Assembly: GCF_000482365.1 (NCBI RefSeq)
Contig: NZ_AXVC01000021.1
Span: 1 to 64,000, forward strand
Reading direction: 5' to 3'
DNA length: 64,000 nucleotides
DNA from: Porphyromonas uenonis DSM 23387 = JCM 13868
Lineage (GTDB): Bacteria; Bacteroidota; Bacteroidia; Bacteroidales; Porphyromonadaceae
Shown: positions 1 to 64,000 of the stretch, piece by piece
Position numbering within the stretch: position 1 is the first letter of the stretch
How the letters are laid out: every line of letters begins with the position of its first letter
Translations under genes and position numbers: made by a program
Notes under the pieces: generated by a model
Databases searched by the model: none
Told to the model about the DNA's origin: nothing
Seen by the model: only the letters and a program-made list of their open reading frames with translations

Positions 1-169
1 CGTCGCACCCCACACGGGGTGCGTGAATTGAAACTGCCATTGTACGGGGTGCAGCCTGTGAACTCAAAAGTCGCACCCCACACGGGGTGCGTGAATTGAA
101 ACGCGATTACATGTCAAGTAATAGTCATCGCCTTTTGTCGCACCCCACACGGGGTGCGTGAGTTGGAAG
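1..169 (+). CRISPR. 3' (trailing) end of a type I-C-like CRISPR array
   Basis: Three copies of a 33-nt repeat lie at 2-34, 70-102 and 137-169, separated by spacers of 35 nt (35-69) and 34 nt (103-136). The repeat begins GTCGCACCCC, has an inverted-repeat core (CACCCC/GGGGTG) and ends GTGAATTGAAAC. This is the pattern known for type I-C repeats. The third copy is degenerate at its 3' end (AGTTGGAAG), which usually marks the leader-distal end, so the array and its leader extend left of the window. A terminator follows at 203-249. No cas gene is visible, so the subtype rests on the repeat only. Confidence 0.93.
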
Positions 170-202
170 AGGAGAGCGATTGGCAGTCGGAACGAATACG
201 AG

Positions 203-249
203 GACAGCCTCCATGAGCGGATACGCTTGTGGGGGCTGTCTCTGTTTTT
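203..249 (+). terminator. Rho-independent terminator after the CRISPR array
   Basis: A 10-bp stem (203-212 with 231-240, one G-T pair) encloses a smaller AGCG/CGCT hairpin and is followed by TCTGTTTTT. The T-run lies only on the plus side, so it would stop rightward transcription of the array. It may also provide the 3' hairpin of the convergent flippase mRNA. Confidence 0.75.
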
Positions 250-273
250 ACGAGCTAAGATTGCTACGCAGCG

Positions 274-1596
274 TCAGATGAGGGCGCGGCGGCGGCCAGT
301 GGCGTAGAGGAAGGCGATCTCGATGAGCCCCGAGAGGATGACGATGACGACGAAGGCGATCAACTTCACCTGTAGGAGCACGGCGATCAGGGCACCAAGC
401 GCGATGACCGCAAGCGAGAGGAGTTGGTTGATGAAGACCTCGCGGTTGCGCCCATTGGCGGTAAGGACCAGTTCGATGAAGAAGCCCGAGATAAGCCATA
501 TCGGTATCAGCACCGTCATGAGCAGGAAGACAGGTAGTATGAGATCCTCTATCGGGCCATTGCCCATGATCCAGATGATCGGCTTAGCGGCGAGCATGAG
601 CGCCCCCATGCAGACGATGCCCATGAGCAGTTCGCCACGCAGTATACGATGTATGCGCTCTGTCGTATAGCTGGTGCTGACCGAGGGAAAGAGCGCCACG
701 TTGAGCTGCTTGGTGATGTACATGACGACGCTGACGATCTTCATCGAGAAGTCGTAGCCCGTCAGGGAGGTCATGCCAAAGAGCGAACCGATCACGAGGT
801 TGAGACCAGCCGACTTGACCGTCATCACCAGATAAGAGAGGAAGAGTGGCGTAGCCTCTCGCAGGAGGGCTAAGCTTTTGCGCAGTGAGATGAGGCGTAG
901 CGAGAGCTTTTCGCGCCATAATATATAGCCAAAGGCGATCCCCGCCGAGAGTATATTGCTTGCCGAAGCCAGTAAGACGTAGCGTGTCATATGCTCTGGC
1001 GTAAGCACCCAGAGGATGATGGCAACGGCTAGAAGCACCTTCGTGGCGATCTGTATGTAGAGGTAGATGCGCGTGCGCTGGATCCCGATGAAGTACCAGT
1101 TGGGCATGATGACACAGGCCACTACGGAGAGAAAGCTTGCCCAGAGGAGCGCCCGGTAGTCGGCCAAGGGTCCGACCCATAAGACGATAGGCAGGAAGAG
1201 GAGGAAGGAAAGGAGGAGCAGGTAAAGGCGACTAGAGAGTATCTGCGAAGTGATGTCGGATTTGCCCGCCAGGTCGCCCTCCTTGTCGTAGCGAGCCAGG
1301 TAGCGGGTGCCGATCATGTCCAGGCCGTAGGTCACCAGCGTGGTGAAGTATGTGATGACCGAAAAGGCGTAGACATAGGCTCCGTACGCCTCGGCGCCGA
1401 CACGATGGATCAGGATCGGGTAGATGATCAGATGAAAGGAGGAGTTCAGCACGTTGATGAGTCCGAGAGAGAGGAAGTTCTCTAGGACTAGTCTATTGCC
1501 TCTGACCATAGCGCATAGTCTCTGGAGGAGGTGCTTCGGTGCTGGAAGGGGTGACTGGTTCATCTGATTATCTTGGGGTGGTCGTCTGAGGCTCAT
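274..1596 (-). CDS. Wzx-like polysaccharide/O-antigen flippase
   Basis: A 440-residue, very hydrophobic protein with about 12 predicted membrane segments from residue ~40 to the C-terminus. It resembles the MATE/MOP superfamily transporters that move lipid-linked oligosaccharide repeat units across the inner membrane (Wzx/RfbX). The N-terminal helix pair with the pattern NVLNSSFHLIIYPILIHRVG followed by YGAYVYAF is typical of this family. An ATG twelve codons in (1563) is an alternative start. A TAnnTTTG box lies 19 nt upstream of the longer start. It stands alone, between a CRISPR array and a repeat-filled gap; no glycosyltransferases are adjacent. The substrate is unknown. Confidence 0.85.
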   Translation of the reverse strand: MSLRRPPQDNQMNQSPLPAPKHLLQRLCAMVRGNRLVLENFLSLGLINVLNSSFHLIIYPILIHRVGAEAYGAYVYAFSVITYFTTLVTYGLDMIGTRYLARYDKEGDLAGKSDITSQILSSRLYLLLLSFLLFLPIVLWVGPLADYRALLWASFLSVVACVIMPNWYFIGIQRTRIYLYIQIATKVLLAVAIILWVLTPEHMTRYVLLASASNILSAGIAFGYILWREKLSLRLISLRKSLALLREATPLFLSYLVMTVKSAGLNLVIGSLFGMTSLTGYDFSMKIVSVVMYITKQLNVALFPSVSTSYTTERIHRILRGELLMGIVCMGALMLAAKPIIWIMGNGPIEDLILPVFLLMTVLIPIWLISGFFIELVLTANGRNREVFINQLLSLAVIALGALIAVLLQVKLIAFVVIVILSGLIEIAFLYATGRRRALI

Positions 1597-1614
1597 AGGG
1601 CTTCAGTACGAGGG

Positions 1615-1622
1615 CAAAGGTA
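1615..1622 (-). promoter_or_regulatory. Bacteroidetes -7 promoter box for the flippase gene
   Basis: Read on the minus strand this is TACCTTTG, matching the Bacteroidetes sigma consensus TAnnTTTG, followed by GC, 19 nt before the start at 1596. Confidence 0.6.
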
Positions 1623-1689
1623 CTACCTTCTCACGAATTAGTTGTAGCTGCAAAAGCGTGTGCCAAGTGGCGGGGCTCCCGTGGCGGAA

Positions 1690-1870
1690 ACTTTCCGACT
1701 AAATGAAATTTCTCCTGAGGAAATTCAAATCCTCCACTGGGAAAACGGCAAATTCCTCCGAAGTTTCATTTCATTCTTCCGAAGTTTCATTTCGATCTTC
1801 CGAGGAATTTTTCATTGCCTCCGTGGAGGATTTGCATTTGCTCCCTGGATCTTTCGGATTTCCTCGGGAG
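1690..1870. repeat. Palindrome-rich GAAATT/TTCCGAAG array (family C-like)
   Basis: A run of short half-sites alternating in both orientations: TGAAATTTC, GGAAATTC, CTTCCGAAGTTTCAT (twice in near-identical form around 1755-1795), GGAATTT and GGATTTCC. It resembles the arrays at 13614-13840, 19905-20040 and 50771-51016 but is more diverged. Short reading frames across it are composed of repeat and are not believable genes. Confidence 0.6.
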
Positions 1871-1892
1871 ACGTATAACCGTTGCAGGGAAA

Positions 1893-2200
1893 CGTGTAAC
1901 GGCTGTAGGGACGCACGATCTGTGCGTCCGTTGTGTCAGAGGTTACAGCGTTGTGGTTTTAACGGGGACGGACGCTCGGGACGAGTAACCTTTGTAGGGA
2001 CGCACGGTCGTGCGTCCGTTGTATCAGAGGTTACAGCACTGTGGTTTTAACGGGGACGGACGCTCGACCGAGCGTCCCTACAGCCGTTACACGTTGGATG
2101 GTTCGGGGACGGACGCACAGATCGTGCGTCCCTACAGCCGTTACACGTCGGATGGTTCAACAACGGACGCTCGACCGTGCGTCCCTACAGCCGCTACACG
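1893..2200. repeat. Cluster of nested family A palindromic elements
   Basis: Several copies of a unit built around GTAGGGACGCAC and its complement, bounded by CGTGTAAC/CGAGTAAC on the left and GTTACACG on the right. One complete unit runs 1982-2093. The flanking half-units, starting at 1893 and ending at 2147, have hairpin tips complementary to each other (GATCTG and CAGATC). This looks like one palindromic element inserted inside another. A further right arm ends at 2200. Other copies lie at 19736-19904, 26381-26494 and 53149-53291. Confidence 0.85.
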
Positions 2201-2228
2201 TCACGCTAGACGGGTGAGCGCTTTTTTG

Positions 2229-2236
2229 TACCTTTG
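2229..2236 (+). promoter_or_regulatory. -7 promoter box for the dehydrogenase-rnz-flippase unit
   Basis: TACCTTTG, preceded by a T-run, 25 nt before the ATG at 2261. Its position argues against the upstream in-frame TTG at 2234, which lies inside the box, as the translation start. Confidence 0.65.
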
Positions 2237-2260
2237 ATCCGCAAGAGAGACTACAATACA

Positions 2261-3175
2261 ATGACAAAAGAGACTTCTACCCAGAGCAGTACAGCTACGA
2301 CCCGCTACGACAAGAAGGTGGCCATCGTGGGCGCTGGCTCTATGGGCCGTAGCATAGCCCTCTGTCTGGCTATGCACCATATACCTACCGTCATACAGGC
2401 GCGCTCACTAGACCGTCAGAAGCGAGCTATCCCACTCCTTGAGCAGTCACTGGCCGAGTGCGGCGAACTCTTCAGCTGGAGCGATGCGGAGCGACAGGAG
2501 TTGCTCAGCCGTATCAAGGTGACCGTGGACAATGCCGACATTGTCTCGGCCAACCTAGTCATAGAGGCGTCTAGTGGCTCCCTCGAGGAGCACAAGGAGC
2601 TCTACCGAGACCTAGACGCTGTCCTGAGCGAGGGGACGATCATCGCTTCGATCACTTCGTCGATCAGCATCACGGAGCTGGGCAACGCTACGCAGCGTCC
2701 GTCGCTTGTGGCGGGGATGCACTTTTTCAATCCAGTGCCACTCATTGACCTCGTTGAGATTGTTTCGTCACAACACACCTCGCAGGAGACGCTCGAGCAG
2801 ATCCAGGCGCTGTGCGATGCGATGGGCAAGGAGACGGTCTACGTCGAGGACACGCCAGGCTACATCGTCAATCGTATGCTCATACCGATGATCAACGAGG
2901 CGATCACCGAGTTGGCGCAGGGTATCGGCTCTATCGAAGACATAGACCGTGCGATGCGCATCGGGGCTAGTCACCCGATGGGTCCGCTAGAGCTGGCAGA
3001 CTGGATCGGACTAGACACCTGTCTGGAGATCTTGGAGGGGCTCTTTGCAGAGTTTATGGATAGCAAGTATCGTCCGCACCCACTGCTACGTCGTAAGGTA
3101 CGTGCCGGTCAACTCGGTCGCAAGGTGGGCGTGGGCTTCTACCGCTATACCCCAGAGGAGGAGGAAGAGTCATAG
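2261..3175 (+). CDS. 3-hydroxybutyryl/3-hydroxyacyl-CoA dehydrogenase
   Basis: A 304-residue cytosolic NAD-dependent enzyme that interconverts 3-hydroxyacyl-CoA and 3-oxoacyl-CoA. The Rossmann motif GAGSMG is at residues 24-29. The catalytic-histidine motif GMHFFNPVP is near residues 152-160, followed by the conserved TPGYIVNR segment and a C-terminal helical domain ending KVGVGFYRY. Length matches the single-domain HBDH family rather than the fused FadB type. The start chosen is ATG 2261 because an upstream TTG overlaps the promoter box. It probably acts in butyrate or amino-acid fermentation, but no other butyrate-pathway gene is in the window. rnz follows after 33 nt. Confidence 0.92.
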   Translation: MTKETSTQSSTATTRYDKKVAIVGAGSMGRSIALCLAMHHIPTVIQARSLDRQKRAIPLLEQSLAECGELFSWSDAERQELLSRIKVTVDNADIVSANLVIEASSGSLEEHKELYRDLDAVLSEGTIIASITSSISITELGNATQRPSLVAGMHFFNPVPLIDLVEIVSSQHTSQETLEQIQALCDAMGKETVYVEDTPGYIVNRMLIPMINEAITELAQGIGSIEDIDRAMRIGASHPMGPLELADWIGLDTCLEILEGLFAEFMDSKYRPHPLLRRKVRAGQLGRKVGVGFYRYTPEEEEES

Positions 3176-3208
3176 CCTTAGCCCCTTTTTTATAGCAACA
3201 CGCTTGAG

Positions 3209-4120
3209 ATGCAAGTCAAGATCCTCGGCTGTGGCTCTGCGCGTCCCACACGGCATCATCTACCGTCAGCGCAAGTGCTGACCGTCGCTGGGCATCACTA
3301 CCTAATAGATGCTGGCGAGGGGGTGCAGCACTCGCTCATTATGGCGGGCTATAAGATGACGCAGCTGGAGGCGCTCTTTATCTCTCATGCTCACGGGGAC
3401 CACTGCTTCGGACTGCCTGGTCTGCTCACCTCGATGGCACACGTAGGGCGTACGAAGCCGCTCACGATCGTGACGACTGCCGAGGTGGCCGACTTCATAC
3501 GCTACATAGAGGCGCATCATATGGAGGTGAGCTCCTACGCACTCTCTGTGACGATCGCTCCGAGTGACGAGGTTAGCCCGTCCATCTACACTGACGAGTG
3601 GATCACGGTCGACACGCTGCCCCTGCGTCACCGTACGAGTGCCGTCGGCTTCCTCTGCCGTGAGCACTGTATGCCGAGGAGGATCGATCCTGTGGCTACG
3701 AACTTTTACCAAATCCCTTACAGCGCTATGCCTGCTCTGCAAATGGGGCTAGACTACGTCCCTCAAGGTGGCGGGCGCATCATCCCGAACCGTGAGCTGA
3801 CGAAGCCTGGTCGCCCGTCCCGCTCCTACGCTTATCTCTCAGACACGCTCCCTGCGTGGCATCTGGTGGAGCAGATTCGTGGGGTGGACCTTCTCTACCA
3901 CGAGAGCACCTACAGTGAGGAGTTTCTCGACCGTGCAGAGACCTACGGACACTCGACGGCACGGCAAGCGGCTGAGGTGGCTAAGGCTGCCGAGGTGGGT
4001 CAACTGCTCTTGGGTCACTACTCGGGGCGCTATGACGATGTGTCGGTGCTGCTCAGGGAGGCTCAAGAGGTCTTTCCCAATAGCTTTGCAGCCCAAGAGG
4101 GGGATCTGTACGAAGTGTAA
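3209..4120 (+). CDS. rnz: Ribonuclease Z
   Basis: A 303-residue metallo-beta-lactamase-fold endoribonuclease that trims the 3' ends of tRNA precursors. The zinc motif HAHGDH is at residues 60-65. It is followed by a downstream HRTSAVGF segment, the YLSDT aspartate, HESTY and a C-terminal LLGHYSGRY histidine, giving the full RNase Z ligand set. Length is normal for the short form. It lies 33 nt downstream of the dehydrogenase and 33 nt upstream of a flippase, with no promoter box of its own seen, so it is likely cotranscribed. Confidence 0.95.
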   Translation: MQVKILGCGSARPTRHHLPSAQVLTVAGHHYLIDAGEGVQHSLIMAGYKMTQLEALFISHAHGDHCFGLPGLLTSMAHVGRTKPLTIVTTAEVADFIRYIEAHHMEVSSYALSVTIAPSDEVSPSIYTDEWITVDTLPLRHRTSAVGFLCREHCMPRRIDPVATNFYQIPYSAMPALQMGLDYVPQGGGRIIPNRELTKPGRPSRSYAYLSDTLPAWHLVEQIRGVDLLYHESTYSEEFLDRAETYGHSTARQAAEVAKAAEVGQLLLGHYSGRYDDVSVLLREAQEVFPNSFAAQEGDLYEV

Positions 4121-4153
4121 TGCTTTACTCGAAAAACCGTTTATAGAAATCCA

Positions 4154-5701
4154 ATGAGTAGCCGTATCAAGAGTCTCTTTAAGGACACCGTCATCTACGG
4201 GGCAACGACTATGCTCAGTCGCTTCCTCGGCTGGGCGCTCTTCCCGCTCTATGTGTATCAGCTCCCCTCGCCAGCGGACTACGGTATCGTGACCAATCTG
4301 TATGCCTGGGTGGCGCTGCTCCTGATCATCCTAACGTATGGGATGGAGACGGGCTTCTTCCGCTTTAGCCGTGAGGGTGACGGGCGCAAGGTGTACGCTA
4401 ATAGTTTGCGTACGCTAGGCACCAGTTCGCTCCTCTTCCTCATCTTGGGCTTGCTCTTTGTCAAGCCGATCGGTGCGGCTCTCGGCTATGCGGACATGCT
4501 GCGCCCTGTGGCGATGCTCATTGTGATCGTGGCGATCGATGCTTTCACCAGCATTCCCTTTGCCTATCTGCGCTACACCAATCAAGCCTTGCGCTATGGC
4601 TTGATCAAGATAGGCTACGTACTCCTGACGGTGGCGCTCAATCTCTTCTTCCTACTGGTCTGCCCTTGGCTTCAGAGGGTCGCCCCAGGGGCGATCGACT
4701 GGTGGTACGAGCCGGGGCTCGGGGTCGAGTATATCTTCCTCTCGAACATGATCGCCAATATCATCCTCCTGCTGGTCTTGATACCCTACATGAAAGAGGC
4801 GCGTGGCGGCGGACGCTTCGACTGGGGGCTCCTTCGTCGCATGCTCCACTACTCGCTGCCGATGGTCTTGCTCGGCATAGCGGGCAACTTCAACAAAATG
4901 GCGGACAAGATCATCTTCCCCTTGCTCTTTGCGGATCAAACCTTTGCCAATACGCAGCTCGGCATCTACAGCGCTGGGTACAAGATAGCGGTCGTCATCG
5001 TCATGTTTACGCAAGCCTTCCGCTTTGCTTACGAGCCATTTATCTTCCAGCGAGGCAAGGAGGGCGAGCTCTCGGCAGACGAGGAGGCAGCAGCGGAGCG
5101 CGAGCGTCGCATCACCTATGCGAAGGCTATGCACTACTACCTGCTCTCGGCGATCTTTATCTATGTAGCGGTGATGTGCTACCTCGACCTGCTCAAGGTG
5201 CTGATCAGTCCCGCCTACTATGACGGGCTGCGGGTCGTACCCTATGTGATGCTCGGGGAGGTGCTCTTCGGTATCTACTACAATCTATCGCTCTGGTACA
5301 AGTTGACCGACCGCACCTACTGGGGTGGCATCATCTCCACGCTGGGCTGTCTGCTCACGGTGGCAATCATCGTGTGGGGCGCTCCGCACTGGGGCTTTAT
5401 GGCGTGTGCCTACGCCTCGGTGGTGAGCAACCTCCTGCTGGTACTCATCTCCTACTTCCTCGGGCGCAAGTACTACCCTGTACCGTACCGACTAGGGGCG
5501 ACGGCAGGCTATTTCGCTGTGGGAGCCATCGCCGTGGGGCTCGTCTTGTGGATCTATGGCACAATGCCTGCGATGTGGATGCGTCTGCTACTCAGCACGG
5601 TGGTCTTGGTTGCGCTCACGGGGTATGTCGTCTGGCGCGAGCAACTGGGCAAAGCCCTTGCTCCGCTTCTGCGACGCCTGCGCCACAAAGCGGAACGATA
5701 A
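4154..5701 (+). CDS. Oligosaccharide flippase (Wzx/MATE-like)
   Basis: A 515-residue integral membrane protein with about 12-14 hydrophobic segments, beginning with the FKDTVIYGATTMLSRFLGW region typical of Bacteroidetes polysaccharide biosynthesis transporters. It is predicted to translocate lipid-linked glycans at the inner membrane. A charged cytoplasmic loop (EGELSADEEAAAERERR) separates the two halves. It is only distantly similar to the flippase at 274-1596, so the two are not a recent duplication. It is the last gene of its unit and is closed by a strong terminator. Confidence 0.88.
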   Translation: MSSRIKSLFKDTVIYGATTMLSRFLGWALFPLYVYQLPSPADYGIVTNLYAWVALLLIILTYGMETGFFRFSREGDGRKVYANSLRTLGTSSLLFLILGLLFVKPIGAALGYADMLRPVAMLIVIVAIDAFTSIPFAYLRYTNQALRYGLIKIGYVLLTVALNLFFLLVCPWLQRVAPGAIDWWYEPGLGVEYIFLSNMIANIILLLVLIPYMKEARGGGRFDWGLLRRMLHYSLPMVLLGIAGNFNKMADKIIFPLLFADQTFANTQLGIYSAGYKIAVVIVMFTQAFRFAYEPFIFQRGKEGELSADEEAAAERERRITYAKAMHYYLLSAIFIYVAVMCYLDLLKVLISPAYYDGLRVVPYVMLGEVLFGIYYNLSLWYKLTDRTYWGGIISTLGCLLTVAIIVWGAPHWGFMACAYASVVSNLLLVLISYFLGRKYYPVPYRLGATAGYFAVGAIAVGLVLWIYGTMPAMWMRLLLSTVVLVALTGYVVWREQLGKALAPLLRRLRHKAER

Positions 5702-5724
5702 AAATCAGTAAGGCATAGAGAGGA

Positions 5725-5766
5725 AAGGCTCAATCGCTAACTAGCAGCGGTTGAGCCTTCTCTTTT
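5725..5766 (+). terminator. Strong rho-independent terminator after the flippase
   Basis: A 14-bp stem (5725-5738 with 5746-5759, one G-T pair) with a 7-nt loop, followed by TCTCTTTTT. The stretch 5770-5886 beyond it shows nothing recognisable. Confidence 0.9.
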
Positions 5767-5886
5767 TGCAGTCTAAGCCCCCTTACTACAAAGGCATCTA
5801 CAGCTTATGTCGTAACCTGCGGCGGGGACTAAGAGCGTTTCGAACGGGTTGTCGCAACGCTTGTATCATACTGATCTTATGTCACA

Positions 5887-6007
5887 TACGAGTTCCAAAA
5901 ACTAGTTCCCCTTTTGGAACTTTTTAGTTCCAACGGAGGAACTTTTTAGTTCCAACGGAGGAACTTTTTAGTTCCAGCGCAGGAACTTTTCGGTTCCAAG
6001 GGAGGAA
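5887..6007 (+). repeat. Family B array of GGAACT-N4-AGTTCC palindromes
   Basis: Begins TACGAGTTCCAAAA and continues as a tandem array whose best units are 22 nt long (GGAACTTTTTAGTTCC then AACGGA). Every unit is a perfect inverted repeat, and the spacers between units also leave GTTCC facing GGAAC. It ends about 45 bp before the -7 box of the gene at 6155. Related arrays lie at 24785-24888 (same orientation) and 60229-60330 (opposite orientation). Confidence 0.85.
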
Positions 6008-6029
6008 TTGGAGAGAATGTGGCTCAACG

Positions 6030-6061
6030 TTGCCAAGGAGTCAAAGAATTCACTATCTTTG
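6030..6061 (+). promoter_or_regulatory. Promoter of the Sm/cold-shock-like gene unit
   Basis: A TTG at 6030-6032 and TATCTTTG at 6054-6061 match the Bacteroidetes -33 and -7 elements with about 21 nt between them. The predicted leader before the ATG at 6155 is about 85 nt. Confidence 0.6.
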
Positions 6062-6154
6062 TGTATCAACACGGACGGTCTGGTATGAGAGAGAGTACGA
6101 GCCAGGCTGACTCACCCGTGGCATATAGATTACAGACTAATAGACATATCGATT

Positions 6155-7054
6155 ATGATTAATGATTTCGCAAGTTGGCTGACACCAGGTCAGAGTATTC
6201 TTATAGTATCGAAGGATAGGACCTTCCGAGGTACCTTCCAGGCTGTTTGTGGCGACTACATCGTCCTCGAGAGTCGTCGTGGTGACCAGCATTTCATCCG
6301 TGAGGAGCTAATTGATTCTTTTACGGTGTATCACAAGAGAGATTGGTCCACTACCACGTCTAGAGAGTCTCTTGAAGAGGAGGAGCGTGACGAGAAGAGG
6401 CTATCTGATGAGGAGGCGATAGAGAGCCTGCTCTCACCGCTAGGTGGTTCTATAGACAAGGACAAAACCTACATATACAAGCCCGGCGACCGTATCCCAC
6501 TACCTGACAAGAATCAGATTAAGTCACACGCCACTAAGCCACAGAAGGCGAGCTCCAACCGATACCCTCGCAACTCTGCCGACAAGCCTACCCTCAGCGA
6601 GATCCTAGACGAGATAGAGGCGAGCGAGGATAGAACCGCTATTCCCGAGGAAGATCTGCAGATAGTGCGCCCTGCGGGCACGATCAAGATGCGAGAGAAT
6701 ATGAAGAAGTACGGCTTTATCGAGGCCTTTGATGAGGAGAAGACAAACTACTGGTTCCCCTTTAATGCGCTGACCGATGAAGAGCTTAGCGTGACGGACG
6801 AAGTGGTCTTTTGCAAAGGGTCAAACGAGAAGGGCTTCACCGCCAGCGGCATTGCTTCGCCAGGCACCATACACCGTCTGTTACTCCTTGTGGATTATAT
6901 CTTGAAGACGAAGTACTACAACTTTCCGATCGTGCTACCCCTCCTGGAGACGATGCGGGAGCAGTACCCCGACAATAAGAGTATTGAGGACAAGTATCAG
7001 GAGGTCAAGGAGCGACAAGAAAGCTACAGCAAGCGCAAGGACGGTGCTGAGTGA
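6155..7054 (+). CDS. Putative RNA-binding protein: Sm-like N-terminus plus cold-shock-like domain
   Basis: A 299-residue protein I cannot assign to a named family. Residues ~9-57 read like a small beta-barrel of the Sm/LSm or KOW type, with PGQSILIVSKDRTFRGTF, then DYIVLES and a basic turn. Residues ~60-170 are charged and low in hydrophobicity, probably disordered. Residues ~175-233 resemble a cold-shock OB-fold: GTIKMRENMKKYGFIEAF matches the G-T-V-K ... K-G-F-G-F-I (RNP1) pattern, followed by an F-P-F-N-A segment and V-x-F-x-K-G-x-x-x-K-G-F-x-A. The C-terminus is helical. It is first in an operon with a DUF4837 lipoprotein and pdxA. The domain calls are inference from motif pattern. Confidence 0.7.
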   Translation: MINDFASWLTPGQSILIVSKDRTFRGTFQAVCGDYIVLESRRGDQHFIREELIDSFTVYHKRDWSTTTSRESLEEEERDEKRLSDEEAIESLLSPLGGSIDKDKTYIYKPGDRIPLPDKNQIKSHATKPQKASSNRYPRNSADKPTLSEILDEIEASEDRTAIPEEDLQIVRPAGTIKMRENMKKYGFIEAFDEEKTNYWFPFNALTDEELSVTDEVVFCKGSNEKGFTASGIASPGTIHRLLLLVDYILKTKYYNFPIVLPLLETMREQYPDNKSIEDKYQEVKERQESYSKRKDGAE

Positions 7055-7080
7055 TTTACCCGCTATAATGCTATAGACTT

Positions 7081-8142
7081 ATGAGACCTTTATATCAGAT
7101 TACATCGCTCCTCGTGGCACTGCTGGCGCTACTCACCGTGAGTAGTTGCTCAGGAGGGGGCGGGAGCACCTTTACCCAGGCTAGTGGTAAGCCAAACGAG
7201 GTGATGCTCGTCATGGATCGTGACTACCTAGCGGACTCTGTCGGCACGGCTGTTAAGTCAATGCTGCGAAGCTATGTACCCGCGATGCCTCAGATCGAGG
7301 AGCAGATGGACGTGACGACGGTGGATCCCAAAGACTTTGACACCTTCCTCCGATATGTGCGCAACATACTGATCGTAGACATCGATGCGGGACGGTATAC
7401 GCAAAACAGCGTCAAGTACGCCTACGACCAGTGGGCGCATGGACAGATTGTGGTGACGATACAGAGCCCCTCGCCAGACTCGGTCTGCTACCTGATGGCG
7501 GATCGTGGACGTGCTGTGCTCAACCTATTCGTACGCCACGAGCTGGCGGTACAAGCGAGCAACTTGGTGAAGAACTTTAGCCACAAGGCTGACCAGCTAG
7601 CGGTAAAGCATCTCGGATACCACATCAACGCTCCCGAAGACATCGTCTCCTACAAGGTGGGCAAGAATTGTCTCTGGCTCTCCAACAATGCGATGCGTCG
7701 GCGCACCGACATGCTCCTTTACAAAGTGCCTTACCATGGCGAAGCATTGACGGCACCTTACCTTGTGGCTCTGCGCGACTCGGTCCTGGCGGTCAATGTG
7801 CCTGGACCTGTCGAGGGGAGTCATGCGGTCACGGCACCTCACATCTTGATGACAAGACAAGTCTCCATCGAGGGGCAGCCCTTACGCACTGAGCTGCGTG
7901 GACTCTGGGAGCTACGTGGCGGAGGATCTATGGGCGGACCATTCGTACAGCACGCATTCGTCACTCCCCAGGGTAACGAGCTGGTCGTCGCTGAGGCTTT
8001 TGTCTACCATCCCAATGAAGCTAAGCGAGATGTGATGCAACAGGTCGAGGCGGCGCTCTTCTCCGTAAGAGCTGACTCCGTCGAGCTGTGGGACGCTGAG
8101 CAAGTAGCACAGGCACGCTGGACGGCTTACACAACCTATTGA
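7081..8142 (+). CDS. DUF4837 family lipoprotein
   Basis: A 353-residue envelope protein with a lipoprotein signal peptide (hydrophobic residues 5-20, lipobox ending at Cys23, then a Gly/Ser linker). The mature N-terminus (GKPNEVMLVMD, then MPQIEEQMDVTTV and RNILIVDID) matches the DUF4837 family common in Bacteroidales. Its function is unknown. It lies 26 nt after the preceding gene and 7 nt before pdxA, so an operon is likely. Gly-rich residues after the lipid site suggest possible surface or periplasmic placement, but the exact location is not shown. Confidence 0.85.
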   Translation: MRPLYQITSLLVALLALLTVSSCSGGGGSTFTQASGKPNEVMLVMDRDYLADSVGTAVKSMLRSYVPAMPQIEEQMDVTTVDPKDFDTFLRYVRNILIVDIDAGRYTQNSVKYAYDQWAHGQIVVTIQSPSPDSVCYLMADRGRAVLNLFVRHELAVQASNLVKNFSHKADQLAVKHLGYHINAPEDIVSYKVGKNCLWLSNNAMRRRTDMLLYKVPYHGEALTAPYLVALRDSVLAVNVPGPVEGSHAVTAPHILMTRQVSIEGQPLRTELRGLWELRGGGSMGGPFVQHAFVTPQGNELVVAEAFVYHPNEAKRDVMQQVEAALFSVRADSVELWDAEQVAQARWTAYTTY

Positions 8143-8149
8143 ACGATTT

Positions 8150-9223
8150 ATGACTGACAGAAGAATTGTGGTCGGGATAACCCACGGCGACATCAACGGA
8201 ACGAGCTACGAGCTACTGCTCAAGCTCTTCAACCGCAATGGCGTGACCGACCTCTTTACACCTATTATATATGGATCTCCACGTATCGCCGCGTACTACA
8301 GTAAGGCACTACAGATGGAGCGTGCGTCGTGGCATCTGATCACTGACGCGGAGGAGGCGGAGCCCGACGTGGTCAACGTGATCGACGTGGTGGGCGACGA
8401 GATTGACGTGACGCCTGGCAAGGTGACGGAGCCTGCGGGTTTGGCTGCCTTGGCTGCCCTAGAGCGAGCCACGAGCGACATTAACCGTGGTGCGATAGAT
8501 GTCTTGGTCACCTGCCCGATCAATAAGTCGGCTATGCCTCAAGACCGCTTCCCCTACAAAGGGCACACCGCCTACCTAGGCGTGGCTTGCGGACAGGGCA
8601 AGGAACCTCTGATGATCCTCGCAGCGCCTTCGGGTCTGCGGGTCGCACTGGTATCGACGCACGACCCCATTAGCCAAGTGCCCAAGGTCATCACCCAGAG
8701 ACGAGTCCTCAAGACTTTGGAGATCCTAGACGAAGCGCTGCGACGCGACTTCTTGATCTCTTCGCCTCGCATAGCAGTCCTCGGACTCAACCCACACGCT
8801 GGGGACAACGGACTGATCGGCTCCGAGGAGCTAGAGGTCATCGCTCCGTCTATTGCCATTGCGCAGCGGGAGATGGGAATCTATGCTTTTGGACCGTTCT
8901 CGGCCGATGGCTTCTGGGGCTCGGGAGCTTATCAGCAGTACGATGCGGTCTTGGCTATGTACCACGATCAGGGCTTAGCCCCCTTCAAGCTACTACACCT
9001 ACACGACGGGGTCAACGTGACGGCGGGACTACCCATCATACGCACCTCGCCTGACCACGGCACGGGCTACGATATCGTGATGCAGGGCATCGCCAATGAG
9101 CAGGCACTTATGGAGTCTATCTACATGGCTATCGACCTCTACCGCCATCGCATGGCAGACGATGAGGCGCGTAGCAATGTCCTGCCTAAGCTCTACAAGA
9201 ACAAACGAGGAGATAACGAGTAA
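8150..9223 (+). CDS. pdxA: 4-hydroxythreonine-4-phosphate dehydrogenase
   Basis: A 357-residue cytosolic NAD-dependent metalloenzyme of the DXP-dependent pyridoxal-phosphate route. It oxidises 4-phosphohydroxy-L-threonine before PdxJ condensation. Visible hallmarks are the N-terminal GITHGDINGT, the metal-ligand segment KGHTAYLG, LGLNPHAGDNG, YDAVLAMYHDQGLAPFK and TSPDHGTGYDI. Length is normal. The stop codon abuts the next start (TAA then ATG). pdxB, an earlier step of the same pathway, is at 53334-54545. Confidence 0.95.
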   Translation: MTDRRIVVGITHGDINGTSYELLLKLFNRNGVTDLFTPIIYGSPRIAAYYSKALQMERASWHLITDAEEAEPDVVNVIDVVGDEIDVTPGKVTEPAGLAALAALERATSDINRGAIDVLVTCPINKSAMPQDRFPYKGHTAYLGVACGQGKEPLMILAAPSGLRVALVSTHDPISQVPKVITQRRVLKTLEILDEALRRDFLISSPRIAVLGLNPHAGDNGLIGSEELEVIAPSIAIAQREMGIYAFGPFSADGFWGSGAYQQYDAVLAMYHDQGLAPFKLLHLHDGVNVTAGLPIIRTSPDHGTGYDIVMQGIANEQALMESIYMAIDLYRHRMADDEARSNVLPKLYKNKRGDNE

Positions 9224-10210
9224 ATGCAAAGAGCGACAAAGGATATGGAGCGCATCAATGGACTCCTAGCTCGCAAAGGGATAAGACCCATGACTGATCG
9301 CATAGCCCACGAAGTGCTGGTGCGTACAGACTTTGCCGAGGCTCACTACATGTCTATGATAGCGATGCTCATGGGCGTGGTCGCAGCCTTCACACTGATC
9401 GACCCGATCTCTCTGTGGAGCAGCATCGTTGGCACAGTAGTCATACTGCTAGCCCTGATACTCAACGAAACCGCCTACTCAGTAGAGCGACAGCGCGTCA
9501 CGAGACAGACGATCCCAACGCCTAGCAAGCAGGTTGTCGTCTGGTACACAGCCACACCGATCGTCCTACAGCTGGCGCTCCTCGTCTCCTTGCCGATACG
9601 CATCAGCACTTACCCGCCAGAGGAGACAGGCGCTACGGGCATCTCGGGCTGGTGGTACGCTGCGCTAGCGCTTATCGTCGTACTCCTCTACTTCTATCAG
9701 CTACTCATCGAGTACTTCGTCAGGTACTACCAGCGCAGTATGTTTGCACAGCTGGAGGCTCATCACTACGCCCCACTCTTTGCCTACCGATACCAACGAG
9801 GCTATCAGGCGACCAGTCCTAAGGAGCCCGAGGGCCGATGGACCAGACGTGCACTCTACCGCTTACTCACGCTCTGGGAAGTGCTCCTCCCGTGGCACTA
9901 CCGGCTACAATCACTACTCTATCGACATGCGCATCAGGAGGGCGTACCAGCGCAGTTTGTTCAGCAGATGCCGCAGTATAAGCGTAGCGTCGGTGTCACG
10001 CTAGGTCTGCTCAGCAACTACAACCGCTGGGTGCTCCTCGTCCTCACTTTGGCCTTCCGCTGGGAGCTCTGGTACCTAATCGTGACAGGCGTCGTCATCT
10101 CGCTGATCACCCTAGGCGTGCAGCTCTACCTAGAGTCTGAGTACCGCAAGCTTTACCAGGGACTCAGCGACAACATACAGCGGAAAGAGCAGCCTGAGTC
10201 TCCACAATAG
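9224..10210 (+). CDS. Hypothetical membrane protein
   Basis: A 328-residue protein of unrecognised family. Hydrophobic segments are visible at about residues 42-59, 63-81, 103-122, 139-163 and two more near 268-303. That leaves a large, basic, aromatic-rich cytoplasmic or periplasmic middle region (residues ~165-260, many Tyr, Arg and His). ATG 9224 directly follows the pdxA stop; an internal ATG at 9245 is an alternative start. It ends 4 nt before the AddA-like gene, so it is translationally linked to both. No catalytic motif seen. Confidence 0.75.
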   Translation: MQRATKDMERINGLLARKGIRPMTDRIAHEVLVRTDFAEAHYMSMIAMLMGVVAAFTLIDPISLWSSIVGTVVILLALILNETAYSVERQRVTRQTIPTPSKQVVVWYTATPIVLQLALLVSLPIRISTYPPEETGATGISGWWYAALALIVVLLYFYQLLIEYFVRYYQRSMFAQLEAHHYAPLFAYRYQRGYQATSPKEPEGRWTRRALYRLLTLWEVLLPWHYRLQSLLYRHAHQEGVPAQFVQQMPQYKRSVGVTLGLLSNYNRWVLLVLTLAFRWELWYLIVTGVVISLITLGVQLYLESEYRKLYQGLSDNIQRKEQPESPQ

Positions 10211-10214
10211 TGCC

Positions 10215-13200
10215 ATGAGTACGAGCAACCAGCGACTCCATATCTACAAAGCTTCGGCAGGAGCGGGCAAGACCCACACCATGACGAAAGCTTTCCTGCG
10301 CCACGTCCTGCAGTACCCCGAGAGTAGTTACCAGGAGGTCCAGGCGGTCACCTTTACCAACCTAGCTACCCGAGAGCTCAAGGAGCGATTCTTCAAGGAG
10401 CTCGACACATTGGCGGTAGCGCCTCAAGAGTCGCCTTTCTACGATAGCTTTAATACTCATTACAGTGACGAGCAGCTATCCACAAGAGCACGCACGGCGC
10501 TCCAGTCCATACTCTTCGACTATGACGGACTACGAGTCAAGACGATCGACTCCTTCTTCCAAGACATCATCCATGCGCTAGCCATCGAACTCAAGCAGCG
10601 CCCCACGACACGCATCGAGCTCTCCACCGATCAGATACTAGGACTAGCCGTGGAGCGACTCTTTGACGAGCCATCCCCAGAAGCCCAAGAGGCGATCAAG
10701 CGCTTTCTGACCGACCAAGCCGACAAGTCGATCTATGCTCTCAAGAACGGCCTGACCCTCTTCGCCAAGCAGCTCTACAATGAGCAGATACAGGAGCTAG
10801 CCTTCAAGAATAAACAGTTGCTCAACCCCAAGACCTATCCCCTCTTTTTGAAAGCGGTCAAGGAGCAGATCGATATTGTGCGGGAAGAGATCCGCAAGCA
10901 GGTAGACGCATTCCGAGAGCAAGTCATCCCAGGCACTAAGTTCCCTGGCGGGCAACAATCCCCACTCGCTAGACTGACAGACACGACGAAGGATCAGCCG
11001 ACCATCGGTGACACAAAGTCCTATATAACCGCCACCACGTGGGATAAGTATCTGAGGCACTTCAACGTTGAGGAGGCCCTGGATGAGCGCTACACAAAGG
11101 GCTTCGAGCGCTCTCCCCTGCTTAACGCCTTCTACAAGATACTGCCTCTCCACACAAAGCTCTTTACCCTGCAGACCGCCATCAGAAAGGGGTACGACCT
11201 GCAGCTCCTCGGAGAGATACAAAGCAACGTCAGCAAGGTCTCAGAGGAGCTAAACATAACGCTCCTAGACAACGCCAAGCAACTCATTCGCACCCTCGTG
11301 GGTAGGGAGCATAGCACAGCTTTTATCTATGAGCGGATCGGTACCAAGCTCAAGCATCACATGATCGATGAGTTTCAGGACACCAGTCGCTTTCAGTACG
11401 AAAACTTCAAGCCGCTCCTCAATGAGGCTCTAGCCGCTGATGGCTCTAGCTTCATCGTAGGAGATGTCAAGCAGAGCATCTACCGCTTTCGCAATAGCGA
11501 CCCGATGCTCCTGCAGAAGAGCCTGAGCAAGGACTTCTCCAACTACGAGAAGACACACAACCTAGAGTTCAACTGGCGTAGCGCTCCAGCGATTGTCTCT
11601 TTCAACAACCGCTTCTTCTCTCTCCTACCCGGCGCCTCCCAGCTCAAGCTGGATAAATCCTCCGAAAGCTACGACCTTATCGAGAACATTTACAAAGCCT
11701 CAGAGGTCCATCAAGAAGTTCCCGACAAGCACATAGACAAGGTAGGCGGAGTCTTCATCCATCAGTGGCAAGAGGCTAGCCCACAGGATCAGCTCCAGGC
11801 AAAGATCGACTACCTCCTCGAGCACGTCATCCCCTCCCTCCGAGAGCGTGGCTACAAGCTCTCCGACATCGCCATCCTGACGCCAAAGAACGACACCCTC
11901 CAGCGCATCGCTCAGTCCATCATTCTGCACAACAAAGAGCACACTGAACAAGAGCCTCTCGCCTTCGTATCTCGTGAGATGCTCTCGCTAGATGCTAACC
12001 CGCTCTACCGACTCATCGTAGAGATCATGCACAGCGTGCTAGTCAATGCAGGAGCCACTGAGGAGCTCTACAGCAAGAGCTTCGAGCACCGACTAGCCAC
12101 AGCGCACTATGCCGTGCTAGCGCGTAGCATCCATGACCTACCCGCCCTAGATCTCACCCGTTGCTACAGCGAGGGACTAGGTGCCTCGCTCTACGAACTC
12201 ACGCTACTGATCATCGAGGCCGTGAGCCCCCTCATCACCCCCGCCGACCAGCCCTACATAGATGCACTCCTAGACACCGTACAGGACTATAGCCAGGACA
12301 ACTACGTGGACCTGCAGGGCTTCCTCGAGTGGCTAGAGACCCACACCCCCAGACTATGCCTAGAGACGCAAGATGCACTGCAGCTCCTCACCATACACTC
12401 GGCCAAGGGGCTAGGCTTCCCCGTCGTCTGCCTTCTGGAGTACCAGTGGAGGCTCCTAGACCACAACGACATCATCTGGTGCAATGACAAGGAGGTGATG
12501 GACGAGCTTCACAAGCTGCTAGGTACGGATGTTGAGATACCTCCCCTACTCCCCATCTCCTCTACCAAAGAAACGCTGAGCACCTCCTTCCGCCACAGGA
12601 TCGCAGCCGAGGAGGGAGCAGCCCTCCTAGATCGTATCAATACACTCTACGTAGCGATGACACGAGCCAAGAGCGAGATGCACCTAATCCTCAGTGAGAA
12701 GAAGGAGAAGGCGGGCAAGAGTGTCAACTTCGAGAGCGTCATCTCCGAGCTAGTCGGAAAGATCCACGAAACCGCCTCCAGTGCAGACTTTTGCGAATCC
12801 AAAGAAATCCCCCTCCACTACTCCGAAAGCACAACTTCCTTGGTAAAAGTTGGAGAAGTCCTGCAGCGCACCTTTTACACTCAGACAGACCCCTCCAAAG
12901 CTCCGCAAACTCAGCCTACGGCAGAGCCCAGCACCGCCTCAGCACCCCGCAGGATCTCTGGCAGAGAGCAGACCAGCGACCTAGCCCAGCTACGCGTGCG
13001 TCGCTCCCAGAGCGTCTCCTACCAGGAGCAAGATGCCGTACGCAGAGGACTATTCCTCCACGCCTTGCTAAGTGAGATCGACTACCTAGAGCACAACGAA
13101 CTACAAGATATACTCCAGGCCAAGTGCCACCAGGGGCTCCTCCCCAGGGAGCAACTAGCCGCCCTCACCAAGCAGCTCGAGGGCGCGCTCGCAGACCCTG

Positions 13201-13520
13201 CGATAGCCGAGTACTACCAGCCGAGTAGCCAGTGGCAGGTGGTCAACGAGCGGAGCGTCGTCCGCTTCACACAAGACACCAGCAGTGAGACACGCACAGC
13301 CCGCATAGAGCGTCCCGACCGCATCATGTATGATGAGGAGGCGCAGCAAGCCGTCATCATAGACTACAAGAGTGGCGATGAGGCGCAACAGCAGACCGCT
13401 CGTCACAAGCGCCAGCTACGCAACTATCGCGAGGCGCTCCTCGCCAGTGGCTTCACGACCGTCCGCGCCTACCTCCTCTACCTCTCCAGCGACGGGCACC
13501 TAGTCGTCGAGGTAGACTGA
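10215..13520 (+). CDS. AddA/RecB-like UvrD-type helicase with C-terminal nuclease domain
   Basis: A 1101-residue ATP-dependent helicase-nuclease for double-strand-break end processing. SF1 motifs appear in order: Walker A ASAGAGKTH at 13-21, motif Ia QAVTFTNLATREL, VKTIDSFFQD, Walker B MIDEFQDTSRFQ, motif III GDVKQSIYRFRNSDP, motif IV NWRSAPAIV, motif V LTIHSAKGLGFPVV and motif VI LYVAMTRAKSEMHL. A PD-(D/E)XK nuclease follows near the C-terminus (FLHALLSEID, ERPDRIM, VIIDYKSGDE, QLRNYREAL). This architecture is AddA-like. The usual partner AddB/RecC is not adjacent. It is the last gene of the 6155-13520 unit. Confidence 0.9.
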   Translation: MSTSNQRLHIYKASAGAGKTHTMTKAFLRHVLQYPESSYQEVQAVTFTNLATRELKERFFKELDTLAVAPQESPFYDSFNTHYSDEQLSTRARTALQSILFDYDGLRVKTIDSFFQDIIHALAIELKQRPTTRIELSTDQILGLAVERLFDEPSPEAQEAIKRFLTDQADKSIYALKNGLTLFAKQLYNEQIQELAFKNKQLLNPKTYPLFLKAVKEQIDIVREEIRKQVDAFREQVIPGTKFPGGQQSPLARLTDTTKDQPTIGDTKSYITATTWDKYLRHFNVEEALDERYTKGFERSPLLNAFYKILPLHTKLFTLQTAIRKGYDLQLLGEIQSNVSKVSEELNITLLDNAKQLIRTLVGREHSTAFIYERIGTKLKHHMIDEFQDTSRFQYENFKPLLNEALAADGSSFIVGDVKQSIYRFRNSDPMLLQKSLSKDFSNYEKTHNLEFNWRSAPAIVSFNNRFFSLLPGASQLKLDKSSESYDLIENIYKASEVHQEVPDKHIDKVGGVFIHQWQEASPQDQLQAKIDYLLEHVIPSLRERGYKLSDIAILTPKNDTLQRIAQSIILHNKEHTEQEPLAFVSREMLSLDANPLYRLIVEIMHSVLVNAGATEELYSKSFEHRLATAHYAVLARSIHDLPALDLTRCYSEGLGASLYELTLLIIEAVSPLITPADQPYIDALLDTVQDYSQDNYVDLQGFLEWLETHTPRLCLETQDALQLLTIHSAKGLGFPVVCLLEYQWRLLDHNDIIWCNDKEVMDELHKLLGTDVEIPPLLPISSTKETLSTSFRHRIAAEEGAALLDRINTLYVAMTRAKSEMHLILSEKKEKAGKSVNFESVISELVGKIHETASSADFCESKEIPLHYSESTTSLVKVGEVLQRTFYTQTDPSKAPQTQPTAEPSTASAPRRISGREQTSDLAQLRVRRSQSVSYQEQDAVRRGLFLHALLSEIDYLEHNELQDILQAKCHQGLLPREQLAALTKQLEGALADPAIAEYYQPSSQWQVVNERSVVRFTQDTSSETRTARIERPDRIMYDEEAQQAVIIDYKSGDEAQQQTARHKRQLRNYREALLASGFTTVRAYLLYLSSDGHLVVEVD

Positions 13521-13613
13521 TGCCTTTATTGCCCAGGGCTGACGCATTATAACCAGCCACTTAGGAGCTGCACATAACGATAACTAGGGATGCACGGTCC
13601 GAGTATTGCTACA

Positions 13614-13840
13614 GAGTGGCTACAGATCCTCTCTGATTACGCCTTCCTTCCGAAGGATGGAATTCCTACCTAGGAAATTGTCCAATTGCTACCTAGGAAT
13701 TTCCCAATTCCTACCTAGGAAATAAAAAATTCTTCGGAGGAATCAAATGAAACTTCGGAGGAATCAAAAAATAAGTCCGAAGAATTTGACCATTTCCTAG
13801 GTAGGAATTGGGCAAATTCCTAGGTAGAAAATGAAATGAG
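13614..13840. repeat. Family C array upstream of rpsF
   Basis: About 225 bp of alternating palindromic half-sites: TTCCTACCTAGGAA three times on the left, CTTCGGAGGAATC in the middle and TTCCTAGGTAGGAA on the right, so left and right can pair over the whole block. It is preceded by GATCCTCTCTGATTAC. Almost the same block recurs at 50771-51016 upstream of another gene. The remainder of the 13521-13945 gap holds only the promoter. Confidence 0.85.
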
Positions 13841-13887
13841 CTCACATTTATCATGCGTCAGTCCTGGGATGTGAGATTGCAATGCGC

Positions 13888-13917
13888 TTGTTTATCCAAT
13901 AAATATGTGTACCTTTG
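13888..13917 (+). promoter_or_regulatory. Promoter of the rpsF-rpsR-rplI operon
   Basis: TTG at 13888-13890 and TACCTTTG at 13910-13917 fit the -33/-7 pattern with 19 nt between them. The ATG of rpsF is 28 nt downstream, so the leader is too short to hold an obvious S6:S18 leader fold. Confidence 0.75.
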
Positions 13918-13945
13918 CAGGCAATAGCATTTTTACTAACTATAT

Positions 13946-14293
13946 ATGAACCACTACGAAACCGTTTTCATTTTAACTCCCGTTTTGTCTGATGCTCAGA
14001 TGAAGGAAGCGGTAGATAAGTTCACATCACATCTCACCTCTGCAGGTGCTACGATTGTGAACGATGAGCACTGGGGGCTCAAGAAGCTCGCCTATCCCAT
14101 CGAGAAGAAGTCTACCGGATTCTATCACTTCATAGAGTTTGACGCTGAGCCTTCAGTGATCAAGCCCTTTGAGACACTCATGAGACGTGACGAGACGGTC
14201 CTGCGCTACATCACAATCGCTCAGGACAAGTTCCATCATGCGTATGCTGAGAAGCGTCGCGCACTGAAAAGTAACCCTGTAGCAGAGAAGTAA
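13946..14293 (+). CDS. rpsF: 30S ribosomal protein S6
   Basis: A 115-residue small-subunit protein that pairs with S18 on the platform of the 30S subunit. Recognised from the N-terminal [16 protein letters not shown], the central [19 protein letters not shown] and the VLRY segment. It has normal length with a slightly basic C-terminus. First gene of the rpsF-rpsR-rplI operon, with its own TAnnTTTG promoter. Confidence 0.97.
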
Positions 14294-14296
14294 ACC

Positions 14297-14563
14297 ATGG
14301 CAAGAACAAGAAGAGGTCGCTATAGCAGACCACTCCCCGGAGAGGTACAGCAGAAGAAGTACTGCCGCTTTAAGAAGGCTGGCATTAAGTTTGTGGACTA
14401 CAAGGACCCCGAGTTCCTCAAGAAGTTCCTCAATGATCAGGGTAAGATCCTCCCTCGTCGCATCACAGGCAATAGCCTCAAGTTCCAGCGTCGCGTAGCT
14501 CAGGCTGTCAAGCGTGCTCGTCACCTAGCTCTGCTACCCTTCGTAACGGACCTTATGAAGTAA
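14297..14563 (+). CDS. rpsR: 30S ribosomal protein S18
   Basis: An 88-residue basic protein that binds S6 in the 30S platform. Diagnostic segments are [35 protein letters not shown] and [13 protein letters not shown]. It starts 3 nt after the rpsF stop. CRF retains one cysteine, not a zinc-binding pair. Confidence 0.97.
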
Positions 14564-14588
14564 TCATCACCTAGAGACCGATAAGACA

Positions 14589-15155
14589 ATGGAAGTAATA
14601 CTGAAAGAAGACATTATCAACCTAGGCTTTAAGGATGATATCGTAACTGTCAAGGATGGCTACGGACGCAACTACCTAATCCCTCAGAAGAAGGCTGTCA
14701 TCGCTAGCGAAAGCGCTAAGAAGATGCTCGCTGAGGAGCTGCGCCAGAGAGCTCACAAGCTCGAGGCTATCAAGCAGGAGGCACAGGCTCTCGGTCAGAA
14801 GATCGATGGCATGCACCTGGAGATCAAAGCTAAGACATCTAAGTATGGTGTCATCTTTGGCTCTGTAACGAACATACAGCTCGCTGAGGCACTCGCTGAG
14901 AAGGGCTTCGAGATCGATCGCAAGATCATCCAGATCAAGAAGGCTGTCAAGGAGGTTGGCGACTACGATGCTCAGGTACGTCTACACCGTGAGGTGATCG
15001 TGCCTATCACCTTCACCGTCATCTCGGAGAATCACGCCGTCATCGAGTCTGAGACGCCAGCTCCCGCACCTGCACCAGCTCCTGAGGCTGTTGCCGAGGA
15101 GCAGACAGAGGCTCCCGAGGCTAAGGCTGAGGAGACAGCTGAGGCTGCTGAGTAA
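14589..15155 (+). CDS. rplI: 50S ribosomal protein L9 with Ala/Pro/Glu tail
   Basis: A 188-residue large-subunit protein. The N-terminal domain (MEVILKEDIINLGFKDDIV, then VKDGYGRNYLIP), connecting helix and C-terminal domain end near residue 150, the usual length of L9. A further ~38 residues are almost only Ala, Pro and Glu (PAPAPAPAPEAVAEEQTEAP), an acidic flexible tail. 25 nt separate it from rpsR. Six bases after its stop codon a 175-bp MITE-like element begins. Confidence 0.96.
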   Translation: MEVILKEDIINLGFKDDIVTVKDGYGRNYLIPQKKAVIASESAKKMLAEELRQRAHKLEAIKQEAQALGQKIDGMHLEIKAKTSKYGVIFGSVTNIQLAEALAEKGFEIDRKIIQIKKAVKEVGDYDAQVRLHREVIVPITFTVISENHAVIESETPAPAPAPAPEAVAEEQTEAPEAKAEETAEAAE

Positions 15156-15161
15156 TATATT

Positions 15162-15336
15162 GAGACTGTTGCAAAAGTCAACAGTCTCACAATCTTGCAA
15201 GCAAGATTATTCTGACTTTGCAGAAAGGATGAAGCGCAAGGCGCTGAGGGTAAGGCCCGAAGGGAGCATACCTCCGTATGTGACCGAAGCCGAATCCCGA
15301 AAGCAACACATCGATTCGCCTTTATGCAACAGTCTC
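15162..15336 (+). mobile_element. MITE-like element, copy 1
   Basis: 175 bp bounded by terminal inverted repeats GAGACTGTTGCA and TGCAACAGTCTC and flanked by a 5-bp direct repeat ATATT on both sides, the signature of transposition. The left end also folds alone: GAGACTGTTG pairs with CAACAGTCTC within 27 nt. No transposase is encoded; the short internal reading frame is present in all copies but has no start or context supporting a gene. It lies between rplI and the hairpin at 15436-15476. Confidence 0.88.
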
Positions 15337-15435
15337 ATATTAGAGAGCTCTGATCTAGTGGCGTAGCTTACGCTAGCACCACAGTCATTCATCCAGGCTC
15401 TCCTGAGACTACCTCATAAGTCTCAATAATATCTA

Positions 15436-15476
15436 AGAGAGGGTCGCTACGTATCATCTACGTGGCGACCCTCTCT
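15436..15476 (+). terminator. Long hairpin, probable native terminator of the rplI operon
   Basis: An 18-bp stem (15436-15453 with 15459-15476, one G-T pair) with a 5-nt loop. It is nearly symmetrical, lacks a good T-run on the plus side and could serve both converging units. It probably followed rplI directly before MITE copy 1 inserted. The 15337-15435 stretch before it shows nothing else. Confidence 0.65.
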
Positions 15477-15480
15477 GCTT

Positions 15481-15655
15481 GAGACTGTTGCATAAAGGCG
15501 AATCGCTGTGTTGCTTTCGGGATTCGGCTTCGGTCACATACGGAGGTATGCTCCCTTCAGGCCTCACCCTCAGCGCCTTGCGCTTCATCCTTTCTACAAA
15601 GTCTAGACAATCTTGCAAGCAAGATTGTGAGACTGTTGACTTTTGCAACAGTCTC
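15481..15655 (-). mobile_element. MITE-like element, copy 2 (inverted)
   Basis: 175 bp, the reverse of copy 1, with the same inverted termini and a perfect 5-bp target duplication TGCTT on each side. Its self-folding end is on the right, facing the 3' end of relA, which is transcribed leftward. The left end lies 4 nt from the long hairpin at 15436-15476. The interval 15656-15779 up to relA holds only a small CCCCT/AGGGG hairpin. Confidence 0.88.
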
Positions 15656-15779
15656 TGCTTATATGCTTGCGATGATTGACTCTTGGCATGGACGGGAATA
15701 GAGGTCTACTCGTCTAGCCGTTCTGACGATGCGCGCCCCTACACAGGGGATACACGTATGAGTTACTTAGTCTAGCGCG

Positions 15780-17978
15780 TTACTGCTGGAGACGCACCTG
15801 CTGCACCCCTTTGATGCTCTGTAGTTGTGCTTGCAGGGCAAAGAGCGTCTGGCGCTCTCCCTCTCTAAAGGTGAAGGTGCCGTGCCAGAGTCCTCCGTCG
15901 AGCTGTTGTTCCTCATTGATCAAGCTACACTCGTCCGCTTGATGTAGCGTAGAGACGACTCGTCCTATTGTGACCGCATCGTGAAGAGCAGTCACATAGA
16001 GCGTCGCAACCACCGCAGAGCTCTCCATGCCCCGCCAACGAGCCGGCAAGACACGATCGCCGTGACGGCCTAAGATGTCAATAGCATTCGGGCAACTACG
16101 AGTATGTATCTTCAGTCCCGACTTAGAGGGATAGGCAAAGATCTCATCGCCCATCTTAGGGTTGCAGCAATTGGCCAGCGTGTACTCTAGTCCCTTGAAG
16201 TCTGCCGTGGAGACTACAATCTCACGACCGTCGGAAGCTTCTGGCGATTTAATCGCTGTCGGTGTGGAAGCTACGCGTCTACTCTCGGCGGCACGAGCCT
16301 CCGCCTCTGCACTAAGCGCAGCATACTGATCGAGGAAGTTAGGCACATTGACCCGCTCCTCGGAGAGGTCTATGAAGAAGTCCATATTCCCCTTGTACCC
16401 CATCTTGCGCAGGAGGGAGGTGAAGATAGACTCTTGGTAGACGAGATGTCTATTCTTAAAGCGTCTCTCGAGGAGCTCCTTGCCCGCTTGCAGTCCGCTC
16501 TCTTGCTGGTCACGTATCGCTTGGCGGATCTTATTCTTCGCCTTGCGGGTGGTGACTGACTGAAGCCAGTCTATGGAGGGTCGCTGATTCTTTGCCGTGG
16601 TAATATTGACCACATCGCCATTCTTCAGCTTATCTCTCAGCTTAGCGCGCTTGCCATTGACCTGAGCGCTCTGCGCCATCAACCCCACATTGGAGTGTAT
16701 GGCAAAGGCGAAGTCCAGGACAGTCGCGCCCTTCGGCAGGCGAATCATCTGCCCCGTCGGAGTAAAGACGAAGATATCTCTCGACTCAACTCGGAGAGAG
16801 AGCTGCGCATTCGCCTTCTCCTTATCACCCGCCAAGTCCTCGATCACCTGACGCATACTGGTGAGTTGCGAGTCTAGACTAGCTTCTCCCGAGACGCCCT
16901 TGTAGCGCCAGTGCGCTGCCATACCACTCTCAGCGATACGGTCCATACGCGTGGTGCGGATCTGTATCTCGACGCTCTTACCTTCGGGTCCCTGCACCGT
17001 AATCTGTAGAGACTCATAGCCGTTTGCCTTAGGTTGCGAGATCCAGTCGCGGAGACGCTTCGTATTGGGCGTGTAGAGGTCCGTCACGATCGAGTAGACG
17101 AGCCAGCACGCCTCGTACTCCTCATCGGGCGGTGCGTCAATGATGATGCGCATGGCGGAAAGGTCGTGGATCTCTTCGAAAGTGACCCCTTTGTTGCGCA
17201 TCTTGTTCATGATGGAGGTAAAAGTTTTGCTCCTCGACTTGATCGTGTAGGGCCAGCGAAGGGGAAGTTCCTCGAGACGCTTCTGGATAGGAGCAACAAA
17301 AGCATCCATATAAGCTTGTCTTGCCACGATGGTCTGCCCCATCAGCTCTTTGATCTCGTAGTAATGCTTGGGATCAGTGTACTTAAAGATCAAGTCCTCC
17401 ATCTGGCTCTTGATCTTGTAAAGCCCTAGGCGGTGAGCTGTCGGCACGAAGAGTACCTGCGCCACCTGAGCTAGCAGTACCCTACGACTCTCGTCCATGC
17501 GCTCCTTGGCATAGATGAGCTTATTGAGACACTCGACGAGTAGTATCAAGACGACACGTATGTCCTCGGCGATAGTCAGGAGAAACTCCTCTCCCTGATC
17601 GGCCTGACGTAGGTCGTAGCGATGGTACAACTCATGCGTCTGTGCCAGACGCTCTATGAGGGGGAGTGTGCCAGGCGGGCAAAGCGCCTCAACCTCTTGA
17701 GCTGTGATAGCTCCGCGGATGTAGGGAGGCTCCAGTAGGACCGCCGATATCGAGACGACTCCCAGCCCTATCTCGTCGCAGAGTAGCTGAGCCATCTCAG
17801 CTTGCTCCATAAAGATCTCCCGATCGTCCTCCTCTTCGTTAGCACCATACTGTCCCTCACGGATGAGTCGCTCCAGTAGCTCCCGATAAGGCGCTACGTA
17901 GCTCGCCACCCCCAACTGATCTGCAGTCCGTAGGAGGTAGCGCATGAGCTCTTGATCATCTCTGTGATGGGTTGGCAT
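15780..17978 (-). CDS. relA: RelA-type (p)ppGpp synthetase with degenerate hydrolase domain
   Basis: A 732-residue long RSH protein that makes the stringent alarmone from ATP and GTP/GDP. The N-terminal HD domain is recognisable but lacks the metal motif: residues 78-89 read SAVLLEPPYIRG where active enzymes have a His-Asp pair, and the ADRLHN helix is LVECLNK. Hydrolysis is therefore probably lost. The synthetase domain keeps RSKTFTSI (249-256), HDLSAMRI (271-278) and VEIQIRT, but the usual SLH is SLQ (residue 325). TGS starts near residue 411, and an ACT domain is at the C-terminus. The gene follows aroF-like and folK on the same strand. Confidence 0.93.
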   Translation of the reverse strand: MPTHHRDDQELMRYLLRTADQLGVASYVAPYRELLERLIREGQYGANEEEDDREIFMEQAEMAQLLCDEIGLGVVSISAVLLEPPYIRGAITAQEVEALCPPGTLPLIERLAQTHELYHRYDLRQADQGEEFLLTIAEDIRVVLILLVECLNKLIYAKERMDESRRVLLAQVAQVLFVPTAHRLGLYKIKSQMEDLIFKYTDPKHYYEIKELMGQTIVARQAYMDAFVAPIQKRLEELPLRWPYTIKSRSKTFTSIMNKMRNKGVTFEEIHDLSAMRIIIDAPPDEEYEACWLVYSIVTDLYTPNTKRLRDWISQPKANGYESLQITVQGPEGKSVEIQIRTTRMDRIAESGMAAHWRYKGVSGEASLDSQLTSMRQVIEDLAGDKEKANAQLSLRVESRDIFVFTPTGQMIRLPKGATVLDFAFAIHSNVGLMAQSAQVNGKRAKLRDKLKNGDVVNITTAKNQRPSIDWLQSVTTRKAKNKIRQAIRDQQESGLQAGKELLERRFKNRHLVYQESIFTSLLRKMGYKGNMDFFIDLSEERVNVPNFLDQYAALSAEAEARAAESRRVASTPTAIKSPEASDGREIVVSTADFKGLEYTLANCCNPKMGDEIFAYPSKSGLKIHTRSCPNAIDILGRHGDRVLPARWRGMESSAVVATLYVTALHDAVTIGRVVSTLHQADECSLINEEQQLDGGLWHGTFTFREGERQTLFALQAQLQSIKGVQQVRLQQ

Positions 17979-17980
17979 GG

Positions 17981-18131
17981 AGATTAGAGATTAGAAATTA
18001 GAGGTTAGAAGTTAGAGATTAGAGGTTAGAAGGGAGAGAAGTTTGTGAGACTAGGAAGACTAGAACCTCTAAGGTCTAATCTCTAATTTCTAATCTCTAA
18101 CTTCTAACCTCTAATCTCTAATCTCTAATTC
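17981..18131. repeat. Family E heptad repeats arranged as a large inverted repeat
   Basis: The left arm (17981-18031) repeats near-heptads such as TTAGAGA, TTAGAAA and TTAGAAG. The right arm (18073-18131) is the reverse complement of the same series. About 40 nt lie between them, so the whole can fold into a ~50-bp imperfect stem between folK and relA. Shorter runs of the same heptads are at 51055-51093 and 60147-60205. Confidence 0.8.
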
Positions 18132-18511
18132 TACAGCTCGTCTAGCTCGTCTAGCCCGGCGACGACATAGGGGCGGACCATATCTCGTGGCTTGTAGACC
18201 TCGTCGTTCCACTCGATGATGTCTAGATCCATCGGTATGATACCTTCCTCATCGTCATCGTGATCTCGTCCGAGCTTAGCCTCGAGCTTCTTTAGCTGAG
18301 CCTCTAGAGTTTCTCTATCTAGGTCGGTCTCAAAGAGTGCGATCAGATTGAGAAAAGCCTTGGCATCCTCGGGCATATCCACAGGCTCCGTAAGCTGGGG
18401 CGTCGAAAAACGTATCGTGGGGAAGTGCTTCGTCAGAATCTCCATAACCGTCTTTACGTTGGCCGTGCGATGCTCATTACTGCCTATGCTGATGATCGCT
18501 TTGTTTTTCAT
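18131..18511 (-). CDS. folK: HPPK-like 2-amino-4-hydroxy-6-hydroxymethyldihydropteridine diphosphokinase
   Basis: A 126-residue protein carrying a trimmed version of the folate-pathway pyrophosphokinase fold. IISIGSNEH is at the N-terminus, then FLNLIALFETDL, LEAKLGRDHDDDEEG and PMDLDIIEWND, the metal-binding D-x-D motif. Typical enzymes have about 160 residues, and the C-terminal PHP...R strand is only partly present (MVRPYVVAGLDEL). It may be an active short form or a diverged homologue. It lies 23 nt downstream of the DAHP synthase gene. FolB, an earlier folate enzyme, is at 57512-57886. Confidence 0.75.
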   Translation of the reverse strand: MKNKAIISIGSNEHRTANVKTVMEILTKHFPTIRFSTPQLTEPVDMPEDAKAFLNLIALFETDLDRETLEAQLKKLEAKLGRDHDDDEEGIIPMDLDIIEWNDEVYKPRDMVRPYVVAGLDELDEL

Positions 18512-18534
18512 TGCTTATTATAGTAGTCTAGCTT

Positions 18535-19632
18535 CTAAAAGTTATTGACATCGTTCGAGTCCACAGCTTCTTGTCCTCGCAGGGAGTAGTCGTGGATCAA
18601 GTTGTACAACTGCGCTGCCCAGTGCGGATCCAGTCCATACTGAGTAGCCAGCTCTATATAGTGAGCCTCTACCGCTGCGCGTTGATCAGCTTGATAAAGG
18701 CCTAGATGGTTAGCCGTCTTATAGCGTCCTATGGTCTGCGTAAGCTTGCAGCGCTCCGCCAATAGCTCCACGAGTGCAGCGTCCAGATCCCGTAGCTGAT
18801 AGCGCATCGGGCGGAGCATCGCCTCGTGATCACTACTAGGATGTTGCAGCGACTTCAGTAACTGGTGCAATTGCTCGGGCGTGATCTGCTGACGCGCATC
18901 TGTCCAAGCGTGCTCGGGGTCGCAGTGGCACTCGATCATAAAGCCATCGATCGGATAGAGCATCCCCGTACGGCAGACCGCCTCTAGGAGATCAGCTCGC
19001 CCCGCTATGTGACTTGGATCAAGTAAGATGGGTAGGTGTTCCTCCGCTCCATAACGCTTATGGTAGAGCGCACGCAGCTGGGCTATCATCTCCCAGTGAG
19101 GGCTGTTGCGTAGTTGCTTGGTGTAGACAGGCGTACAGCCTCTCAGGATCGCCATCACCTGGGCAACTCCTCGGCTCTTGATACGCTCTATGGCACCCAT
19201 CCATAGAGGGGCGTCGGGACTGATAGGGTTCTTCACCAAAACGGTCTGCGTAGCTCCCTCCAGTTGCTCGGCAATCGCCTCTACCATAAAGGGATTGCTC
19301 ACCGTGCGAGCACCGATCCACACGAAGTCAACGCCCGCAGTGCGCACCGCTTCGACCTGCTCAGGCAGGCACACCTCGGTACCCACCTTGAGTCCCGTAG
19401 AGGTCTGTACCTCTTGGAGCCAAGCAAGCCCCTCCACTCCGACACCCTCGAAGGATCCCGGACGGGTACGTGGCTTCCACAAGGCAGCTCGGAAATGCGT
19501 GACACCTTGCGCCTTTAGTCCTTGAGCGATCTCAAGCAGTTGCTCGCGACTCTCTGCACTGCAGGGACCCGCTACCAGCATCTGACTCGCTGGAGGCTCC
19601 TCAAGGGTACTATGGGCGGACGAATCATCCAT
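18535..19632 (-). CDS. Bifunctional DAHP synthase / chorismate mutase
   Basis: A 365-residue fusion for aromatic amino-acid synthesis. Residues ~18-265 form the KDO8P-like (AroAII/AroG-beta) DAHP synthase: MLVAGPCSAESREQL, FRAALWKPRTRPGSFEG, VWIGARTVSNP, LVKNPISPD, LRGCTPVYTK, LDPSHIAGR and IECHCDPE. Residues ~275-355 form an AroQ-type chorismate mutase (LRDLDAALVELLAERCKLTQ and GRYK). Fusion of a mutase to the synthase allows end-product regulation in related enzymes. It has its own minus-strand -7 box and heads the aroF-folK-relA series. Confidence 0.93.
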   Translation of the reverse strand: MDDSSAHSTLEEPPASQMLVAGPCSAESREQLLEIAQGLKAQGVTHFRAALWKPRTRPGSFEGVGVEGLAWLQEVQTSTGLKVGTEVCLPEQVEAVRTAGVDFVWIGARTVSNPFMVEAIAEQLEGATQTVLVKNPISPDAPLWMGAIERIKSRGVAQVMAILRGCTPVYTKQLRNSPHWEMIAQLRALYHKRYGAEEHLPILLDPSHIAGRADLLEAVCRTGMLYPIDGFMIECHCDPEHAWTDARQQITPEQLHQLLKSLQHPSSDHEAMLRPMRYQLRDLDAALVELLAERCKLTQTIGRYKTANHLGLYQADQRAAVEAHYIELATQYGLDPHWAAQLYNLIHDYSLRGQEAVDSNDVNNF

Positions 19633-19662
19633 ATCTAAGGTCGTATACTCGTTTACTCGCTA

Positions 19663-19670
19663 CAAAGGTA
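19663..19670 (-). promoter_or_regulatory. -7 promoter box for the DAHP synthase gene
   Basis: On the minus strand TACCTTTG, followed by TAG, 31 nt before the start at 19632. Confidence 0.65.
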
Positions 19671-19735
19671 TTAAAACTATTCCGACTAGAGGCACTCGGG
19701 AGGGATAACTTCGCAAATCGAATAGCCACAGGAGA

Positions 19736-19904
19736 CGAGTAGCCCGCCGTAGGGACGCACGATCTGTGCGTCCGTTGTAGTACAGCAAGACGACTAACCC
19801 TTTGTAGGGACGCACGGTCGTGCGTCCGTTGTGTCAAAAGATACTGTGACAGGGCTTTTAACGGGGACGGACGCTCGACCGAGCGTCCCTACAACCGTTA
19901 CACG
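19736..19904. repeat. Family A palindromic elements (one half, one complete)
   Basis: A truncated left arm (19736-19779, tip GATCTG) is followed by a complete unit at 19790-19904. The complete unit starts CGACTAAC, has the GTAGGGACGCAC arm and central GTTGTGTCAAAAG region, and ends CAACCGTTACACG. It sits between the divergent DAHP synthase and ABC efflux promoters. Confidence 0.8.
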
Positions 19905-20040
19905 CCTACCGAGGAAATCGGAAATCTCCACGTGGAAAACGAAAATTCCCCACGGAGGGACGAAATAAAAGTTCGGAAGAATTTGTTCGTTCCTCGCTGG
20001 AGATTCAGAAATCTCTACCGAGGAAATGGCTGATTTCTTT
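19905..20040. repeat. Family C-like palindromic array upstream of the efflux operon
   Basis: Short alternating half-sites (ACCGAGGAAATCGGAAATC, CCACGTGG, ACCGAGGAAATGG, GGAGATT) follow the family A unit directly. It is diverged from the 13614 and 50771 copies. The remaining gap to 20192 includes a short GTCATCGGA repeat and nothing else recognised. Confidence 0.55.
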
Positions 20041-20192
20041 GAGAGTGAGGTGTCGGAGTCATCGGAGTCATCGGAAAGCATCGGAGCTATCAGAGCGATC
20101 TGACCTGTCGGACGAATAGTCCAATGGAGGGCTACACGCCTCGCTTCGACGGCACTGTTTGGTTTAAGTTATACACTGATGCGTTTTTCCTA

Positions 20193-20222
20193 TTGCAGGT
20201 TCAAATATTTGTACTACCTTTG
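20193..20222 (+). promoter_or_regulatory. Promoter of the MacAB/TolC-like operon
   Basis: TTG at 20193-20195 and TACCTTTG at 20215-20222, 19 nt apart, 40 nt before the first ATG. Confidence 0.75.
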
Positions 20223-20261
20223 CAGTGTACTACCTAAGACAAACGCTAAGCCAATACGCTT

Positions 20262-20981
20262 ATGAATGCTAAACCGGTCATATCGCTACGCAATCTGCAC
20301 AAGACCTACCAGGGCGCGCAGCCGCTACATGTCCTCAAGGGGATCAACCTCGACATCTTCCCAGGCGAGATGGTCGCTATCATGGGAGCTTCGGGCTCGG
20401 GCAAGAGCACGCTCCTCAACATCCTCGGGCTCCTCGACAGCTACGACGAGGGGAGTTACCATCTAGGCGAGGAGCTACTGAGCAATAGCCTCTCGGAGAA
20501 CCGCGCTGCCGAGATCCGTTCTAGACAAATAGGATTCGTCTTTCAGTCGTTTAACCTCATCCCCTTCAAGAATGCGCTGGACAACATTGCCCTGCCACTC
20601 TTTTATCAGGGAGTCGGTCGCAAGGAGCGCACCAAGCGTGCCGCCGAGCTACTCTCCCGCATGGGGCTAGCCGACTGGGCGGAGCACCTGCCGAGCGAGA
20701 TGTCGGGAGGACAGAAGCAGCGCATAGCAATCGCACGAGCCCTCATCACCACGCCCTCAGTCATCTTAGCCGATGAGCCGACGGGAGCTTTGGACAGCAA
20801 GACCACCATCGAGGTGATGGAGCTACTGCGAGAGATCAATCGCGAGTTGCACCTGACGATGATTATCGTGACGCACGAGCCCGGCGTAGCTGAGATGTGT
20901 GACCGCACGATACATATCAAGGATGGGCTGATCGAGGGGGACGGTCTGACGAGCAGTCTGCCCGAGGAGGTGTTTGAGTAA
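20262..20981 (+). CDS. ABC efflux ATPase (MacB/LolD type)
   Basis: A 239-residue cytoplasmic ATPase that energises the two FtsX-type permeases downstream. Walker A is GASGSGKST near residues 47-55, the Q-loop FVFQSFNLIPF, the signature MSGGQKQRIAIARAL, Walker B VILADEPTGALDS and a switch His in VTHEP. The sequence belongs to the MacB/LolD family, where the pump couples cytoplasmic ATP hydrolysis to periplasmic movements. 15 nt separate it from the first permease. Confidence 0.92.
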   Translation: MNAKPVISLRNLHKTYQGAQPLHVLKGINLDIFPGEMVAIMGASGSGKSTLLNILGLLDSYDEGSYHLGEELLSNSLSENRAAEIRSRQIGFVFQSFNLIPFKNALDNIALPLFYQGVGRKERTKRAAELLSRMGLADWAEHLPSEMSGGQKQRIAIARALITTPSVILADEPTGALDSKTTIEVMELLREINRELHLTMIIVTHEPGVAEMCDRTIHIKDGLIEGDGLTSSLPEEVFE

Positions 20982-20996
20982 AGAGGATCACACATT

Positions 20997-22277
20997 ATGC
21001 GTATAGGACACGAATACTTCTCCGAGATCATAGACAATCTCAAGCGCAACCGCCTGCGCACCTTCTTGACAGGCTTTGCCGTAGCGTGGGGAATCATCTT
21101 TTTGGTCATCCTCCTCAGCATCGGCGTGGGGCTCAACCGTGGCATCGCCAAGAGTGCTAATGCGGGCGACACGGAGCCAAACTACGGCATATACTTCGAG
21201 GTCTGGATGACCAACCTCCCTTATCAAGGTTACCCAGCGGGGCGTTTTTTGTACCTCGCCGAGTCACAGTTCGCTCAGTTGCAGGAGATGGTGCCAGCTA
21301 TTGAGGACATCACCCCCAGCCTCAGGTCTTGGAATAAGATAACCTACGCATCACAGGTGACCGAGGGGGCGGTAAAGGGGATCGGCGCCAACTACTTCGG
21401 ACACTTCGATACCCGTGTCAAGATGCTGGCGGGACGTGGCATCAATGGCAACGACGTATATAATAAGGAGAAGGCACTCCTCATCAGCTCTTCCGATGCG
21501 CTCAAGCTCTTTGGCACTGATCGGTATGGAGAGGCGGTCGGCAAGACCGTCTCTGTAGACAATGTCTCCTTTACCGTGGTGGGCGTCTACGAAGCTTCGC
21601 AAAACCAATCGGCATCCTATATGCCGAGCAGCACCTTTACCATGATCCATCCCAATGATCAGCGTATCGATGGGGGCTATATCTATGCACCTACGATACG
21701 AAGCAAGAAGGATTTCGAGGCTTTCAACAAGGAGCTACTCAAAGCGCTCAGCTCGATACTCTCCTTCTCGCCCGATGACGACCAGGCTCTGTGGGGCTAC
21801 TCAAACTATGTCAACAACGAGCAGTATAATAAGGTAGTCAACTACTTCTACCTCTTCCTCTGGATCGTCGGGCTGAGCACGCTCCTCATCGGCATCGTCG
21901 GCGTGAGCAACATCATGCTGGTCACGGTGCGGGAGCGATACAAAGAGATCGGCATACGCAAGGCTCTGGGCGCCAAGCCCCGTGACATCTTAGCGATGAT
22001 TATGGTCGAGAGCCTCCTCATCACAGCAGTGGCGGGTGCTATCGGTCTGGTTATTGCCGTGGGACTCGTCGCTCTAGGCGACTACCTCGTGACCGCTTAC
22101 CACATTGGCGAGATGTCCATTATGGGCGAGACGATCCACCTCTTTGACACGCCAGTCCTCTCGCCACAGATGGCGCTGGGCATCCTCGTTGTGATGATCA
22201 TTGCGGGAATTGTGGCGGGCTACACGCCAGCTCGTAGAGCGATACGTATTTCGGCTATTGAAGCGATGAGAGATTAG
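20997..22277 (+). CDS. MacB-like ABC permease, first subunit
   Basis: A 426-residue permease with the MacB_PCD-FtsX layout: one membrane helix near residues 20-42, a periplasmic core domain to ~280, then three helices (about 285-310, 335-360, 390-415). The FtsX signature STLLIGIVGVSNIMLVTVRERYKEIG and IGIRKALGAKPRDIL is present. The ATPase is a separate polypeptide, unlike E. coli MacB. It probably forms a heterodimer with the next gene product. Confidence 0.92.
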   Translation: MRIGHEYFSEIIDNLKRNRLRTFLTGFAVAWGIIFLVILLSIGVGLNRGIAKSANAGDTEPNYGIYFEVWMTNLPYQGYPAGRFLYLAESQFAQLQEMVPAIEDITPSLRSWNKITYASQVTEGAVKGIGANYFGHFDTRVKMLAGRGINGNDVYNKEKALLISSSDALKLFGTDRYGEAVGKTVSVDNVSFTVVGVYEASQNQSASYMPSSTFTMIHPNDQRIDGGYIYAPTIRSKKDFEAFNKELLKALSSILSFSPDDDQALWGYSNYVNNEQYNKVVNYFYLFLWIVGLSTLLIGIVGVSNIMLVTVRERYKEIGIRKALGAKPRDILAMIMVESLLITAVAGAIGLVIAVGLVALGDYLVTAYHIGEMSIMGETIHLFDTPVLSPQMALGILVVMIIAGIVAGYTPARRAIRISAIEAMRD

Positions 22278-22303
22278 TAACACCCTAGCGTAAAGACTGT
22301 ACT

Positions 22304-23563
22304 ATGAGACTATTTGATCGAGACATCTGGGGTGAAGCTTTTCACTCCTTACGAACGAATCGCAAGCGTTCCATCGCAACCGCCTTCGGTATCTTCTGGG
22401 GCATCCTGATGCTGGTCATCTTGATGAGCTTGAGCCAAGGCTTCTCCAACGGCATGCGCAAGCAGCTAGGTGGTATCTCAAGCAATACCACGATGCTCTA
22501 CTGCTCCACAACCAGTAAACCGTACAAAGGTTACCCCACCGATCGCTGGTGGTCGCTCTCAGTGAGCGATATAGCCAACCTCCAGAAGCGTTTCCCCGAG
22601 ATAGAGACGACAGCTGCTATGCAGCAAGGCTCGTGGAACACGCCCGTCAGCTACGGCACCAAGAGTATGACAGCACCGCTCTACTCCGCCTGGGCCTCTT
22701 ATGACAAGATCGTCTACTCAACCCTCTTAGCTGGACGACGGCTCAACGAGAGCGACGAGCAGCAGCACCGTCGTAACTGCACCATCGGTGAGGAGGTGAG
22801 CCAGAAGTTCTTCGCTTCGCACGAGGAGGCATTGGGCAAGGTTATCAATATCAATGGCTCTTACTATACCGTCGTGGGAGTCCTCAAGAGCAAGTCTAAA
22901 GGGATGAATATCAATGGCTCTGAAGAGCAAAAGGTACGTATCCCCTACACGATCCTTACCGCATCGCTCGGCCAGAGCAATGAGGTCTACCAACTCTTGT
23001 ACTCGCTCCATGGCGATGGTAAGGATAGCAAAGCGATCAACGACCGCATCAAAGCTTACATCCGCTCTACCCACGACATAGCACCAGACGATGAGAGCGC
23101 CATAGGTGAGTTCAACATCTCAGAGATTTTCACCGCCCAAAACTCCATGCTGTGGGGTGTCAATGTCTTCGTCTGGTTCATCGGTATCGGCACACTCCTC
23201 TCGGGCATCATCGGCATTAGCAATATCATGCTCGTCTCCGTCAAGGAGCGCACCCGCGAGATTGGCATACGTCGTGCACTCGGTGCGCAGCGCAAAGACA
23301 TCGTACGACTCATCCTCCTAGAGAGCGGTATGCTGAGCCTCCTCGCGGGGCTCGTAGGGCTCCTCCTCGGTGTGGGGATCATGTCTATCGTTGCACAGAT
23401 CGCCACCTCAATGGAAAGCGAGATGTTGGTCAATCCGCTGATCCCCTTTGGCACAGCGATTGGCGCGCTCCTCTTCATCATCATCGGAGGCGTGGTGGGC
23501 GGTCTCCTGCCACTCAAGAAAGCACTCGAGATTCGCTCCATCGAAGCGATCCGTGAGGAGTAA
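22304..23563 (+). CDS. MacB-like ABC permease, second subunit
   Basis: A 419-residue paralogue of the preceding gene with the same order: N-terminal helix (IATAFGIFWGILMLVILMSL), MacB periplasmic core, then the FtsX domain (TLLSGIIGISNIMLVSVKER, EIGIRRALGAQRKDI). The two are clearly diverged, so this is an old duplication and the pump is likely heterodimeric. 26 nt separate it from the first permease. Confidence 0.92.
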   Translation: MRLFDRDIWGEAFHSLRTNRKRSIATAFGIFWGILMLVILMSLSQGFSNGMRKQLGGISSNTTMLYCSTTSKPYKGYPTDRWWSLSVSDIANLQKRFPEIETTAAMQQGSWNTPVSYGTKSMTAPLYSAWASYDKIVYSTLLAGRRLNESDEQQHRRNCTIGEEVSQKFFASHEEALGKVININGSYYTVVGVLKSKSKGMNINGSEEQKVRIPYTILTASLGQSNEVYQLLYSLHGDGKDSKAINDRIKAYIRSTHDIAPDDESAIGEFNISEIFTAQNSMLWGVNVFVWFIGIGTLLSGIIGISNIMLVSVKERTREIGIRRALGAQRKDIVRLILLESGMLSLLAGLVGLLLGVGIMSIVAQIATSMESEMLVNPLIPFGTAIGALLFIIIGGVVGGLLPLKKALEIRSIEAIREE

Positions 23564-23608
23564 ACCAACATTCAACTATAGGTAAAAACAAACACAACAT
23601 AAAGAACT

Positions 23609-24721
23609 ATGAAAGCTAAGCGTATCTTCAAACTTTCCCTTTGGGTCATCTTCGGCCTGCTCGTTGTCATGACCTTCGTCTTCCTCTATAAGAAGGCACA
23701 GCCCCAGGCGACCATCTACTCGGTAGAGACGGTGACCCGCGTCCCCTCTATCCAGCGGTCTATCATCCTCACTGGCAAGATAGCTCCTCGCAACGAGGTG
23801 ATGATCGTGCCACAGCTCAACGGCATCATTGCCGAGATCATGAAGAAGCCTGGCGACCTCGTCAAGGCGGGCGACATCATCGCTCGTATCAAGGTGGTTC
23901 CCGAGATGGGTTCGGTCAATCAGGCAGAGTCGCAGGTCGAGATAGCAAAGATAGCTCTCGACGAGGCACAGCAGAAGTACAAGATAGCGACCGAGCTGCA
24001 CCAGCAAGGGATCGTAGCCGAGGAGGAGTATGCCACAACCAAGGCTAACTACCTACAGGCTAAGGAGCGCCTTGCGAGCGCTAAGGATGCTTACAACATC
24101 GTCCTCACCGGCATGAGCCAGCGCAACGCTCAGGGCTCTACGACACTCGTGCGCAGTACGGTAGACGGGACGATACTCGACATACCAGTCAAGGAGGGTA
24201 ACTCGGTCATTCAGGCTAACTCCTTCAACGCTGGTACCACCATCGCCACCATCGCCGACATGACGGAGATGATCTTCATCGGCAAGGTGGACGAGGTCGA
24301 CATCGCTCGTGTCGCTACGGGACTACCCGTCACGGTGCGCATCGGAGCGATCGAAGGTTCCGCCTTCTCGGGCGTCGTCGAGTACATCTCGCCCAAGACA
24401 ATCGAGCAGCAACAAGGCACGCAGTACGAGCTCAAGGCCGCCATCACCATCGATGACTACAGCCGCATACGCTCCGATATGAGTGCCAATGCGGAGCTTA
24501 TCACCGACCAAGTTTCCAATGTCCTAGCCATTCCCGAGGGCGCACTTCAGTTTGAGGGCGACAAGGTCTATGTTGAGGTGGTCACCTCCGACGCTGATCC
24601 GAAGCATCTGCAGACGGAGCGCCGTGAGATCAAGACCGGCATCAGCAACGGTAGCCTCATCGAGGTCAAGAGTGGTCTCAAGGAGGGCGAAAAGGTCAAG
24701 GGTACTCCGATAGCTGCCTAA
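23609..24721 (+). CDS. MacA-like periplasmic adaptor (HlyD/RND family)
   Basis: A 370-residue membrane-fusion protein anchored by an N-terminal helix (residues ~7-26). It has a lipoyl/biotinyl-like half (GKIAPRNEVMIVPQLNG and VKAGDIIARIK), a coiled-coil hairpin (~100-160), the returning lipoyl half (STVDGTILDIPVKEGNSV) and beta-barrel and membrane-proximal domains ending LKEGEKVKGTP. It would link the permease pair to the TolC-like channel encoded next. 45 nt after the second permease. Confidence 0.92.
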   Translation: MKAKRIFKLSLWVIFGLLVVMTFVFLYKKAQPQATIYSVETVTRVPSIQRSIILTGKIAPRNEVMIVPQLNGIIAEIMKKPGDLVKAGDIIARIKVVPEMGSVNQAESQVEIAKIALDEAQQKYKIATELHQQGIVAEEEYATTKANYLQAKERLASAKDAYNIVLTGMSQRNAQGSTTLVRSTVDGTILDIPVKEGNSVIQANSFNAGTTIATIADMTEMIFIGKVDEVDIARVATGLPVTVRIGAIEGSAFSGVVEYISPKTIEQQQGTQYELKAAITIDDYSRIRSDMSANAELITDQVSNVLAIPEGALQFEGDKVYVEVVTSDADPKHLQTERREIKTGISNGSLIEVKSGLKEGEKVKGTPIAA

Positions 24722-24784
24722 CCGAACGAAGATTATTTATAGCCCTGCGCTGTCCGATTTATACCTACCAATAGATGAAGCGGT

Positions 24785-24888
24785 TACGAGTTCCAAAACT
24801 TTTCCAGCCTTGGAACTAAAAAGTTCCAAGGGAGGAACTGAAAAGTTCCAGCGGAGGAACTAAAAAGTTCCAACGGAGGAACTAGAAA
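24785..24888 (+). repeat. Family B array upstream of the TolC-like gene
   Basis: Starts TACGAGTTCCAAAA, as at 5887, and contains GGAACT-N4-AGTTCC palindromes separated by CAAGGGA or CAGCGGA linkers. It lies inside the efflux operon, between adaptor and channel genes, and no TAnnTTTG box was found between it and the next start. Confidence 0.85.
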
Positions 24889-24985
24889 GCTCACCCCAGC
24901 AAGCCGACAGAACCCGACAAACTCCGACCGACTCCAATCATCAGACAGCCGTAGCGCAACCAAATCATTAAGACAAGACAATCCT

Positions 24986-26338
24986 ATGCTTACACTTCGT
25001 CATATCTTCCCCTTAGCCCTACTGGTCGCGGGGAGCTTTACCCTAGCAGCGCAGCAGAGCTGGACGCTACAGCAGTGTATCGACTACGCCGTCGCTCACA
25101 GCATCACAGTCGAGGAGGCGCGCCTACGCTTAGCGGGTAGTGAGCAACAGCTCTCCACCACGCAGCACAGTTACCTGCCCTCGCTCTCGGCGAGTGCTAG
25201 CCAGAGCGTTAGCCTCGGACGTAGTGCCGACAAGACGGGCGTCATCGGCGATCAATCCTCGAGCAGTACCTCCTTTGGGGCAAACCTCTCGTGGGATGTT
25301 TTCTCCGGGATGGCTCGTCCTAAGGCAACGGAGATAGCGCGTCTCAATCTAGACGCTGCGACCGCTGGACTCTCCTATGCCAAGGAGCAGATCGGGCTAC
25401 AAGTGGCTGAGGGGTACTACAACTTACTCTTCCGTCAAGAGCTAATCCATGTCGCCGATGAGCAACTCAAGCTAACCCGTGAGACGCTCACGAAAACGGC
25501 GGCACTGGTCCGTGCGGGCAAATGGTCTCGTGACAAGCTCGCTGAGGTGGAGGCGCAGCTCGCTAAGGACAGCGTCAACTACCTCCGCGCCTGCAGCGAT
25601 ACGGAGCTGGCGCGTCATCAGCTGGCACTCATCATTGAGTTGCCCGACTACACAGAGCTACAGATCACCTTGCCCGATGTCAAGAGCCTCAGCGCTACGC
25701 CCGCTCCTGAGCTGGCACTGGCTGACGATGCGCTCCTCGAGCAAGCGCGCTCGATGCGTCCCGAGATGGAGCAGGCAAGGCTACAGCTACAAATGGCGGA
25801 GCAGCAGATCGGACTGGAGCAGACGGGCTACATACCGAAGGTTTCCTTTGGTGCGGGCTACAACACGGGCTATTACTACATCCTAAATAAGGAGTTACGG
25901 CAGTTTAACCAGCCTTTTGGGGATCAGATGCGCAACAACGGACGCTACTTCGTTGGGCTTTCGCTCTCTGTGCCCATATTTGATGCGATGCGCACGGCAG
26001 ACAATGTAGCGCAGGCTCGTCTCCGCTACTCCGACCAGCAGATTGCTCTGCGCAAGGTAGACAAAGAGCTCACGCAGCAGCTCTACACGGCTCAGATCAA
26101 TGCCCGTGCCGCTTACAGTCAGATAGCAGCTGCCGAGCGGGCGACCGAGTCGGCCGAGACGGCGCTGCACTATGCGCAGATCAGCTACGAGGCGGGACGT
26201 GCCTCTTCGTACGAACTGGCCGAGGCGCAAAACCGTCACTTCGTTGCTCAGAGCGAAGAGCTCCGCGCTCGCTACGACTACCTCTACCGTGTGCTCGTAC
26301 TGCACAGCTACATCTCTCCCGCAGAGGAGACTAAATAA
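24986..26338 (+). CDS. TolC-family outer-membrane efflux protein
   Basis: A 450-residue exported protein (signal peptide through about residue 22, AAQQSWTLQQCIDYA at the mature start). Two repeated OEP halves are rich in Ala/Gln/Glu coiled coil, with the typical YDAVAHS-like N-terminus, LSVPIFDAMRT and RASSYELAEAQNR motifs. It would form the trimeric outer-membrane duct for the pump encoded upstream. A 264-bp gap with a family B array separates it from the adaptor gene. Confidence 0.92.
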   Translation: MLTLRHIFPLALLVAGSFTLAAQQSWTLQQCIDYAVAHSITVEEARLRLAGSEQQLSTTQHSYLPSLSASASQSVSLGRSADKTGVIGDQSSSSTSFGANLSWDVFSGMARPKATEIARLNLDAATAGLSYAKEQIGLQVAEGYYNLLFRQELIHVADEQLKLTRETLTKTAALVRAGKWSRDKLAEVEAQLAKDSVNYLRACSDTELARHQLALIIELPDYTELQITLPDVKSLSATPAPELALADDALLEQARSMRPEMEQARLQLQMAEQQIGLEQTGYIPKVSFGAGYNTGYYYILNKELRQFNQPFGDQMRNNGRYFVGLSLSVPIFDAMRTADNVAQARLRYSDQQIALRKVDKELTQQLYTAQINARAAYSQIAAAERATESAETALHYAQISYEAGRASSYELAEAQNRHFVAQSEELRARYDYLYRVLVLHSYISPAEETK

Positions 26339-26380
26339 TGTCTTCACAACACCACGAGTAATGGTTCCCGAACAGCGAGA

Positions 26381-26494
26381 CGAGTAACCCTTTGTAGGGA
26401 CGCACGGTCGTGCGTCCGTCCCCGTTAAAACTACGATGCTGTAACCTTTGACACAACGGACGCACGACCGTGCGTCCCTACAAATCGTTACACG
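26381..26494. repeat. Complete family A palindromic element
   Basis: 114 bp with ~37-bp imperfect terminal inverted repeats, CGAGTAAC...TTTGTAGGGACGCAC on the left and its complement ending GTTACACG on the right. Each arm is itself a hairpin (GGACGCACG-GT-CGTGCGTCC and its partner). The centre contains CCCCGTTAAAA and TGTAACCTTTGACAC. It lies just upstream of an ABC transporter gene. Confidence 0.88.
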
Positions 26495-26563
26495 TCAAGT
26501 GAATTCGTCCAAATCGTTATTCGTCTTGTAGAATCTAGTCAGACCCTAAACTTCACAACAATT

Positions 26564-27481
26564 ATGTATTCGCACTCAGATACCCACCTCACCGCAGAAC
26601 CTCTCGTGCAGGCTCAGGAGGTATGCTTCTCTTATGGCCGGCACCCGCTCTTTAGGGGTGTAAGCTTTACCCTGCCCGCAGGCTCTATCACAGGGCTCCT
26701 AGGCAAAAATGGCGAGGGCAAGACGACCCTCCTCAAGCTGCTCTCAGGACTGCTCCTAGCTAAGGGCGGTTCGCTCTCCGTACTCGGACACACCTGCAGA
26801 AAGCGCTCGGTGCCACTCCTCCGAGAGCTCTACTACCTCCCCGAGGAGGTGCAGCTACCCGCCACCTCTGCCGTCCAGTACCTCGACGGCGCGGGGCAGT
26901 TTTACCCAAACTATGATGCCACACTAGCTCGTCAGCTGCTGCAGGACTTTGACGTGCCACCCACCAACAATCTGCGTCGCCTCTCGATGGGACAGAAGAA
27001 GAAGGTAGCGCTCGTGCTGGCGCTCTCTCTGCGGGTGCCGTTGCTCCTCCTCGACGAACCGACCAATGGACTGGACATCCCGTCGAAGAGCAAGTTTCGC
27101 CAGCTCCTCGTGCAGCACATCTCTGACGAGCAGACCGTACTGATCAGCACCCACCAGGTGCGTGACCTAGAGCAAATGATAGATCGTCTGGTCGTGCTAC
27201 ACCAAAACCAGATCATCTGCAATGAGACGATCGCTCGCCTCGAGAGCACCTTCTACTGCGGCACCGCCGCCGAGGCGCCTCACGTAGCGCCGCTCTATAG
27301 CGAGCCCTCCGTATGGGGAGAGGTCGTAATGACGCCCCGCACGCCAGAGGCTGCCGAGACGGGAGGCTTCTCGATGGAGCTCTTCTTCAACGCTCTGATG
27401 TACAACACCCAAGCGGTGCTACAGCACTTATCCCAACCCACAAACGATACACTCACCCCGCAAGCCCCTCTCTCACTATGA
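26564..27481 (+). CDS. ABC transporter ATPase (YtrB/CcmA-like)
   Basis: A 305-residue ATPase with Walker A GLLGKNGEGKTTLL, signature RRLSMGQKKKVALVLAL, Walker B LLLLDEPTNGLD and a switch His in STHQV. The C-terminal ~90 residues extend beyond the core fold. The stop codon overlaps the permease start by 4 nt (ATGA), showing translational coupling. With the permease and GntR-type regulator it forms a YtrA-like regulated exporter; the substrate is unknown. Confidence 0.9.
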   Translation: MYSHSDTHLTAEPLVQAQEVCFSYGRHPLFRGVSFTLPAGSITGLLGKNGEGKTTLLKLLSGLLLAKGGSLSVLGHTCRKRSVPLLRELYYLPEEVQLPATSAVQYLDGAGQFYPNYDATLARQLLQDFDVPPTNNLRRLSMGQKKKVALVLALSLRVPLLLLDEPTNGLDIPSKSKFRQLLVQHISDEQTVLISTHQVRDLEQMIDRLVVLHQNQIICNETIARLESTFYCGTAAEAPHVAPLYSEPSVWGEVVMTPRTPEAAETGGFSMELFFNALMYNTQAVLQHLSQPTNDTLTPQAPLSL

Positions 27482-28353
27482 ACCAATCTGCTAATCTTAC
27501 GACCGCTGCGCCTAAGACGGGCGTCAGCTCCTTTAGCTTCAAGCGTCTCGGCCAGCTCCTGAAGCTGGACTTCGCCTTTCACCATAGACAGTGGATACAG
27601 ATCCTGATCGGTGGCTTCCTCGCAGCCTCTATACCAGTGATCGTGTCGGTACTAACTACCTTACTCTTTGGGATGGGTGGCAGTGACTTCTCCGCCCGTA
27701 GTGTGTACTTTGCCTGCCAATACTGTAGCCTCCTAGCGGTCTCTCTCGGAGTGATGATCAGCTACAACCAGCGTGTCAATGCTCCGCTCTCGCCACTCTA
27801 CCTACAGATACCCGCCTCAGCGACGGAGAAGTATGTTTCGCTCCTCCTCCTGACGCTGGTACTGCACATCATCACGCCGCTCCTAGGGGCGATCGCCTGG
27901 ACTGTCTACATGCTTATATGGGCCCTGATGGAGGGTAGTCAGGTACTCGCCCTCTATCCACAGATCCTCACAGATCCGCTAGGCTATGATAATGAGTCGC
28001 TACAATATGCGTGGGCTGTCAGCCTGATGATAGGTATGCAGCTGGCGGGCTATGCCACTTACCTCTTCTGTATCATCTCGGCGCGCAAACCCTTACGTGC
28101 AGTTCTGCGCTTTATGGGCATCGGATTTGGGATCTTCGTCGTATCGATGCTTGGCGTTAGCATGCTGATGCATCTACTAGACATTGGTAGTATAAGCCCT
28201 GATGAGACAGAGCGTTATCTTGTCTTCTACTTGGGCAATGGCGATGAGCTCAGCATCTCGCTCCTCGCCATGACGATACCATTCTACCTCTACGCCTTTG
28301 TGATGGTCTGGCTCGGCCTGCGCTCGCTACGACGCAAGCAGGTCACGGCATAA
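27478..28353 (+). CDS. ABC transporter permease
   Basis: A 291-residue membrane protein with about six hydrophobic segments (around residues 32-55, 80-100, 120-150, 185-205, 220-245 and 265-283). ATG 27478 overlaps the ATPase stop codon; an upstream in-frame ATG would read through the ATPase gene in another frame and is rejected. It is partner to the ATPase. There is no recognisable substrate-defining motif. Confidence 0.85.
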   Translation: MNQSANLTTAAPKTGVSSFSFKRLGQLLKLDFAFHHRQWIQILIGGFLAASIPVIVSVLTTLLFGMGGSDFSARSVYFACQYCSLLAVSLGVMISYNQRVNAPLSPLYLQIPASATEKYVSLLLLTLVLHIITPLLGAIAWTVYMLIWALMEGSQVLALYPQILTDPLGYDNESLQYAWAVSLMIGMQLAGYATYLFCIISARKPLRAVLRFMGIGFGIFVVSMLGVSMLMHLLDIGSISPDETERYLVFYLGNGDELSISLLAMTIPFYLYAFVMVWLGLRSLRRKQVTA

Positions 28354-28366
28354 CCCTTCTAACCTA

Positions 28367-28762
28367 ATGATCATGATCACACCACGTTTTAATCCGCAAG
28401 TAGTCATCTACGCTCAGATAGAGCAGCGCATCAAGGAGAAGATCCTCTCGGGCGAGTACCCCGCGGGGACGCAGATCCCGAGCGTGCGCCAGCTAGCTGC
28501 CGAGCTGGAAACCAATGCCAATACGATCTTCAGAGCTTATGAGAACCTGCAAAACGAGGGACTCATCTATCCGAAGAAAGGGCTCGGTCTCTATGTCTCC
28601 GAAACGGCCGAGATGCTCCTACGCGATGAGGCCTATCGTGTGCTAACCGAGGAGGAGCTCCCCGAACTCTTTGCTCAGCTCAAAGTGCTTAACATGGACA
28701 TCCTAGAGGTGGTCAGACGGCACGCCGACTGGGTCAAGCAGCAGGGAGACCCTGACGCTTAG
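28367..28762 (+). CDS. GntR/YtrA-family transcriptional regulator
   Basis: A 131-residue repressor-type protein. The winged-helix GntR domain occupies residues ~10-78 (VIYAQIEQRIKEKILSGEY, PSVRQLAAELETNANTIFRA, LIYPKKGLGLYV). Only a short helical tail follows, as in the YtrA subfamily that controls neighbouring ABC exporters. ATG at 28373 is an alternative start. It is placed last in the unit, whereas YtrA-type genes are often first. A terminator follows. Confidence 0.9.
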   Translation: MIMITPRFNPQVVIYAQIEQRIKEKILSGEYPAGTQIPSVRQLAAELETNANTIFRAYENLQNEGLIYPKKGLGLYVSETAEMLLRDEAYRVLTEEELPELFAQLKVLNMDILEVVRRHADWVKQQGDPDA

Positions 28763-28814
28763 CCCACCTCCGCACTAATCCGCAATCATCACTTTTCCAA
28801 ATAGCGTTAGTTGT

Positions 28815-28850
28815 AAGAGACTGTTGCCCCCGTGCAGCAGTCTCTTCTTC
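28815..28850 (+). terminator. Terminator after the GntR gene, resembling MITE ends
   Basis: A 13-bp stem (28815-28827 with 28834-28846, one G-T pair) with a 6-nt loop, then CTTC. Its sequence, AGAGACTGTTGC with GCAGCAGTCTCT, is almost the two MITE termini joined tip to tip. Confidence 0.8.
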
Positions 28851-28879
28851 ACAGACACCGTCGGTCTTACCACTAGCTC

Positions 28880-28899
28880 TTGCATTTTCCTTACCTTTG
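28880..28899 (+). promoter_or_regulatory. Promoter of queD-queE
   Basis: TACCTTTG at 28892-28899 with a TTG at 28880-28882, only 9 nt apart, so the -33 assignment is doubtful while the -7 box is clear. The ATG is 13 nt after the box. Confidence 0.55.
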
Positions 28900-28911
28900 T
28901 GACAGTTAACT

Positions 28912-29337
28912 ATGACGACAGTAGAGAGATATCACGATATAAGTATGGGACATCGTGTCGTGGGACACGAGTCGAAGTGCCGCCACCTACACGGACACAA
29001 CTACCGAATACACTTCACCTGCTCCGCAGCACAGCTCGATGAGCTGGGACGGGTGATAGACTTTGGCGTAATCAAGGAGCTCCTCTGCATGTGGCTGGAG
29101 GAGCATTGGGATCACAAGATGATGATCTACGATGAGGACCCGCTACTCCCATCACTACGGGAGCTGGTGCCAGAGGACTTGGTCGTGGTGCCCTTTAATC
29201 CGACAGCCGAGGCGATGGCGCATTACCTCGTCGAGACGATCGCTCCCGCACAACTTGCCGGCACGGGCGTGACGCTCGTCAGCTGCCGTGTTGAGGAGAC
29301 GGCACGATGCAGTGCTACCTACTCACTACCTATATAG
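28912..29337 (+). CDS. queD: 6-carboxy-5,6,7,8-tetrahydropterin synthase
   Basis: A 141-residue zinc enzyme of queuosine/preQ0 synthesis that converts dihydroneopterin triphosphate to 6-carboxytetrahydropterin. Zinc ligands are His14, His27 and His29, in HLHGHNY. The catalytic Cys23 is in ESKCRH, and a later FNPTAEAMAHYLVETI and VEET segment completes the T-fold. Length is normal. queE starts 1 nt after its stop. Confidence 0.95.
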   Translation: MTTVERYHDISMGHRVVGHESKCRHLHGHNYRIHFTCSAAQLDELGRVIDFGVIKELLCMWLEEHWDHKMMIYDEDPLLPSLRELVPEDLVVVPFNPTAEAMAHYLVETIAPAQLAGTGVTLVSCRVEETARCSATYSLPI

Positions 29338-29338
29338 T

Positions 29339-29944
29339 ATGCAGTCGCTACCGGTCAACGAAATCTTCTACAGTCTCCAGGGCGAGGGAGGACAGATGGG
29401 ACGCGCGATGCTCTTCGTGCGACTCTCGGGGTGCAATCTCGCCTGCGACTACTGTGACACGGACTTTGCGGGACATCGGCTCATGACGGCTTCAGAGATT
29501 TTGGCCGAGCTGGAGGGCTACCCCTGCCGAGACATCCTCTGGACTGGTGGCGAACCGACCTTAGCGCTGCGGGAGGAGCATATAGCTTTCTTTCACGAGC
29601 AGGGCTATCGTCAGTCTATCGAGACAAATGGCACACGCTCCGTGCCTCGGGGACTGGACTACGTCACTTGCTCGCCTAAGCCAGAAGCAATAAGTGGCCT
29701 GCGGGAGCGTTTTGTAGATAACTACCCTGACGGCATTGATGAGGTGCGCTGGCCACTACAACTAGGCGCTCCCCTACCGCCACCCATCGAGCAATTGGTG
29801 CGGGCACGGCGTTACTACGTCAGCCCCGTAGAGGAAACGGGCGTGGAGATGTCGGCAGTGGTGGCACGCTGTATGGACTTCGTCCTAGCCCACCCCGAGT
29901 GGCGGCTCAGCGTACAGCTACACAAGTTGCTAGGGTTTCGCTAA
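29339..29944 (+). CDS. queE: 7-carboxy-7-deazaguanine synthase (radical SAM)
   Basis: A 201-residue radical SAM enzyme making 7-carboxy-7-deazaguanine from the QueD product. The N-terminal NEIFYSLQGEGG and cluster motif GCNLACDYCDTDF (C-x3-C-x2-C) are diagnostic, followed by WTGGEPTLA and ETNGT. The start chosen is ATG 29339 immediately after the queD stop rather than an in-frame upstream ATG within queD. QueC and QueF are not in the window. Confidence 0.95.
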   Translation: MQSLPVNEIFYSLQGEGGQMGRAMLFVRLSGCNLACDYCDTDFAGHRLMTASEILAELEGYPCRDILWTGGEPTLALREEHIAFFHEQGYRQSIETNGTRSVPRGLDYVTCSPKPEAISGLRERFVDNYPDGIDEVRWPLQLGAPLPPPIEQLVRARRYYVSPVEETGVEMSAVVARCMDFVLAHPEWRLSVQLHKLLGFR

Positions 29945-29958
29945 GTAAACGGTTTGCT

Positions 29959-31956
29959 ATGAAGGTCTCGTCGTCACATATTCGCTGGTTGCTCGTGCTA
30001 CTCCCGTGCGCTATGGCGCTCTGTAGCTTGATGGGCTGCAAGAGTGTGACGCTGAGCAAGGCAGAGCTGTACGACCATACAGGTCGCTACGCCCTCGCTG
30101 CCGATAGCTACTACACGCTCTACCGCCGCACCTCTCGCAAGAAGCCAGAGCGACGGGCTTACCTAGCCTTCAAGGCTGCGGAGAATTACCGACGACTGGG
30201 CAACACACCCCGTGCGCTCAACTGCTACAACCTAGCTCTCTCGGGGGACTATCCCGACTCGATCCTCCACCTACGCATTGCTCAGGAGCTACAACAGCTG
30301 GGGCGCTGGCGGGAGGCGGGCAAAGCTTACAAGCAGTTTCTAGAGTACTACCCACACGACTACTTCGGACGCATAGGACTGGCGAGTGTGCGTCAGGCTG
30401 ACTCGCTCCTCGCCCACCCCACGGGACACACGGTCGAGACGGATCGTCTCTTGATCTCGCCCTATGCGGAGTTTGCCCCTTGCTATGCGCCCGACGGCAC
30501 GATACTCTACTTCACCAGTAGCCGGGTGCCTCTCCGTGATATGCTGCAGGAGAGCGAAGTGACGGGGTTGGGGACGAACAATCTCTTTATGATCAAGCAG
30601 GACGCCTCGGGCAAGTGGTCCCGCCCCGACAGCGTGCCAGGCAGTGTCAATACGCCCGAAGATGAGGGTACGCCCTCCATCTCGTCAGACGGCAACACGC
30701 TCTACTACTCCTACGCTGAGCAAAGCTCCACCTACGACCGTACCGTGCAGATCTACAAAGCCTCCAAGTCTAGCCAAGGAGGCTGGGGCAAAGGCGAGCG
30801 CGTACCCATCTGGGAGGATTCGCTACGCATGGCGGCGCATCCCGCCATTGACGCTTCGGGACGATACCTTTACTTCGTGAGCGAGGGGGCTGGCCTAGGT
30901 GGCAAAGACCTTTACCGCATATCCCTCAGCGAGCATGGCTGGGGCAAGCCGGAGCACCTAGGCAACGAGATCAATACGCCTGGCGACGAACTCTTTCCGA
31001 CGATGGTGGGCGACAGTACCCTATACTTCTCCTCCAATGGACGTGTGGGGCTGGGCGGACTGGACCTATACAAGGCGCAGATGGACTCGCTCGGCGGGTG
31101 GCAGGTGACGCATCTGGGCGCTCCGATGAACTCCTCCGCCGATGACTACGCACTTACCTTCTCACCGAAGCCGCAGTCGGGCTTAGCGGAGGAGGGTTAC
31201 CTCTCCTCGACTCGTGGCGACCAGCGCGGACGACCACACCTCTACCGCTTCTCATTGCCCGCCACCATCATCCGCATCGATGGCTTCGTGATGGACCGTG
31301 AGGGGTATGGCATCCCGCAGGCGACGGTACGCATTGCCGATGAGCAAGGTTTGCTCGCTACACCCATTGTCTCGACACGTGACGACGGTTCTTTTGTCCT
31401 TGAAATTGCCGGGTCCAACCGCTACGTGCTACATGCCTCGCACCCAGACTACCTCAACCAATACATGCCACTCGTGACCGACAGCGCCACCGAGAGCACC
31501 GACTACTTGGTTGACTTTTACCTAGCTTCGCGCCTGCACTCGGAGCAGATCCACGACATCTACTACGACTTTGACCGAGCTTCGCTACGCCCCGAGGGGA
31601 AGAAGAGTCTCGACTACCTCGTCACGCTCCTAGAGCAAAACCCCGACGTGCGCCTCGAGCTGAGCAGTAACACAGATCGCAAGGGTTCGCAGGCTTACAA
31701 TCAGAAGCTCTCGCAGCGTCGTGCGCAGAGTGTCGTCAACTACCTTATCGCCAAGGGCATTGCGGCCGACCGTCTAGAGGCTCGTGGCTACGGCAAGGAG
31801 CGTCCCTACGTAGTGACCAAAGGAATGGCGGTGCGCTTCGATTGGTTGCCCGAGGGGCAGGAGCTAACGGCCGAATGGGTCGGCACGCTGACCGAAGAGC
31901 AGCAAGTCGTCTGCGACCAGCTCAACCGTCGCACTGAGTTTACCGTCATACAATAA
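29959..31956 (+). CDS. porE: PorE-like OmpA-family lipoprotein of the type IX secretion system
   Basis: A 665-residue lipoprotein (lipobox Cys27 after a hydrophobic segment). Domains appear in order: TPR-like helices (residues ~35-135); WD40/PD40 beta-propeller repeats such as FAPCYAPDGTILYFTSSR and LGGKDLYRISL (~150-430); a carboxypeptidase-regulatory-like domain (VMDREGYGIPQATVRI); and a C-terminal OmpA peptidoglycan-binding domain (YYDFDRASLRPEG, LELSSNTDRKG, RAQSVVNYL). This is the order described for P. gingivalis PorE, which ties the type IX machinery to peptidoglycan. Other propeller-OmpA paralogues exist, so the symbol is probable, not certain. queE ends 14 nt upstream. Confidence 0.82.
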   Translation: MKVSSSHIRWLLVLLPCAMALCSLMGCKSVTLSKAELYDHTGRYALAADSYYTLYRRTSRKKPERRAYLAFKAAENYRRLGNTPRALNCYNLALSGDYPDSILHLRIAQELQQLGRWREAGKAYKQFLEYYPHDYFGRIGLASVRQADSLLAHPTGHTVETDRLLISPYAEFAPCYAPDGTILYFTSSRVPLRDMLQESEVTGLGTNNLFMIKQDASGKWSRPDSVPGSVNTPEDEGTPSISSDGNTLYYSYAEQSSTYDRTVQIYKASKSSQGGWGKGERVPIWEDSLRMAAHPAIDASGRYLYFVSEGAGLGGKDLYRISLSEHGWGKPEHLGNEINTPGDELFPTMVGDSTLYFSSNGRVGLGGLDLYKAQMDSLGGWQVTHLGAPMNSSADDYALTFSPKPQSGLAEEGYLSSTRGDQRGRPHLYRFSLPATIIRIDGFVMDREGYGIPQATVRIADEQGLLATPIVSTRDDGSFVLEIAGSNRYVLHASHPDYLNQYMPLVTDSATESTDYLVDFYLASRLHSEQIHDIYYDFDRASLRPEGKKSLDYLVTLLEQNPDVRLELSSNTDRKGSQAYNQKLSQRRAQSVVNYLIAKGIAADRLEARGYGKERPYVVTKGMAVRFDWLPEGQELTAEWVGTLTEEQQVVCDQLNRRTEFTVIQ

Positions 31957-31976
31957 TATATAGAGTGACCTAAGCA

Positions 31977-32543
31977 ATGATACATTACCAAGCGGACCCA
32001 GACTTAGCGGGCGTCTACCTCATCGAGCCAGACTGCTACGGCGATGCGCGTGGCTACTTTGCCGAGACTTACCGCACGGCAGACTTTGCAGCGACCGTCG
32101 CGCCTAGACCATGGGTGCAGGAAAACGAATCGTCCTCCGTCCGTGGCGTCTTGCGTGGTCTGCATCTCCAGCGAGGCGAAGCGAGCCAAGCGAAGCTGGT
32201 GCGTTGCGTCGTGGGCGAGATCATGGATCTGATCGTGGACCTACGGCGAGACAGCGACACTTACGGGCAGTGGCGCAGCTATCATCTCTCGGAGCAGAAC
32301 CATCGGCAGCTTTACATACCGAGAGAGTTTGCGCACGGCTTCCTCGTTCTCTCGGAGCAAGCGAAGTTTCTCTACAAAGTGGACAACGGCTACGCCCCCG
32401 AGAGCGAGCTCTGCATACGCTATGACGACCCGCAACTGGCGATCCCCTGGGAGTCGTGGGGCATCTCGCCCGAAGAGCTGATTCTTTCGGACAAAGACCT
32501 ACGGGGCATCTCCCTAGCCGACTACACCGCATCACGCTTTTGA
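31977..32543 (+). CDS. rfbC: dTDP-4-dehydrorhamnose 3,5-epimerase
   Basis: A 188-residue cupin enzyme of dTDP-L-rhamnose synthesis. Signature segments are GDARGYFAETYR, QENESSSVRGVLRGLHLQ (catalytic His in GLHLQ), VRCVVGEIMDLIVDLR, PREFAHGFLVLSE and the YKVDNGYAPESE loop. Normal length. It is followed 11 nt later by rfbB; rfbA is far away on the other strand and rfbD is not in the window. Confidence 0.95.
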   Translation: MIHYQADPDLAGVYLIEPDCYGDARGYFAETYRTADFAATVAPRPWVQENESSSVRGVLRGLHLQRGEASQAKLVRCVVGEIMDLIVDLRRDSDTYGQWRSYHLSEQNHRQLYIPREFAHGFLVLSEQAKFLYKVDNGYAPESELCIRYDDPQLAIPWESWGISPEELILSDKDLRGISLADYTASRF

Positions 32544-32554
32544 CACCTTACGCT

Positions 32555-33700
32555 ATGACTTCATACCGACATACCTACGCTGTGACTGGAGCTGCTGGCT
32601 TCATCGGCACTAACCTCGCTTACTACCTGAGCGAAGCCCTCGCCCCTGACGAGCGAATCGTACTGATCGACAAACTAACCTATGCGGGCAACTACCGCTC
32701 CATCGAACCGCTCATCGACAACGAACGGATCGTCTTCGTCCAGGCAGATATCTGCGATGCCGAGGCGATGGACGCTCTCTTCACCCACTACGCTCCGCAC
32801 TACCTGATCAACCTGGCGGCCGAGAGCCACGTCGATCGAAGCATCGAGGACCCCGCCATCTTCGTACGCACCAATATCCTCGGCGTACAGACCTTGCTAG
32901 ACACCATTCGCAACCATTGGTCTACCACCAGCGGGCGAGGCTCTTATCCCGTATGGCAGGAGGGACGTATGATGCTCCAGGTCTCCACGGACGAGGTGTA
33001 TGGTTCGCTCGGTCGGGAAGGCTTCTTCGTGGAGAGCACGCCGCTTGACCCACGCAGTCCCTACAGTGCTGCGAAAGCTTCGGCCGATCTCCTCTGCCAA
33101 GCAGCTGTGCACACGCACCATGCGCCAGTCGTTTGGACAAGATGCTCGAACAACTACGGGCCCTACCAGTTTCCCGAGAAGCTCATCCCGCTCGTCATCC
33201 GTCAGTGTCTCCTCGGCAAGGAGATACCGATCTACGGCACGGGCGAGAATGTGCGTGACTGGCTCTATGTCACCGACCATTGTCGTGCGCTCCACCTCGT
33301 GGTGACCCAGGGGAAAGCTGGTACAGCGTACAATATCGGCGGGCACAACGAACATACCAATCTAGAGATAGTCCGGATCATCATCGACCAGCTACACGAT
33401 CGTCTGAGCAAAGAGCCAGCACGTGCCGAGCGCATCTCTGAGATCTTAGGCGCTCAGGTTCAGCCCGAGCTGATCAACGAGCAGCTGATCACCTTCGTCC
33501 GTGATCGTCTCGGCCACGACGCCCGCTACGGCATCGACCCCACCTTCATTCATCAGGAGCTAGGGTGGATCCCCTCGATCCCCTTTGCTGAGGGCATCGG
33601 CTACACGATCGACTGGTACCTCGACCACTTCGACTGGGTTAAGGGGATCACTGACGAAGACTACCAGCACTACTACCAGCAGATGTACAGCGGACGATGA
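32555..33700 (+). CDS. rfbB: dTDP-glucose 4,6-dehydratase
   Basis: A 381-residue short-chain dehydrogenase-fold enzyme that makes dTDP-4-dehydro-6-deoxyglucose. The NAD site TGAAGFIGTNL is at residues ~11-21. The catalytic STDEVYGSLG and YSAAKASAD (YxxxK) motifs and SNNYGPYQFPEKLIP are present. ATG 32555 lies just after the rfbC stop. The last codons overlap the next start by 4 nt. Confidence 0.95.
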   Translation: MTSYRHTYAVTGAAGFIGTNLAYYLSEALAPDERIVLIDKLTYAGNYRSIEPLIDNERIVFVQADICDAEAMDALFTHYAPHYLINLAAESHVDRSIEDPAIFVRTNILGVQTLLDTIRNHWSTTSGRGSYPVWQEGRMMLQVSTDEVYGSLGREGFFVESTPLDPRSPYSAAKASADLLCQAAVHTHHAPVVWTRCSNNYGPYQFPEKLIPLVIRQCLLGKEIPIYGTGENVRDWLYVTDHCRALHLVVTQGKAGTAYNIGGHNEHTNLEIVRIIIDQLHDRLSKEPARAERISEILGAQVQPELINEQLITFVRDRLGHDARYGIDPTFIHQELGWIPSIPFAEGIGYTIDWYLDHFDWVKGITDEDYQHYYQQMYSGR

Positions 33701-34254
33701 AGGTCTACGGCATAGACGACGAGTCTCGGCTCTTTTACAAAGGCGAAGCACTACTTCGCCCGGGCTACCCCTTCTTCGTTCCTCACCTCGAAGCGGAGTG
33801 GTGTGCTATCCCTTCGCTCGCCATCAAGATAGGACGGACGGGCAAGTGCGTGGCGCCTCCCTTTGCCGAGCGGTACATCGAGTCGTGCGCTGCTGGCTGG
33901 GACATCACCTGCCGCTCGCTACTCGCTGAGCTACGTGAGGCGGGCGCTCCGTGGGAGCGTGCTAAGGTGTACGACGGCAGTGCCGTAGCCCTCGACTGGC
34001 AACCCCTTGACACTGCGCTCGCAGAGCACTACACGCTGACCCTCTCCGAGCAGAGCTGGACGCTCTCACGTGCAGCGGTCTGCCAAGCGCTCTCGCTCCT
34101 CTCCGAGTGCCTCACCATTCACACGGGCGACGTACTCCTATTCAACGCAATCCCCATAACAGCAGCTCCCGCCATTGCCCCCGAGCAACAGCTCTCCCTG
34201 ACGCTACAGGCTGGCGAAAGGCTCCGCTCCACTACCCTACTACGCATCAAGTAA
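33697..34254 (+). CDS. FAH-fold protein with lost metal ligands
   Basis: A 185-residue protein that follows the pattern of the fumarylacetoacetate hydrolase family (RPGYPFFVPHLEAE, SLAIKIGRTGKCV, GWDITCRSLLAELREAG and KVYDGSAVALDW). Canonical members have a HYExE metal motif before the IGR strand; here that place reads WCAIPSL, without the acidic ligands, and the C-terminal lid is short. It is probably a pseudo-enzyme or a binding protein. Start overlaps the rfbB stop (ATGA), so it is translationally coupled to a sugar-nucleotide gene. The family call comes from pattern memory. Confidence 0.65.
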   Translation: MKVYGIDDESRLFYKGEALLRPGYPFFVPHLEAEWCAIPSLAIKIGRTGKCVAPPFAERYIESCAAGWDITCRSLLAELREAGAPWERAKVYDGSAVALDWQPLDTALAEHYTLTLSEQSWTLSRAAVCQALSLLSECLTIHTGDVLLFNAIPITAAPAIAPEQQLSLTLQAGERLRSTTLLRIK

Positions 34255-34290
34255 AGCATCTATATCGAATCGTCTAAAAACCCCTTCACT

Positions 34291-34938
34291 ATGGCTATTG
34301 TATCTCCCTCCCTCCTCAGTGCCGACTTCCTGCATCTCGCCGATGAGATCACGATGATCAACGAGAGTCAGTGCGACTGGCTCCACATTGACGTGATGGA
34401 TGGTGTCTTCGTCCCGAACCTCTCCTTTGGCTTTCCCATCATTGAGGCGATACGCCCCATCTGTCAGAAGCCTCTCGACGTGCATCTGATGATCGTCGAG
34501 CCGTGGAAGTTCATCGATCAGTTTGCCAAGCTCGGCATCCACATTATGAATGTACACTACGAGGTGTGCCCTCACCTGCACCGCACGCTACGGGCTATCC
34601 GTGAGGCGGGCATGCGTCCAGCCGTCACGCTCAATCCGCACACCCCCGTGGAGCTCCTCACCGACATCCTCTGCGAAGCCGACATGGTGCTCCTCATGAG
34701 TGTCAACCCTGGCTATGGTGGGCAAAAGTTTATCGAGCATTCTATCCGCAAGGTAGAGCGCCTGCGCAAAATGATCCAAGAGCAGGGACTCTCCACCCTC
34801 ATACAGGTCGATGGCGGGGTCAACCTCGAGACGGGTCGCCAGCTCGTTGAGGCGGGTGCCGACTCGCTCGTGGCGGGCAGTGCCGTCTTTAAGGCGCCCA
34901 GCCCTCAAGAGATGATTGCACAGCTACACGCCTTGTAA
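34291..34938 (+). CDS. rpe: Ribulose-phosphate 3-epimerase
   Basis: A 215-residue TIM-barrel enzyme of the pentose phosphate pathway. Motifs SPSLLSADFLHL, WLHIDVMDGVFVPNLSFG, LDVHLMIVEP, VLLMSVNPGYGGQKF and IQVDGGVNLET are all present, including the metal His/Asp set. Standard length. Confidence 0.96.
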   Translation: MAIVSPSLLSADFLHLADEITMINESQCDWLHIDVMDGVFVPNLSFGFPIIEAIRPICQKPLDVHLMIVEPWKFIDQFAKLGIHIMNVHYEVCPHLHRTLRAIREAGMRPAVTLNPHTPVELLTDILCEADMVLLMSVNPGYGGQKFIEHSIRKVERLRKMIQEQGLSTLIQVDGGVNLETGRQLVEAGADSLVAGSAVFKAPSPQEMIAQLHAL

Positions 34939-34980
34939 GCCACCTTGCACTACCTCGTCCGAGGGCTACACGCCACAATC

Positions 34981-36501
34981 ATGCGCCCAGCATTGGTGAC
35001 ACTTCTGTCGCTAGTGCTGGGCATTTATCTAGGTAGTCTCGGGCTACTAGCGGCGCAGTGGTACTTCCTCGGCATCGCCGTGGCGACGCTCCTCCTCGTC
35101 CTCTCTAGGCTTTGGCACAAAGCGCTCCTCGCTGGCTCCGCTTGGTACTTAGTTCTCCTCTGTATGGGAGCTTGTCTGGCAACAATCCCACAGGAACGGG
35201 TTGCGCAACTCCCACAGCCCAGCGAGAAAACGACCTACCTCGTCACCATCTCTCGCCCGCCCACAGCACGCGAACAGGGCTCTCGTGCCGAGGCTATCAT
35301 CGAGCAAGCGACAGACCCGAGCGGAGCAACCCTCGTTCGCTGGGGTGGTCAGCGCATCATGCTATACCTATATAATGACTCGCTGCAGCTCACACCTCGC
35401 ACCAGCTACCTCGTCCGTGGACGGCTCACGCCACTAGATCAAGTCCCCTCGTCAAGCTATCAGCACTACCTCCTCTCACGAAAGGTCTCGGGCGTGCTAT
35501 CCGCCTCCACAGCAGAAGCTTGCGATGCGTCAACCACTACCCATTGGTCGCTCTGGGACCAATTACGCTACTGCGCCTACACCCTCCAGCAGCGCATCGG
35601 TGGCACGCTAGACGAGATTGACCGACTCACTCCACTACAGCGAGAGACGCTCCGTGCCATCTGCCTAGGCGATCGCTCCGAGGGAACAGTCGCAGAGAGG
35701 CAGTTTCGCTCCGTAGGCGTTGCGCACCTGCTGTCGGTCAGTGGCTTTCACGTTGGGGTCGTCCTACTACTCATCTATTGGCTGATCCGCTACCCGCTCC
35801 GACTCATCCGCAACGTCCGTACCGCTTACCTCCTGCGCTGGGACCTCACCCTCGTAGCCGTATGGCTCTACGCTTTCGTCTGCGGACTCTCCATCCCGAC
35901 ACTCCGTGCCTCGCTCATGTTCTCCATCTTTGCCGTGGCACGGCTCTTGGGGCGCTCCACCGATCGGCTCAACGTCTGGGCGCAGGCTGCCGTCCTTCTA
36001 CTCATTGTCTCACCCTACGCACTCTTTGACGTAGGCATGCAGCTCAGCTTCGGAGCGGTACTAGCCATCTTCGTCACCTGGGGCGCACTCAACCAGCGCA
36101 TCACACCGAGTAGCCCCCGCATCGTCAGCTACCTCTACTACCTCATCGTCACAACCTTAGCCGTACAACTCTTCGTCTGGCCTATCCTCGCACGGAGCTT
36201 CGGCAGCACCGCCGTCTGGCTACTCCTCGCCAACCTCCTCCTGTCGCCCCTCGCCACGCTACTCATCATCACGGGGCTTGTCACCATGGGACTCCTCGCA
36301 CTCGGACTACCCACGACGCTCCTACCGATGCTCCTCGTCGGCGTGAGCGACCTCACCAGCGGTGCGATGGCACTCCTCGAGCAGCACTTCACCGCTCAGC
36401 TCACCATCGCCATGCCGCTCTGGCTCTGCGTCGCCTACTACCTCCTCCTCTACGCCTGGGTTCAGTACCTCCTAGCCCGTCCCCGCCCCGTCCGCGTCTA
36501 G
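34981..36501 (+). CDS. ComEC/Rec2-family DNA uptake channel protein
   Basis: A 506-residue inner-membrane protein with many membrane segments and the Competence domain core (RFRSVGVAHLLSVSGFHVGV, LSIPTLRASLMFSIFAVARLLGR). In ComEC the channel carries single-stranded DNA during transformation. No C-terminal metallo-beta-lactamase domain is present, so it is shorter than the B. subtilis protein; such short forms are common in Bacteroidetes. Start ATG 34981; an upstream TTG at 34945 would be only 6 nt from rpe. Confidence 0.87.
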   Translation: MRPALVTLLSLVLGIYLGSLGLLAAQWYFLGIAVATLLLVLSRLWHKALLAGSAWYLVLLCMGACLATIPQERVAQLPQPSEKTTYLVTISRPPTAREQGSRAEAIIEQATDPSGATLVRWGGQRIMLYLYNDSLQLTPRTSYLVRGRLTPLDQVPSSSYQHYLLSRKVSGVLSASTAEACDASTTTHWSLWDQLRYCAYTLQQRIGGTLDEIDRLTPLQRETLRAICLGDRSEGTVAERQFRSVGVAHLLSVSGFHVGVVLLLIYWLIRYPLRLIRNVRTAYLLRWDLTLVAVWLYAFVCGLSIPTLRASLMFSIFAVARLLGRSTDRLNVWAQAAVLLLIVSPYALFDVGMQLSFGAVLAIFVTWGALNQRITPSSPRIVSYLYYLIVTTLAVQLFVWPILARSFGSTAVWLLLANLLLSPLATLLIITGLVTMGLLALGLPTTLLPMLLVGVSDLTSGAMALLEQHFTAQLTIAMPLWLCVAYYLLLYAWVQYLLARPRPVRV

Positions 36502-36830
36502 CGGGTCGCCCTCTCCGCTCGGTATACTCTTTCAGGAAGAGGACATCCCTTCGTATGAAACTCCAATTTCTTACCCATGAAACTTTAGTTTCACCCAAGT
36601 GGTACTGATAGTTAGCTCATTTCTATAGGATGACCTACGCGATGCACCCTCAAAAAGCTTTTATCGGACAGCAATACGTCCGAAGGTTTATTTCGTTCCT
36701 TCATGGAGAATCGTCGTTTGCTCCTGAGAAAGTCTTAGGGCAACCCGAAAAAGGAACGGGGCGCTAAGGTCTTCAAAGTGGTCGGCACGGACGGATGATA
36801 GTAATCGTCAGACTACCCAGTTTGCAGCGT
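36502..36830. other. Intergenic region with a GAAACT palindrome
   Basis: After comEC the sequence holds a perfect inverted repeat GAAACT-TT-AGTTTC at 36579-36592, plus related GAAAC/TTTC half-sites nearby, a weak relative of the family B arrays. No gene or clear terminator was recognised. Confidence 0.45.
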
Positions 36831-36913
36831 CTAGTCCCTATTATGGACTAGTCAACGGTGAAGCAAATACCTATTCTTGGGTATTTACAGAGGCAAGCAG
36901 TGCTGTACCTTTG
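36831..36913 (+). promoter_or_regulatory. Promoter and putative operators of the TonB receptor locus
   Basis: TACCTTTG at 36906-36913 is the -7 box, 24 nt before the chosen ATG. Upstream lie two inverted repeats: CTAGTCC with GGACTAG (36831-36851, 7-nt spacer) and AAATACC with GGTATTT (36865-36886, 8-nt spacer). The second occupies the region expected for the -33 element, and no good -33 sequence is visible. Regulation by a dimeric regulator is inference. Confidence 0.55.
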
Positions 36914-36936
36914 CAGAACCACTTTACAGAGACACT

Positions 36937-39744
36937 ATGAAGAAGTCCATCATTCGCCTACTCTTGCTCTGCCTGCTGCTCCCCATACTGTCGCAGATGC
37001 TCTATGGTCAGGGCGCTCGTCATGCCCTCACGGGTGTGGTGTGCGATGCGACTTCGGGTGAGCCGATAGCCTACGCTCTGGTGGCTCTCTCGGCTGAGGG
37101 GCACAAAGATGTCGTGACTTACACGGACGATGATGGGCGCTTTGCCTTTCAGTCAGTACTAGCGGGGCGATACCGTCTACAGGTGCGCTACGCAGGTCTG
37201 CGCAAGGAGCAGACGATCACATTGCAGCGAGACCAATACTTGCGTATCCCCTTTAAGCTGGAGCAGGTACTAGGCGAGGTGGTTGTGACGGCACAGGAGG
37301 GACGGCACCTGACCAGTTCCTCGACGATTGAGCGGGCGGCCATTGATCACCTGCAGCCAAGTAGCTTCTCCGACCTGACGGCACTACTGCCTGGAGGTAA
37401 AAGTAGCATCCCTAATATGGGCGGGGTCAACAACCTCTTGCTCCGTGAGACAGGCACGATCAATGTGCAGGGCAATAAGACGAACAACCAAGACTACGCC
37501 ATCAGTTCGCTGGGGACCCTCTTTATGGTAGATGGGGCTCCGCTCAATACGGATGCGGATATGCAGTACACGGCTTCCTCCTCGGGCTCGCTCCTCGGTG
37601 CTGGCAAGGTCAATGTGAATCGAGGTGTGGATATGCGTACGCTGCAGACGGACAATATAGAGCGGGTTGAGTTCATCCGTGGTATCCCCTCCGTAGAGTA
37701 TGGCAATATAACCTCTGGCGTAGTACTGGTGCATCGTAAGCGACAAGCTTCGCCAGTGCAGAGTCGCTTTAAGGTAGATGGCTACAGTAAGTTGGTCTCT
37801 GTGGAGAAAGGCTTTGCCCTCACACCCTCCCAGCATCATATCCTCAATGGGGATGTGAGCTATCTAGATGCTAAGCCCGACCCGCGTGTCCCCTTTGAGA
37901 CTTACAGGCGACTGACTGGTTCGCTACGCTACCACGGCACGAGTAGTAATCAGGCACATCGCTGGGAGGTGAGCGGAGACTATACGGGTAGCTTTGACAA
38001 GAACAAGATTGACCCCGATCTCTCCTACGGACGCACCGACGAGTACCTCTCAGACTACAATCGCATAGCTCTCACCTCACGATATAGCTATACCCCGACA
38101 GAGCGTACGGGAGGCTTGCAGCGAGTGGAGCTGACCCTTTCAGCGGCTCAGCAGTTTGACTACCTACACCAACGCCGACTGGTGGCTCCAGACCGTATGA
38201 CGATAACTCCTACCGGTGTCGAGGCGGGAGAGCATCCAGCTACATTGATCGGACGAGAGTACGTGGCGGACTATGTGAGTGATGGCAAGCCTCTGACACT
38301 CTTTGCCAAGGGGCAGACACTATATAATATAGAGTGGGGAAAAGCTTCGCATAGGTTGAAGGGGGGCTTTAACTATGACCTATCCAAAAACTTCGGTCGC
38401 GGGCAGGTCTACGATCTCTCTTATCCACTCTTTCCCAAAGCATGGGACACTCGTCCACGTCCTTACTACCAGATTCCAGCTCTGCAACAGCTAGCACTCT
38501 ATGCGGAGGACCTATACACGCAACCTCTCGGAGCTCATACGCTCCAGCTAGAGGCGGGCGTGCGTCTCTCTATGCTCCTAGGACTCGCTCCGCAGTACAC
38601 GCTGAGCTATAAGCCTTACCTGGATCCTCGTGTCAACCTGCGCTGGAGCTTGCCCGCCTGGGAGCTCTGGTCACGAGACCTCAAGCTCTCACTCGATGCG
38701 GGATGGGGGTTGACGACACGTATGCCTACGCTCAACTATCTCTACCCTGACCCACGCTACGTAGACATAACTCAGCTGGCTTACTACGACATCAACGCTC
38801 CCTATGAGCGTAGCCTATACTACGTCCGCACTTACATAGAGGACGCGACAAACTACAAGCTACGCGCCACGCGCAACCAGAAGCTGGATCTACGTCTCTC
38901 TGCCGAGTGGGGGCGCAATAGGATCTCTGTGAGCTACTTCAATGAGCTGATGACTACGGGCTTTAGATACCGCTCCACGGCTCAGGTCTACAGCTACAAT
39001 AAGTATGACGCCTCGGCTATTGACTATAATAAGTTGACGGAACAGCCCGACATCTCTACCATCCCCTACACTCCAGCAGCTCGTATCGAGTCGACGAGTC
39101 GCCCTGAGAATGGTAGCATGATCCGCAAAGAGGGCGTGGAGCTTCAACTTATGACGGAGCGTATCCCTGTGATCAATACCAGTCTGATCCTAGGGGGTGC
39201 ATGGTTTCGCTCTACCTACTCGAATAGTGTACCGCTCTACTACGCAGTCTCTGGAGTCTATGGCAATGTAATCCTCTCAGATCAGTACCTGGGTCTCTAC
39301 AACTGGCAGGATGGTTCGGAGAATCAGTCGCTCTCGACCAACCTACTCTTTGACACACAGATCCCACAGTGGGGACTTATCCTGACGACTGCCGTAGAGA
39401 GTACCTGGCTGGTCTCTCGTCGTCGCCTTCCCCAGGATGGTCGACCGATAGCTTACCTAGATGTGCACGATGGTAAGCTACACCCCTACACGGACGAGTC
39501 GGAGCGAGATACCTATCTGCAGCATCTCTTCATACGCTACAGCGATACGCTCTTTAAGCCGAGCCGCATTCCCCTAGCTCTTGGGGTTAATCTCAAGGTG
39601 TCTAAGCAGCTGGGCAAGCTCTTTACGCTATCTCTTTTTGCCAACAACGTCATAGACTACCTACCCGACTACAAGGTGGGTACCGCAACGCTCAGACGTA
39701 CTGCCACACCGTACTTTGGTATGGAGCTTCGCATTAAGATATAA
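36937..39744 (+). CDS. TonB-dependent outer-membrane receptor
   Basis: A 935-residue outer-membrane protein. A signal peptide (residues ~1-25) is followed by a carboxypeptidase-regulatory-like domain (LTGVVCDATSGEPIAYALVA), a plug (LGEVVVTAQEGRHLTSSSTI, IERVEFIRGIPSVEYGNITS) and a beta-barrel ending FGMELRIKI. The -7 box precedes the ATG at 36937, so longer upstream starts are rejected. Followed by DUF4876 lipoproteins rather than a SusD, so it is not a polysaccharide-utilisation pair. The ligand is unknown; the locus suggests a metal complex. Confidence 0.93.
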   Translation: MKKSIIRLLLLCLLLPILSQMLYGQGARHALTGVVCDATSGEPIAYALVALSAEGHKDVVTYTDDDGRFAFQSVLAGRYRLQVRYAGLRKEQTITLQRDQYLRIPFKLEQVLGEVVVTAQEGRHLTSSSTIERAAIDHLQPSSFSDLTALLPGGKSSIPNMGGVNNLLLRETGTINVQGNKTNNQDYAISSLGTLFMVDGAPLNTDADMQYTASSSGSLLGAGKVNVNRGVDMRTLQTDNIERVEFIRGIPSVEYGNITSGVVLVHRKRQASPVQSRFKVDGYSKLVSVEKGFALTPSQHHILNGDVSYLDAKPDPRVPFETYRRLTGSLRYHGTSSNQAHRWEVSGDYTGSFDKNKIDPDLSYGRTDEYLSDYNRIALTSRYSYTPTERTGGLQRVELTLSAAQQFDYLHQRRLVAPDRMTITPTGVEAGEHPATLIGREYVADYVSDGKPLTLFAKGQTLYNIEWGKASHRLKGGFNYDLSKNFGRGQVYDLSYPLFPKAWDTRPRPYYQIPALQQLALYAEDLYTQPLGAHTLQLEAGVRLSMLLGLAPQYTLSYKPYLDPRVNLRWSLPAWELWSRDLKLSLDAGWGLTTRMPTLNYLYPDPRYVDITQLAYYDINAPYERSLYYVRTYIEDATNYKLRATRNQKLDLRLSAEWGRNRISVSYFNELMTTGFRYRSTAQVYSYNKYDASAIDYNKLTEQPDISTIPYTPAARIESTSRPENGSMIRKEGVELQLMTERIPVINTSLILGGAWFRSTYSNSVPLYYAVSGVYGNVILSDQYLGLYNWQDGSENQSLSTNLLFDTQIPQWGLILTTAVESTWLVSRRRLPQDGRPIAYLDVHDGKLHPYTDESERDTYLQHLFIRYSDTLFKPSRIPLALGVNLKVSKQLGKLFTLSLFANNVIDYLPDYKVGTATLRRTATPYFGMELRIKI

Positions 39745-39765
39745 TCAACTCAACAATAGATTTCT

Positions 39766-41076
39766 ATGAAACGATTACTTTACATACTGCTTTTACCAGC
39801 GCTCCTAGTCGCTGTGACCTCTTGTCGCCCTGACCCTGTCACGCCAGACAACCCCAAGGAGCAAAAGTCCATCGCTTGTCTCTTCGAGCGCACACTGCCC
39901 GAGGATGTCACGGACTTGACAATACAAGAGGAGCTACTCACGCTACACAACATCACCACAGGTCAAGACGTGGAGCATAAGACGCTAGAAGGAGTCAAGC
40001 TCGCTCCTGGGCTGTACAACCTAAACTACACAGCAAACTGTCGCTATAAGCTCAAAGGGGTCTCAATGGAAGGCCGACTGGTCGCACAGATTGAGAATCT
40101 GGAGGTAACTGACCAAACGACCGATCCACTCAAGCTACGCCTAGAGCTACGCATCGTGCCTACGGTTCAGGACTTCGTCATCCAAGAGATCTTCTTTACT
40201 GGCACACAGACTACGGCAGGCAAGCCTTACAATGGGACTTCGTACGTCATCCTATACAACGGAACGGACAAGGTCCTTTATGCTGATGGGATCGCCTTTT
40301 GCGAGTCTGAGTTTAACCCCGCTATCAAGCAGGATTATAAGCCAGACCTGAGACAGACGGACTTTGTGCCACACGCCGTCTATGTAGTCCCAGGCAGTGG
40401 TAAGGAACATCCCGTGAAGCCTGGAGAGCGACTGATCCTCTGCGATATAGGTATTGATCATAAGGCAACCAATCCAAACGCTTTTGACCTCTCTAAGGCT
40501 AACTTCGAGTGGTATGACGAGTCTAGTGTACCCACACACCAAGACTTTGACAGTCCCACGGTGCCGAATCTAGACAAGTGGTACTGCTTCACGAGAACCT
40601 TCTTTATCCTCCATGACCGAGGGCTGGCTTCTTATGTGATCGCTCGTATGCCTGTCACTAAGGAGGCATGGCTCAAAGACTATGTCTACGACTATTCATA
40701 CGTCTTCGTTGGTACAGGCAATGAGGCCAAGAGGTCTTCCTATCGCATCCCTCTAGACTGGGTTATCGATGGTGTGAACTGTAGCGTCGAGGCTATGCAC
40801 AAGTGGACGATCCTGCCCGAGCGGATAGATGCGGGCTATACTCACTGTGGTAAGGAGGATCGCGATCCAAATCGCTTTTTCCACAGCGTACGCCGTAAGT
40901 ACCTAGGCAAGGATGCTGAGGGGCGGATGATTCTGCAGGATACTAATAACTCGTCTGAGGACTTCAATCCGATGGTCACTCCCTCGCTCATTGAGGAGCA
41001 AGGCTCCGCTATCAATGCTAAGGGTACGCCCTGCACGACTAAGACCTATGATGGTGTCGTGCCTATGGAGAAGTAA
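39766..41076 (+). CDS. DUF4876 family lipoprotein, copy 1
   Basis: A 436-residue lipoprotein (lipobox Cys20, TSCRPDP). It has an N-terminal beta-sandwich-like region, then a larger C-terminal domain with conserved DFVIQEIFFTGTQTTAGK, YVILYNGTDKVLYADGIAFC, VVPGSGKE and DTNNSSEDFNPM. The second copy at 41366 is collinear over the full length and roughly two thirds identical by eye, so the two arose by duplication. The function of DUF4876 is unknown; it follows TonB receptors in Bacteroidales. 21 nt after the receptor gene. Confidence 0.9.
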   Translation: MKRLLYILLLPALLVAVTSCRPDPVTPDNPKEQKSIACLFERTLPEDVTDLTIQEELLTLHNITTGQDVEHKTLEGVKLAPGLYNLNYTANCRYKLKGVSMEGRLVAQIENLEVTDQTTDPLKLRLELRIVPTVQDFVIQEIFFTGTQTTAGKPYNGTSYVILYNGTDKVLYADGIAFCESEFNPAIKQDYKPDLRQTDFVPHAVYVVPGSGKEHPVKPGERLILCDIGIDHKATNPNAFDLSKANFEWYDESSVPTHQDFDSPTVPNLDKWYCFTRTFFILHDRGLASYVIARMPVTKEAWLKDYVYDYSYVFVGTGNEAKRSSYRIPLDWVIDGVNCSVEAMHKWTILPERIDAGYTHCGKEDRDPNRFFHSVRRKYLGKDAEGRMILQDTNNSSEDFNPMVTPSLIEEQGSAINAKGTPCTTKTYDGVVPMEK

Positions 41077-41093
41077 AGTCTCTTCGATAGATT

Positions 41094-41369
41094 ATGGTGC
41101 ATCATCCTTCTATATGTCTTAGTAGATCTCTTGCGCTCTTACTCTGTCTCCTAGCTGTGCTCACGGGCTCGCTCTATGGAGAGCCATTAGATTTTGGAGC
41201 TAAGGGTTTTTGGGATAGTCAAGGTACTCTTCGCGCGCCTTGGCTTTTGGGTACAGTCTTCGCCATGGGTTCCAGACTACATCAGGAGGATTTGCTGCCA
41301 CGCCTTACTGTGGTCTGGAGCTACACATCAAAATATACCCTTCGTCACACTCCAACTAGCTCTTTATGA
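41094..41369 (+). pseudogene. Internally deleted remnant of a DUF6850 barrel gene
   Basis: The 91-codon frame begins with a signal-peptide segment like that of the intact DUF6850 gene at 42714 (MVHHP versus MVIHF, ending SLYG versus NLYG). It then jumps directly to LDFGAKGFWDSQGT, RAPW and SRLHQEDLLP, which match residues ~370-420 of the intact protein (LEFGAKGFWDSQDT, RTPW, YRLHEEDLLP). Similarity stops soon after. About 350 codons of barrel are missing, and the end is frame-shifted or replaced. The stop overlaps the start of the second DUF4876 gene. Confidence 0.85.
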
Positions 41370-42676
41370 ATCGTCTCTTTCGACTACTCCTCATCATATC
41401 TGCCGTGATAGCGGTCAGCTCATGCCGCCCTGAGCATGGCCGAGCTCCGCTACCTACGGTCTCGTGCGCCTTCACTACGCAGCTCCCCGAGGGACTGACA
41501 GATCTCTCTGTACTGGGCGAGGAGGTGCACTTGACGAATAAAGCAACGGGAGTCGACACCCGCTACAATTCGCTAGATAGTATCGCTGTTATCGTCGGGC
41601 TGTACGATATAGCCTATACTGTGGAGTGTACCTTCACGCTCCATGGGATACAGATGCGAGGACGGCTCGTCTCTCAGCTCGCTGATGTGAGCCTTACAGA
41701 GCAAAAAGACAATAAAGCTGTGCAGCTTCTCTTGCCCCTGAGGGTCGTGCCACAGGTAGAGGACTTTGTGATACAGGAGATCTTCTTCACAGGGACACTG
41801 ACTCCCGCAGGCAAGCAGTATCATGGCGACAACTATGTCGTGCTTTACAACGGCACAGATCATGTACTATATGCCGACGGGATAGCTTTCTGTGAGAGTC
41901 GCTTTGTCTCCACAATGAAGTTTGACTACAAGCCTGACATCCGCCATGAAGCGATGGCGGTGCAGGCGGTCTATGTAGTGCCTGGCAGTGGTAAAGATGT
42001 CGCTATACCTCCTGGCGGAAGGCTCATACTCTGTGATACAGGGATAGACCATAAGACAAACAATCCCAACTCCTTCGATCTCTCTAAGGCAAACTTTGAG
42101 TGGTATGATGTCTCTACCGTGCCTGCTCATCAAGACTTCGACAGCCCCTTGGTGCCTAACCTAGACAAGTGGTTTTGCTATACGAAGTCCTTCTTTGTCC
42201 TTCACAATAGAGGCTTCAGATCGTATGTCATAGCACGTGTGCCTATTGATAAGGAGAGCTACCTGAAGGACTATGTCTACAAGTTCACTTGGGTCTTGAC
42301 ACATGCTGGGGTCAGCTACGATATGTCTGGCTCTTGCTATAAGATCCCCAACGACTGGATCCTCGATGGTGTCAACTGTAGTGTCGAGGCAAATATCCAG
42401 TGGACGATACTACCTGAGACGATAGACGCTGGCTATACAAACTGTGGCAAGGCTGATCATCAGAAGGATCGGTACTTTCACTCTGTACGTCGCAAATTCC
42501 TCGGATTAGATGCGCTAGGTAATCCAATCCTGCAGGATACAAACAACTCAACTGAAGACTTTAACCCGATGGTCACGCCAGCTCTCGTAGAGGAGCAAGG
42601 CTCAGCTATTGACGCCAAGGGCACACCCTGCACGACCAAGACCTATGATGGTGTGACACCTATGGTCGCTAAGTAA
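41366..42676 (+). CDS. DUF4876 family lipoprotein, copy 2
   Basis: A 436-residue lipoprotein (lipobox Cys19, VSSCRPEHG), paralogous to copy 1 along its whole length (DFVIQEIFFTGTLTPAGK, YNGTDHVLYADGIAFCES, KTNNPNSFDLSKANFEWYD, DTNNSTEDFNPMVTPA). The N-terminal ~120 residues are more diverged than the C-terminal domain. Start ATG overlaps the remnant's stop. It is followed by the intact DUF6850 gene, so each DUF4876 gene once had its own barrel partner. Confidence 0.9.
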   Translation: MNRLFRLLLIISAVIAVSSCRPEHGRAPLPTVSCAFTTQLPEGLTDLSVLGEEVHLTNKATGVDTRYNSLDSIAVIVGLYDIAYTVECTFTLHGIQMRGRLVSQLADVSLTEQKDNKAVQLLLPLRVVPQVEDFVIQEIFFTGTLTPAGKQYHGDNYVVLYNGTDHVLYADGIAFCESRFVSTMKFDYKPDIRHEAMAVQAVYVVPGSGKDVAIPPGGRLILCDTGIDHKTNNPNSFDLSKANFEWYDVSTVPAHQDFDSPLVPNLDKWFCYTKSFFVLHNRGFRSYVIARVPIDKESYLKDYVYKFTWVLTHAGVSYDMSGSCYKIPNDWILDGVNCSVEANIQWTILPETIDAGYTNCGKADHQKDRYFHSVRRKFLGLDALGNPILQDTNNSTEDFNPMVTPALVEEQGSAIDAKGTPCTTKTYDGVTPMVAK

Positions 42677-42713
42677 ACATTTCGAGGACTCTATGCTACT
42701 AACAACTAGACCT

Positions 42714-44294
42714 ATGGTCATACACTTCAGTCCTCTGGCTCTAGCCTGGACACTGTTGAGTCTCTTCATTGGCAACCTATATGGGCAGCAGGTCGAGACT
42801 CAGGCTATCCCTGCAGATTCTGCAGATACATCCACTACGCTTCGCACGCTACTGGAGCAAAGACGACCAGGTTATGACTGTTCGGTATCACCAGCGGTGT
42901 CGCCACTCTACTTCTTCTCAGAGCGTGGTAGTCGTACAGACATTTCGCTGGGCGGAGCTGTGCGTCGAGATGGGGGCGAGACGATGGTTCCACAACTAGG
43001 CAAGCAGGACATAGATGGATCGGTGCATATCGAGAGCGCTTTGCGTCAGCGCAACAACTTCGCTTGGGGTGCTGCCTCCTACACTTATCGTGCTACGGAG
43101 GGGATACGTTTCAACGAGACAACCGACTACCAGCTCCTCGCACCTTACGTTATGGGTGACACGGCATACACGGCTCGTCTGCATCAAGATCTTTACACCT
43201 TTGGGGCGGGTACAGTACATCGCCTCGGCAATTGGCTCCTCTCTTTGAAAGCGGACTACCGTGCCACCTTTGCCTACCGCACGCAAGACCCTCGTCCTCG
43301 CAATCTGGCGACGCTCCTAGAGGGGCAGCTAGGCGTCGGCTATCAGTTTGCCGACTATGCCCTCGCCATAGCAGGTACGCTAGGTCGCTACAAGCAAAAC
43401 AATCAGGTAGACTTCCTGAGTGAGGTCGGGGTGGCTAGTGAATATCATTTTACTGGTGTCGGGGGAGACTACTATCGCTTTAGAGGCAATAACACGTCCC
43501 TCTTTTATCAAGGGATATCGTATGGACTCTCGCTCGGCGTAACCCCTACGGGTCAAGCGCGTCAAGGCTTCTATGCTCTGGCAGCGTGGCATCTGCTGAC
43601 GACCGACCGAATCATACGCGAGCTCAACAACCTGCCCCTCTCGACACTTCATCTGCACACGCTAGATCTGCAGGCTGGATACACCGCCCGCTCAGCACGA
43701 CTGGGACGTTGGGGCGTTGCGCTTTACACCCAAGGCGACATACGTAGAGGGGCCGTCCACCTCTTCGGAGATCCTAAGGGGAATCTTTACCCACGCATAG
43801 CCACCGAGCGGTCATACTATGGGCAGACCTTAGAGTTTGGAGCTAAAGGCTTTTGGGATAGTCAGGACACTCCTCGCACGCCTTGGTCGTGGGGCATATC
43901 CACCTCGCTCGGCTATCGACTACATGAGGAGGACCTGCTGCCCCAAGCAGAGCGACTCTTCTACCATCTAGGCGGGACATTGGCTCCGTATGTTAGCTTT
44001 CATCGCGGGCAGTACTTTGTCTCTCTGACACCTACCTATAGTATCTGGGCACAGACGGGACACCCTTCGCTACAGTTAGCACCTCAGCATCAGCCTATAC
44101 CTACTTATGCTGAGACACTGGAGCGAGCCTATCAGATAGCTAGCTCCACGCAGATGACCTACGGGCTCTCTATGACTCACGGCTATCAGCTTAGCAGTCG
44201 CTATGCGCTGTGGCTCTCACTAGACTACCTCCATACGCAGACCAAGCTGTGTGGTAGCGACTACGGAGCTATACGTTGTGGCATCTCATTCTAA
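42714..44294 (+). CDS. DUF6850-type outer-membrane beta-barrel protein
   Basis: A 526-residue exported protein: signal peptide to about residue 25 (ending NLYGQQ), then long amphipathic strands with alternating aromatic residues (SLKADYRATFAYRTQ, FSLGVTPTG-like turns) and a terminal strand ending CGISF. This resembles an outer-membrane barrel. Start ATG 42714 corresponds to the remnant's start; ATG 42693 would add seven residues. It is paired with DUF4876 in other Bacteroidales as far as I recall; the function is unknown. Confidence 0.82.
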   Translation: MVIHFSPLALAWTLLSLFIGNLYGQQVETQAIPADSADTSTTLRTLLEQRRPGYDCSVSPAVSPLYFFSERGSRTDISLGGAVRRDGGETMVPQLGKQDIDGSVHIESALRQRNNFAWGAASYTYRATEGIRFNETTDYQLLAPYVMGDTAYTARLHQDLYTFGAGTVHRLGNWLLSLKADYRATFAYRTQDPRPRNLATLLEGQLGVGYQFADYALAIAGTLGRYKQNNQVDFLSEVGVASEYHFTGVGGDYYRFRGNNTSLFYQGISYGLSLGVTPTGQARQGFYALAAWHLLTTDRIIRELNNLPLSTLHLHTLDLQAGYTARSARLGRWGVALYTQGDIRRGAVHLFGDPKGNLYPRIATERSYYGQTLEFGAKGFWDSQDTPRTPWSWGISTSLGYRLHEEDLLPQAERLFYHLGGTLAPYVSFHRGQYFVSLTPTYSIWAQTGHPSLQLAPQHQPIPTYAETLERAYQIASSTQMTYGLSMTHGYQLSSRYALWLSLDYLHTQTKLCGSDYGAIRCGISF

Positions 44295-44334
44295 TTGTAA
44301 AACCAAATAACCAAACAAACTAAATATCATCAGT

Positions 44335-46776
44335 ATGCGAAAACAACTACCAGTATTACTTATGCTCCTCACGCTCTTCTGTACAGCGAGTGTGACGATA
44401 GCACAGACTCCAACTGAGGGAGTAGCAAAGAACTTCCTCTGGTACCGTCTTGTCGCCAATAGTGTAGAGCGTATCCAAGTACCTCAGCAAGTGGTCGCCT
44501 CAATGGACGGCAATCTCTTTGCGAGCAATATGTTCTACAGTAAGGAGCGCGCTGACTCTAGCTCAGTCTTCAACTATGATGCACCCAACGTTGCAGACAA
44601 GGCGGTCTCCTTCGGTGATGATGGAGAGGCTGCCAATGGCAATGTCGCTATCTCCATCTACAAGATGACTCCAGAGGGCAAGCTTCTCTGGCACATCTAC
44701 AACAGCCGAGGAGATGTTCACTCCAATGTCCACTGTATCACAGCAACTCCAGACGGGGGCTTTGTGACCATCTTGATGGTTCGCGATGCTAAGTCCAAGT
44801 CCAAGACCGATGTCGACATCTTGCGCCTTGTTCAGGCTGACGGCAAGCCCTACAACATAGAGATGAAGTCTCGATTTGTCGGAGCGAATGAAGATGCCTC
44901 TGCAGGGGCTACACACCGCAAGGTCATGCCTATCCTTGTCAAGGTTAGTGCTACGGGACAGATTGAGTATCACAAGGCTTTTGAAGTAGATCATAAACCA
45001 ATGCCTGATGCGACGTACTATAGTTATGGCACACCTACAGGTTGTGACTTCAAGGGCACAACTATAGACCCCGAGGGCAATGTCTATGTCTGTGGCTTCG
45101 TCCGCACGGCCATAACCATCGGCGAGACTACTATCAAGGCAAAGAACAATGTCGGATGGAATGGAGATTCACAAAAAGATATGGGAGACTTCTTCATCCT
45201 CAAGTTTGACAACAAGGGCAATCTCGTCAAGACGCTTACCGAGCAGGGAGCCCCCATCGGACGCTCTATGCTCTGTGTCATCAAGTATCAAGATGGTAAG
45301 CTCTATGCTACGGGTCGCTTTACAGGAACTAAGGAAAAGACCCCAATCACCATCGATGGCAAGCAACTCATCCCCAGCGATAAGGAGAGCCTCGTCACAC
45401 TCTGCCTAGACACAGATCTAAAGGTCTCGTGGATCTCTCAGATTGACGTCAAGGCTGTACCCGAGCACCCCTGGACGAAGGTCTTTGTCGATGGTGTGGC
45501 TGTCGGCAAGGACAAGGTCTACATAGCAGGACGCTGTGCTGGAGCTCTCGTTGATGCCGAGGGGAATGTAATCCTCGAGCAAAAGCTCAAGCAGCACAGA
45601 GGCTATGCTCTAGCGCTAGACAAAGCTACGGGAAAGCCCAATGCGGAGTGGCATACGCTACTTCCAGAGAAGGGAATCTCCAACTGTACGGCTATCTCCA
45701 CGCAAGGAGATCGTGTCATCCTGCATGCCTACGCTCTATTCGGACAGACTTATTACCGAGTGCTGGACCTCAACCTCTCTGAGGGCTCTATACAAGACTA
45801 TCCTACGGTAAGCAAGGCTGCCGTCTCATTCGGTGGCGATGTAGTCGCCAATAGCTATGTAGCTACATCACGTTGCCGCAATAGTGCTAAGCTCCTTACG
45901 ACCGAGGGCTATAAGGAGATGACATACAAGGGCTGGTTTAGCCTCTTTATTGCTCACAAGCTTCCCTTCCCCTCAGTATCAGCTAGCTGCAAGGCTCTCC
46001 ACCTATCAGAGGGCAAGGGTGCTCTACAAGTCTTAGCGTCAGATCTGACAGATCCGATCCAGGTGACATGCTCTGGCGAAGGCTTTACGGCACAGCTCAA
46101 GGAGCTACCTGCTACGGGTGGAGCTCTCGAGATACAGTTCAAGACAGCAGTCACCAAGACGCCCGAAGAGCGTATCGGCAAGCTTACCCTCACCTCTGGC
46201 GGTGCTAGCTATGAGGTCTACCTCTATGCAATGACTGAGACAGAGCAGTACATCAAGGCATCTCAGAGCGAGATCAATTTCTCGATGATACCTGTCGGTG
46301 AGCATAAGTCTGTTGATCTGACGGTCACACAGAAGAACCTCACGAACGCTATCACCTGTACGATCGAGGGTGAGGGTGCTAAGTACTACTCAGTGGACAA
46401 GAGCGAGATCGCCATCTCCAATGAGCCAGCTACCCTCAAGGTAACCTACACACCTGACAAGACCATCGCAGCTAATGCCAAGGCGACAGCTCAGCTCGTC
46501 CTAACCTCTGGCGATGTCAAGACGATTGTCACACTATCTGGTCAGAGCAATACAGCTATTGAAGAGGTCGCAGCAACCAAGCTCTCTATTGCTACTGCTG
46601 CTGGTACGCTCTACGTACATAGCGATGTGGCTCGTCCAGTAGCTATCTACACGTCAGCTGGTGAGATGGTTGCACAGCGAATACTCTCTGGAGATATGGA
46701 GATCTCACTACCTGCTGGTATCTACTTCATCCAGACGGATCGTGAGACCTATCGTGTCTACATCCCCGCTATCTAA
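44335..46776 (+). CDS. Secreted protein with type IX (Por) C-terminal sorting domain
   Basis: An 813-residue protein with a signal peptide (cleavage near AQTP, residue ~24). Residues ~25-560 contain propeller-like repeats (TPDGGFVTIL, DPEGNVYVCGFVR, DGKLYATGRF, GKDKVYIAGRCAG). Two Ig-like/BACON-type repeats follow (~565-740, VSASCKALHLSEG and IKASQSEINFSMI). The last ~65 residues are a sorting domain (GTLYVHSD, VAIYTSAGEMV, ISLPAGIYFIQTD). It should be exported by the type IX system and anchored or released at the surface. A terminator follows. Its role in the locus is unknown. Confidence 0.85.
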   Translation: MRKQLPVLLMLLTLFCTASVTIAQTPTEGVAKNFLWYRLVANSVERIQVPQQVVASMDGNLFASNMFYSKERADSSSVFNYDAPNVADKAVSFGDDGEAANGNVAISIYKMTPEGKLLWHIYNSRGDVHSNVHCITATPDGGFVTILMVRDAKSKSKTDVDILRLVQADGKPYNIEMKSRFVGANEDASAGATHRKVMPILVKVSATGQIEYHKAFEVDHKPMPDATYYSYGTPTGCDFKGTTIDPEGNVYVCGFVRTAITIGETTIKAKNNVGWNGDSQKDMGDFFILKFDNKGNLVKTLTEQGAPIGRSMLCVIKYQDGKLYATGRFTGTKEKTPITIDGKQLIPSDKESLVTLCLDTDLKVSWISQIDVKAVPEHPWTKVFVDGVAVGKDKVYIAGRCAGALVDAEGNVILEQKLKQHRGYALALDKATGKPNAEWHTLLPEKGISNCTAISTQGDRVILHAYALFGQTYYRVLDLNLSEGSIQDYPTVSKAAVSFGGDVVANSYVATSRCRNSAKLLTTEGYKEMTYKGWFSLFIAHKLPFPSVSASCKALHLSEGKGALQVLASDLTDPIQVTCSGEGFTAQLKELPATGGALEIQFKTAVTKTPEERIGKLTLTSGGASYEVYLYAMTETEQYIKASQSEINFSMIPVGEHKSVDLTVTQKNLTNAITCTIEGEGAKYYSVDKSEIAISNEPATLKVTYTPDKTIAANAKATAQLVLTSGDVKTIVTLSGQSNTAIEEVAATKLSIATAAGTLYVHSDVARPVAIYTSAGEMVAQRILSGDMEISLPAGIYFIQTDRETYRVYIPAI

Positions 46777-46784
46777 TCTGTTTC

Positions 46785-46828
46785 GTCCCTCTTCTCCCTA
46801 TGTGGAGGAGAGGGACTATCCTCTTTTA
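46785..46828 (+). terminator. Terminator after the sorting-domain protein
   Basis: A 13-bp stem (46785-46797 with 46804-46816, one G-T pair), a 6-nt loop, then TATCCTCTTTT. It divides the locus into two transcription units or an attenuated one; no TAnnTTTG box was seen before the next gene. Confidence 0.8.
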
Positions 46829-46897
46829 TAAGCAAATCTGTGAAGCTCGCACTTCACACGCTACTATCTCAAAGCATAGTTTTCACACCCAAGCAGT

Positions 46898-47485
46898 ATG
46901 AACAACAAACTATCTCTTGTGCTCCTCGCAGCACTACTCTCCATCGCCCTCATCGGGTGCAATAAGCAAAAGCAAGATCAGACCACAACCACAGAGACGG
47001 AGGCTCCGACCTATATGGAGGTGGACGCACTCCTCGCCTCTGCCGATAGTCTCGTTGGTCAGACGGTTACCGTGCAGGGCATCTGCACCCACCTCTGCAA
47101 GCATGGAGCTAAGAAAGCCTTCCTCATGGGTAGCGACGACACCAAGGTGATCCGCGCTGAGGCTAGTGAGGAGATGGGCGCCTTTGCTCAGGAGTGTATC
47201 AACAGCATAGTCACCGTCACAGGACAGCTTGTCGAGGATCGTATCGACGAGGCTTATCTGCAAAACTGGGAGGAGCAGCTCAAAGCTCAAGCCGCCAAAG
47301 AGCATGGCGAGGGTAAGGCAGGCTGCGCCAATGAGAAGAAGGCTCGTGGCGAAACGGCTGACACGCCTGAGGCCCGTATCGCAGACTTTCGCAAGCAGAT
47401 CGCTGAGCGCGAAGCTCAGGAGGGCAAGGCATACCTTTCCTTTTACCACATCAATGCTACAAGCTATAAGATAGAGCAGCAGTAA
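46898..47485 (+). CDS. OB-fold-like lipoprotein with C-x-H-x-x-C motif
   Basis: A 195-residue lipoprotein (lipobox Cys21, LIGCNKQ). Residues ~40-115 read as a small OB-type beta barrel (SLVGQTVTVQGICTHLCKHG, KAFLMGSDD, NSIVTVTGQLVED). The cluster CTHLCKHG could bind metal or heme. The C-terminal part is charged and helical, with a further cysteine (KAGCANEKK). I do not recognise a named family. It is followed 26 nt later by the PepSY-type membrane protein, a pairing that suggests metal or heme handling. Confidence 0.75.
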   Translation: MNNKLSLVLLAALLSIALIGCNKQKQDQTTTTETEAPTYMEVDALLASADSLVGQTVTVQGICTHLCKHGAKKAFLMGSDDTKVIRAEASEEMGAFAQECINSIVTVTGQLVEDRIDEAYLQNWEEQLKAQAAKEHGEGKAGCANEKKARGETADTPEARIADFRKQIAEREAQEGKAYLSFYHINATSYKIEQQ

Positions 47486-47511
47486 CCCACATCTGGAACT
47501 GACAAGACTCT

Positions 47512-48093
47512 ATGAAAGTAAACTTCAAGAAAGTAGGCAGGAGCGTGCGTCGCTGGAGTAGATTACTACACCGTGACCTCTCCTACCTACTTGCTACGCT
47601 TATATTCATCTATGCCCTATCGGGTCTCTACATGAACCACCGAGACTCGATCAATCCACACTACATCATCACCCAGCGGGAGTATCAGATCCCGCTAGAA
47701 GAGCTACAAGCTGCTGGACGCCTGGATGCACCAGCCGTCCGTAAGATCCTAGACGAGATAGACCTGTCGGGCAGCTATACCAAGCACTACTACCCAGACG
47801 ATCATACGCTCAAAGTATTCCTCAAGGGACGTGCCACCCTACTCCTCGACACCTCAACGGGGGTAGCCGTCTACGAGTCGATCGAGCGACGCCCGCTCAT
47901 CAGCTCTATGACACGCCTACACTACAATCCAGGGCGCTGGTGGACGATCGTCGCTGATGTGCTAGCCATCGGACTCATACTCATCACCCTCACGGGACTA
48001 CTCATCGTGCCTGGGCGGCGTGGGCTCATAGGTCGTGGTGGCATCCTCCTACTGATCGGGCTGGCGGTACCACTGCTCTTCCTCTTCCTATAA
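47512..48093 (+). CDS. PepSY-associated membrane protein
   Basis: A 193-residue inner-membrane protein. An N-terminal helix (LHRDLSYLLATLIFIYALSG, ~20-40) with the conserved LHRD motif is followed by a PepSY-like periplasmic domain (~55-125). Two C-terminal helices (~145-165 and ~175-192) complete it, including LHYNPGRWW. PepSY-associated helices occur in siderophore and iron reductases next to TonB receptors. Catalysis is not shown here. Confidence 0.85.
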   Translation: MKVNFKKVGRSVRRWSRLLHRDLSYLLATLIFIYALSGLYMNHRDSINPHYIITQREYQIPLEELQAAGRLDAPAVRKILDEIDLSGSYTKHYYPDDHTLKVFLKGRATLLLDTSTGVAVYESIERRPLISSMTRLHYNPGRWWTIVADVLAIGLILITLTGLLIVPGRRGLIGRGGILLLIGLAVPLLFLFL

Positions 48094-48129
48094 ATGTAGT
48101 CGGCCCATCCCTTATATCACTTAACTAAC

Positions 48130-49014
48130 ATGGACAACTTAATCGAGTGTCACAACCTGACCCACTACTACGGCAAGCGACTGATCTACCGTGATCTATC
48201 CTTTGCCGTGCCTCGTGGTCGCATCCTCGGTCTGCTTGGCAAGAACGGTACCGGCAAGACCACCACAATCAATATCCTCAGTGGCTTTCTCCGCCCTAAG
48301 TCGGGTGTCTGTCGTATCCTAGGCGAAGATATCACCCGCATGCCTGACCGACTGAGACAAGACATCGGGCTGCTCATCGAGGGGCACGTCCAGTATAGCT
48401 TTATGACTATACGGCAGATAGAGCGCTTCTACGCACCTTTCTATCCGAAGTGGCGTAGGGAGGCTTACTACGAGTTGATGGAGCTACTCAAGGTCACCGA
48501 GAGGCAGCACCTCAGTCGCATGTCTTGTGGCCAGCGCTCGCAGGTCGCTCTCGGACTGCTCCTAGCGCAAAACCCCAAGCTACTCATCCTCGATGACTTC
48601 TCAATGGGACTAGACCCAGGCTATCGAAGGCTTTTTGTAGACTACCTGCATCACTATGCCAAGGAGCAGGGCACCACAATCTTCCTCACCTCCCACATTA
48701 TCCAGGATATGGAGCGCCTGATCGATGACTGCATCATCATGGACTACGGCTCTATACTCCTGCAGCGCCCAGTCGCTGAGATCCTAAACGAGGGGCGCCT
48801 CTACAGATGCACCCTCACGGACGATCGTCCTCTCCCTGAGATCGACGGACTGTACCACTTCGAGGCGCACCACAGACGTGGGGAGTGCTACTCATTCCTT
48901 CCACTGCCAGAGGTCGCTGAGCGACTCACTCAGGCTGGTGTATCCTACCAAGATCTCACAGCACACGAGACAACGCTCGAAGATGCCTTCATAGGACTTA
49001 CCGGTAAGTATTAA
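48130..49014 (+). CDS. ABC transporter ATPase with Walker B Asp-Asp
   Basis: A 294-residue ATPase: Walker A GLLGKNGTGKTTT near residues 36-48, Q-loop area YSFMTIRQ, signature MSCGQRSQVALGLLLAQ, Walker B LLILDDFSMGLDPG, and switch His in TSHIIQD. The catalytic Glu after Walker B is Asp, which in other ABC proteins slows hydrolysis. The ABC-2 permease (49025) and DUF4857 (49703) genes follow at 10 and 6 nt, so the three form an operon. Confidence 0.9.
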   Translation: MDNLIECHNLTHYYGKRLIYRDLSFAVPRGRILGLLGKNGTGKTTTINILSGFLRPKSGVCRILGEDITRMPDRLRQDIGLLIEGHVQYSFMTIRQIERFYAPFYPKWRREAYYELMELLKVTERQHLSRMSCGQRSQVALGLLLAQNPKLLILDDFSMGLDPGYRRLFVDYLHHYAKEQGTTIFLTSHIIQDMERLIDDCIIMDYGSILLQRPVAEILNEGRLYRCTLTDDRPLPEIDGLYHFEAHHRRGECYSFLPLPEVAERLTQAGVSYQDLTAHETTLEDAFIGLTGKY

Positions 49015-49024
49015 CGCTATCTAT

Positions 49025-49696
49025 ATGTTTGCCTCTATAATATATAAGGAGTGGCTCAAGCTCCGACTATACGCACTGCTATCGACACTCGTCGCACTAG
49101 CCGTACCGCTCTACGGTGTCATACGCATACATCGAGCCATCGCACTACAAGGCGCTGACCATATCTGGCTCGTGATGATACAGAAGGGAGTAGTCTTCGT
49201 AGAGAGTATGCGCTACGTACCCCTCATCCTAGGCTTGCTCTGTGCCATCGCTCAGTTTGCGCCAGAGCTCTCTCGTCGTAGCCTCAAGCTCACCCTGCAC
49301 CTACCCCAGTCACCACTCCGCTCGACCTACCAGATGCTCGCCTGCGGGGTGACACTACTGCTATGGCACACCCTATTATATTTGGGTGTCCTCTTCTTCG
49401 GACTGCAAGGAGTCTTAGCTTACGAACTCCTCGCCTATGTCCTCTCCGCTACATTGCCCTGGATCTTGGCGGGCTTCCTCGGCTACCTCCTGATGAGCTG
49501 GATACTCCTAGAGCCCACTTGGCGTAGACGCATCCTCTACACCCTAGTCGCTGTACTCTTGATACGCATCAACTTCATCACCCCCACAGCAGGAGCTTAC
49601 GCACCCTTCCTGCCTACGCTACTTATCTACACCATCCTCTCCTCGACACTGGTATGGCTCTCTGTGAGTCGCTTCAAAGAGGGGAGACAAGACTAG
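49025..49696 (+). CDS. ABC-2-type permease
   Basis: A 223-residue membrane protein with about six hydrophobic segments (around residues 17-35, 58-78, 105-128, 130-150, 175-190 and 195-215). It begins with the short amphipathic FASIIYKEWLKLRLY typical of ABC-2 subunits. It is partner of the ATPase at 48130. Confidence 0.85.
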   Translation: MFASIIYKEWLKLRLYALLSTLVALAVPLYGVIRIHRAIALQGADHIWLVMIQKGVVFVESMRYVPLILGLLCAIAQFAPELSRRSLKLTLHLPQSPLRSTYQMLACGVTLLLWHTLLYLGVLFFGLQGVLAYELLAYVLSATLPWILAGFLGYLLMSWILLEPTWRRRILYTLVAVLLIRINFITPTAGAYAPFLPTLLIYTILSSTLVWLSVSRFKEGRQD

Positions 49697-49702
49697 ACTA
49701 CT

Positions 49703-50737
49703 ATGAAGCGCATAGCCACAATACTCCTATACATCACCGTAGCACTACTCATCATCTGGCAGATCCCCTGGTGGTACAACTACCTCCGAGCCGATGCGAG
49801 CCGTGAGCCATTCACCATCTACAGTCAGCTCCTAGGCGACTTCATCATCACAGATCACGACGAGGGTACGATGACCTACCGTAGTGGTCAGGGTGGACAG
49901 TATAGTCGTGAGGAGGTCGATAGCCTGCTCCCCACCTTCTACTACCGTCAGCTCCTGACCGATGGTCGCCTACCCGACACGCTCTATGGAGAGGCGGTGA
50001 CCCCGCAGCTTATACAGCGGGGTGCTGTCACCTTCCGCTGTTCGCCACGCACCCTCGCTGCGCCTGCCGTGGCGCTCTACCCACTCCTAGAGAGTGCCTC
50101 ACGAAGAGTCAAGCTAGAGATGCCCGAAGATCTCTTTCGCATCACAGGGCAAGCGATCGAGTTCGTCGATATGAAGAGCAATCAGACCGACAAGGCGAAA
50201 AGTGCTCTCTATACGAAGCTCTTTCAGGAGAAAGGCTTCGCCTTCCCCGCCCAGCGCGTAGCAGGCAATGCCACTGCGCAAAAGGAATATGACAACGGCT
50301 ACCTCCTCATTGATCAGCGTGGTAAGCTCTTTCACCTCAAGCAAATGGCTGGCAAGCCCTACCTGCGAGCTATTGACCTGCCCGAGGGCGTGGAGGCTGC
50401 CGAGGCCTTCGTCTGGGAGCTGCCGAGTCGCCGACATATCGGTCTCATCTCTACCCGAGATCATCAGCTCTATCTGATCGAGCGTGAGGGCTATCGCCCC
50501 TGTCGCCTAGGGATCCCCTCATGGGATCCGCACCGTGAGGATCTCACCATCATCGGCAACGACCTAGACAGCTACACCCTCAAGGTCTCCACTGCCGATG
50601 CCACAAGCTACTATGCGCTAGATGCGACGGACTACACGCTCCTGAACACACTACAAGTAGATCACCCTGAGCGGACCATCCCAGGGCTGCACTTCACCTC
50701 ACGCCTAGACAGCTGGGTGAAGCCTCGACTAGACTAA
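49703..50737 (+). CDS. DUF4857 family protein
   Basis: A 344-residue protein with one N-terminal membrane helix (residues ~5-25) and a large extracytoplasmic domain (WYNYLRADASREPFTIYSQ, then YRSGQGGQYSREEVDSLLP and PTFYYRQLLTDGRLPD). This matches my memory of DUF4857, a Bacteroidales family encoded with an ABC exporter and PepSY protein. A weak propeller-like second half follows. The function is unknown; co-occurrence suggests a component of the exporter. Confidence 0.8.
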   Translation: MKRIATILLYITVALLIIWQIPWWYNYLRADASREPFTIYSQLLGDFIITDHDEGTMTYRSGQGGQYSREEVDSLLPTFYYRQLLTDGRLPDTLYGEAVTPQLIQRGAVTFRCSPRTLAAPAVALYPLLESASRRVKLEMPEDLFRITGQAIEFVDMKSNQTDKAKSALYTKLFQEKGFAFPAQRVAGNATAQKEYDNGYLLIDQRGKLFHLKQMAGKPYLRAIDLPEGVEAAEAFVWELPSRRHIGLISTRDHQLYLIEREGYRPCRLGIPSWDPHREDLTIIGNDLDSYTLKVSTADATSYYALDATDYTLLNTLQVDHPERTIPGLHFTSRLDSWVKPRLD

Positions 50738-50770
50738 GCACTGCTATTGGTACGCTGAGATACTGTAAGG

Positions 50771-51016
50771 GAGTGACTACCGATCCTCTCTGATTACACC
50801 TTCCTCCGGAGGAATTGAATTCCTACCTAGGAATTTCCCAAATAGCTACCTAGGAATTTACCCAATTCCTACCTAGGAAATCAAAAATTCTTCGGAGGAA
50901 TCAAATGAAACTTCGGAAGAATCAAAAAATAAGTCCGAAGAATTGGCCATTTCCTAGGTAGCAAATCAAAAATATCTACGGAGGAATTTTGGAAATTCCT
51001 AGGTAGGAAATCGGAG
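50771..51016. repeat. Family C array upstream of the DUF5606 gene
   Basis: Near-identical in order and length to 13614-13840: GATCCTCTCTGATTAC, then TTCCTACCTAGGAA-type palindromes, CTTCGGAGGAATC and TTCCTAGGTAGGAA. It has one extra ATCTACGGAGGAATT unit near the right end. Confidence 0.85.
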
Positions 51017-51054
51017 CTGTCGGCTAGAGTCAGTAGTGCTCCTAGGGACTACGC

Positions 51055-51093
51055 TCCAATCTCTAACTTCTAACCTCTATCCTCTAATCTCTA
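51055..51093. repeat. Family E heptads upstream of the DUF5606 promoter
   Basis: TCTCTAACTTCTAACCTCTA and further TCTAATC-type heptads. They end 7 nt before the -7 box at 51100. Confidence 0.65.
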
Positions 51094-51099
51094 ATTTCG

Positions 51100-51107
51100 T
51101 ATCTTTG
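51100..51107 (+). promoter_or_regulatory. -7 promoter box of the DUF5606 gene
   Basis: TATCTTTG followed by CAG, about 50 nt before the ATG at 51157. A short G-rich leader lies between. Confidence 0.65.
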
Positions 51108-51156
51108 CAGATGATATAATGAGAGCCTTGGGGGCTTTCGCCACATAGTATAGTTT

Positions 51157-51594
51157 ATGCTCAAAGAAATCTTATCCATCTCAGGCAAGCCAGGACTCTT
51201 TAAGCTCCTGACCCACACCAAGAATAGTATCATCGTCGAGGATCTAGAGACGAAGCGTCGTATCCCCGCTTATGCCTCCGATCGTGTCGTATCGCTAGGC
51301 GATATATCGATCTACACGACGACCGAGGAGACGCCACTGCGCGTGATCCTACAGACGCTCCTCGACAAGTACGAGGGCAAGCCGGTAGACCTCAAGAGCC
51401 TTAGTGGCAAGGAGGCTTACTTCGACCTCTTTGCAGAGGTACTCCCTGAGTACGACCGCCAGCGCGTCCACGACAACGATATCAAGAAGATCTTCCGCTG
51501 GTACAATATCCTCGTAGAGACGGGGCTGACCGACTTCTCGGAGCCTGCGCCTGAGGAGACTAGCGAGGCTAGCGAGACGCCCGCTGAGGAGTAA
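51157..51594 (+). CDS. DUF5606 family protein
   Basis: A 145-residue cytosolic protein with the family's N-terminus (LKEILSISGKPGLFKLLTHT, then SIIVEDLETKRRIPAY) and a central helical segment (HDNDIKKIFRWYNIL). The acidic Glu/Ala tail (~125-145) is probably disordered. The fold is unknown but has an SH3-like beta start. It is widespread in Bacteroidales. A fresh promoter upstream and kbl 62 nt downstream suggest a two-gene unit. Confidence 0.85.
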   Translation: MLKEILSISGKPGLFKLLTHTKNSIIVEDLETKRRIPAYASDRVVSLGDISIYTTTEETPLRVILQTLLDKYEGKPVDLKSLSGKEAYFDLFAEVLPEYDRQRVHDNDIKKIFRWYNILVETGLTDFSEPAPEETSEASETPAEE

Positions 51595-51656
51595 GATACC
51601 TATCGAGCCACGCTTGGCTCACCCACTCTTGTCTAATAACTTTACCACACAATATC

Positions 51657-52847
51657 ATGTACAAAGAACTGAAGAACTTCCTCACCAAGGAGATCCAGGA
51701 CACTAAGGATGCGGGTCTCTACAAGGAGGAGCGCATTATCATCACCCCTCAGACGGCTGCCATCAAGGTACAGGGGGGCAAGGATGTCTTGAACTTCTGC
51801 GCTAACAACTATCTAGGTCTATCTGACAATCCTCGCCTTATCAAGGCCGCTAAGGATATGATGGACTCGCACGGATACGGCATGAGTAGCGTACGCTTCA
51901 TCTGCGGTACGCAAGATATCCACAAGCAGCTCGAGCAGGCTATCGCTCACTACTTCCACACGGAGGATGCGATCCTCTACGCTGCTTGCTTTGATGCCAA
52001 TGGCGGTGTCTTCGAGCCTCTCTTTGGCCCAGAGGATGCGATCATTAGCGACTCGCTGAACCACGCTTCGATCATCGATGGCGTACGCCTCTGCAAGGCT
52101 AAGCGCTATCGCTACGCTAATGCTAATATGGAGGAGCTCGAGAAGTGCCTCCAGGAGGCTCAGGAGCAGCGCTTCCGCATCATCGTCACGGACGGTGTCT
52201 TCAGTATGGACGGCAACGTAGCTCCTATGGACAAGATCTGCGACCTCGCTGACAAGTACGATGCGCTCGTCATGGTCGATGAGTGCCACTCGGCTGGTGT
52301 CGTCGGCAAGACGGGTCGTGGTGTCGCTGAGGCGTTTGACTGCTTCGACCGTATCGACATCCACACGGGTACGCTAGGCAAGGCATTCGGTGGTGCTATC
52401 GGTGGCTTTACGGCTGGTCCTAAGGAGATCGTCGAGATACTACGTCAGCGCTCTAGACCTTACCTCTTCTCCAACTCACTGCCCCCCGCAGTAGTCGGTG
52501 CTGGTCTTGAGGTCTTCAAGATGCTTGAGGAAGATGACTCGCTACATGCCAAGCTGATGGAGAATGTCAAGTACTTCCGTGATAAGATGCTCGCTGCGGG
52601 CTTTGATATCAAGCCTACACAGAGCGCTATCTGCGCGGTGATGCTCTACGACGCTCCCCTATCTCAGCGCTACGCTGCTCGTCTTCTCGAGGAGGGTATC
52701 TATGTGACTGGCTTCTACTATCCAGTCGTACCGAAGGGCGAGGCTCGTATCCGTGTACAGCTCTCAGCAGCTCACGAGCGTGAGCACCTCGACAAGGCGA
52801 TCGCTGCCTTTATCAAGATTGGCAAAGAGCTCGGCGTGATCAAGTAG
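51657..52847 (+). CDS. kbl: Glycine C-acetyltransferase (2-amino-3-ketobutyrate CoA ligase)
   Basis: A 396-residue PLP enzyme of the alpha-oxoamine synthase family that converts 2-amino-3-ketobutyrate and CoA to glycine and acetyl-CoA in threonine breakdown. The PLP lysine lies in GTLGKAFGGAIGGF. Other motifs are NNYLGLSDNPRL, SVRFICGTQDIHKQLE and DECHSAGVVGKTGRG. Tdh is not adjacent. The final base of the stop codon TAG is the first base of a MITE-like insertion. Confidence 0.95.
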   Translation: MYKELKNFLTKEIQDTKDAGLYKEERIIITPQTAAIKVQGGKDVLNFCANNYLGLSDNPRLIKAAKDMMDSHGYGMSSVRFICGTQDIHKQLEQAIAHYFHTEDAILYAACFDANGGVFEPLFGPEDAIISDSLNHASIIDGVRLCKAKRYRYANANMEELEKCLQEAQEQRFRIIVTDGVFSMDGNVAPMDKICDLADKYDALVMVDECHSAGVVGKTGRGVAEAFDCFDRIDIHTGTLGKAFGGAIGGFTAGPKEIVEILRQRSRPYLFSNSLPPAVVGAGLEVFKMLEEDDSLHAKLMENVKYFRDKMLAAGFDIKPTQSAICAVMLYDAPLSQRYAARLLEEGIYVTGFYYPVVPKGEARIRVQLSAAHEREHLDKAIAAFIKIGKELGVIK

Positions 52848-53021
52848 AGACTGTTGCAAAAGTCAACAGTCTCACAATCTTGCCTGCAAGATTGTCTAGA
52901 CTTTGCAGAAAGGATGAAGCGCAAGGCGCTGAGGGTGAGGTCTGAAGGGAGCATACCTCCGTATGTGACCGAAGCCGAAGCCCGAAAGCAACACAGCGAT
53001 TCGCCTTTATGCAACAGTCTC
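52847..53021 (+). mobile_element. MITE-like element, copy 3
   Basis: 175 bp with the same ends and self-folding left terminus as copies 1 and 2. Flanks are AAGTA on the left and AGGTA on the right, a target duplication with one mismatch. Removing it restores an in-frame TAA stop for kbl. The self-folding end lies against kbl. Confidence 0.88.
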
Positions 53022-53058
53022 AGGTAATCGTAGCTCTCAGCAACGCATAACGAACAGC

Positions 53059-53116
53059 GAAGGTGACTAGACTTCCCCCACGATGGGGAGCGTAGATCTA
53101 GTCACCTTCCTCTGTA
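53059..53116 (+). terminator. Probable native terminator of kbl
   Basis: A 13-bp outer stem (53059-53071 with 53097-53109) encloses an inner TCCCC/GGGGA hairpin; CTCTGT follows. It is now separated from kbl by the MITE. Confidence 0.65.
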
Positions 53117-53148
53117 CTCAGTTTCGCAAATCGACTAGCCAGATGAGA

Positions 53149-53291
53149 CGAGTAACGATTTGTAGGGACGCACGGCTAGTATCTAGCGAGAGGGCGTCCG
53201 TCCCCGTTAATACCACTTCCCTGTAACCTTTGACACAACGGACGCCCTCCCGCTAGACACTTCCGTGCGTCCCTCTACAAAGGGCTACTCG
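53149..53291. repeat. Family A element with enlarged hairpin tips
   Basis: 143 bp. The left end (CGAGTAAC...TTTGTAGGGACGCACGG) and right end (CCGTGCGTCCC...CTACTCG) are as in other copies. Each arm carries an extra segment (CTAGTATCTAGCGAGAGG on the left, CCCGCTAGACAC on the right), and the two segments are near reverse complements. It lies upstream of pdxB. Confidence 0.85.
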
Positions 53292-53333
53292 TTAGATGTG
53301 CGGAGTCTAAGTCTTTATATTAAGTAGCTATAT

Positions 53334-54545
53334 ATGTCCCTGCGAATAGTCGTAGATAGTTCTATCCCCTACATGGCCGACGGCATGCCCCTCGGAGTCG
53401 AGGCGCACTACTTGCCGAGCGGTGAGATAACGGCCGATGCGGTTGCCGAGGCCGATGCGCTAATGATCCGTAGCGTGACGCGCTGTGACCGAGCACTACT
53501 GGAGGGTAGTGCTGTACGTCTGATCACCTCAGCGACAGCGGGCTTTGACCATATAGACACCGACTACTGCCGTGAGGCAGGCATTCGTTGGTACAATGCT
53601 CCTGGGTGCAACGCTGCTTCCGTGGCGCAATATGTCCTGACGGCGATCGCTCGTATCGCCTTAGAGCAAGGTTTGGCCCCTGAGGATATAACGCTCGGCA
53701 TCATTGGTACGGGACATACAGGCGGACGGATCTATCAGCGTGCCAAAGCGCTCGGCATGCGAACGCTCCTCTATGACCCGCCTCTCGTGGCAGCTTACGA
53801 TGAGCACCCCGACTGGCAGAGCTATCTGGAGGAGCTGGACAGCAAAGGGCTCCCACGTCCCTACCTTGCGGAGGCTATGCCGGCTCTACGAGGTAGCTAC
53901 GTAGAGCTAGAGACGCTCCTCTCATCGGCTACGATCATTACCTGCCATGTGCCTCTGACTAAGGGGGGCGCATACCCCACCTATCACTTGGTCGATGACG
54001 CTTTCTTGCGAAGTGCTCAGCAACGACCTTGGTTGATCAACGCTTGTCGTGGAGCTGTCGTGGATACCGCTACACTGGTACGTGCGATAGACGACAAGGC
54101 GGTCTCAGGAGCCGTGATCGACTGCTGGGAAGGCGAGCCACACATAGCGCAGGCACTACTAGACCGTGTCTTCATCGGCACACCACACATTGCGGGCTTC
54201 TCGGTACATGGTAAGGCGCAAGGCGCTGTGCAGAGTTTGCGTCACCTGTGCGACTTCTTTGGTCTCAGTGAGGAGCGCATAGCGCTGGCACACCCTCGTC
54301 CCTTGGCGGAACCATACCTAGACCTCTCGGGATGCGAGCCGTGGCAGATGCCTTGGCGTGCGATGCTTCACACGCTCGACTTGCCAGCTATCATGCGCCG
54401 ACTGGTTGCCACGCCCGACACCTTCGAGCAGCAACGCGTCCACTACCAGCACCCCTACGAGCCACGCGACTACACCGTACGAGGCGTCCCCGCCTCCGTC
54501 CGTCCTGCGCTCGCCGCTCTCGGCTTTGTCGTAGAGAACGACTAA
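53334..54545 (+). CDS. pdxB: Erythronate-4-phosphate dehydrogenase
   Basis: A 403-residue NAD-dependent D-2-hydroxyacid dehydrogenase of the DXP-dependent vitamin B6 route, supplying the substrate of SerC and then PdxA. Features are RSVTRCDRALLEG, TSATAGFDHIDTDYC, LGIIGTGHTGGRIYQRAKALG, LINACRGAVVDT, WEGEPHIAQALL, HIAGFSVHGK and a C-terminal dimerisation domain (DYTVRGVPAS). No TAnnTTTG box was seen before the ATG; a family A element lies 42 nt upstream. Confidence 0.93.
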   Translation: MSLRIVVDSSIPYMADGMPLGVEAHYLPSGEITADAVAEADALMIRSVTRCDRALLEGSAVRLITSATAGFDHIDTDYCREAGIRWYNAPGCNAASVAQYVLTAIARIALEQGLAPEDITLGIIGTGHTGGRIYQRAKALGMRTLLYDPPLVAAYDEHPDWQSYLEELDSKGLPRPYLAEAMPALRGSYVELETLLSSATIITCHVPLTKGGAYPTYHLVDDAFLRSAQQRPWLINACRGAVVDTATLVRAIDDKAVSGAVIDCWEGEPHIAQALLDRVFIGTPHIAGFSVHGKAQGAVQSLRHLCDFFGLSEERIALAHPRPLAEPYLDLSGCEPWQMPWRAMLHTLDLPAIMRRLVATPDTFEQQRVHYQHPYEPRDYTVRGVPASVRPALAALGFVVEND

Positions 54546-54607
54546 GGCTAGCCCCTCACTGCGAAGGCTAGCGACCCGAGGGCTTTGTCGCTTCGCATGA
54601 GGTTTTG

Positions 54608-54615
54608 TATCTTTG
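54608..54615 (+). promoter_or_regulatory. -7 promoter box before the TPR protein
   Basis: TATCTTTG followed by GGG, about 93 nt before the ATG at 54709. The stretch just before it (54560-54597) holds a bulged hairpin that could end pdxB transcription. Confidence 0.55.
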
Positions 54616-54708
54616 GGGATGTAAGGGCTCGGGAAGAGACTGATACCGTTGGCAGGTGGCAGTCATAGCACGGGTCGTTTCGTTAATCCTTAGACAGATA
54701 ATAATCGT

Positions 54709-55458
54709 ATGAGACAAAGACAGATATTGGGACTTTTGCTCTTCGTGCTCCTCTTGGGAGCTGGGAGTAGCTGGGCACAGACGGCAGACCAAAAGCAGGT
54801 CTACGAGGCTTATGTGAAGCGTGACGTCAACAGCTGGAAGCGAGTCATAGACCGTATGCACGCTGAGCCAAACAAGAGCTACGCTCGCATTGCCGAGCTG
54901 GTCGAGTATGAGTATGGCTACATCGCTGAGTGCATCCTACGCGACAAAAACAGCGAGGCAGAGCAATACCTCAAGCGCTACAAGGCTCATGTGGACTATC
55001 TCATCGAGTGTGACTACAAGACCGCTGAGATGACCGCCTATCTATCGGCTTACTACACTTATCGTATCGGCATATCGTGGCTCCGAGCAGCACTCGTGGG
55101 CAATAAGAGCATCAGTCTGATGAATCGTTCGATCAAGATGAACCGGCAGAATGTCATCGGCCTGATCCAGCGAGGCAATGCGCAGTACTTTGCACCAGCT
55201 TTCTTCAAGGGGGATGCGAAGCGTGGCGCTATTGACTACTTTCTTCGTGCTGAGCGTGCGATGGTTTCGCAGGGCAAGAGCAAGGGGTCGTGGCTTTACC
55301 TGAATCTCCTGGTCCAGATTGCGGAGTGCTACGTAGGCGTCGGCGAGCAGACGCAGGCAGAGGCGTGGTATCGCAAGGTTATATCCCTAGAGCCTAGGCT
55401 GACTTGGGCTCTCGACAGTAAGTACCTAGAGACCAAGCAGAAGCACGGACAGCGGTAG
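54709..55458 (+). CDS. Exported TPR-like protein
   Basis: A 249-residue protein with a signal peptide (cleavage after SSWAQ, residue ~23) and helical pairs consistent with tetratricopeptide repeats (KSYARIAELVEYEYGY, NVIGLIQRGNAQYFAP, QIAECYVGVGEQTQAEAWYR). The periplasmic role is unknown. It is followed 15 nt later by uvrB. Confidence 0.8.
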   Translation: MRQRQILGLLLFVLLLGAGSSWAQTADQKQVYEAYVKRDVNSWKRVIDRMHAEPNKSYARIAELVEYEYGYIAECILRDKNSEAEQYLKRYKAHVDYLIECDYKTAEMTAYLSAYYTYRIGISWLRAALVGNKSISLMNRSIKMNRQNVIGLIQRGNAQYFAPAFFKGDAKRGAIDYFLRAERAMVSQGKSKGSWLYLNLLVQIAECYVGVGEQTQAEAWYRKVISLEPRLTWALDSKYLETKQKHGQR

Positions 55459-55473
55459 AACCAAGTAGGTGTC

Positions 55474-57507
55474 ATGTCCTTCCAATTAACCTCAAAGTAT
55501 AAGCCGACGGGCGACCAGCCGGAGGCTATTGCTCAGCTTTCGCAGGGAGTGCGTGATGGGTTGCCTCATCAGACACTCCTCGGTGTGACGGGCTCGGGCA
55601 AGACCTTTACCATCGCCAATGTGATCCAGCAGGTGGACCGCCCGACGCTGGTCATTAGCCACAACAAGACGTTGGCAGCGCAGTTGTACAGCGAGTTCAA
55701 GGCGTTCTTTCCCAACAATGCGGTGGAGTACTTCGTCTCCTACTACGACTACTACCAGCCGGAGGCTTATCTGATCAATACGGACACCTATATAGAGAAG
55801 GACATGGCGATCAATGCGGAGCTGGACAAGCTGCGACTGCGTGCGACCGCTTCGCTTCTCTCGGGTCGTCGCGACGTGATTGTGGTCGCCTCGGTCTCCT
55901 GCATCTACGGTATGGCCAATCCGAATGACTTTGAGAATAAGATCATCAAGCTGGAGGTGGGTATGCAGATCGAGCGGGATGCGCTGATGCGACGCCTGGC
56001 GGAGTCTTACTATGTCAACAATAAGGCGGACTTCGTGAGTGGCTCCTTTCGGGTGAAGGGAGATACGATCGACATCTTTCCCGCCATTGAGTCTTTCGAA
56101 GGAGTGGCTTACCGCATCGAGCTGTGGGACGACGAGATCGATCGGATCACCATCATTGACCCAGTCTCGGCGGAGAGCCAGGGAACACTGGACAACCTAC
56201 GCATCTACCCCGCCAACCTCTTTGTAACGACGGAGGAGCAGACGCAACGTGCCATCGTGGAGATCAAAAAGGATCTGGGCGACCGCACGGCCGAGCTGGA
56301 GCGCGAGGGACATCTCTTTGAGGCGAAGCGACTCTACGAGCGAGTCTCCTATGACTTGGAAATGATCAAGGCGGTGGGCTACTGCTCGGGAATTGAGAAC
56401 TACTCGCGCTATTTCGATGGTCGCAAGCCGGGCGAGCGTCCCTTCTGCTTGATGGACTACTTCCCCGATGACTACCTACTGGTCATCGATGAGAGCCACG
56501 TGTCGATACCGCAGATACGAGCGATGTATGGCGGAGATAAAGCGCGCAAGACCACCTTGGTCGAGTATGGCTTTCGTCTGCCAGCGGCTTTGGACAATAG
56601 ACCGTTGGAGTTTAGCGAGTTTGTCAATCTGACGAACCAAGTGATCTACGTCAGCGCCACGCCGGCCGACTACGAGCTCAACATGAGCGAGGGCGTGGTG
56701 GTCGAGCAGGTGATACGTCCCACGGGACTACTGGACCCGCCCATCGAGATACGCCCCACGGAGCATCAGGTAGACGATCTGATGGAGGAGATCGTCATAC
56801 GCACGGAGCGCAACGAGCGGACGCTGGTCACGACCCTGACGAAGCGTATGGCGGAGGAGCTGAGCGACTACCTCATACGGGCGGGCATCAAGTGCGCCTA
56901 CATACACAGCGATGTGGACACGCTGGAGCGTATCCAGATTATGGACAGTCTGCGTGAGGGTGCTTACGATGTCTTGGTCGGAGTCAACCTCTTACGTGAG
57001 GGACTGGACTTTCCCGAGGTCTCGCTCGTCGCTATACTGGATGCGGACAAGGAGGGCTTCCTCCGCTCGCACCGCTCGCTCACCCAGACGGCAGGACGTG
57101 CCGCCCGCAACGTACACGGGCTGGTCATCTTCTACGCAGACAGCATCACCGACAGCATGCAGGCGACTATCGACGAGACCAACCGCCGCCGTACTAAGCA
57201 GATTGCCTACAATGAGGAGCATCACATTACTCCGACACAGGTGGTGAGCAAGCGAACGAATGCGCTCTCGCAGGAGGGCTATGTAACAACAAAATCCTCG
57301 GCACAAGCCGAAGCTTATGTCGAGGAAGAGATAGCTGTCGCCTCGCCTGTTGCTGAGTACCTCACGCAGGACAAGCTTCCAGAGCTGATCGAGCAGGTGC
57401 GCAAGCAAATGTATGCCGCCGCCAAAGAGCTCAACTTCGTCGAGGCAGCACAACTGCGTGACGAGATGTACGCACTGCAGAGTCGCCTAGAGGGTCAAAA
57501 GAAGTAA
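55474..57507 (+). CDS. uvrB: Excinuclease ABC subunit B
   Basis: A 677-residue DNA-damage helicase of nucleotide excision repair. Walker A GVTGSGKTFT is near residue 40, the beta-hairpin region follows YYDYYQPEAYL, and helicase motifs include VIDESHVSIPQ, YVSATPADYE, RTLVTTLTKRMAEELSDYL and GVNLLREGLDFPEV, with QTAGRAARN. A C-terminal UVR domain (FVEAAQLRDEMYALQ) binds UvrC. Length is normal. Confidence 0.97.
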   Translation: MSFQLTSKYKPTGDQPEAIAQLSQGVRDGLPHQTLLGVTGSGKTFTIANVIQQVDRPTLVISHNKTLAAQLYSEFKAFFPNNAVEYFVSYYDYYQPEAYLINTDTYIEKDMAINAELDKLRLRATASLLSGRRDVIVVASVSCIYGMANPNDFENKIIKLEVGMQIERDALMRRLAESYYVNNKADFVSGSFRVKGDTIDIFPAIESFEGVAYRIELWDDEIDRITIIDPVSAESQGTLDNLRIYPANLFVTTEEQTQRAIVEIKKDLGDRTAELEREGHLFEAKRLYERVSYDLEMIKAVGYCSGIENYSRYFDGRKPGERPFCLMDYFPDDYLLVIDESHVSIPQIRAMYGGDKARKTTLVEYGFRLPAALDNRPLEFSEFVNLTNQVIYVSATPADYELNMSEGVVVEQVIRPTGLLDPPIEIRPTEHQVDDLMEEIVIRTERNERTLVTTLTKRMAEELSDYLIRAGIKCAYIHSDVDTLERIQIMDSLREGAYDVLVGVNLLREGLDFPEVSLVAILDADKEGFLRSHRSLTQTAGRAARNVHGLVIFYADSITDSMQATIDETNRRRTKQIAYNEEHHITPTQVVSKRTNALSQEGYVTTKSSAQAEAYVEEEIAVASPVAEYLTQDKLPELIEQVRKQMYAAAKELNFVEAAQLRDEMYALQSRLEGQKK

Positions 57508-57511
57508 CCCG

Positions 57512-57886
57512 TTACTTGTCGTCTTCGCGACTAGCTGCGAGCGTGACGCTGGCAGCTTCGATGATTCCTTCGATAGGCGGGATCGCTTTCTGGATGGTTA
57601 TCTCGCATCTGTCCACCAGCTTGTAGTTAGTTAGTATCTCCTTTAGTATCTGTCCAGCGACATACTCAAGGAGATTATCCCGAGAGTGGCCTATCTTGTC
57701 CGCTACCACATTGTAGAGGTCTGCGTAGCTCACCGCATCGGCCACATCGTCGCTCTGGACCGCCTGGGTCGCATCGTAAGTAGCCGTGAGGTTGACGATG
57801 TATCTATTGCCCAGCACCTGCTCCTCGGGGAGCGCTCCTATATAGGAGTAGAAGTGTGCATTGACTATCCGGATGGTTGCTTTCAT
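57512..57886 (-). CDS. folB: Dihydroneopterin aldolase
   Basis: A 124-residue T-fold enzyme of folate synthesis. Motifs: FYSYIGALPEEQVLGNRYIVNLT, VSYADLYNVVADKI, NLLEYVAGQILKEIL and VDRCEITIQKAIPPIEG, with the conserved active-site Glu and Lys. Convergent with uvrB (4 nt apart) and downstream of the cation transporter on the minus strand. Confidence 0.94.
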   Translation of the reverse strand: MKATIRIVNAHFYSYIGALPEEQVLGNRYIVNLTATYDATQAVQSDDVADAVSYADLYNVVADKIGHSRDNLLEYVAGQILKEILTNYKLVDRCEITIQKAIPPIEGIIEAASVTLAASREDDK

Positions 57887-57919
57887 GGGAAGGTTGTTTG
57901 ACTTAGTTCTAGCCTTTGG

Positions 57920-58849
57920 CTATTCGTGATCTGTATTCATAATCGCCATCGGCTCCACATGCACTACCACATGAGTGTGCTCGCCATAGTGCTCCTTGAG
58001 CTTGTTCTCTATGTGGGTAGCCCGCTCGTGAGCGAGGATGACAGGCGTCTCGTCAGGCAGGTAAATGTCCACCTCGATGGCAACGGCAGAGCCTAAGCTA
58101 CGGGTATTGAGATTGTGCGGATGATGCCCTGGGTACTCGGCCTCGATGATATCTAGGATCGTCTGCTGCTCCTCCTCGGAGAGACTATGCTCAGTCAGCT
58201 CACGCCAAGGAGTCGAGATGAGCTGGGCACCCGCCCAGACGATAAAGAAACTGACACCCGCACAAGCCACTTGGTCGAGGATAGCCCACTTATTGCCCAG
58301 CAAGGCTGCCCCCAGGACACCCACGAGGACAGCGATAGAGGAGTAAGCGTCCGTGCGATGATGCCACGCATTCGCCAGCACCGTATTACTATGCACCCGC
58401 TCAGCGACCCCTTTGGTATAGCGAAAGAGCCACTCCTTCGATAGAATTGAGACAAAAGCGATGATAGCCGCCCAGAGCGAAGGCTTCTTCGGAACAACCC
58501 CAGAGGCAAAGAAGAGATAGATCGCCTCCCCACTCTTGAGCAGCATAGAGATGCCGATACCCATCAGCACGGTCGCTATGATGAGCGTAGCTATCGACTC
58601 ATACTTACCATATCCATAGCGATACTTAGTATCTCTAGGCTTGCCCGCAATGCCCACAAAGAGCGTCACGATAACATCCGTGCAGAAGTCTGAGAGCGAA
58701 TGTACAGCATCAGCGATCAAAGCAACACTATGCCCGACGAAGCCCACGACGAGCTTGAGGAGCGTGAGCGTTACGTTGATCAAAGCGCCCACCAGTGTCA
58801 CCCGATAGATGGTACGGGTGCGCTGATCCGTATGTCGCTGTTGATTCAT
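57920..58849 (-). CDS. Cation diffusion facilitator transporter
   Basis: A 309-residue CDF-family metal/proton antiporter. The two intramembrane sites have the pattern HSLSD and HHRTD. Six helices run from residue ~15 to ~210, and a C-terminal metallo-chaperone-like domain has HHPHNLNTRSLGSAVAIEVDIYLPDE. Start ATG 58849 was preferred because longer frames run into sdaA. The metal is probably Zn, Fe or Mn but is not determinable. Confidence 0.92.
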   Translation of the reverse strand: MNQQRHTDQRTRTIYRVTLVGALINVTLTLLKLVVGFVGHSVALIADAVHSLSDFCTDVIVTLFVGIAGKPRDTKYRYGYGKYESIATLIIATVLMGIGISMLLKSGEAIYLFFASGVVPKKPSLWAAIIAFVSILSKEWLFRYTKGVAERVHSNTVLANAWHHRTDAYSSIAVLVGVLGAALLGNKWAILDQVACAGVSFFIVWAGAQLISTPWRELTEHSLSEEEQQTILDIIEAEYPGHHPHNLNTRSLGSAVAIEVDIYLPDETPVILAHERATHIENKLKEHYGEHTHVVVHVEPMAIMNTDHE

Positions 58850-58862
58850 CAGGTGAGCTGGC

Positions 58863-60101
58863 TTAGTCCTCGATGAGGATCTTGCCACCGTACTTCTCGT
58901 GAAGGAGAGCAAGTCCACCCTCAGCCGTCTCTTTGTAGAGGCTCGGCAGGTCCTTACCCGTCTGGTGCATGGCTGCGACCACCTGATCAAAGCTCACACG
59001 GTGACGGCCATCGGTAAAGTTGGCATAGGTATTCGCATCCAGCGCACGGCTAGCCGCAAAAGCATTGCGCTCGATACAGGGGATCTGCACCAGTCCGCAG
59101 ACAGGATCACAAGTAAGCCCCAGGTGGTGCTCCAAGCCCATCTCGGCCGCATACTCGATCTGATGGAGCGTCCCGCCGAAGAGCTGACTAGCCGCCGCAG
59201 CAGCCATAGCGCAGGCGACACCCACCTCGCCCTGACAGCCTACCTCAGCGCCACTGATCGAAGCGTTCGTACGCACCACATTGGCAAAGAGTCCCGCCGT
59301 AGCCAAGGCACGCAGGATACGTTCATCACGGAAGCCGCGCGTCTCCTGTAGATACAGAAGTACCGCTGGCATGACACCACACGAACCGCAGGTAGGCGCT
59401 GTGACGACCCGTCCGCCAGCAGCGTTTTGCTCACTCACCGCCAAGGCGTAGGAGTAGACCATACCACGAGTCCGGACGCTATCCTTGTAGCTCAGAGACT
59501 TGACCAGCGTGTCGGCCGCTTTGCGACGCAGACGCAGGCCTCCCGGCAGGACACCTTCGGCAGCCAGTCCCTCTTGCACACTCTGCTTCATCACTTCCCA
59601 TACCTCAGCGAGGTAGTCCCATATATCGGGTCCCTCGCAGCGCTCGACGTACTCCCAGTAAGAGAGGCCTCGCTGGTCCAGATAATCCATAATGTCAGCC
59701 ATCGTCGAGAGTTCGTAGACCGGCGTCGTGACCTGCTCGTTGAAGTTCTCATTGGCGAGCGTACCGCCACCGATGCTATAGACCTTGAACTCCTTGAGCT
59801 CCTTGCCCTCCTTGTCAAAGGCGACAAACCTCATCCCGTTCGGGTGAAAGGTGAGCTCCACACGAGGCTCCCAGAGGATCGTCGTCGGGTGGACTGGGTT
59901 GAGCACAGAGAGTATCGCTTGGTCCGTCATGTGCCCCTTGCCGGTAGCAGCAAGGCTCCCATAAAGGGTCACTTCGATACGCTCCACGGGTAGCTCCTTG
60001 ATTTGCGTCAGAAACATCTTCGAGGCTCGCATAGGAGCTATCGTATGGCTACTGCTCGGTCCGTGACCGATCTTATATATTTGCTTGATAGAGTCCATCA
60101 T
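58863..60101 (-). CDS. sdaA: L-serine ammonia-lyase, iron-sulphur type
   Basis: A 412-residue single-chain enzyme fusing beta and alpha parts, deaminating L-serine to pyruvate. MMDSIKQIYKIGHGPSSSHT opens the beta domain. The alpha domain has TAPTCGSCGVMPAVLLY and CDPVCGLVQIPCIERN, the Cys residues for the 4Fe-4S cluster. Length is normal. It has its own promoter; the cation transporter gene follows 13 nt after its stop. Confidence 0.96.
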   Translation of the reverse strand: MMDSIKQIYKIGHGPSSSHTIAPMRASKMFLTQIKELPVERIEVTLYGSLAATGKGHMTDQAILSVLNPVHPTTILWEPRVELTFHPNGMRFVAFDKEGKELKEFKVYSIGGGTLANENFNEQVTTPVYELSTMADIMDYLDQRGLSYWEYVERCEGPDIWDYLAEVWEVMKQSVQEGLAAEGVLPGGLRLRRKAADTLVKSLSYKDSVRTRGMVYSYALAVSEQNAAGGRVVTAPTCGSCGVMPAVLLYLQETRGFRDERILRALATAGLFANVVRTNASISGAEVGCQGEVGVACAMAAAAASQLFGGTLHQIEYAAEMGLEHHLGLTCDPVCGLVQIPCIERNAFAASRALDANTYANFTDGRHRVSFDQVVAAMHQTGKDLPSLYKETAEGGLALLHEKYGGKILIED

Positions 60102-60132
60102 AGTTGTTAGGCGTGTAGTCTAGTTGACGGGT

Positions 60133-60140
60133 CAAAGGTA
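60133..60140 (-). promoter_or_regulatory. -7 promoter box of sdaA
   Basis: TACCTTTG on the minus strand, 31 nt before the ATG at 60101; family E heptads and a family B array lie just upstream of it. Confidence 0.65.
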
Positions 60141-60146
60141 CGAAAA

Positions 60147-60205
60147 AGAGATTAGAGGGTAGAAGCTAGAAACTAGAAGTCAGATATTAGAGGTGAGAAG
60201 GCAGA
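60147..60205. repeat. Family E heptads upstream of sdaA
   Basis: ATTAGAGGGTAGAAGCTAG, then AACTAGAAG and ATTAGAGGTGAGAAG. It is a more diverged run than at 17981. Confidence 0.6.
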
Positions 60206-60228
60206 GATTTAGGGCGGAGTTTTCAGAT

Positions 60229-60330
60229 AGTTCCTCCCTTGGAACTAAAAAGTTCCTCCGCTGGAACTCGAAAGTTCCTCCCTTGGAACTAAAAAGTTCC
60301 AAAGGTGGAACTACTTTTGGAACTCGTATA
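60229..60330 (-). repeat. Family B array upstream of sdaA (inverted)
   Basis: The minus strand starts TACGAGTTCCAAAA at 60330 and runs leftward through GGAACTTTTTAGTTCC palindromes, the same element as at 5887 and 24785. sdaA is also on the minus strand, so the element points toward its gene. Confidence 0.85.
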
Positions 60331-60340
60331 TATAACGAAA

Positions 60341-60371
60341 TCAGCACGCTACGAAGCTTCGCGCGTGCTGA
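60341..60371 (-). terminator. Terminator of rfbA
   Basis: A 9-bp stem (TCAGCACGC with GCGTGCTGA) plus an inner GAAGCTTC palindrome. On the minus strand TTTCGTT follows. It lies 31 nt beyond the rfbA stop. Confidence 0.75.
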
Positions 60372-60401
60372 CAGTTTGCATTCCTATGACAGTCTATTCG
60401 G

Positions 60402-61274
60402 CTACCCCTTGATGCTGGCGAGGTACTGGCCGTAGGTACTACCTCGCTGCTGATCAGCAGCGGATTGCAGCTGAGCGAGCGTGATCCAGCCCTGATGAAA
60501 GGCGATCTCCTCCAGACAGGCGATCACCAGTCCCTGACGCTTCTGTATGACACTGACATAGTTGGTCGCCTCCATGAGCGCCTCATGGGTACCCGTATCG
60601 AGCCATGCGAAGCCACGTCCGAGGGATATGACGGAGAGCTGCTGTTGCTGCAGGTAGTAGTCATTGACCGCTGTGATCTCTAGCTCCCCACGCTCCGAGG
60701 GGGTGATGCTTTGCGCCACTTGAACCACATCATTTGGATAGAAGTAAAGACCCACGACGGCTAGATTACTCTTGGGATGCTGAGGCTTCTCCTCTATATC
60801 TGTAGGCTTGCCACTGGCATCTAGAGCAACGACACCATAGCGTGTCGGATCAGAGACGGGATAGCCGAAGATGGTGGCGAGGCGATGCTGGATGACGTTG
60901 TCCCGAGCTGCAGCTAGTTGTGTGGCAAAGCTGGCTCCGTGAAAGAGATTGTCGCCAAGGACCATACAGACGTCGTCCGTGCCGATGAACTCCCGTCCTA
61001 TGATGAAAGCTTGCGCCAAGCCTTCAGGACGAGGCTGCTCGGCATACGTTAGCTCGATACCATAAGCGGTGCCATCGCCTAGGAGGCGCTCGAAGCTCGG
61101 CAGATCCTGTGGCGTGCTGATGATCAGGATATCGCGAATGCCCGCTAGCATCAGCGTAGAGAGCGGATAGTAAATCATCGGCTTGTCGTAGACCGGCAGG
61201 AGCTGCTTACTGACAGACTTGGTCAGTGGATAGAGTCTGCTACCCGTACCGCCTGCTAGTATGATACCCTTCAT
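60402..61274 (-). CDS. rfbA: Glucose-1-phosphate thymidylyltransferase
   Basis: A 290-residue nucleotidyltransferase making dTDP-glucose. Features are [76 protein letters not shown] and [13 protein letters not shown]. Normal length. It is separated from rfbC and rfbB (31977-33700) and on the opposite strand. Confidence 0.96.
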
Positions 61275-61285
61275 AGAGTCATAGA

Positions 61286-62284
61286 TTAAAGTGTAGAAAC
61301 GTAGTGTCTGACCTCTGCAAGCGAAGCCTCCCGCTGTAGCACGATACCATCGGAGGAGACAACATATATGACAGGCGTGGTAGCTAGGTCATAGAGTGAC
61401 TCCTCGAGGAGCCGCAGATCCCCATTGAAGGCGGGTGTACCAAAGGGTGGTAGCGCCGAGAGGCCCTGCTCCCACTCGCTACGCTCGTAGACAAGCGAGA
61501 CGTAGAGTATCTCCACCTTGCCAGCTTGATTAGCTCGTTGTAATATCTGGTCGTGAGTCACCTCCTCCAGTAGATGCGTACAGCGATCACATCCGGGGGT
61601 GTAGAAGATGACCACCTTGGGCTTGCTACGTAGTGCGTAGAGCGTTGTGTCGGCAAAGGTGTAGCCCTCTGCTGCTGGCTGTGCTAGGATCATAGTAAAG
61701 TCTGAGGCAGGTGTACCGACTTGGTTTTGCGACACGATAGAGAGCATGTCTTTGTAGACCACTTGGTCTACATACTCTACCTGTGGTGCTGTGGTGGCCC
61801 ACTGCAGGGCTTGGATATAGAGTTTGTGATTCTTCAGAGGCGATCTGCTCTCATAAAGGTACTTGGTGTAGAGCCGGAGAGCCTCGCTCAGAGCTTTGCC
61901 ACGCATCAGTTTGAGCGGGCGGAGTAAGTCCTCCTGGGTGACACTTCCTGCAGGCATATTGCTATATACATATAGGTAGTCCACAAATCCCTGCTCCATG
62001 GCAGCGGAGTCGATCACCTGCTCCATGGCAGCCTCTGGCCAACGGTCGAAGAAGTGCTCCAGGGCATAGTGCGCCCGCTCTAGTGGCTCCCGTACATTCT
62101 CGGGAATCTCAACCATCGGATAGGGCTGTACTGTCACTTCGTTGACCCGCGTCGTGTCCACGACCTCAAAGGAGGCCTCCAGCGGCACAGGTGTCTGAGT
62201 ATGTTGCTTGCCGGTAGCACTGCAGGAGAAGAGAGCTAGGGTGAGCAGGATAGTCGTAGAGATCAGTTGTAGGAAGTGAGGCAT
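61286..62284 (-). CDS. DUF5106/thioredoxin-like lipoprotein
   Basis: A 332-residue lipoprotein (lipobox Cys21, [10 protein letters not shown]). The DUF5106-like region (~57-180) has [15 protein letters not shown] and [10 protein letters not shown] thioredoxin-like C-terminal domain contains [19 protein letters not shown] (CxxC) and [14 protein letters not shown]. It probably works in periplasmic thiol chemistry. The ATG at 62284 was preferred over 62338, whose extra N-terminal residues would spoil the signal. Confidence 0.85.
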
Positions 62285-62320
62285 ATAGCTCTGTCTATGA
62301 ATGGTGGTGAGTGAATGGGT

Positions 62321-62368
62321 AAAAAAGAGACGCACCACGCCCTGTGAAAGTTCAAGAGCGTGATGCGT
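62321..62368 (-). terminator. Terminator of the OmpA lipoprotein gene
   Basis: On the minus strand an 11-bp stem (ACGCATCACGC with GCGTGGTGCGT, one G-T pair) followed by CTCTTTTTT. Confidence 0.9.
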
Positions 62369-62383
62369 TTTGGGAAAGAGAGA

Positions 62384-63061
62384 CTACTTCAGCGTACCGG
62401 CCTTAGCCTCTTCGATCATCTTCTGGCTAGGTAGGATGAAGACCTCTACACGACGGTTCTTGCGCTTACCCTCAGCGGTTGCGTTCGTGTCTACAGGCTC
62501 ATGGCTACCACGTCCCTCGTACTTCATACGTGTAGAGGAGACACCCTGACCCTCGAGGAAGTCGCGGACGCTCTTAGCGCGATCACGTGAGAGCGGATCG
62601 TTGATACGATCGTTGCCCGAGCTGTCGGTGTGACCGATGATCTCTAGGACGGTGTCATGGTTCTTATTGAGGTTGTCCGCAAACTTACGCAGATCATTGC
62701 GTGAAGAGGAGCTTAGCGTGCTCGAGCTGGTGTTGAAGAGTAGACCGCTGTCGAAGACGACCTTGATAGCCTGTCCCTCGTTGACGGACTCAACCTGCGT
62801 ACCCTCGGGTAGCTGCTGCTCGAGCTCCTTCTTCTGCTTGTCCATGCGATTGCCGATGAGTGCACCAGCAGCACCGCCTACGACGGCACCGATAGCTGCA
62901 CCAGCGCCCGTATTGCCGGCGACCTTACCGATACCAGCACCTAGACCAGCACCTACGGCTGTACCAGCGCCAGCACCGAGGAGAGTCCCGTTGATTGCTC
63001 CACAACTAGATAGGGAGAGAGCCACGGCTACAATGCCCGCTGTGATAGATAGTTTGTTCAT
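62384..63061 (-). CDS. OmpA-family glycine-zipper lipoprotein
   Basis: A 225-residue outer-membrane lipoprotein (lipobox Cys20, LSSCGAINGT). A glycine-zipper segment (residues ~28-72, GAGAGTAVGAGLGAGIG) is followed by an OmpA_C peptidoglycan-binding domain (IIGHTDSSGNDRIN, LSRDRAKSVRDFL, RRVEVFILP). It is similar to the Pal/YiaD group. It may stabilise the envelope. A strong terminator follows. Confidence 0.92.
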   Translation of the reverse strand: MNKLSITAGIVAVALSLSSCGAINGTLLGAGAGTAVGAGLGAGIGKVAGNTGAGAAIGAVVGGAAGALIGNRMDKQKKELEQQLPEGTQVESVNEGQAIKVVFDSGLLFNTSSSTLSSSSRNDLRKFADNLNKNHDTVLEIIGHTDSSGNDRINDPLSRDRAKSVRDFLEGQGVSSTRMKYEGRGSHEPVDTNATAEGKRKNRRVEVFILPSQKMIEEAKAGTLK

Positions 63062-63123
63062 AATTGCTGTGATATTTGAGTTAGTAAATATGTCGTTAAT
63101 ATGTATGTGTCTAAGCTTTGACC

Positions 63124-64000
63124 TTATGCCTTATTACTGAAGTAACGCATAAACTGTGAGCGCATGTAGAGCTCTTGGTCTGACTGCTTAGAGGCGTTGA
63201 GGTTACCTCTAAACTCATCGATAGATCTGTATCCATGCTGAGTCATCCACTGTGTGAGCTCCTCGAGCATCTTCGTCAGATGGGGTACCCCGTGCTGATA
63301 TAGAGCCGAGGCAACCTGTACAGAGCTAGCCCCGACGAGGAGACTCTTGACGATGCCGGCGTAGTCCATGACACCTCCTGAGGCTGAGACAGCGAGCTGA
63401 GGGAGCTTGCCAGTGAGGAGCCCCGTATACTTCAGCGTGTTATACAGCTCGTGACCCGTCGAGATGACAGGGCCCTGGACGATCTCTAGGGTATCTATAT
63501 TGATATCGGTCTGCCAGCTCTTGTTAAAGCAGGTCAAGCCCTTGACGCCACTCTTGACCAGCTCCTGTGCCAGGTAAAGAATATTGGTAAAGCGATCTGA
63601 GATCTTGAAGACGACAGGTATCTGTACGGTACGGGTGATCGAGATAGCTAGATCTACGAGCTCCTTCTCCAGATCACTACCACGCTGTGCAGGATCCGTC
63701 TCGATGCGCATCACGTTGAGCTCGAGCGCATCTGCACCTGCCTCCTCTATGCTACGGGCAAAAGAGAGCCACTCGCCACCACGATAACAGTTGATACTGG
63801 CGATGACGGGGATGTCAATAGCCTGCTTAGCCTCACGGATTAGGTCTAGATACTTCTCTACCTCATGCTGACGCGTGTAGTGTAGCATGTAGTCCAGCCC
63901 CTCTGGATAAGAGGTGGCCATCTCGGCCTCAGCTTGCAAAGCCGTCGCTTCTATCTGCTCCTCAAAGAGCGACTTAAGTATTACTGCGCCTGCGCCAGCC
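63124..64000 (-). CDS. Dihydroorotate dehydrogenase-like protein (partial)
   Basis: The 5' end lies beyond the right edge of the window; 292 codons are visible. The frame continues to the edge without a start (AGAGAVILKSLFEEQIEA), so the TTG at 63939 is not the true start. TIM-barrel FMN motifs: VIASINCYRGGEW, ADALELNVMRIETDP, VVFKISDRFTNI, KGLTCFNKSW and QLAVSASGGVMDYAGI. Bacteroidales have such PyrD-like paralogues; the substrate is uncertain. Confidence 0.85.
   Translation of the reverse strand, partial: AGAGAVILKSLFEEQIEATALQAEAEMATSYPEGLDYMLHYTRQHEVEKYLDLIREAKQAIDIPVIASINCYRGGEWLSFARSIEEAGADALELNVMRIETDPAQRGSDLEKELVDLAISITRTVQIPVVFKISDRFTNILYLAQELVKSGVKGLTCFNKSWQTDINIDTLEIVQGPVISTGHELYNTLKYTGLLTGKLPQLAVSASGGVMDYAGIVKSLLVGASSVQVASALYQHGVPHLTKMLEELTQWMTQHGYRSIDEFRGNLNASKQSDQELYMRSQFMRYFSNKA

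Follow-up and report, generated by a model that had tools for sequence, protein, structure and literature searches.

A probable iron-starvation operon for reductive iron uptake in Porphyromonas uenonis and related Bacteroidales

The ten genes found between positions 36937 and 50737 of the stretch of Porphyromonas uenonis DNA analysed here (64 kb in full, hereafter the window) probably form an iron-starvation operon for reductive iron uptake from a ferric chelate, with a siderophore-type molecule as the most likely candidate; we infer both the substrate and the reductase step. Iron regulation is strongly supported, the low-iron response having been measured in the orthologous locus of Bacteroides thetaiotaomicron. 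Iron supply governs the competition of gut and oral Bacteroidales with hosts or rivals, and this operon ranks among the strong low-iron responses of B. thetaiotaomicron, yet it has carried no assigned function and has been labelled a fimbrillin locus. The present analysis supplies it with an anatomy, a regulon and a likely mechanism.

Gene content and conservation

The ten collinear genes reported in the preliminary description were all confirmed, with Pfam agreement. They lie on the + strand and are separated by gaps of 6-40 bp, with a single exception of 121 bp. Pfam matches in the operon correspond to Plug, CarboxypepD_reg, DUF4876 (twice), DUF6850, PepSY_TM_like_2, ABC_tran and DUF4857. 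The features are the following:

36866-36885, no strand assigned: operator, palindrome AATACCTATTCTTGGGTATT, predicted iron-starvation type (PWM)
36906-36913, +: Bacteroidetes -7 promoter element TACCTTTG (TAnnTTTG), from sequence, 20 nt past the operator
36937-39744, +: TonB-dependent receptor with CarboxypepD_reg domain (Plug 5e-9, CarboxypepD_reg 4e-14)
39766-41076, +: DUF4876 lipoprotein a, predicted surface-exposed (Pfam; acidic residues past the lipid Cys)
41094-41369, +: DUF6850 gene remnant (phmmer 1.6e-15; translation)
41366-42676, +: DUF4876 lipoprotein b, predicted surface-exposed (Pfam; structure 4q1z)
42693-44294, +: DUF6850 protein, predicted outer-membrane beta-barrel (Pfam 1e-76)
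44335-46776, +: secreted propeller-like protein with a probable type-IX sorting domain, accessory (sub-cut-off domain scores; homologue C-termini)
46785-46816, +: terminator-like hairpin, 13-bp stem (kept in four relatives)
46898-47485, +: OB-fold lipoprotein with invariant HxCxH, predicted periplasm-facing (AF2 pLDDT 81; Foldseek; no surface-export signal)
47512-48093, +: PepSY_TM_like_2 inner-membrane protein, 3 TM helices (Pfam 1e-15; invariant H20, H43, H137)
48130-49014, +: ABC ATPase, closest solved relatives of ABCA type (ABC_tran)
49025-49696, +: ABC-2-like permease, no Pfam family over cut-off (sequence comparison)
49703-50737, +: DUF4857 protein, N-terminal TM anchor and periplasmic propeller-like domain (Pfam 1e-103; AF2 pLDDT 90.5)

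In a scan of named genomes based on the permease alignment, 80 named Bacteroidales loci shared one gene order, namely TonB receptor, DUF4876, DUF6850, (secreted protein), HxCxH lipoprotein, PepSY, ABC ATPase, permease and DUF4857; the constant parts are the receptor, the lipoproteins, PepSY and the ABC genes. The co-occurrence survey that had been suggested earlier revealed DUF4876 in 19 of the 20 genomes with DUF4857 (p ~ 3e-17; 149 Bacteroidales genomes), and DUF6850 and DUF4876 occurred together in 24 of 24 cases (p 1e-25). The clustering of the ten genes is thus far beyond chance. The preliminary description had made its proposal depend on family co-occurrence and shared regulation, and both are present, the latter as a shared operator and as the published low-iron induction in B. 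thetaiotaomicron; together, these observations support a role in iron uptake.

In the surface half, the receptor starts at an ATG, a TTG at 36877 lying within the promoter. The two DUF4876 copies match their family with E-values of 2e-66 and 1e-69, lipoprotein b also having a distant match to the solved structure 4q1z (E 4e-12), and between them sits a decayed DUF6850 copy of 91 codons in which a signal peptide is fused to a C-proximal fragment. Judged against the published lipoprotein export signal (LES; PMC5080379), the acidic export-signal residues are present in 67 of 71 DUF4876 proteins, versus 3 of 55 OB lipoproteins. A C-terminal Phe is found in 50 of 57 DUF6850 homologues. The sorting domain of the secreted protein scores below model cut-offs (Por_Secre_tail 14.7 vs 23 bits; DUF6383 22.8 vs 23.7), and its homologues end in the same C-terminal pattern. 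This protein, which had been proposed to add a secreted capture component, is accessory to the operon, since a secreted type-IX protein occurs in 12 of the 80 loci. The hairpin that follows, which separates the surface half from the inner-membrane half, shows one compensatory change (C-G to U-A) in the four relatives. In B. thetaiotaomicron the published low-iron fold-changes are 98-128x ahead of the equivalent position and 37-65x beyond it, which suggests that the hairpin may reduce expression of the genes that follow.

The inner-membrane half opens with the lipoprotein, whose AF2 model returned OB folds in Foldseek, a match that carries no functional meaning. Its conserved metal-type motif is H65-x-C67-x-H69, kept in 109-110 of 110 close relatives. 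The preliminary description had read metal, heme or siderophore chemistry from a C-x-H-x-x-C motif and the PepSY protein; the connection to iron held, while the named motif did not, its first Cys being kept in 93 of 110 close relatives and in 4 of 21 stand-alone copies. The PepSY protein exceeds the Pfam cut-offs (PF16357 58.3 bits vs 27; PF03929 36 vs 28.8) and is a probable periplasmic ferric reductase, an activity suggested by its relatives FoxB, XusC and HiuB, established or proposed ferrisiderophore reductases (PMC13038864, PMC13142918, PMC13001220). It has three conserved His (H20, H43, H137), not four as for the two bis-His heme sites of FoxB, and the two-heme FoxB mechanism is therefore not guaranteed; HiuB has also been reported with a single His at its lower heme (PMC13001220).

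The lipoprotein was detected in 151 of 295 Bacteroidales and the lipoprotein-PepSY pair in 19 of 20 sampled second-tier loci; the pair is not specific to the present locus, because it is also found as a stand-alone unit. It lies directly 3' of FeoA-FeoB-FeoB in one locus (L077) and adjoins a 4Fe-4S NapH-like protein in another (L086). Feo linkage as a general rule was rejected, L077 being the single case and none of the 20 sampled second-tier loci having Feo beside the pair. The P. uenonis genome carries FeoB.

As to the ABC module, the ATPase has NosF among its relatives (9e-22) but is closer to ABCA proteins, and the DUF4857 AF2 model matched propellers in Foldseek at TM-scores of 0.2-0.34, so that its propeller fold is only suggested. 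Solved-structure searches gave no match for DUF6850, the secreted protein, the lipoprotein, the PepSY protein or the permease. The module looks like an export-type one (ABC-2/type V), the direction resting on family resemblance, and the operon contains no FecCD-type permease and periplasmic binding protein (Pfam) of the kind expected of a Fec/Btu-type importer. Of the uptake/export system initially envisaged, iron uptake is supported, and the ABC part, export-type, resembles no known iron importer.

Promoter, operator and regulon

A 20-bp palindrome, AATACCTANNNNTAGGTATT, covers the promoter in the window and in most relatives, being common to most of the 67 homologous promoters compared. The window copy reaches a PWM score of 23.5 bits, versus 12.0 for the runner-up site in the 64 kb and a maximum of 18.5 in 100 dinucleotide shuffles. 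In most relatives TAnnTTTG is found 21 nt past the operator. Motif searches at widths 17-21 gave 768-880, versus 498-548 for shuffles run at widths other than 20 bp, and the combined operator and -7 pattern had 57 matches in five genomes versus 6 with a reversed control.

In the same genome the palindrome also lies upstream of a flavodoxin gene, hmuY, a TetR/MMPL locus and a hemerythrin/regulator pair, and it therefore looks like an iron-starvation operator; the combined pattern precedes flavodoxin, TBDR-HmuY-PepSY, TetR-MMPL, hemerythrin-regulator and TBDR genes. A metal-dependent repressor of the Fur family most likely acts on it: two Fur-family matches over cut-off are present in the genome, and a DtxR-type repressor was rejected as no DtxR N-domain was found there. 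The operator provides an entry point to a problem of long standing: Porphyromonas Fur binds the hmu promoter but not the E. coli Fur box (PMC6613475). Literature searches retrieved no published box with the sequence of the palindrome and likewise no published Bacteroidales iron box.

Proposed mechanism and rival explanations

In the proposed mechanism, the 20-bp operator would be the site at which a metal-dependent repressor, most likely a Fur-family protein, silences the promoter. Upon iron starvation, the DUF4876 surface lipoproteins (and the secreted type-IX protein where present) would pass the ligand to the TonB receptor, with DUF6850 as a putative accessory outer-membrane barrel, and TonB-driven import would bring the ferric chelate into the periplasm. 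There, the HxCxH lipoprotein and the PepSY protein would reduce Fe(III) and free Fe(II), which may enter via FeoB, a coupling presumed for P. uenonis. As a guess, we favour clearance or recycling of the stripped ligand as the role of the export-type ATPase-permease-DUF4857 complex.

A further, two-part reading is offered tentatively, as possible rather than probable: that AATACCTANNNNTAGGTATT, lying over the -33 element, is the Bacteroidales iron-starvation operator, a Fur-family-bound box different from that of E. coli, and that the HxCxH OB-fold lipoprotein and PepSY constitute a new periplasmic ferric-reductase unit of two proteins, which about half of Bacteroidales carry in stand-alone form and which has here been drawn into a receptor-ABC operon. 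Both parts may be new as general points.

Heme (or porphyrin) could be the substrate instead, bound by the receptor and DUF4876, with the PepSY/HxCxH pair handling heme iron in the periplasm. The genus is closely linked to heme, hemin strongly represses the P. gingivalis DUF4876 gene (PMC10470040) and the operator also marks the TBDR-HmuY-PepSY locus. However, hemin regulation can reflect iron supply, that HmuY locus is separate in the same genome and has its own PepSY gene, and Pfam detected no HmuY, HmuS/CobN-like or other known heme protein in the operon, which makes heme uptake rather unlikely. Copper delivery, with receptor and PepSY acting like CrtA/CrpH and the lipoprotein, ABC and DUF4857 like NosL/NosF/NosY/NosD, would suit the copper-linked PepSY protein CrpH (PMC13038864), the NosF-related ATPase and a Cys/His motif fit for Cu(I); it is nevertheless very unlikely, given an operator that groups the operon with iron genes, the induction of its orthologue by iron depletion and an ATPase closer to ABCA proteins.

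The export-type ABC module bears on two other possibilities. Adjoining a receptor and a reductase, it might export a self-made chelator that an iron-regulated locus both secretes and retrieves, a highly unlikely arrangement considering that neither the locus nor its conserved neighbourhood holds a biosynthetic gene. It would also agree with a locus for synthesis or export of fimbrillin or surface appendages, as the transcriptome paper proposed for BT3625-3633, and the B. faecis operon includes a fimbrillin-like gene (Mfa_like_1 4e-44). In the window, however, the secreted protein takes the place of such a gene, and fimbrillins are not among the constant parts of the loci, rendering this explanation extremely unlikely.

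Relation to known systems

Reductive iron uptake has parallels in two PepSY systems. Like the operon, the iron-induced XusABC (PMC13142918) combines a TonB receptor, a surface lipoprotein and a PepSY inner-membrane reductase, but the window lipoprotein is DUF4876, with no match to the DUF4374 propeller (XusB), and the window adds DUF6850, the HxCxH lipoprotein and the ABC-DUF4857 module. HiuABC of Caulobacter (PMC13001220) also joins a TBDT, PepSY and a partner protein, with Feo as the proposed entry route; its partner is a small membrane protein, whereas that of the window is the OB-fold HxCxH lipoprotein. The resemblance to NosDFY-L lies in an ABC-2-type transporter, a periplasmic partner and a metal-motif lipoprotein; membership was rejected, as Pfam gave no NosD or NosL match, and regulation is by iron, not copper.

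In P. gingivalis, PG1019-1022, with TBDR and DUF4876, is upregulated 21-215x (PMC10434189). This iron-induced set resembles the three-gene receptor module of related genomes (L058, L061, L062), beside which, in contrast to the window, PepSY, the HxCxH lipoprotein and ABC-DUF4857 were not found.

The orthologous counterpart is BT3625-3633, whose upregulation by RNA-seq was 37-128x under low iron and 14-19x during colitis; it was labelled a putative fimbrillin locus and reported in B. thetaiotaomicron only, among three species compared (PMC10434189). BT3633 is taken as its receptor, BT3629 as the HxCxH lipoprotein, BT3628 as the PepSY gene, BT3627 as the ABC part and BT3625 as DUF4857. Judged from the sister species B. 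faecis (TBDR, DUF4876, DUF6850, fimbrillin-like, OB lipoprotein, PepSY, ABC, permease, DUF4857; L130), BT3633-3625 is the same nine-gene series, gene for gene, to which the window adds a second DUF4876 and the DUF6850 remnant, the secreted propeller-like protein replacing the fimbrillin-like one.

Gene order, duplication and modular conservation

The ten collinear genes proposed in the preliminary description (36937-50737) are all present on the + strand with short gaps, forming a real, conserved and iron-regulated operon. The receptor starts at the ATG at 36937, a longer TTG frame crossing the promoter. Four further features are considered below:

36866-36885: operator, the window copy of the palindrome AATACCtAnnnnTaGGTATT
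36906-36913: -7 element TACCTTTG, spacing from the operator 20
41094-41369, + strand: DUF6850 remnant (91 codons) between the two DUF4876 genes
46785-46816: 13-bp hairpin lying between the surface and inner-membrane halves

The remnant, a signal peptide fused to a late fragment and internally deleted, also occurs in P. uenonis 60-3, the closest named genome (permease 98% identity). No such remnant was seen in three other Porphyromonas loci, each with a single DUF4876 and an intact DUF6850; the DUF4876 pair therefore arose when a DUF4876-DUF6850 module was duplicated and one DUF6850 copy then decayed. A second locus in the window's genome (L065, contig C3) has a TonB-dependent receptor (TBDR), DUF4876 and a DUF6850 hit, with its own operator (20.7 bits).

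The co-occurrence survey suggested earlier bore out the association of the operon families: among 149 Bacteroidales genomes, DUF4857 was found in 20, DUF4876 in 26 and both in 19 (p 3e-17), while all 24 genomes with DUF6850 above the cut-off had DUF4876 (p 1e-25). A named-genome scan with the permease as query retrieved 80 loci, containing ABC (80), permease (79), DUF4857 (78), HxCxH lipoprotein (74), receptor (70), DUF4876 (70), PepSY (63), DUF6850 (59) and secreted protein (12) genes. Some related Porphyromonas genomes retain the receptor module alone at this locus (L058, L061, L062). The genes travel as three modules: receptor-DUF4876-DUF6850, lipoprotein-PepSY and ABC-permease-DUF4857. Outside class Bacteroidia, L086 and L088 combine the last with M28 and M16 peptidases, a 4Fe-4S membrane protein and a lipoprotein-PepSY pair.

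Operator and iron regulation

A motif search of 67 promoter regions revealed a palindrome, AATACCtAnnnnTaGGTATT, that overlaps position -33; in most regions a TAnnTTTG element follows 21 nt past it. The window operator (23.5 bits, under a matrix built from 67 sites of which it is one) is by far the top site in the 64 kb, the runner-up reaching 12.0 and the best of 100 shuffles 18.5. Across five genomes the operator-spacer-promoter pattern occurred 57 times, versus 6 for its reverse, the window's own site (spacing 20) being missed because the spacer was fixed at 21 nt. Just 5' of the operator (36830-36850) lies a perfect 7-bp inverted repeat, CTAGTCC-CTATTAT-GGACTAG.

Sites in the window's genome precede a flavodoxin, a TBDR-HmuY-PepSY locus, a TetR-MMPL locus, an ABC exporter, a hemerythrin-regulator pair and another TBDR; those of B. 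fragilis precede a TBDR-HmuY-PepSY locus, a TBDR-PepSY locus and more TBDRs. PMC10434189 reports iron regulation for the flavodoxin, hmu, the MMPL/TetR locus and the hemerythrin-regulator pair. Not all sites are thus explained, others sitting before secreted or hypothetical proteins; those at L235, L241, L242 and L243 (same genome) may mark new iron-regulated genes.

Because the genome encodes two Fur-family proteins above the cut-off and no DtxR N-domain, a Fur protein is more likely than a DtxR-type one to be the repressor. A box of another kind would fit the finding that PgFur binds at the hmu promoter but does not recognise the E. coli box (PMC6613475).

The B. faecis locus L130 (receptor, DUF4876, DUF6850, fimbrillin-like, HxCxH lipoprotein, PepSY, ABC, permease, DUF4857) is, by order and family, the same series as BT3633 to BT3625, genes that PMC10434189 reports to rise 37-128-fold when iron is low and 14-19-fold in colitis. 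That study labels the locus a putative fimbrillin one and gives it as B. theta-only among the species compared; the present survey shows that the fimbrillin-like gene is its variable part and the locus itself widespread. In the same low-iron study P. gingivalis PG1019-1022 (DUF4876, receptor) rose 21-215-fold. PMC10470040 ranks a DUF4876 gene with those that hemin represses most.

The hairpin, conserved in four relatives, where one compensatory change is seen, could reduce downstream expression. The B. theta low-iron fold-changes drop at the corresponding point (PMC10434189); the corresponding gap in B. faecis is only 33 nt, so that this step-down may have a different cause.

Predicted envelope placement and a proposed reduction step

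Of 57 DUF6850 sequences, 50 have a C-terminal Phe, as outer-membrane barrels do. Acidic residues just past the lipid cysteine mark 67 of 71 DUF4876 proteins versus 3 of 55 HxCxH lipoproteins; given the published surface-export signal (PMC5080379), the former should lie on the surface and the latter face the periplasm.

The lipoprotein, an OB fold with an invariant HxCxH motif, adjoins PepSY almost wherever seen, this operon included. In the three-helix PepSY protein, H20, H43 and H137 are invariant; from helix positions, H43 and H137 share a membrane face and could hold one heme, with H20 at the opposite face. HiuB is likewise reported with a single His at its lower heme. The pair stands alone in 19 of 20 sampled genomes, follows FeoA-FeoB-FeoB at L077 and adjoins a 4Fe-4S membrane protein at L086. 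Together with known PepSY reductases, these neighbourhoods suggest that lipoprotein and PepSY would reduce Fe(III) in the periplasm, Fe(II) then entering via FeoB, which the window's genome encodes. L104-L123 are such pairs outside any receptor operon, in most sampled Bacteroidales; weak matches to the lipoprotein model occur in an ORF just 5' of a NuoG-like gene (L081, L082, L085, L094).

The ATPase resembles ABCA proteins and, less so, NosF; the permease looks like an ABC-2 one. The DUF4857 domain is anchored and propeller-like, the window's copy lacking two extra C-terminal helices of many relatives. Short palindromic direct and inverted repeats of CCTACCTAGGAATT and CTTCGGAGGAAT types cluster 3' of it (50794-51012).

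Our best reading of the operon is a system for the reductive uptake of a ferric chelate, for which we infer substrate, reductase activity, repressor identity and ABC direction. Compared with Xus/Hiu, it is a variant of that kind, with extra parts.
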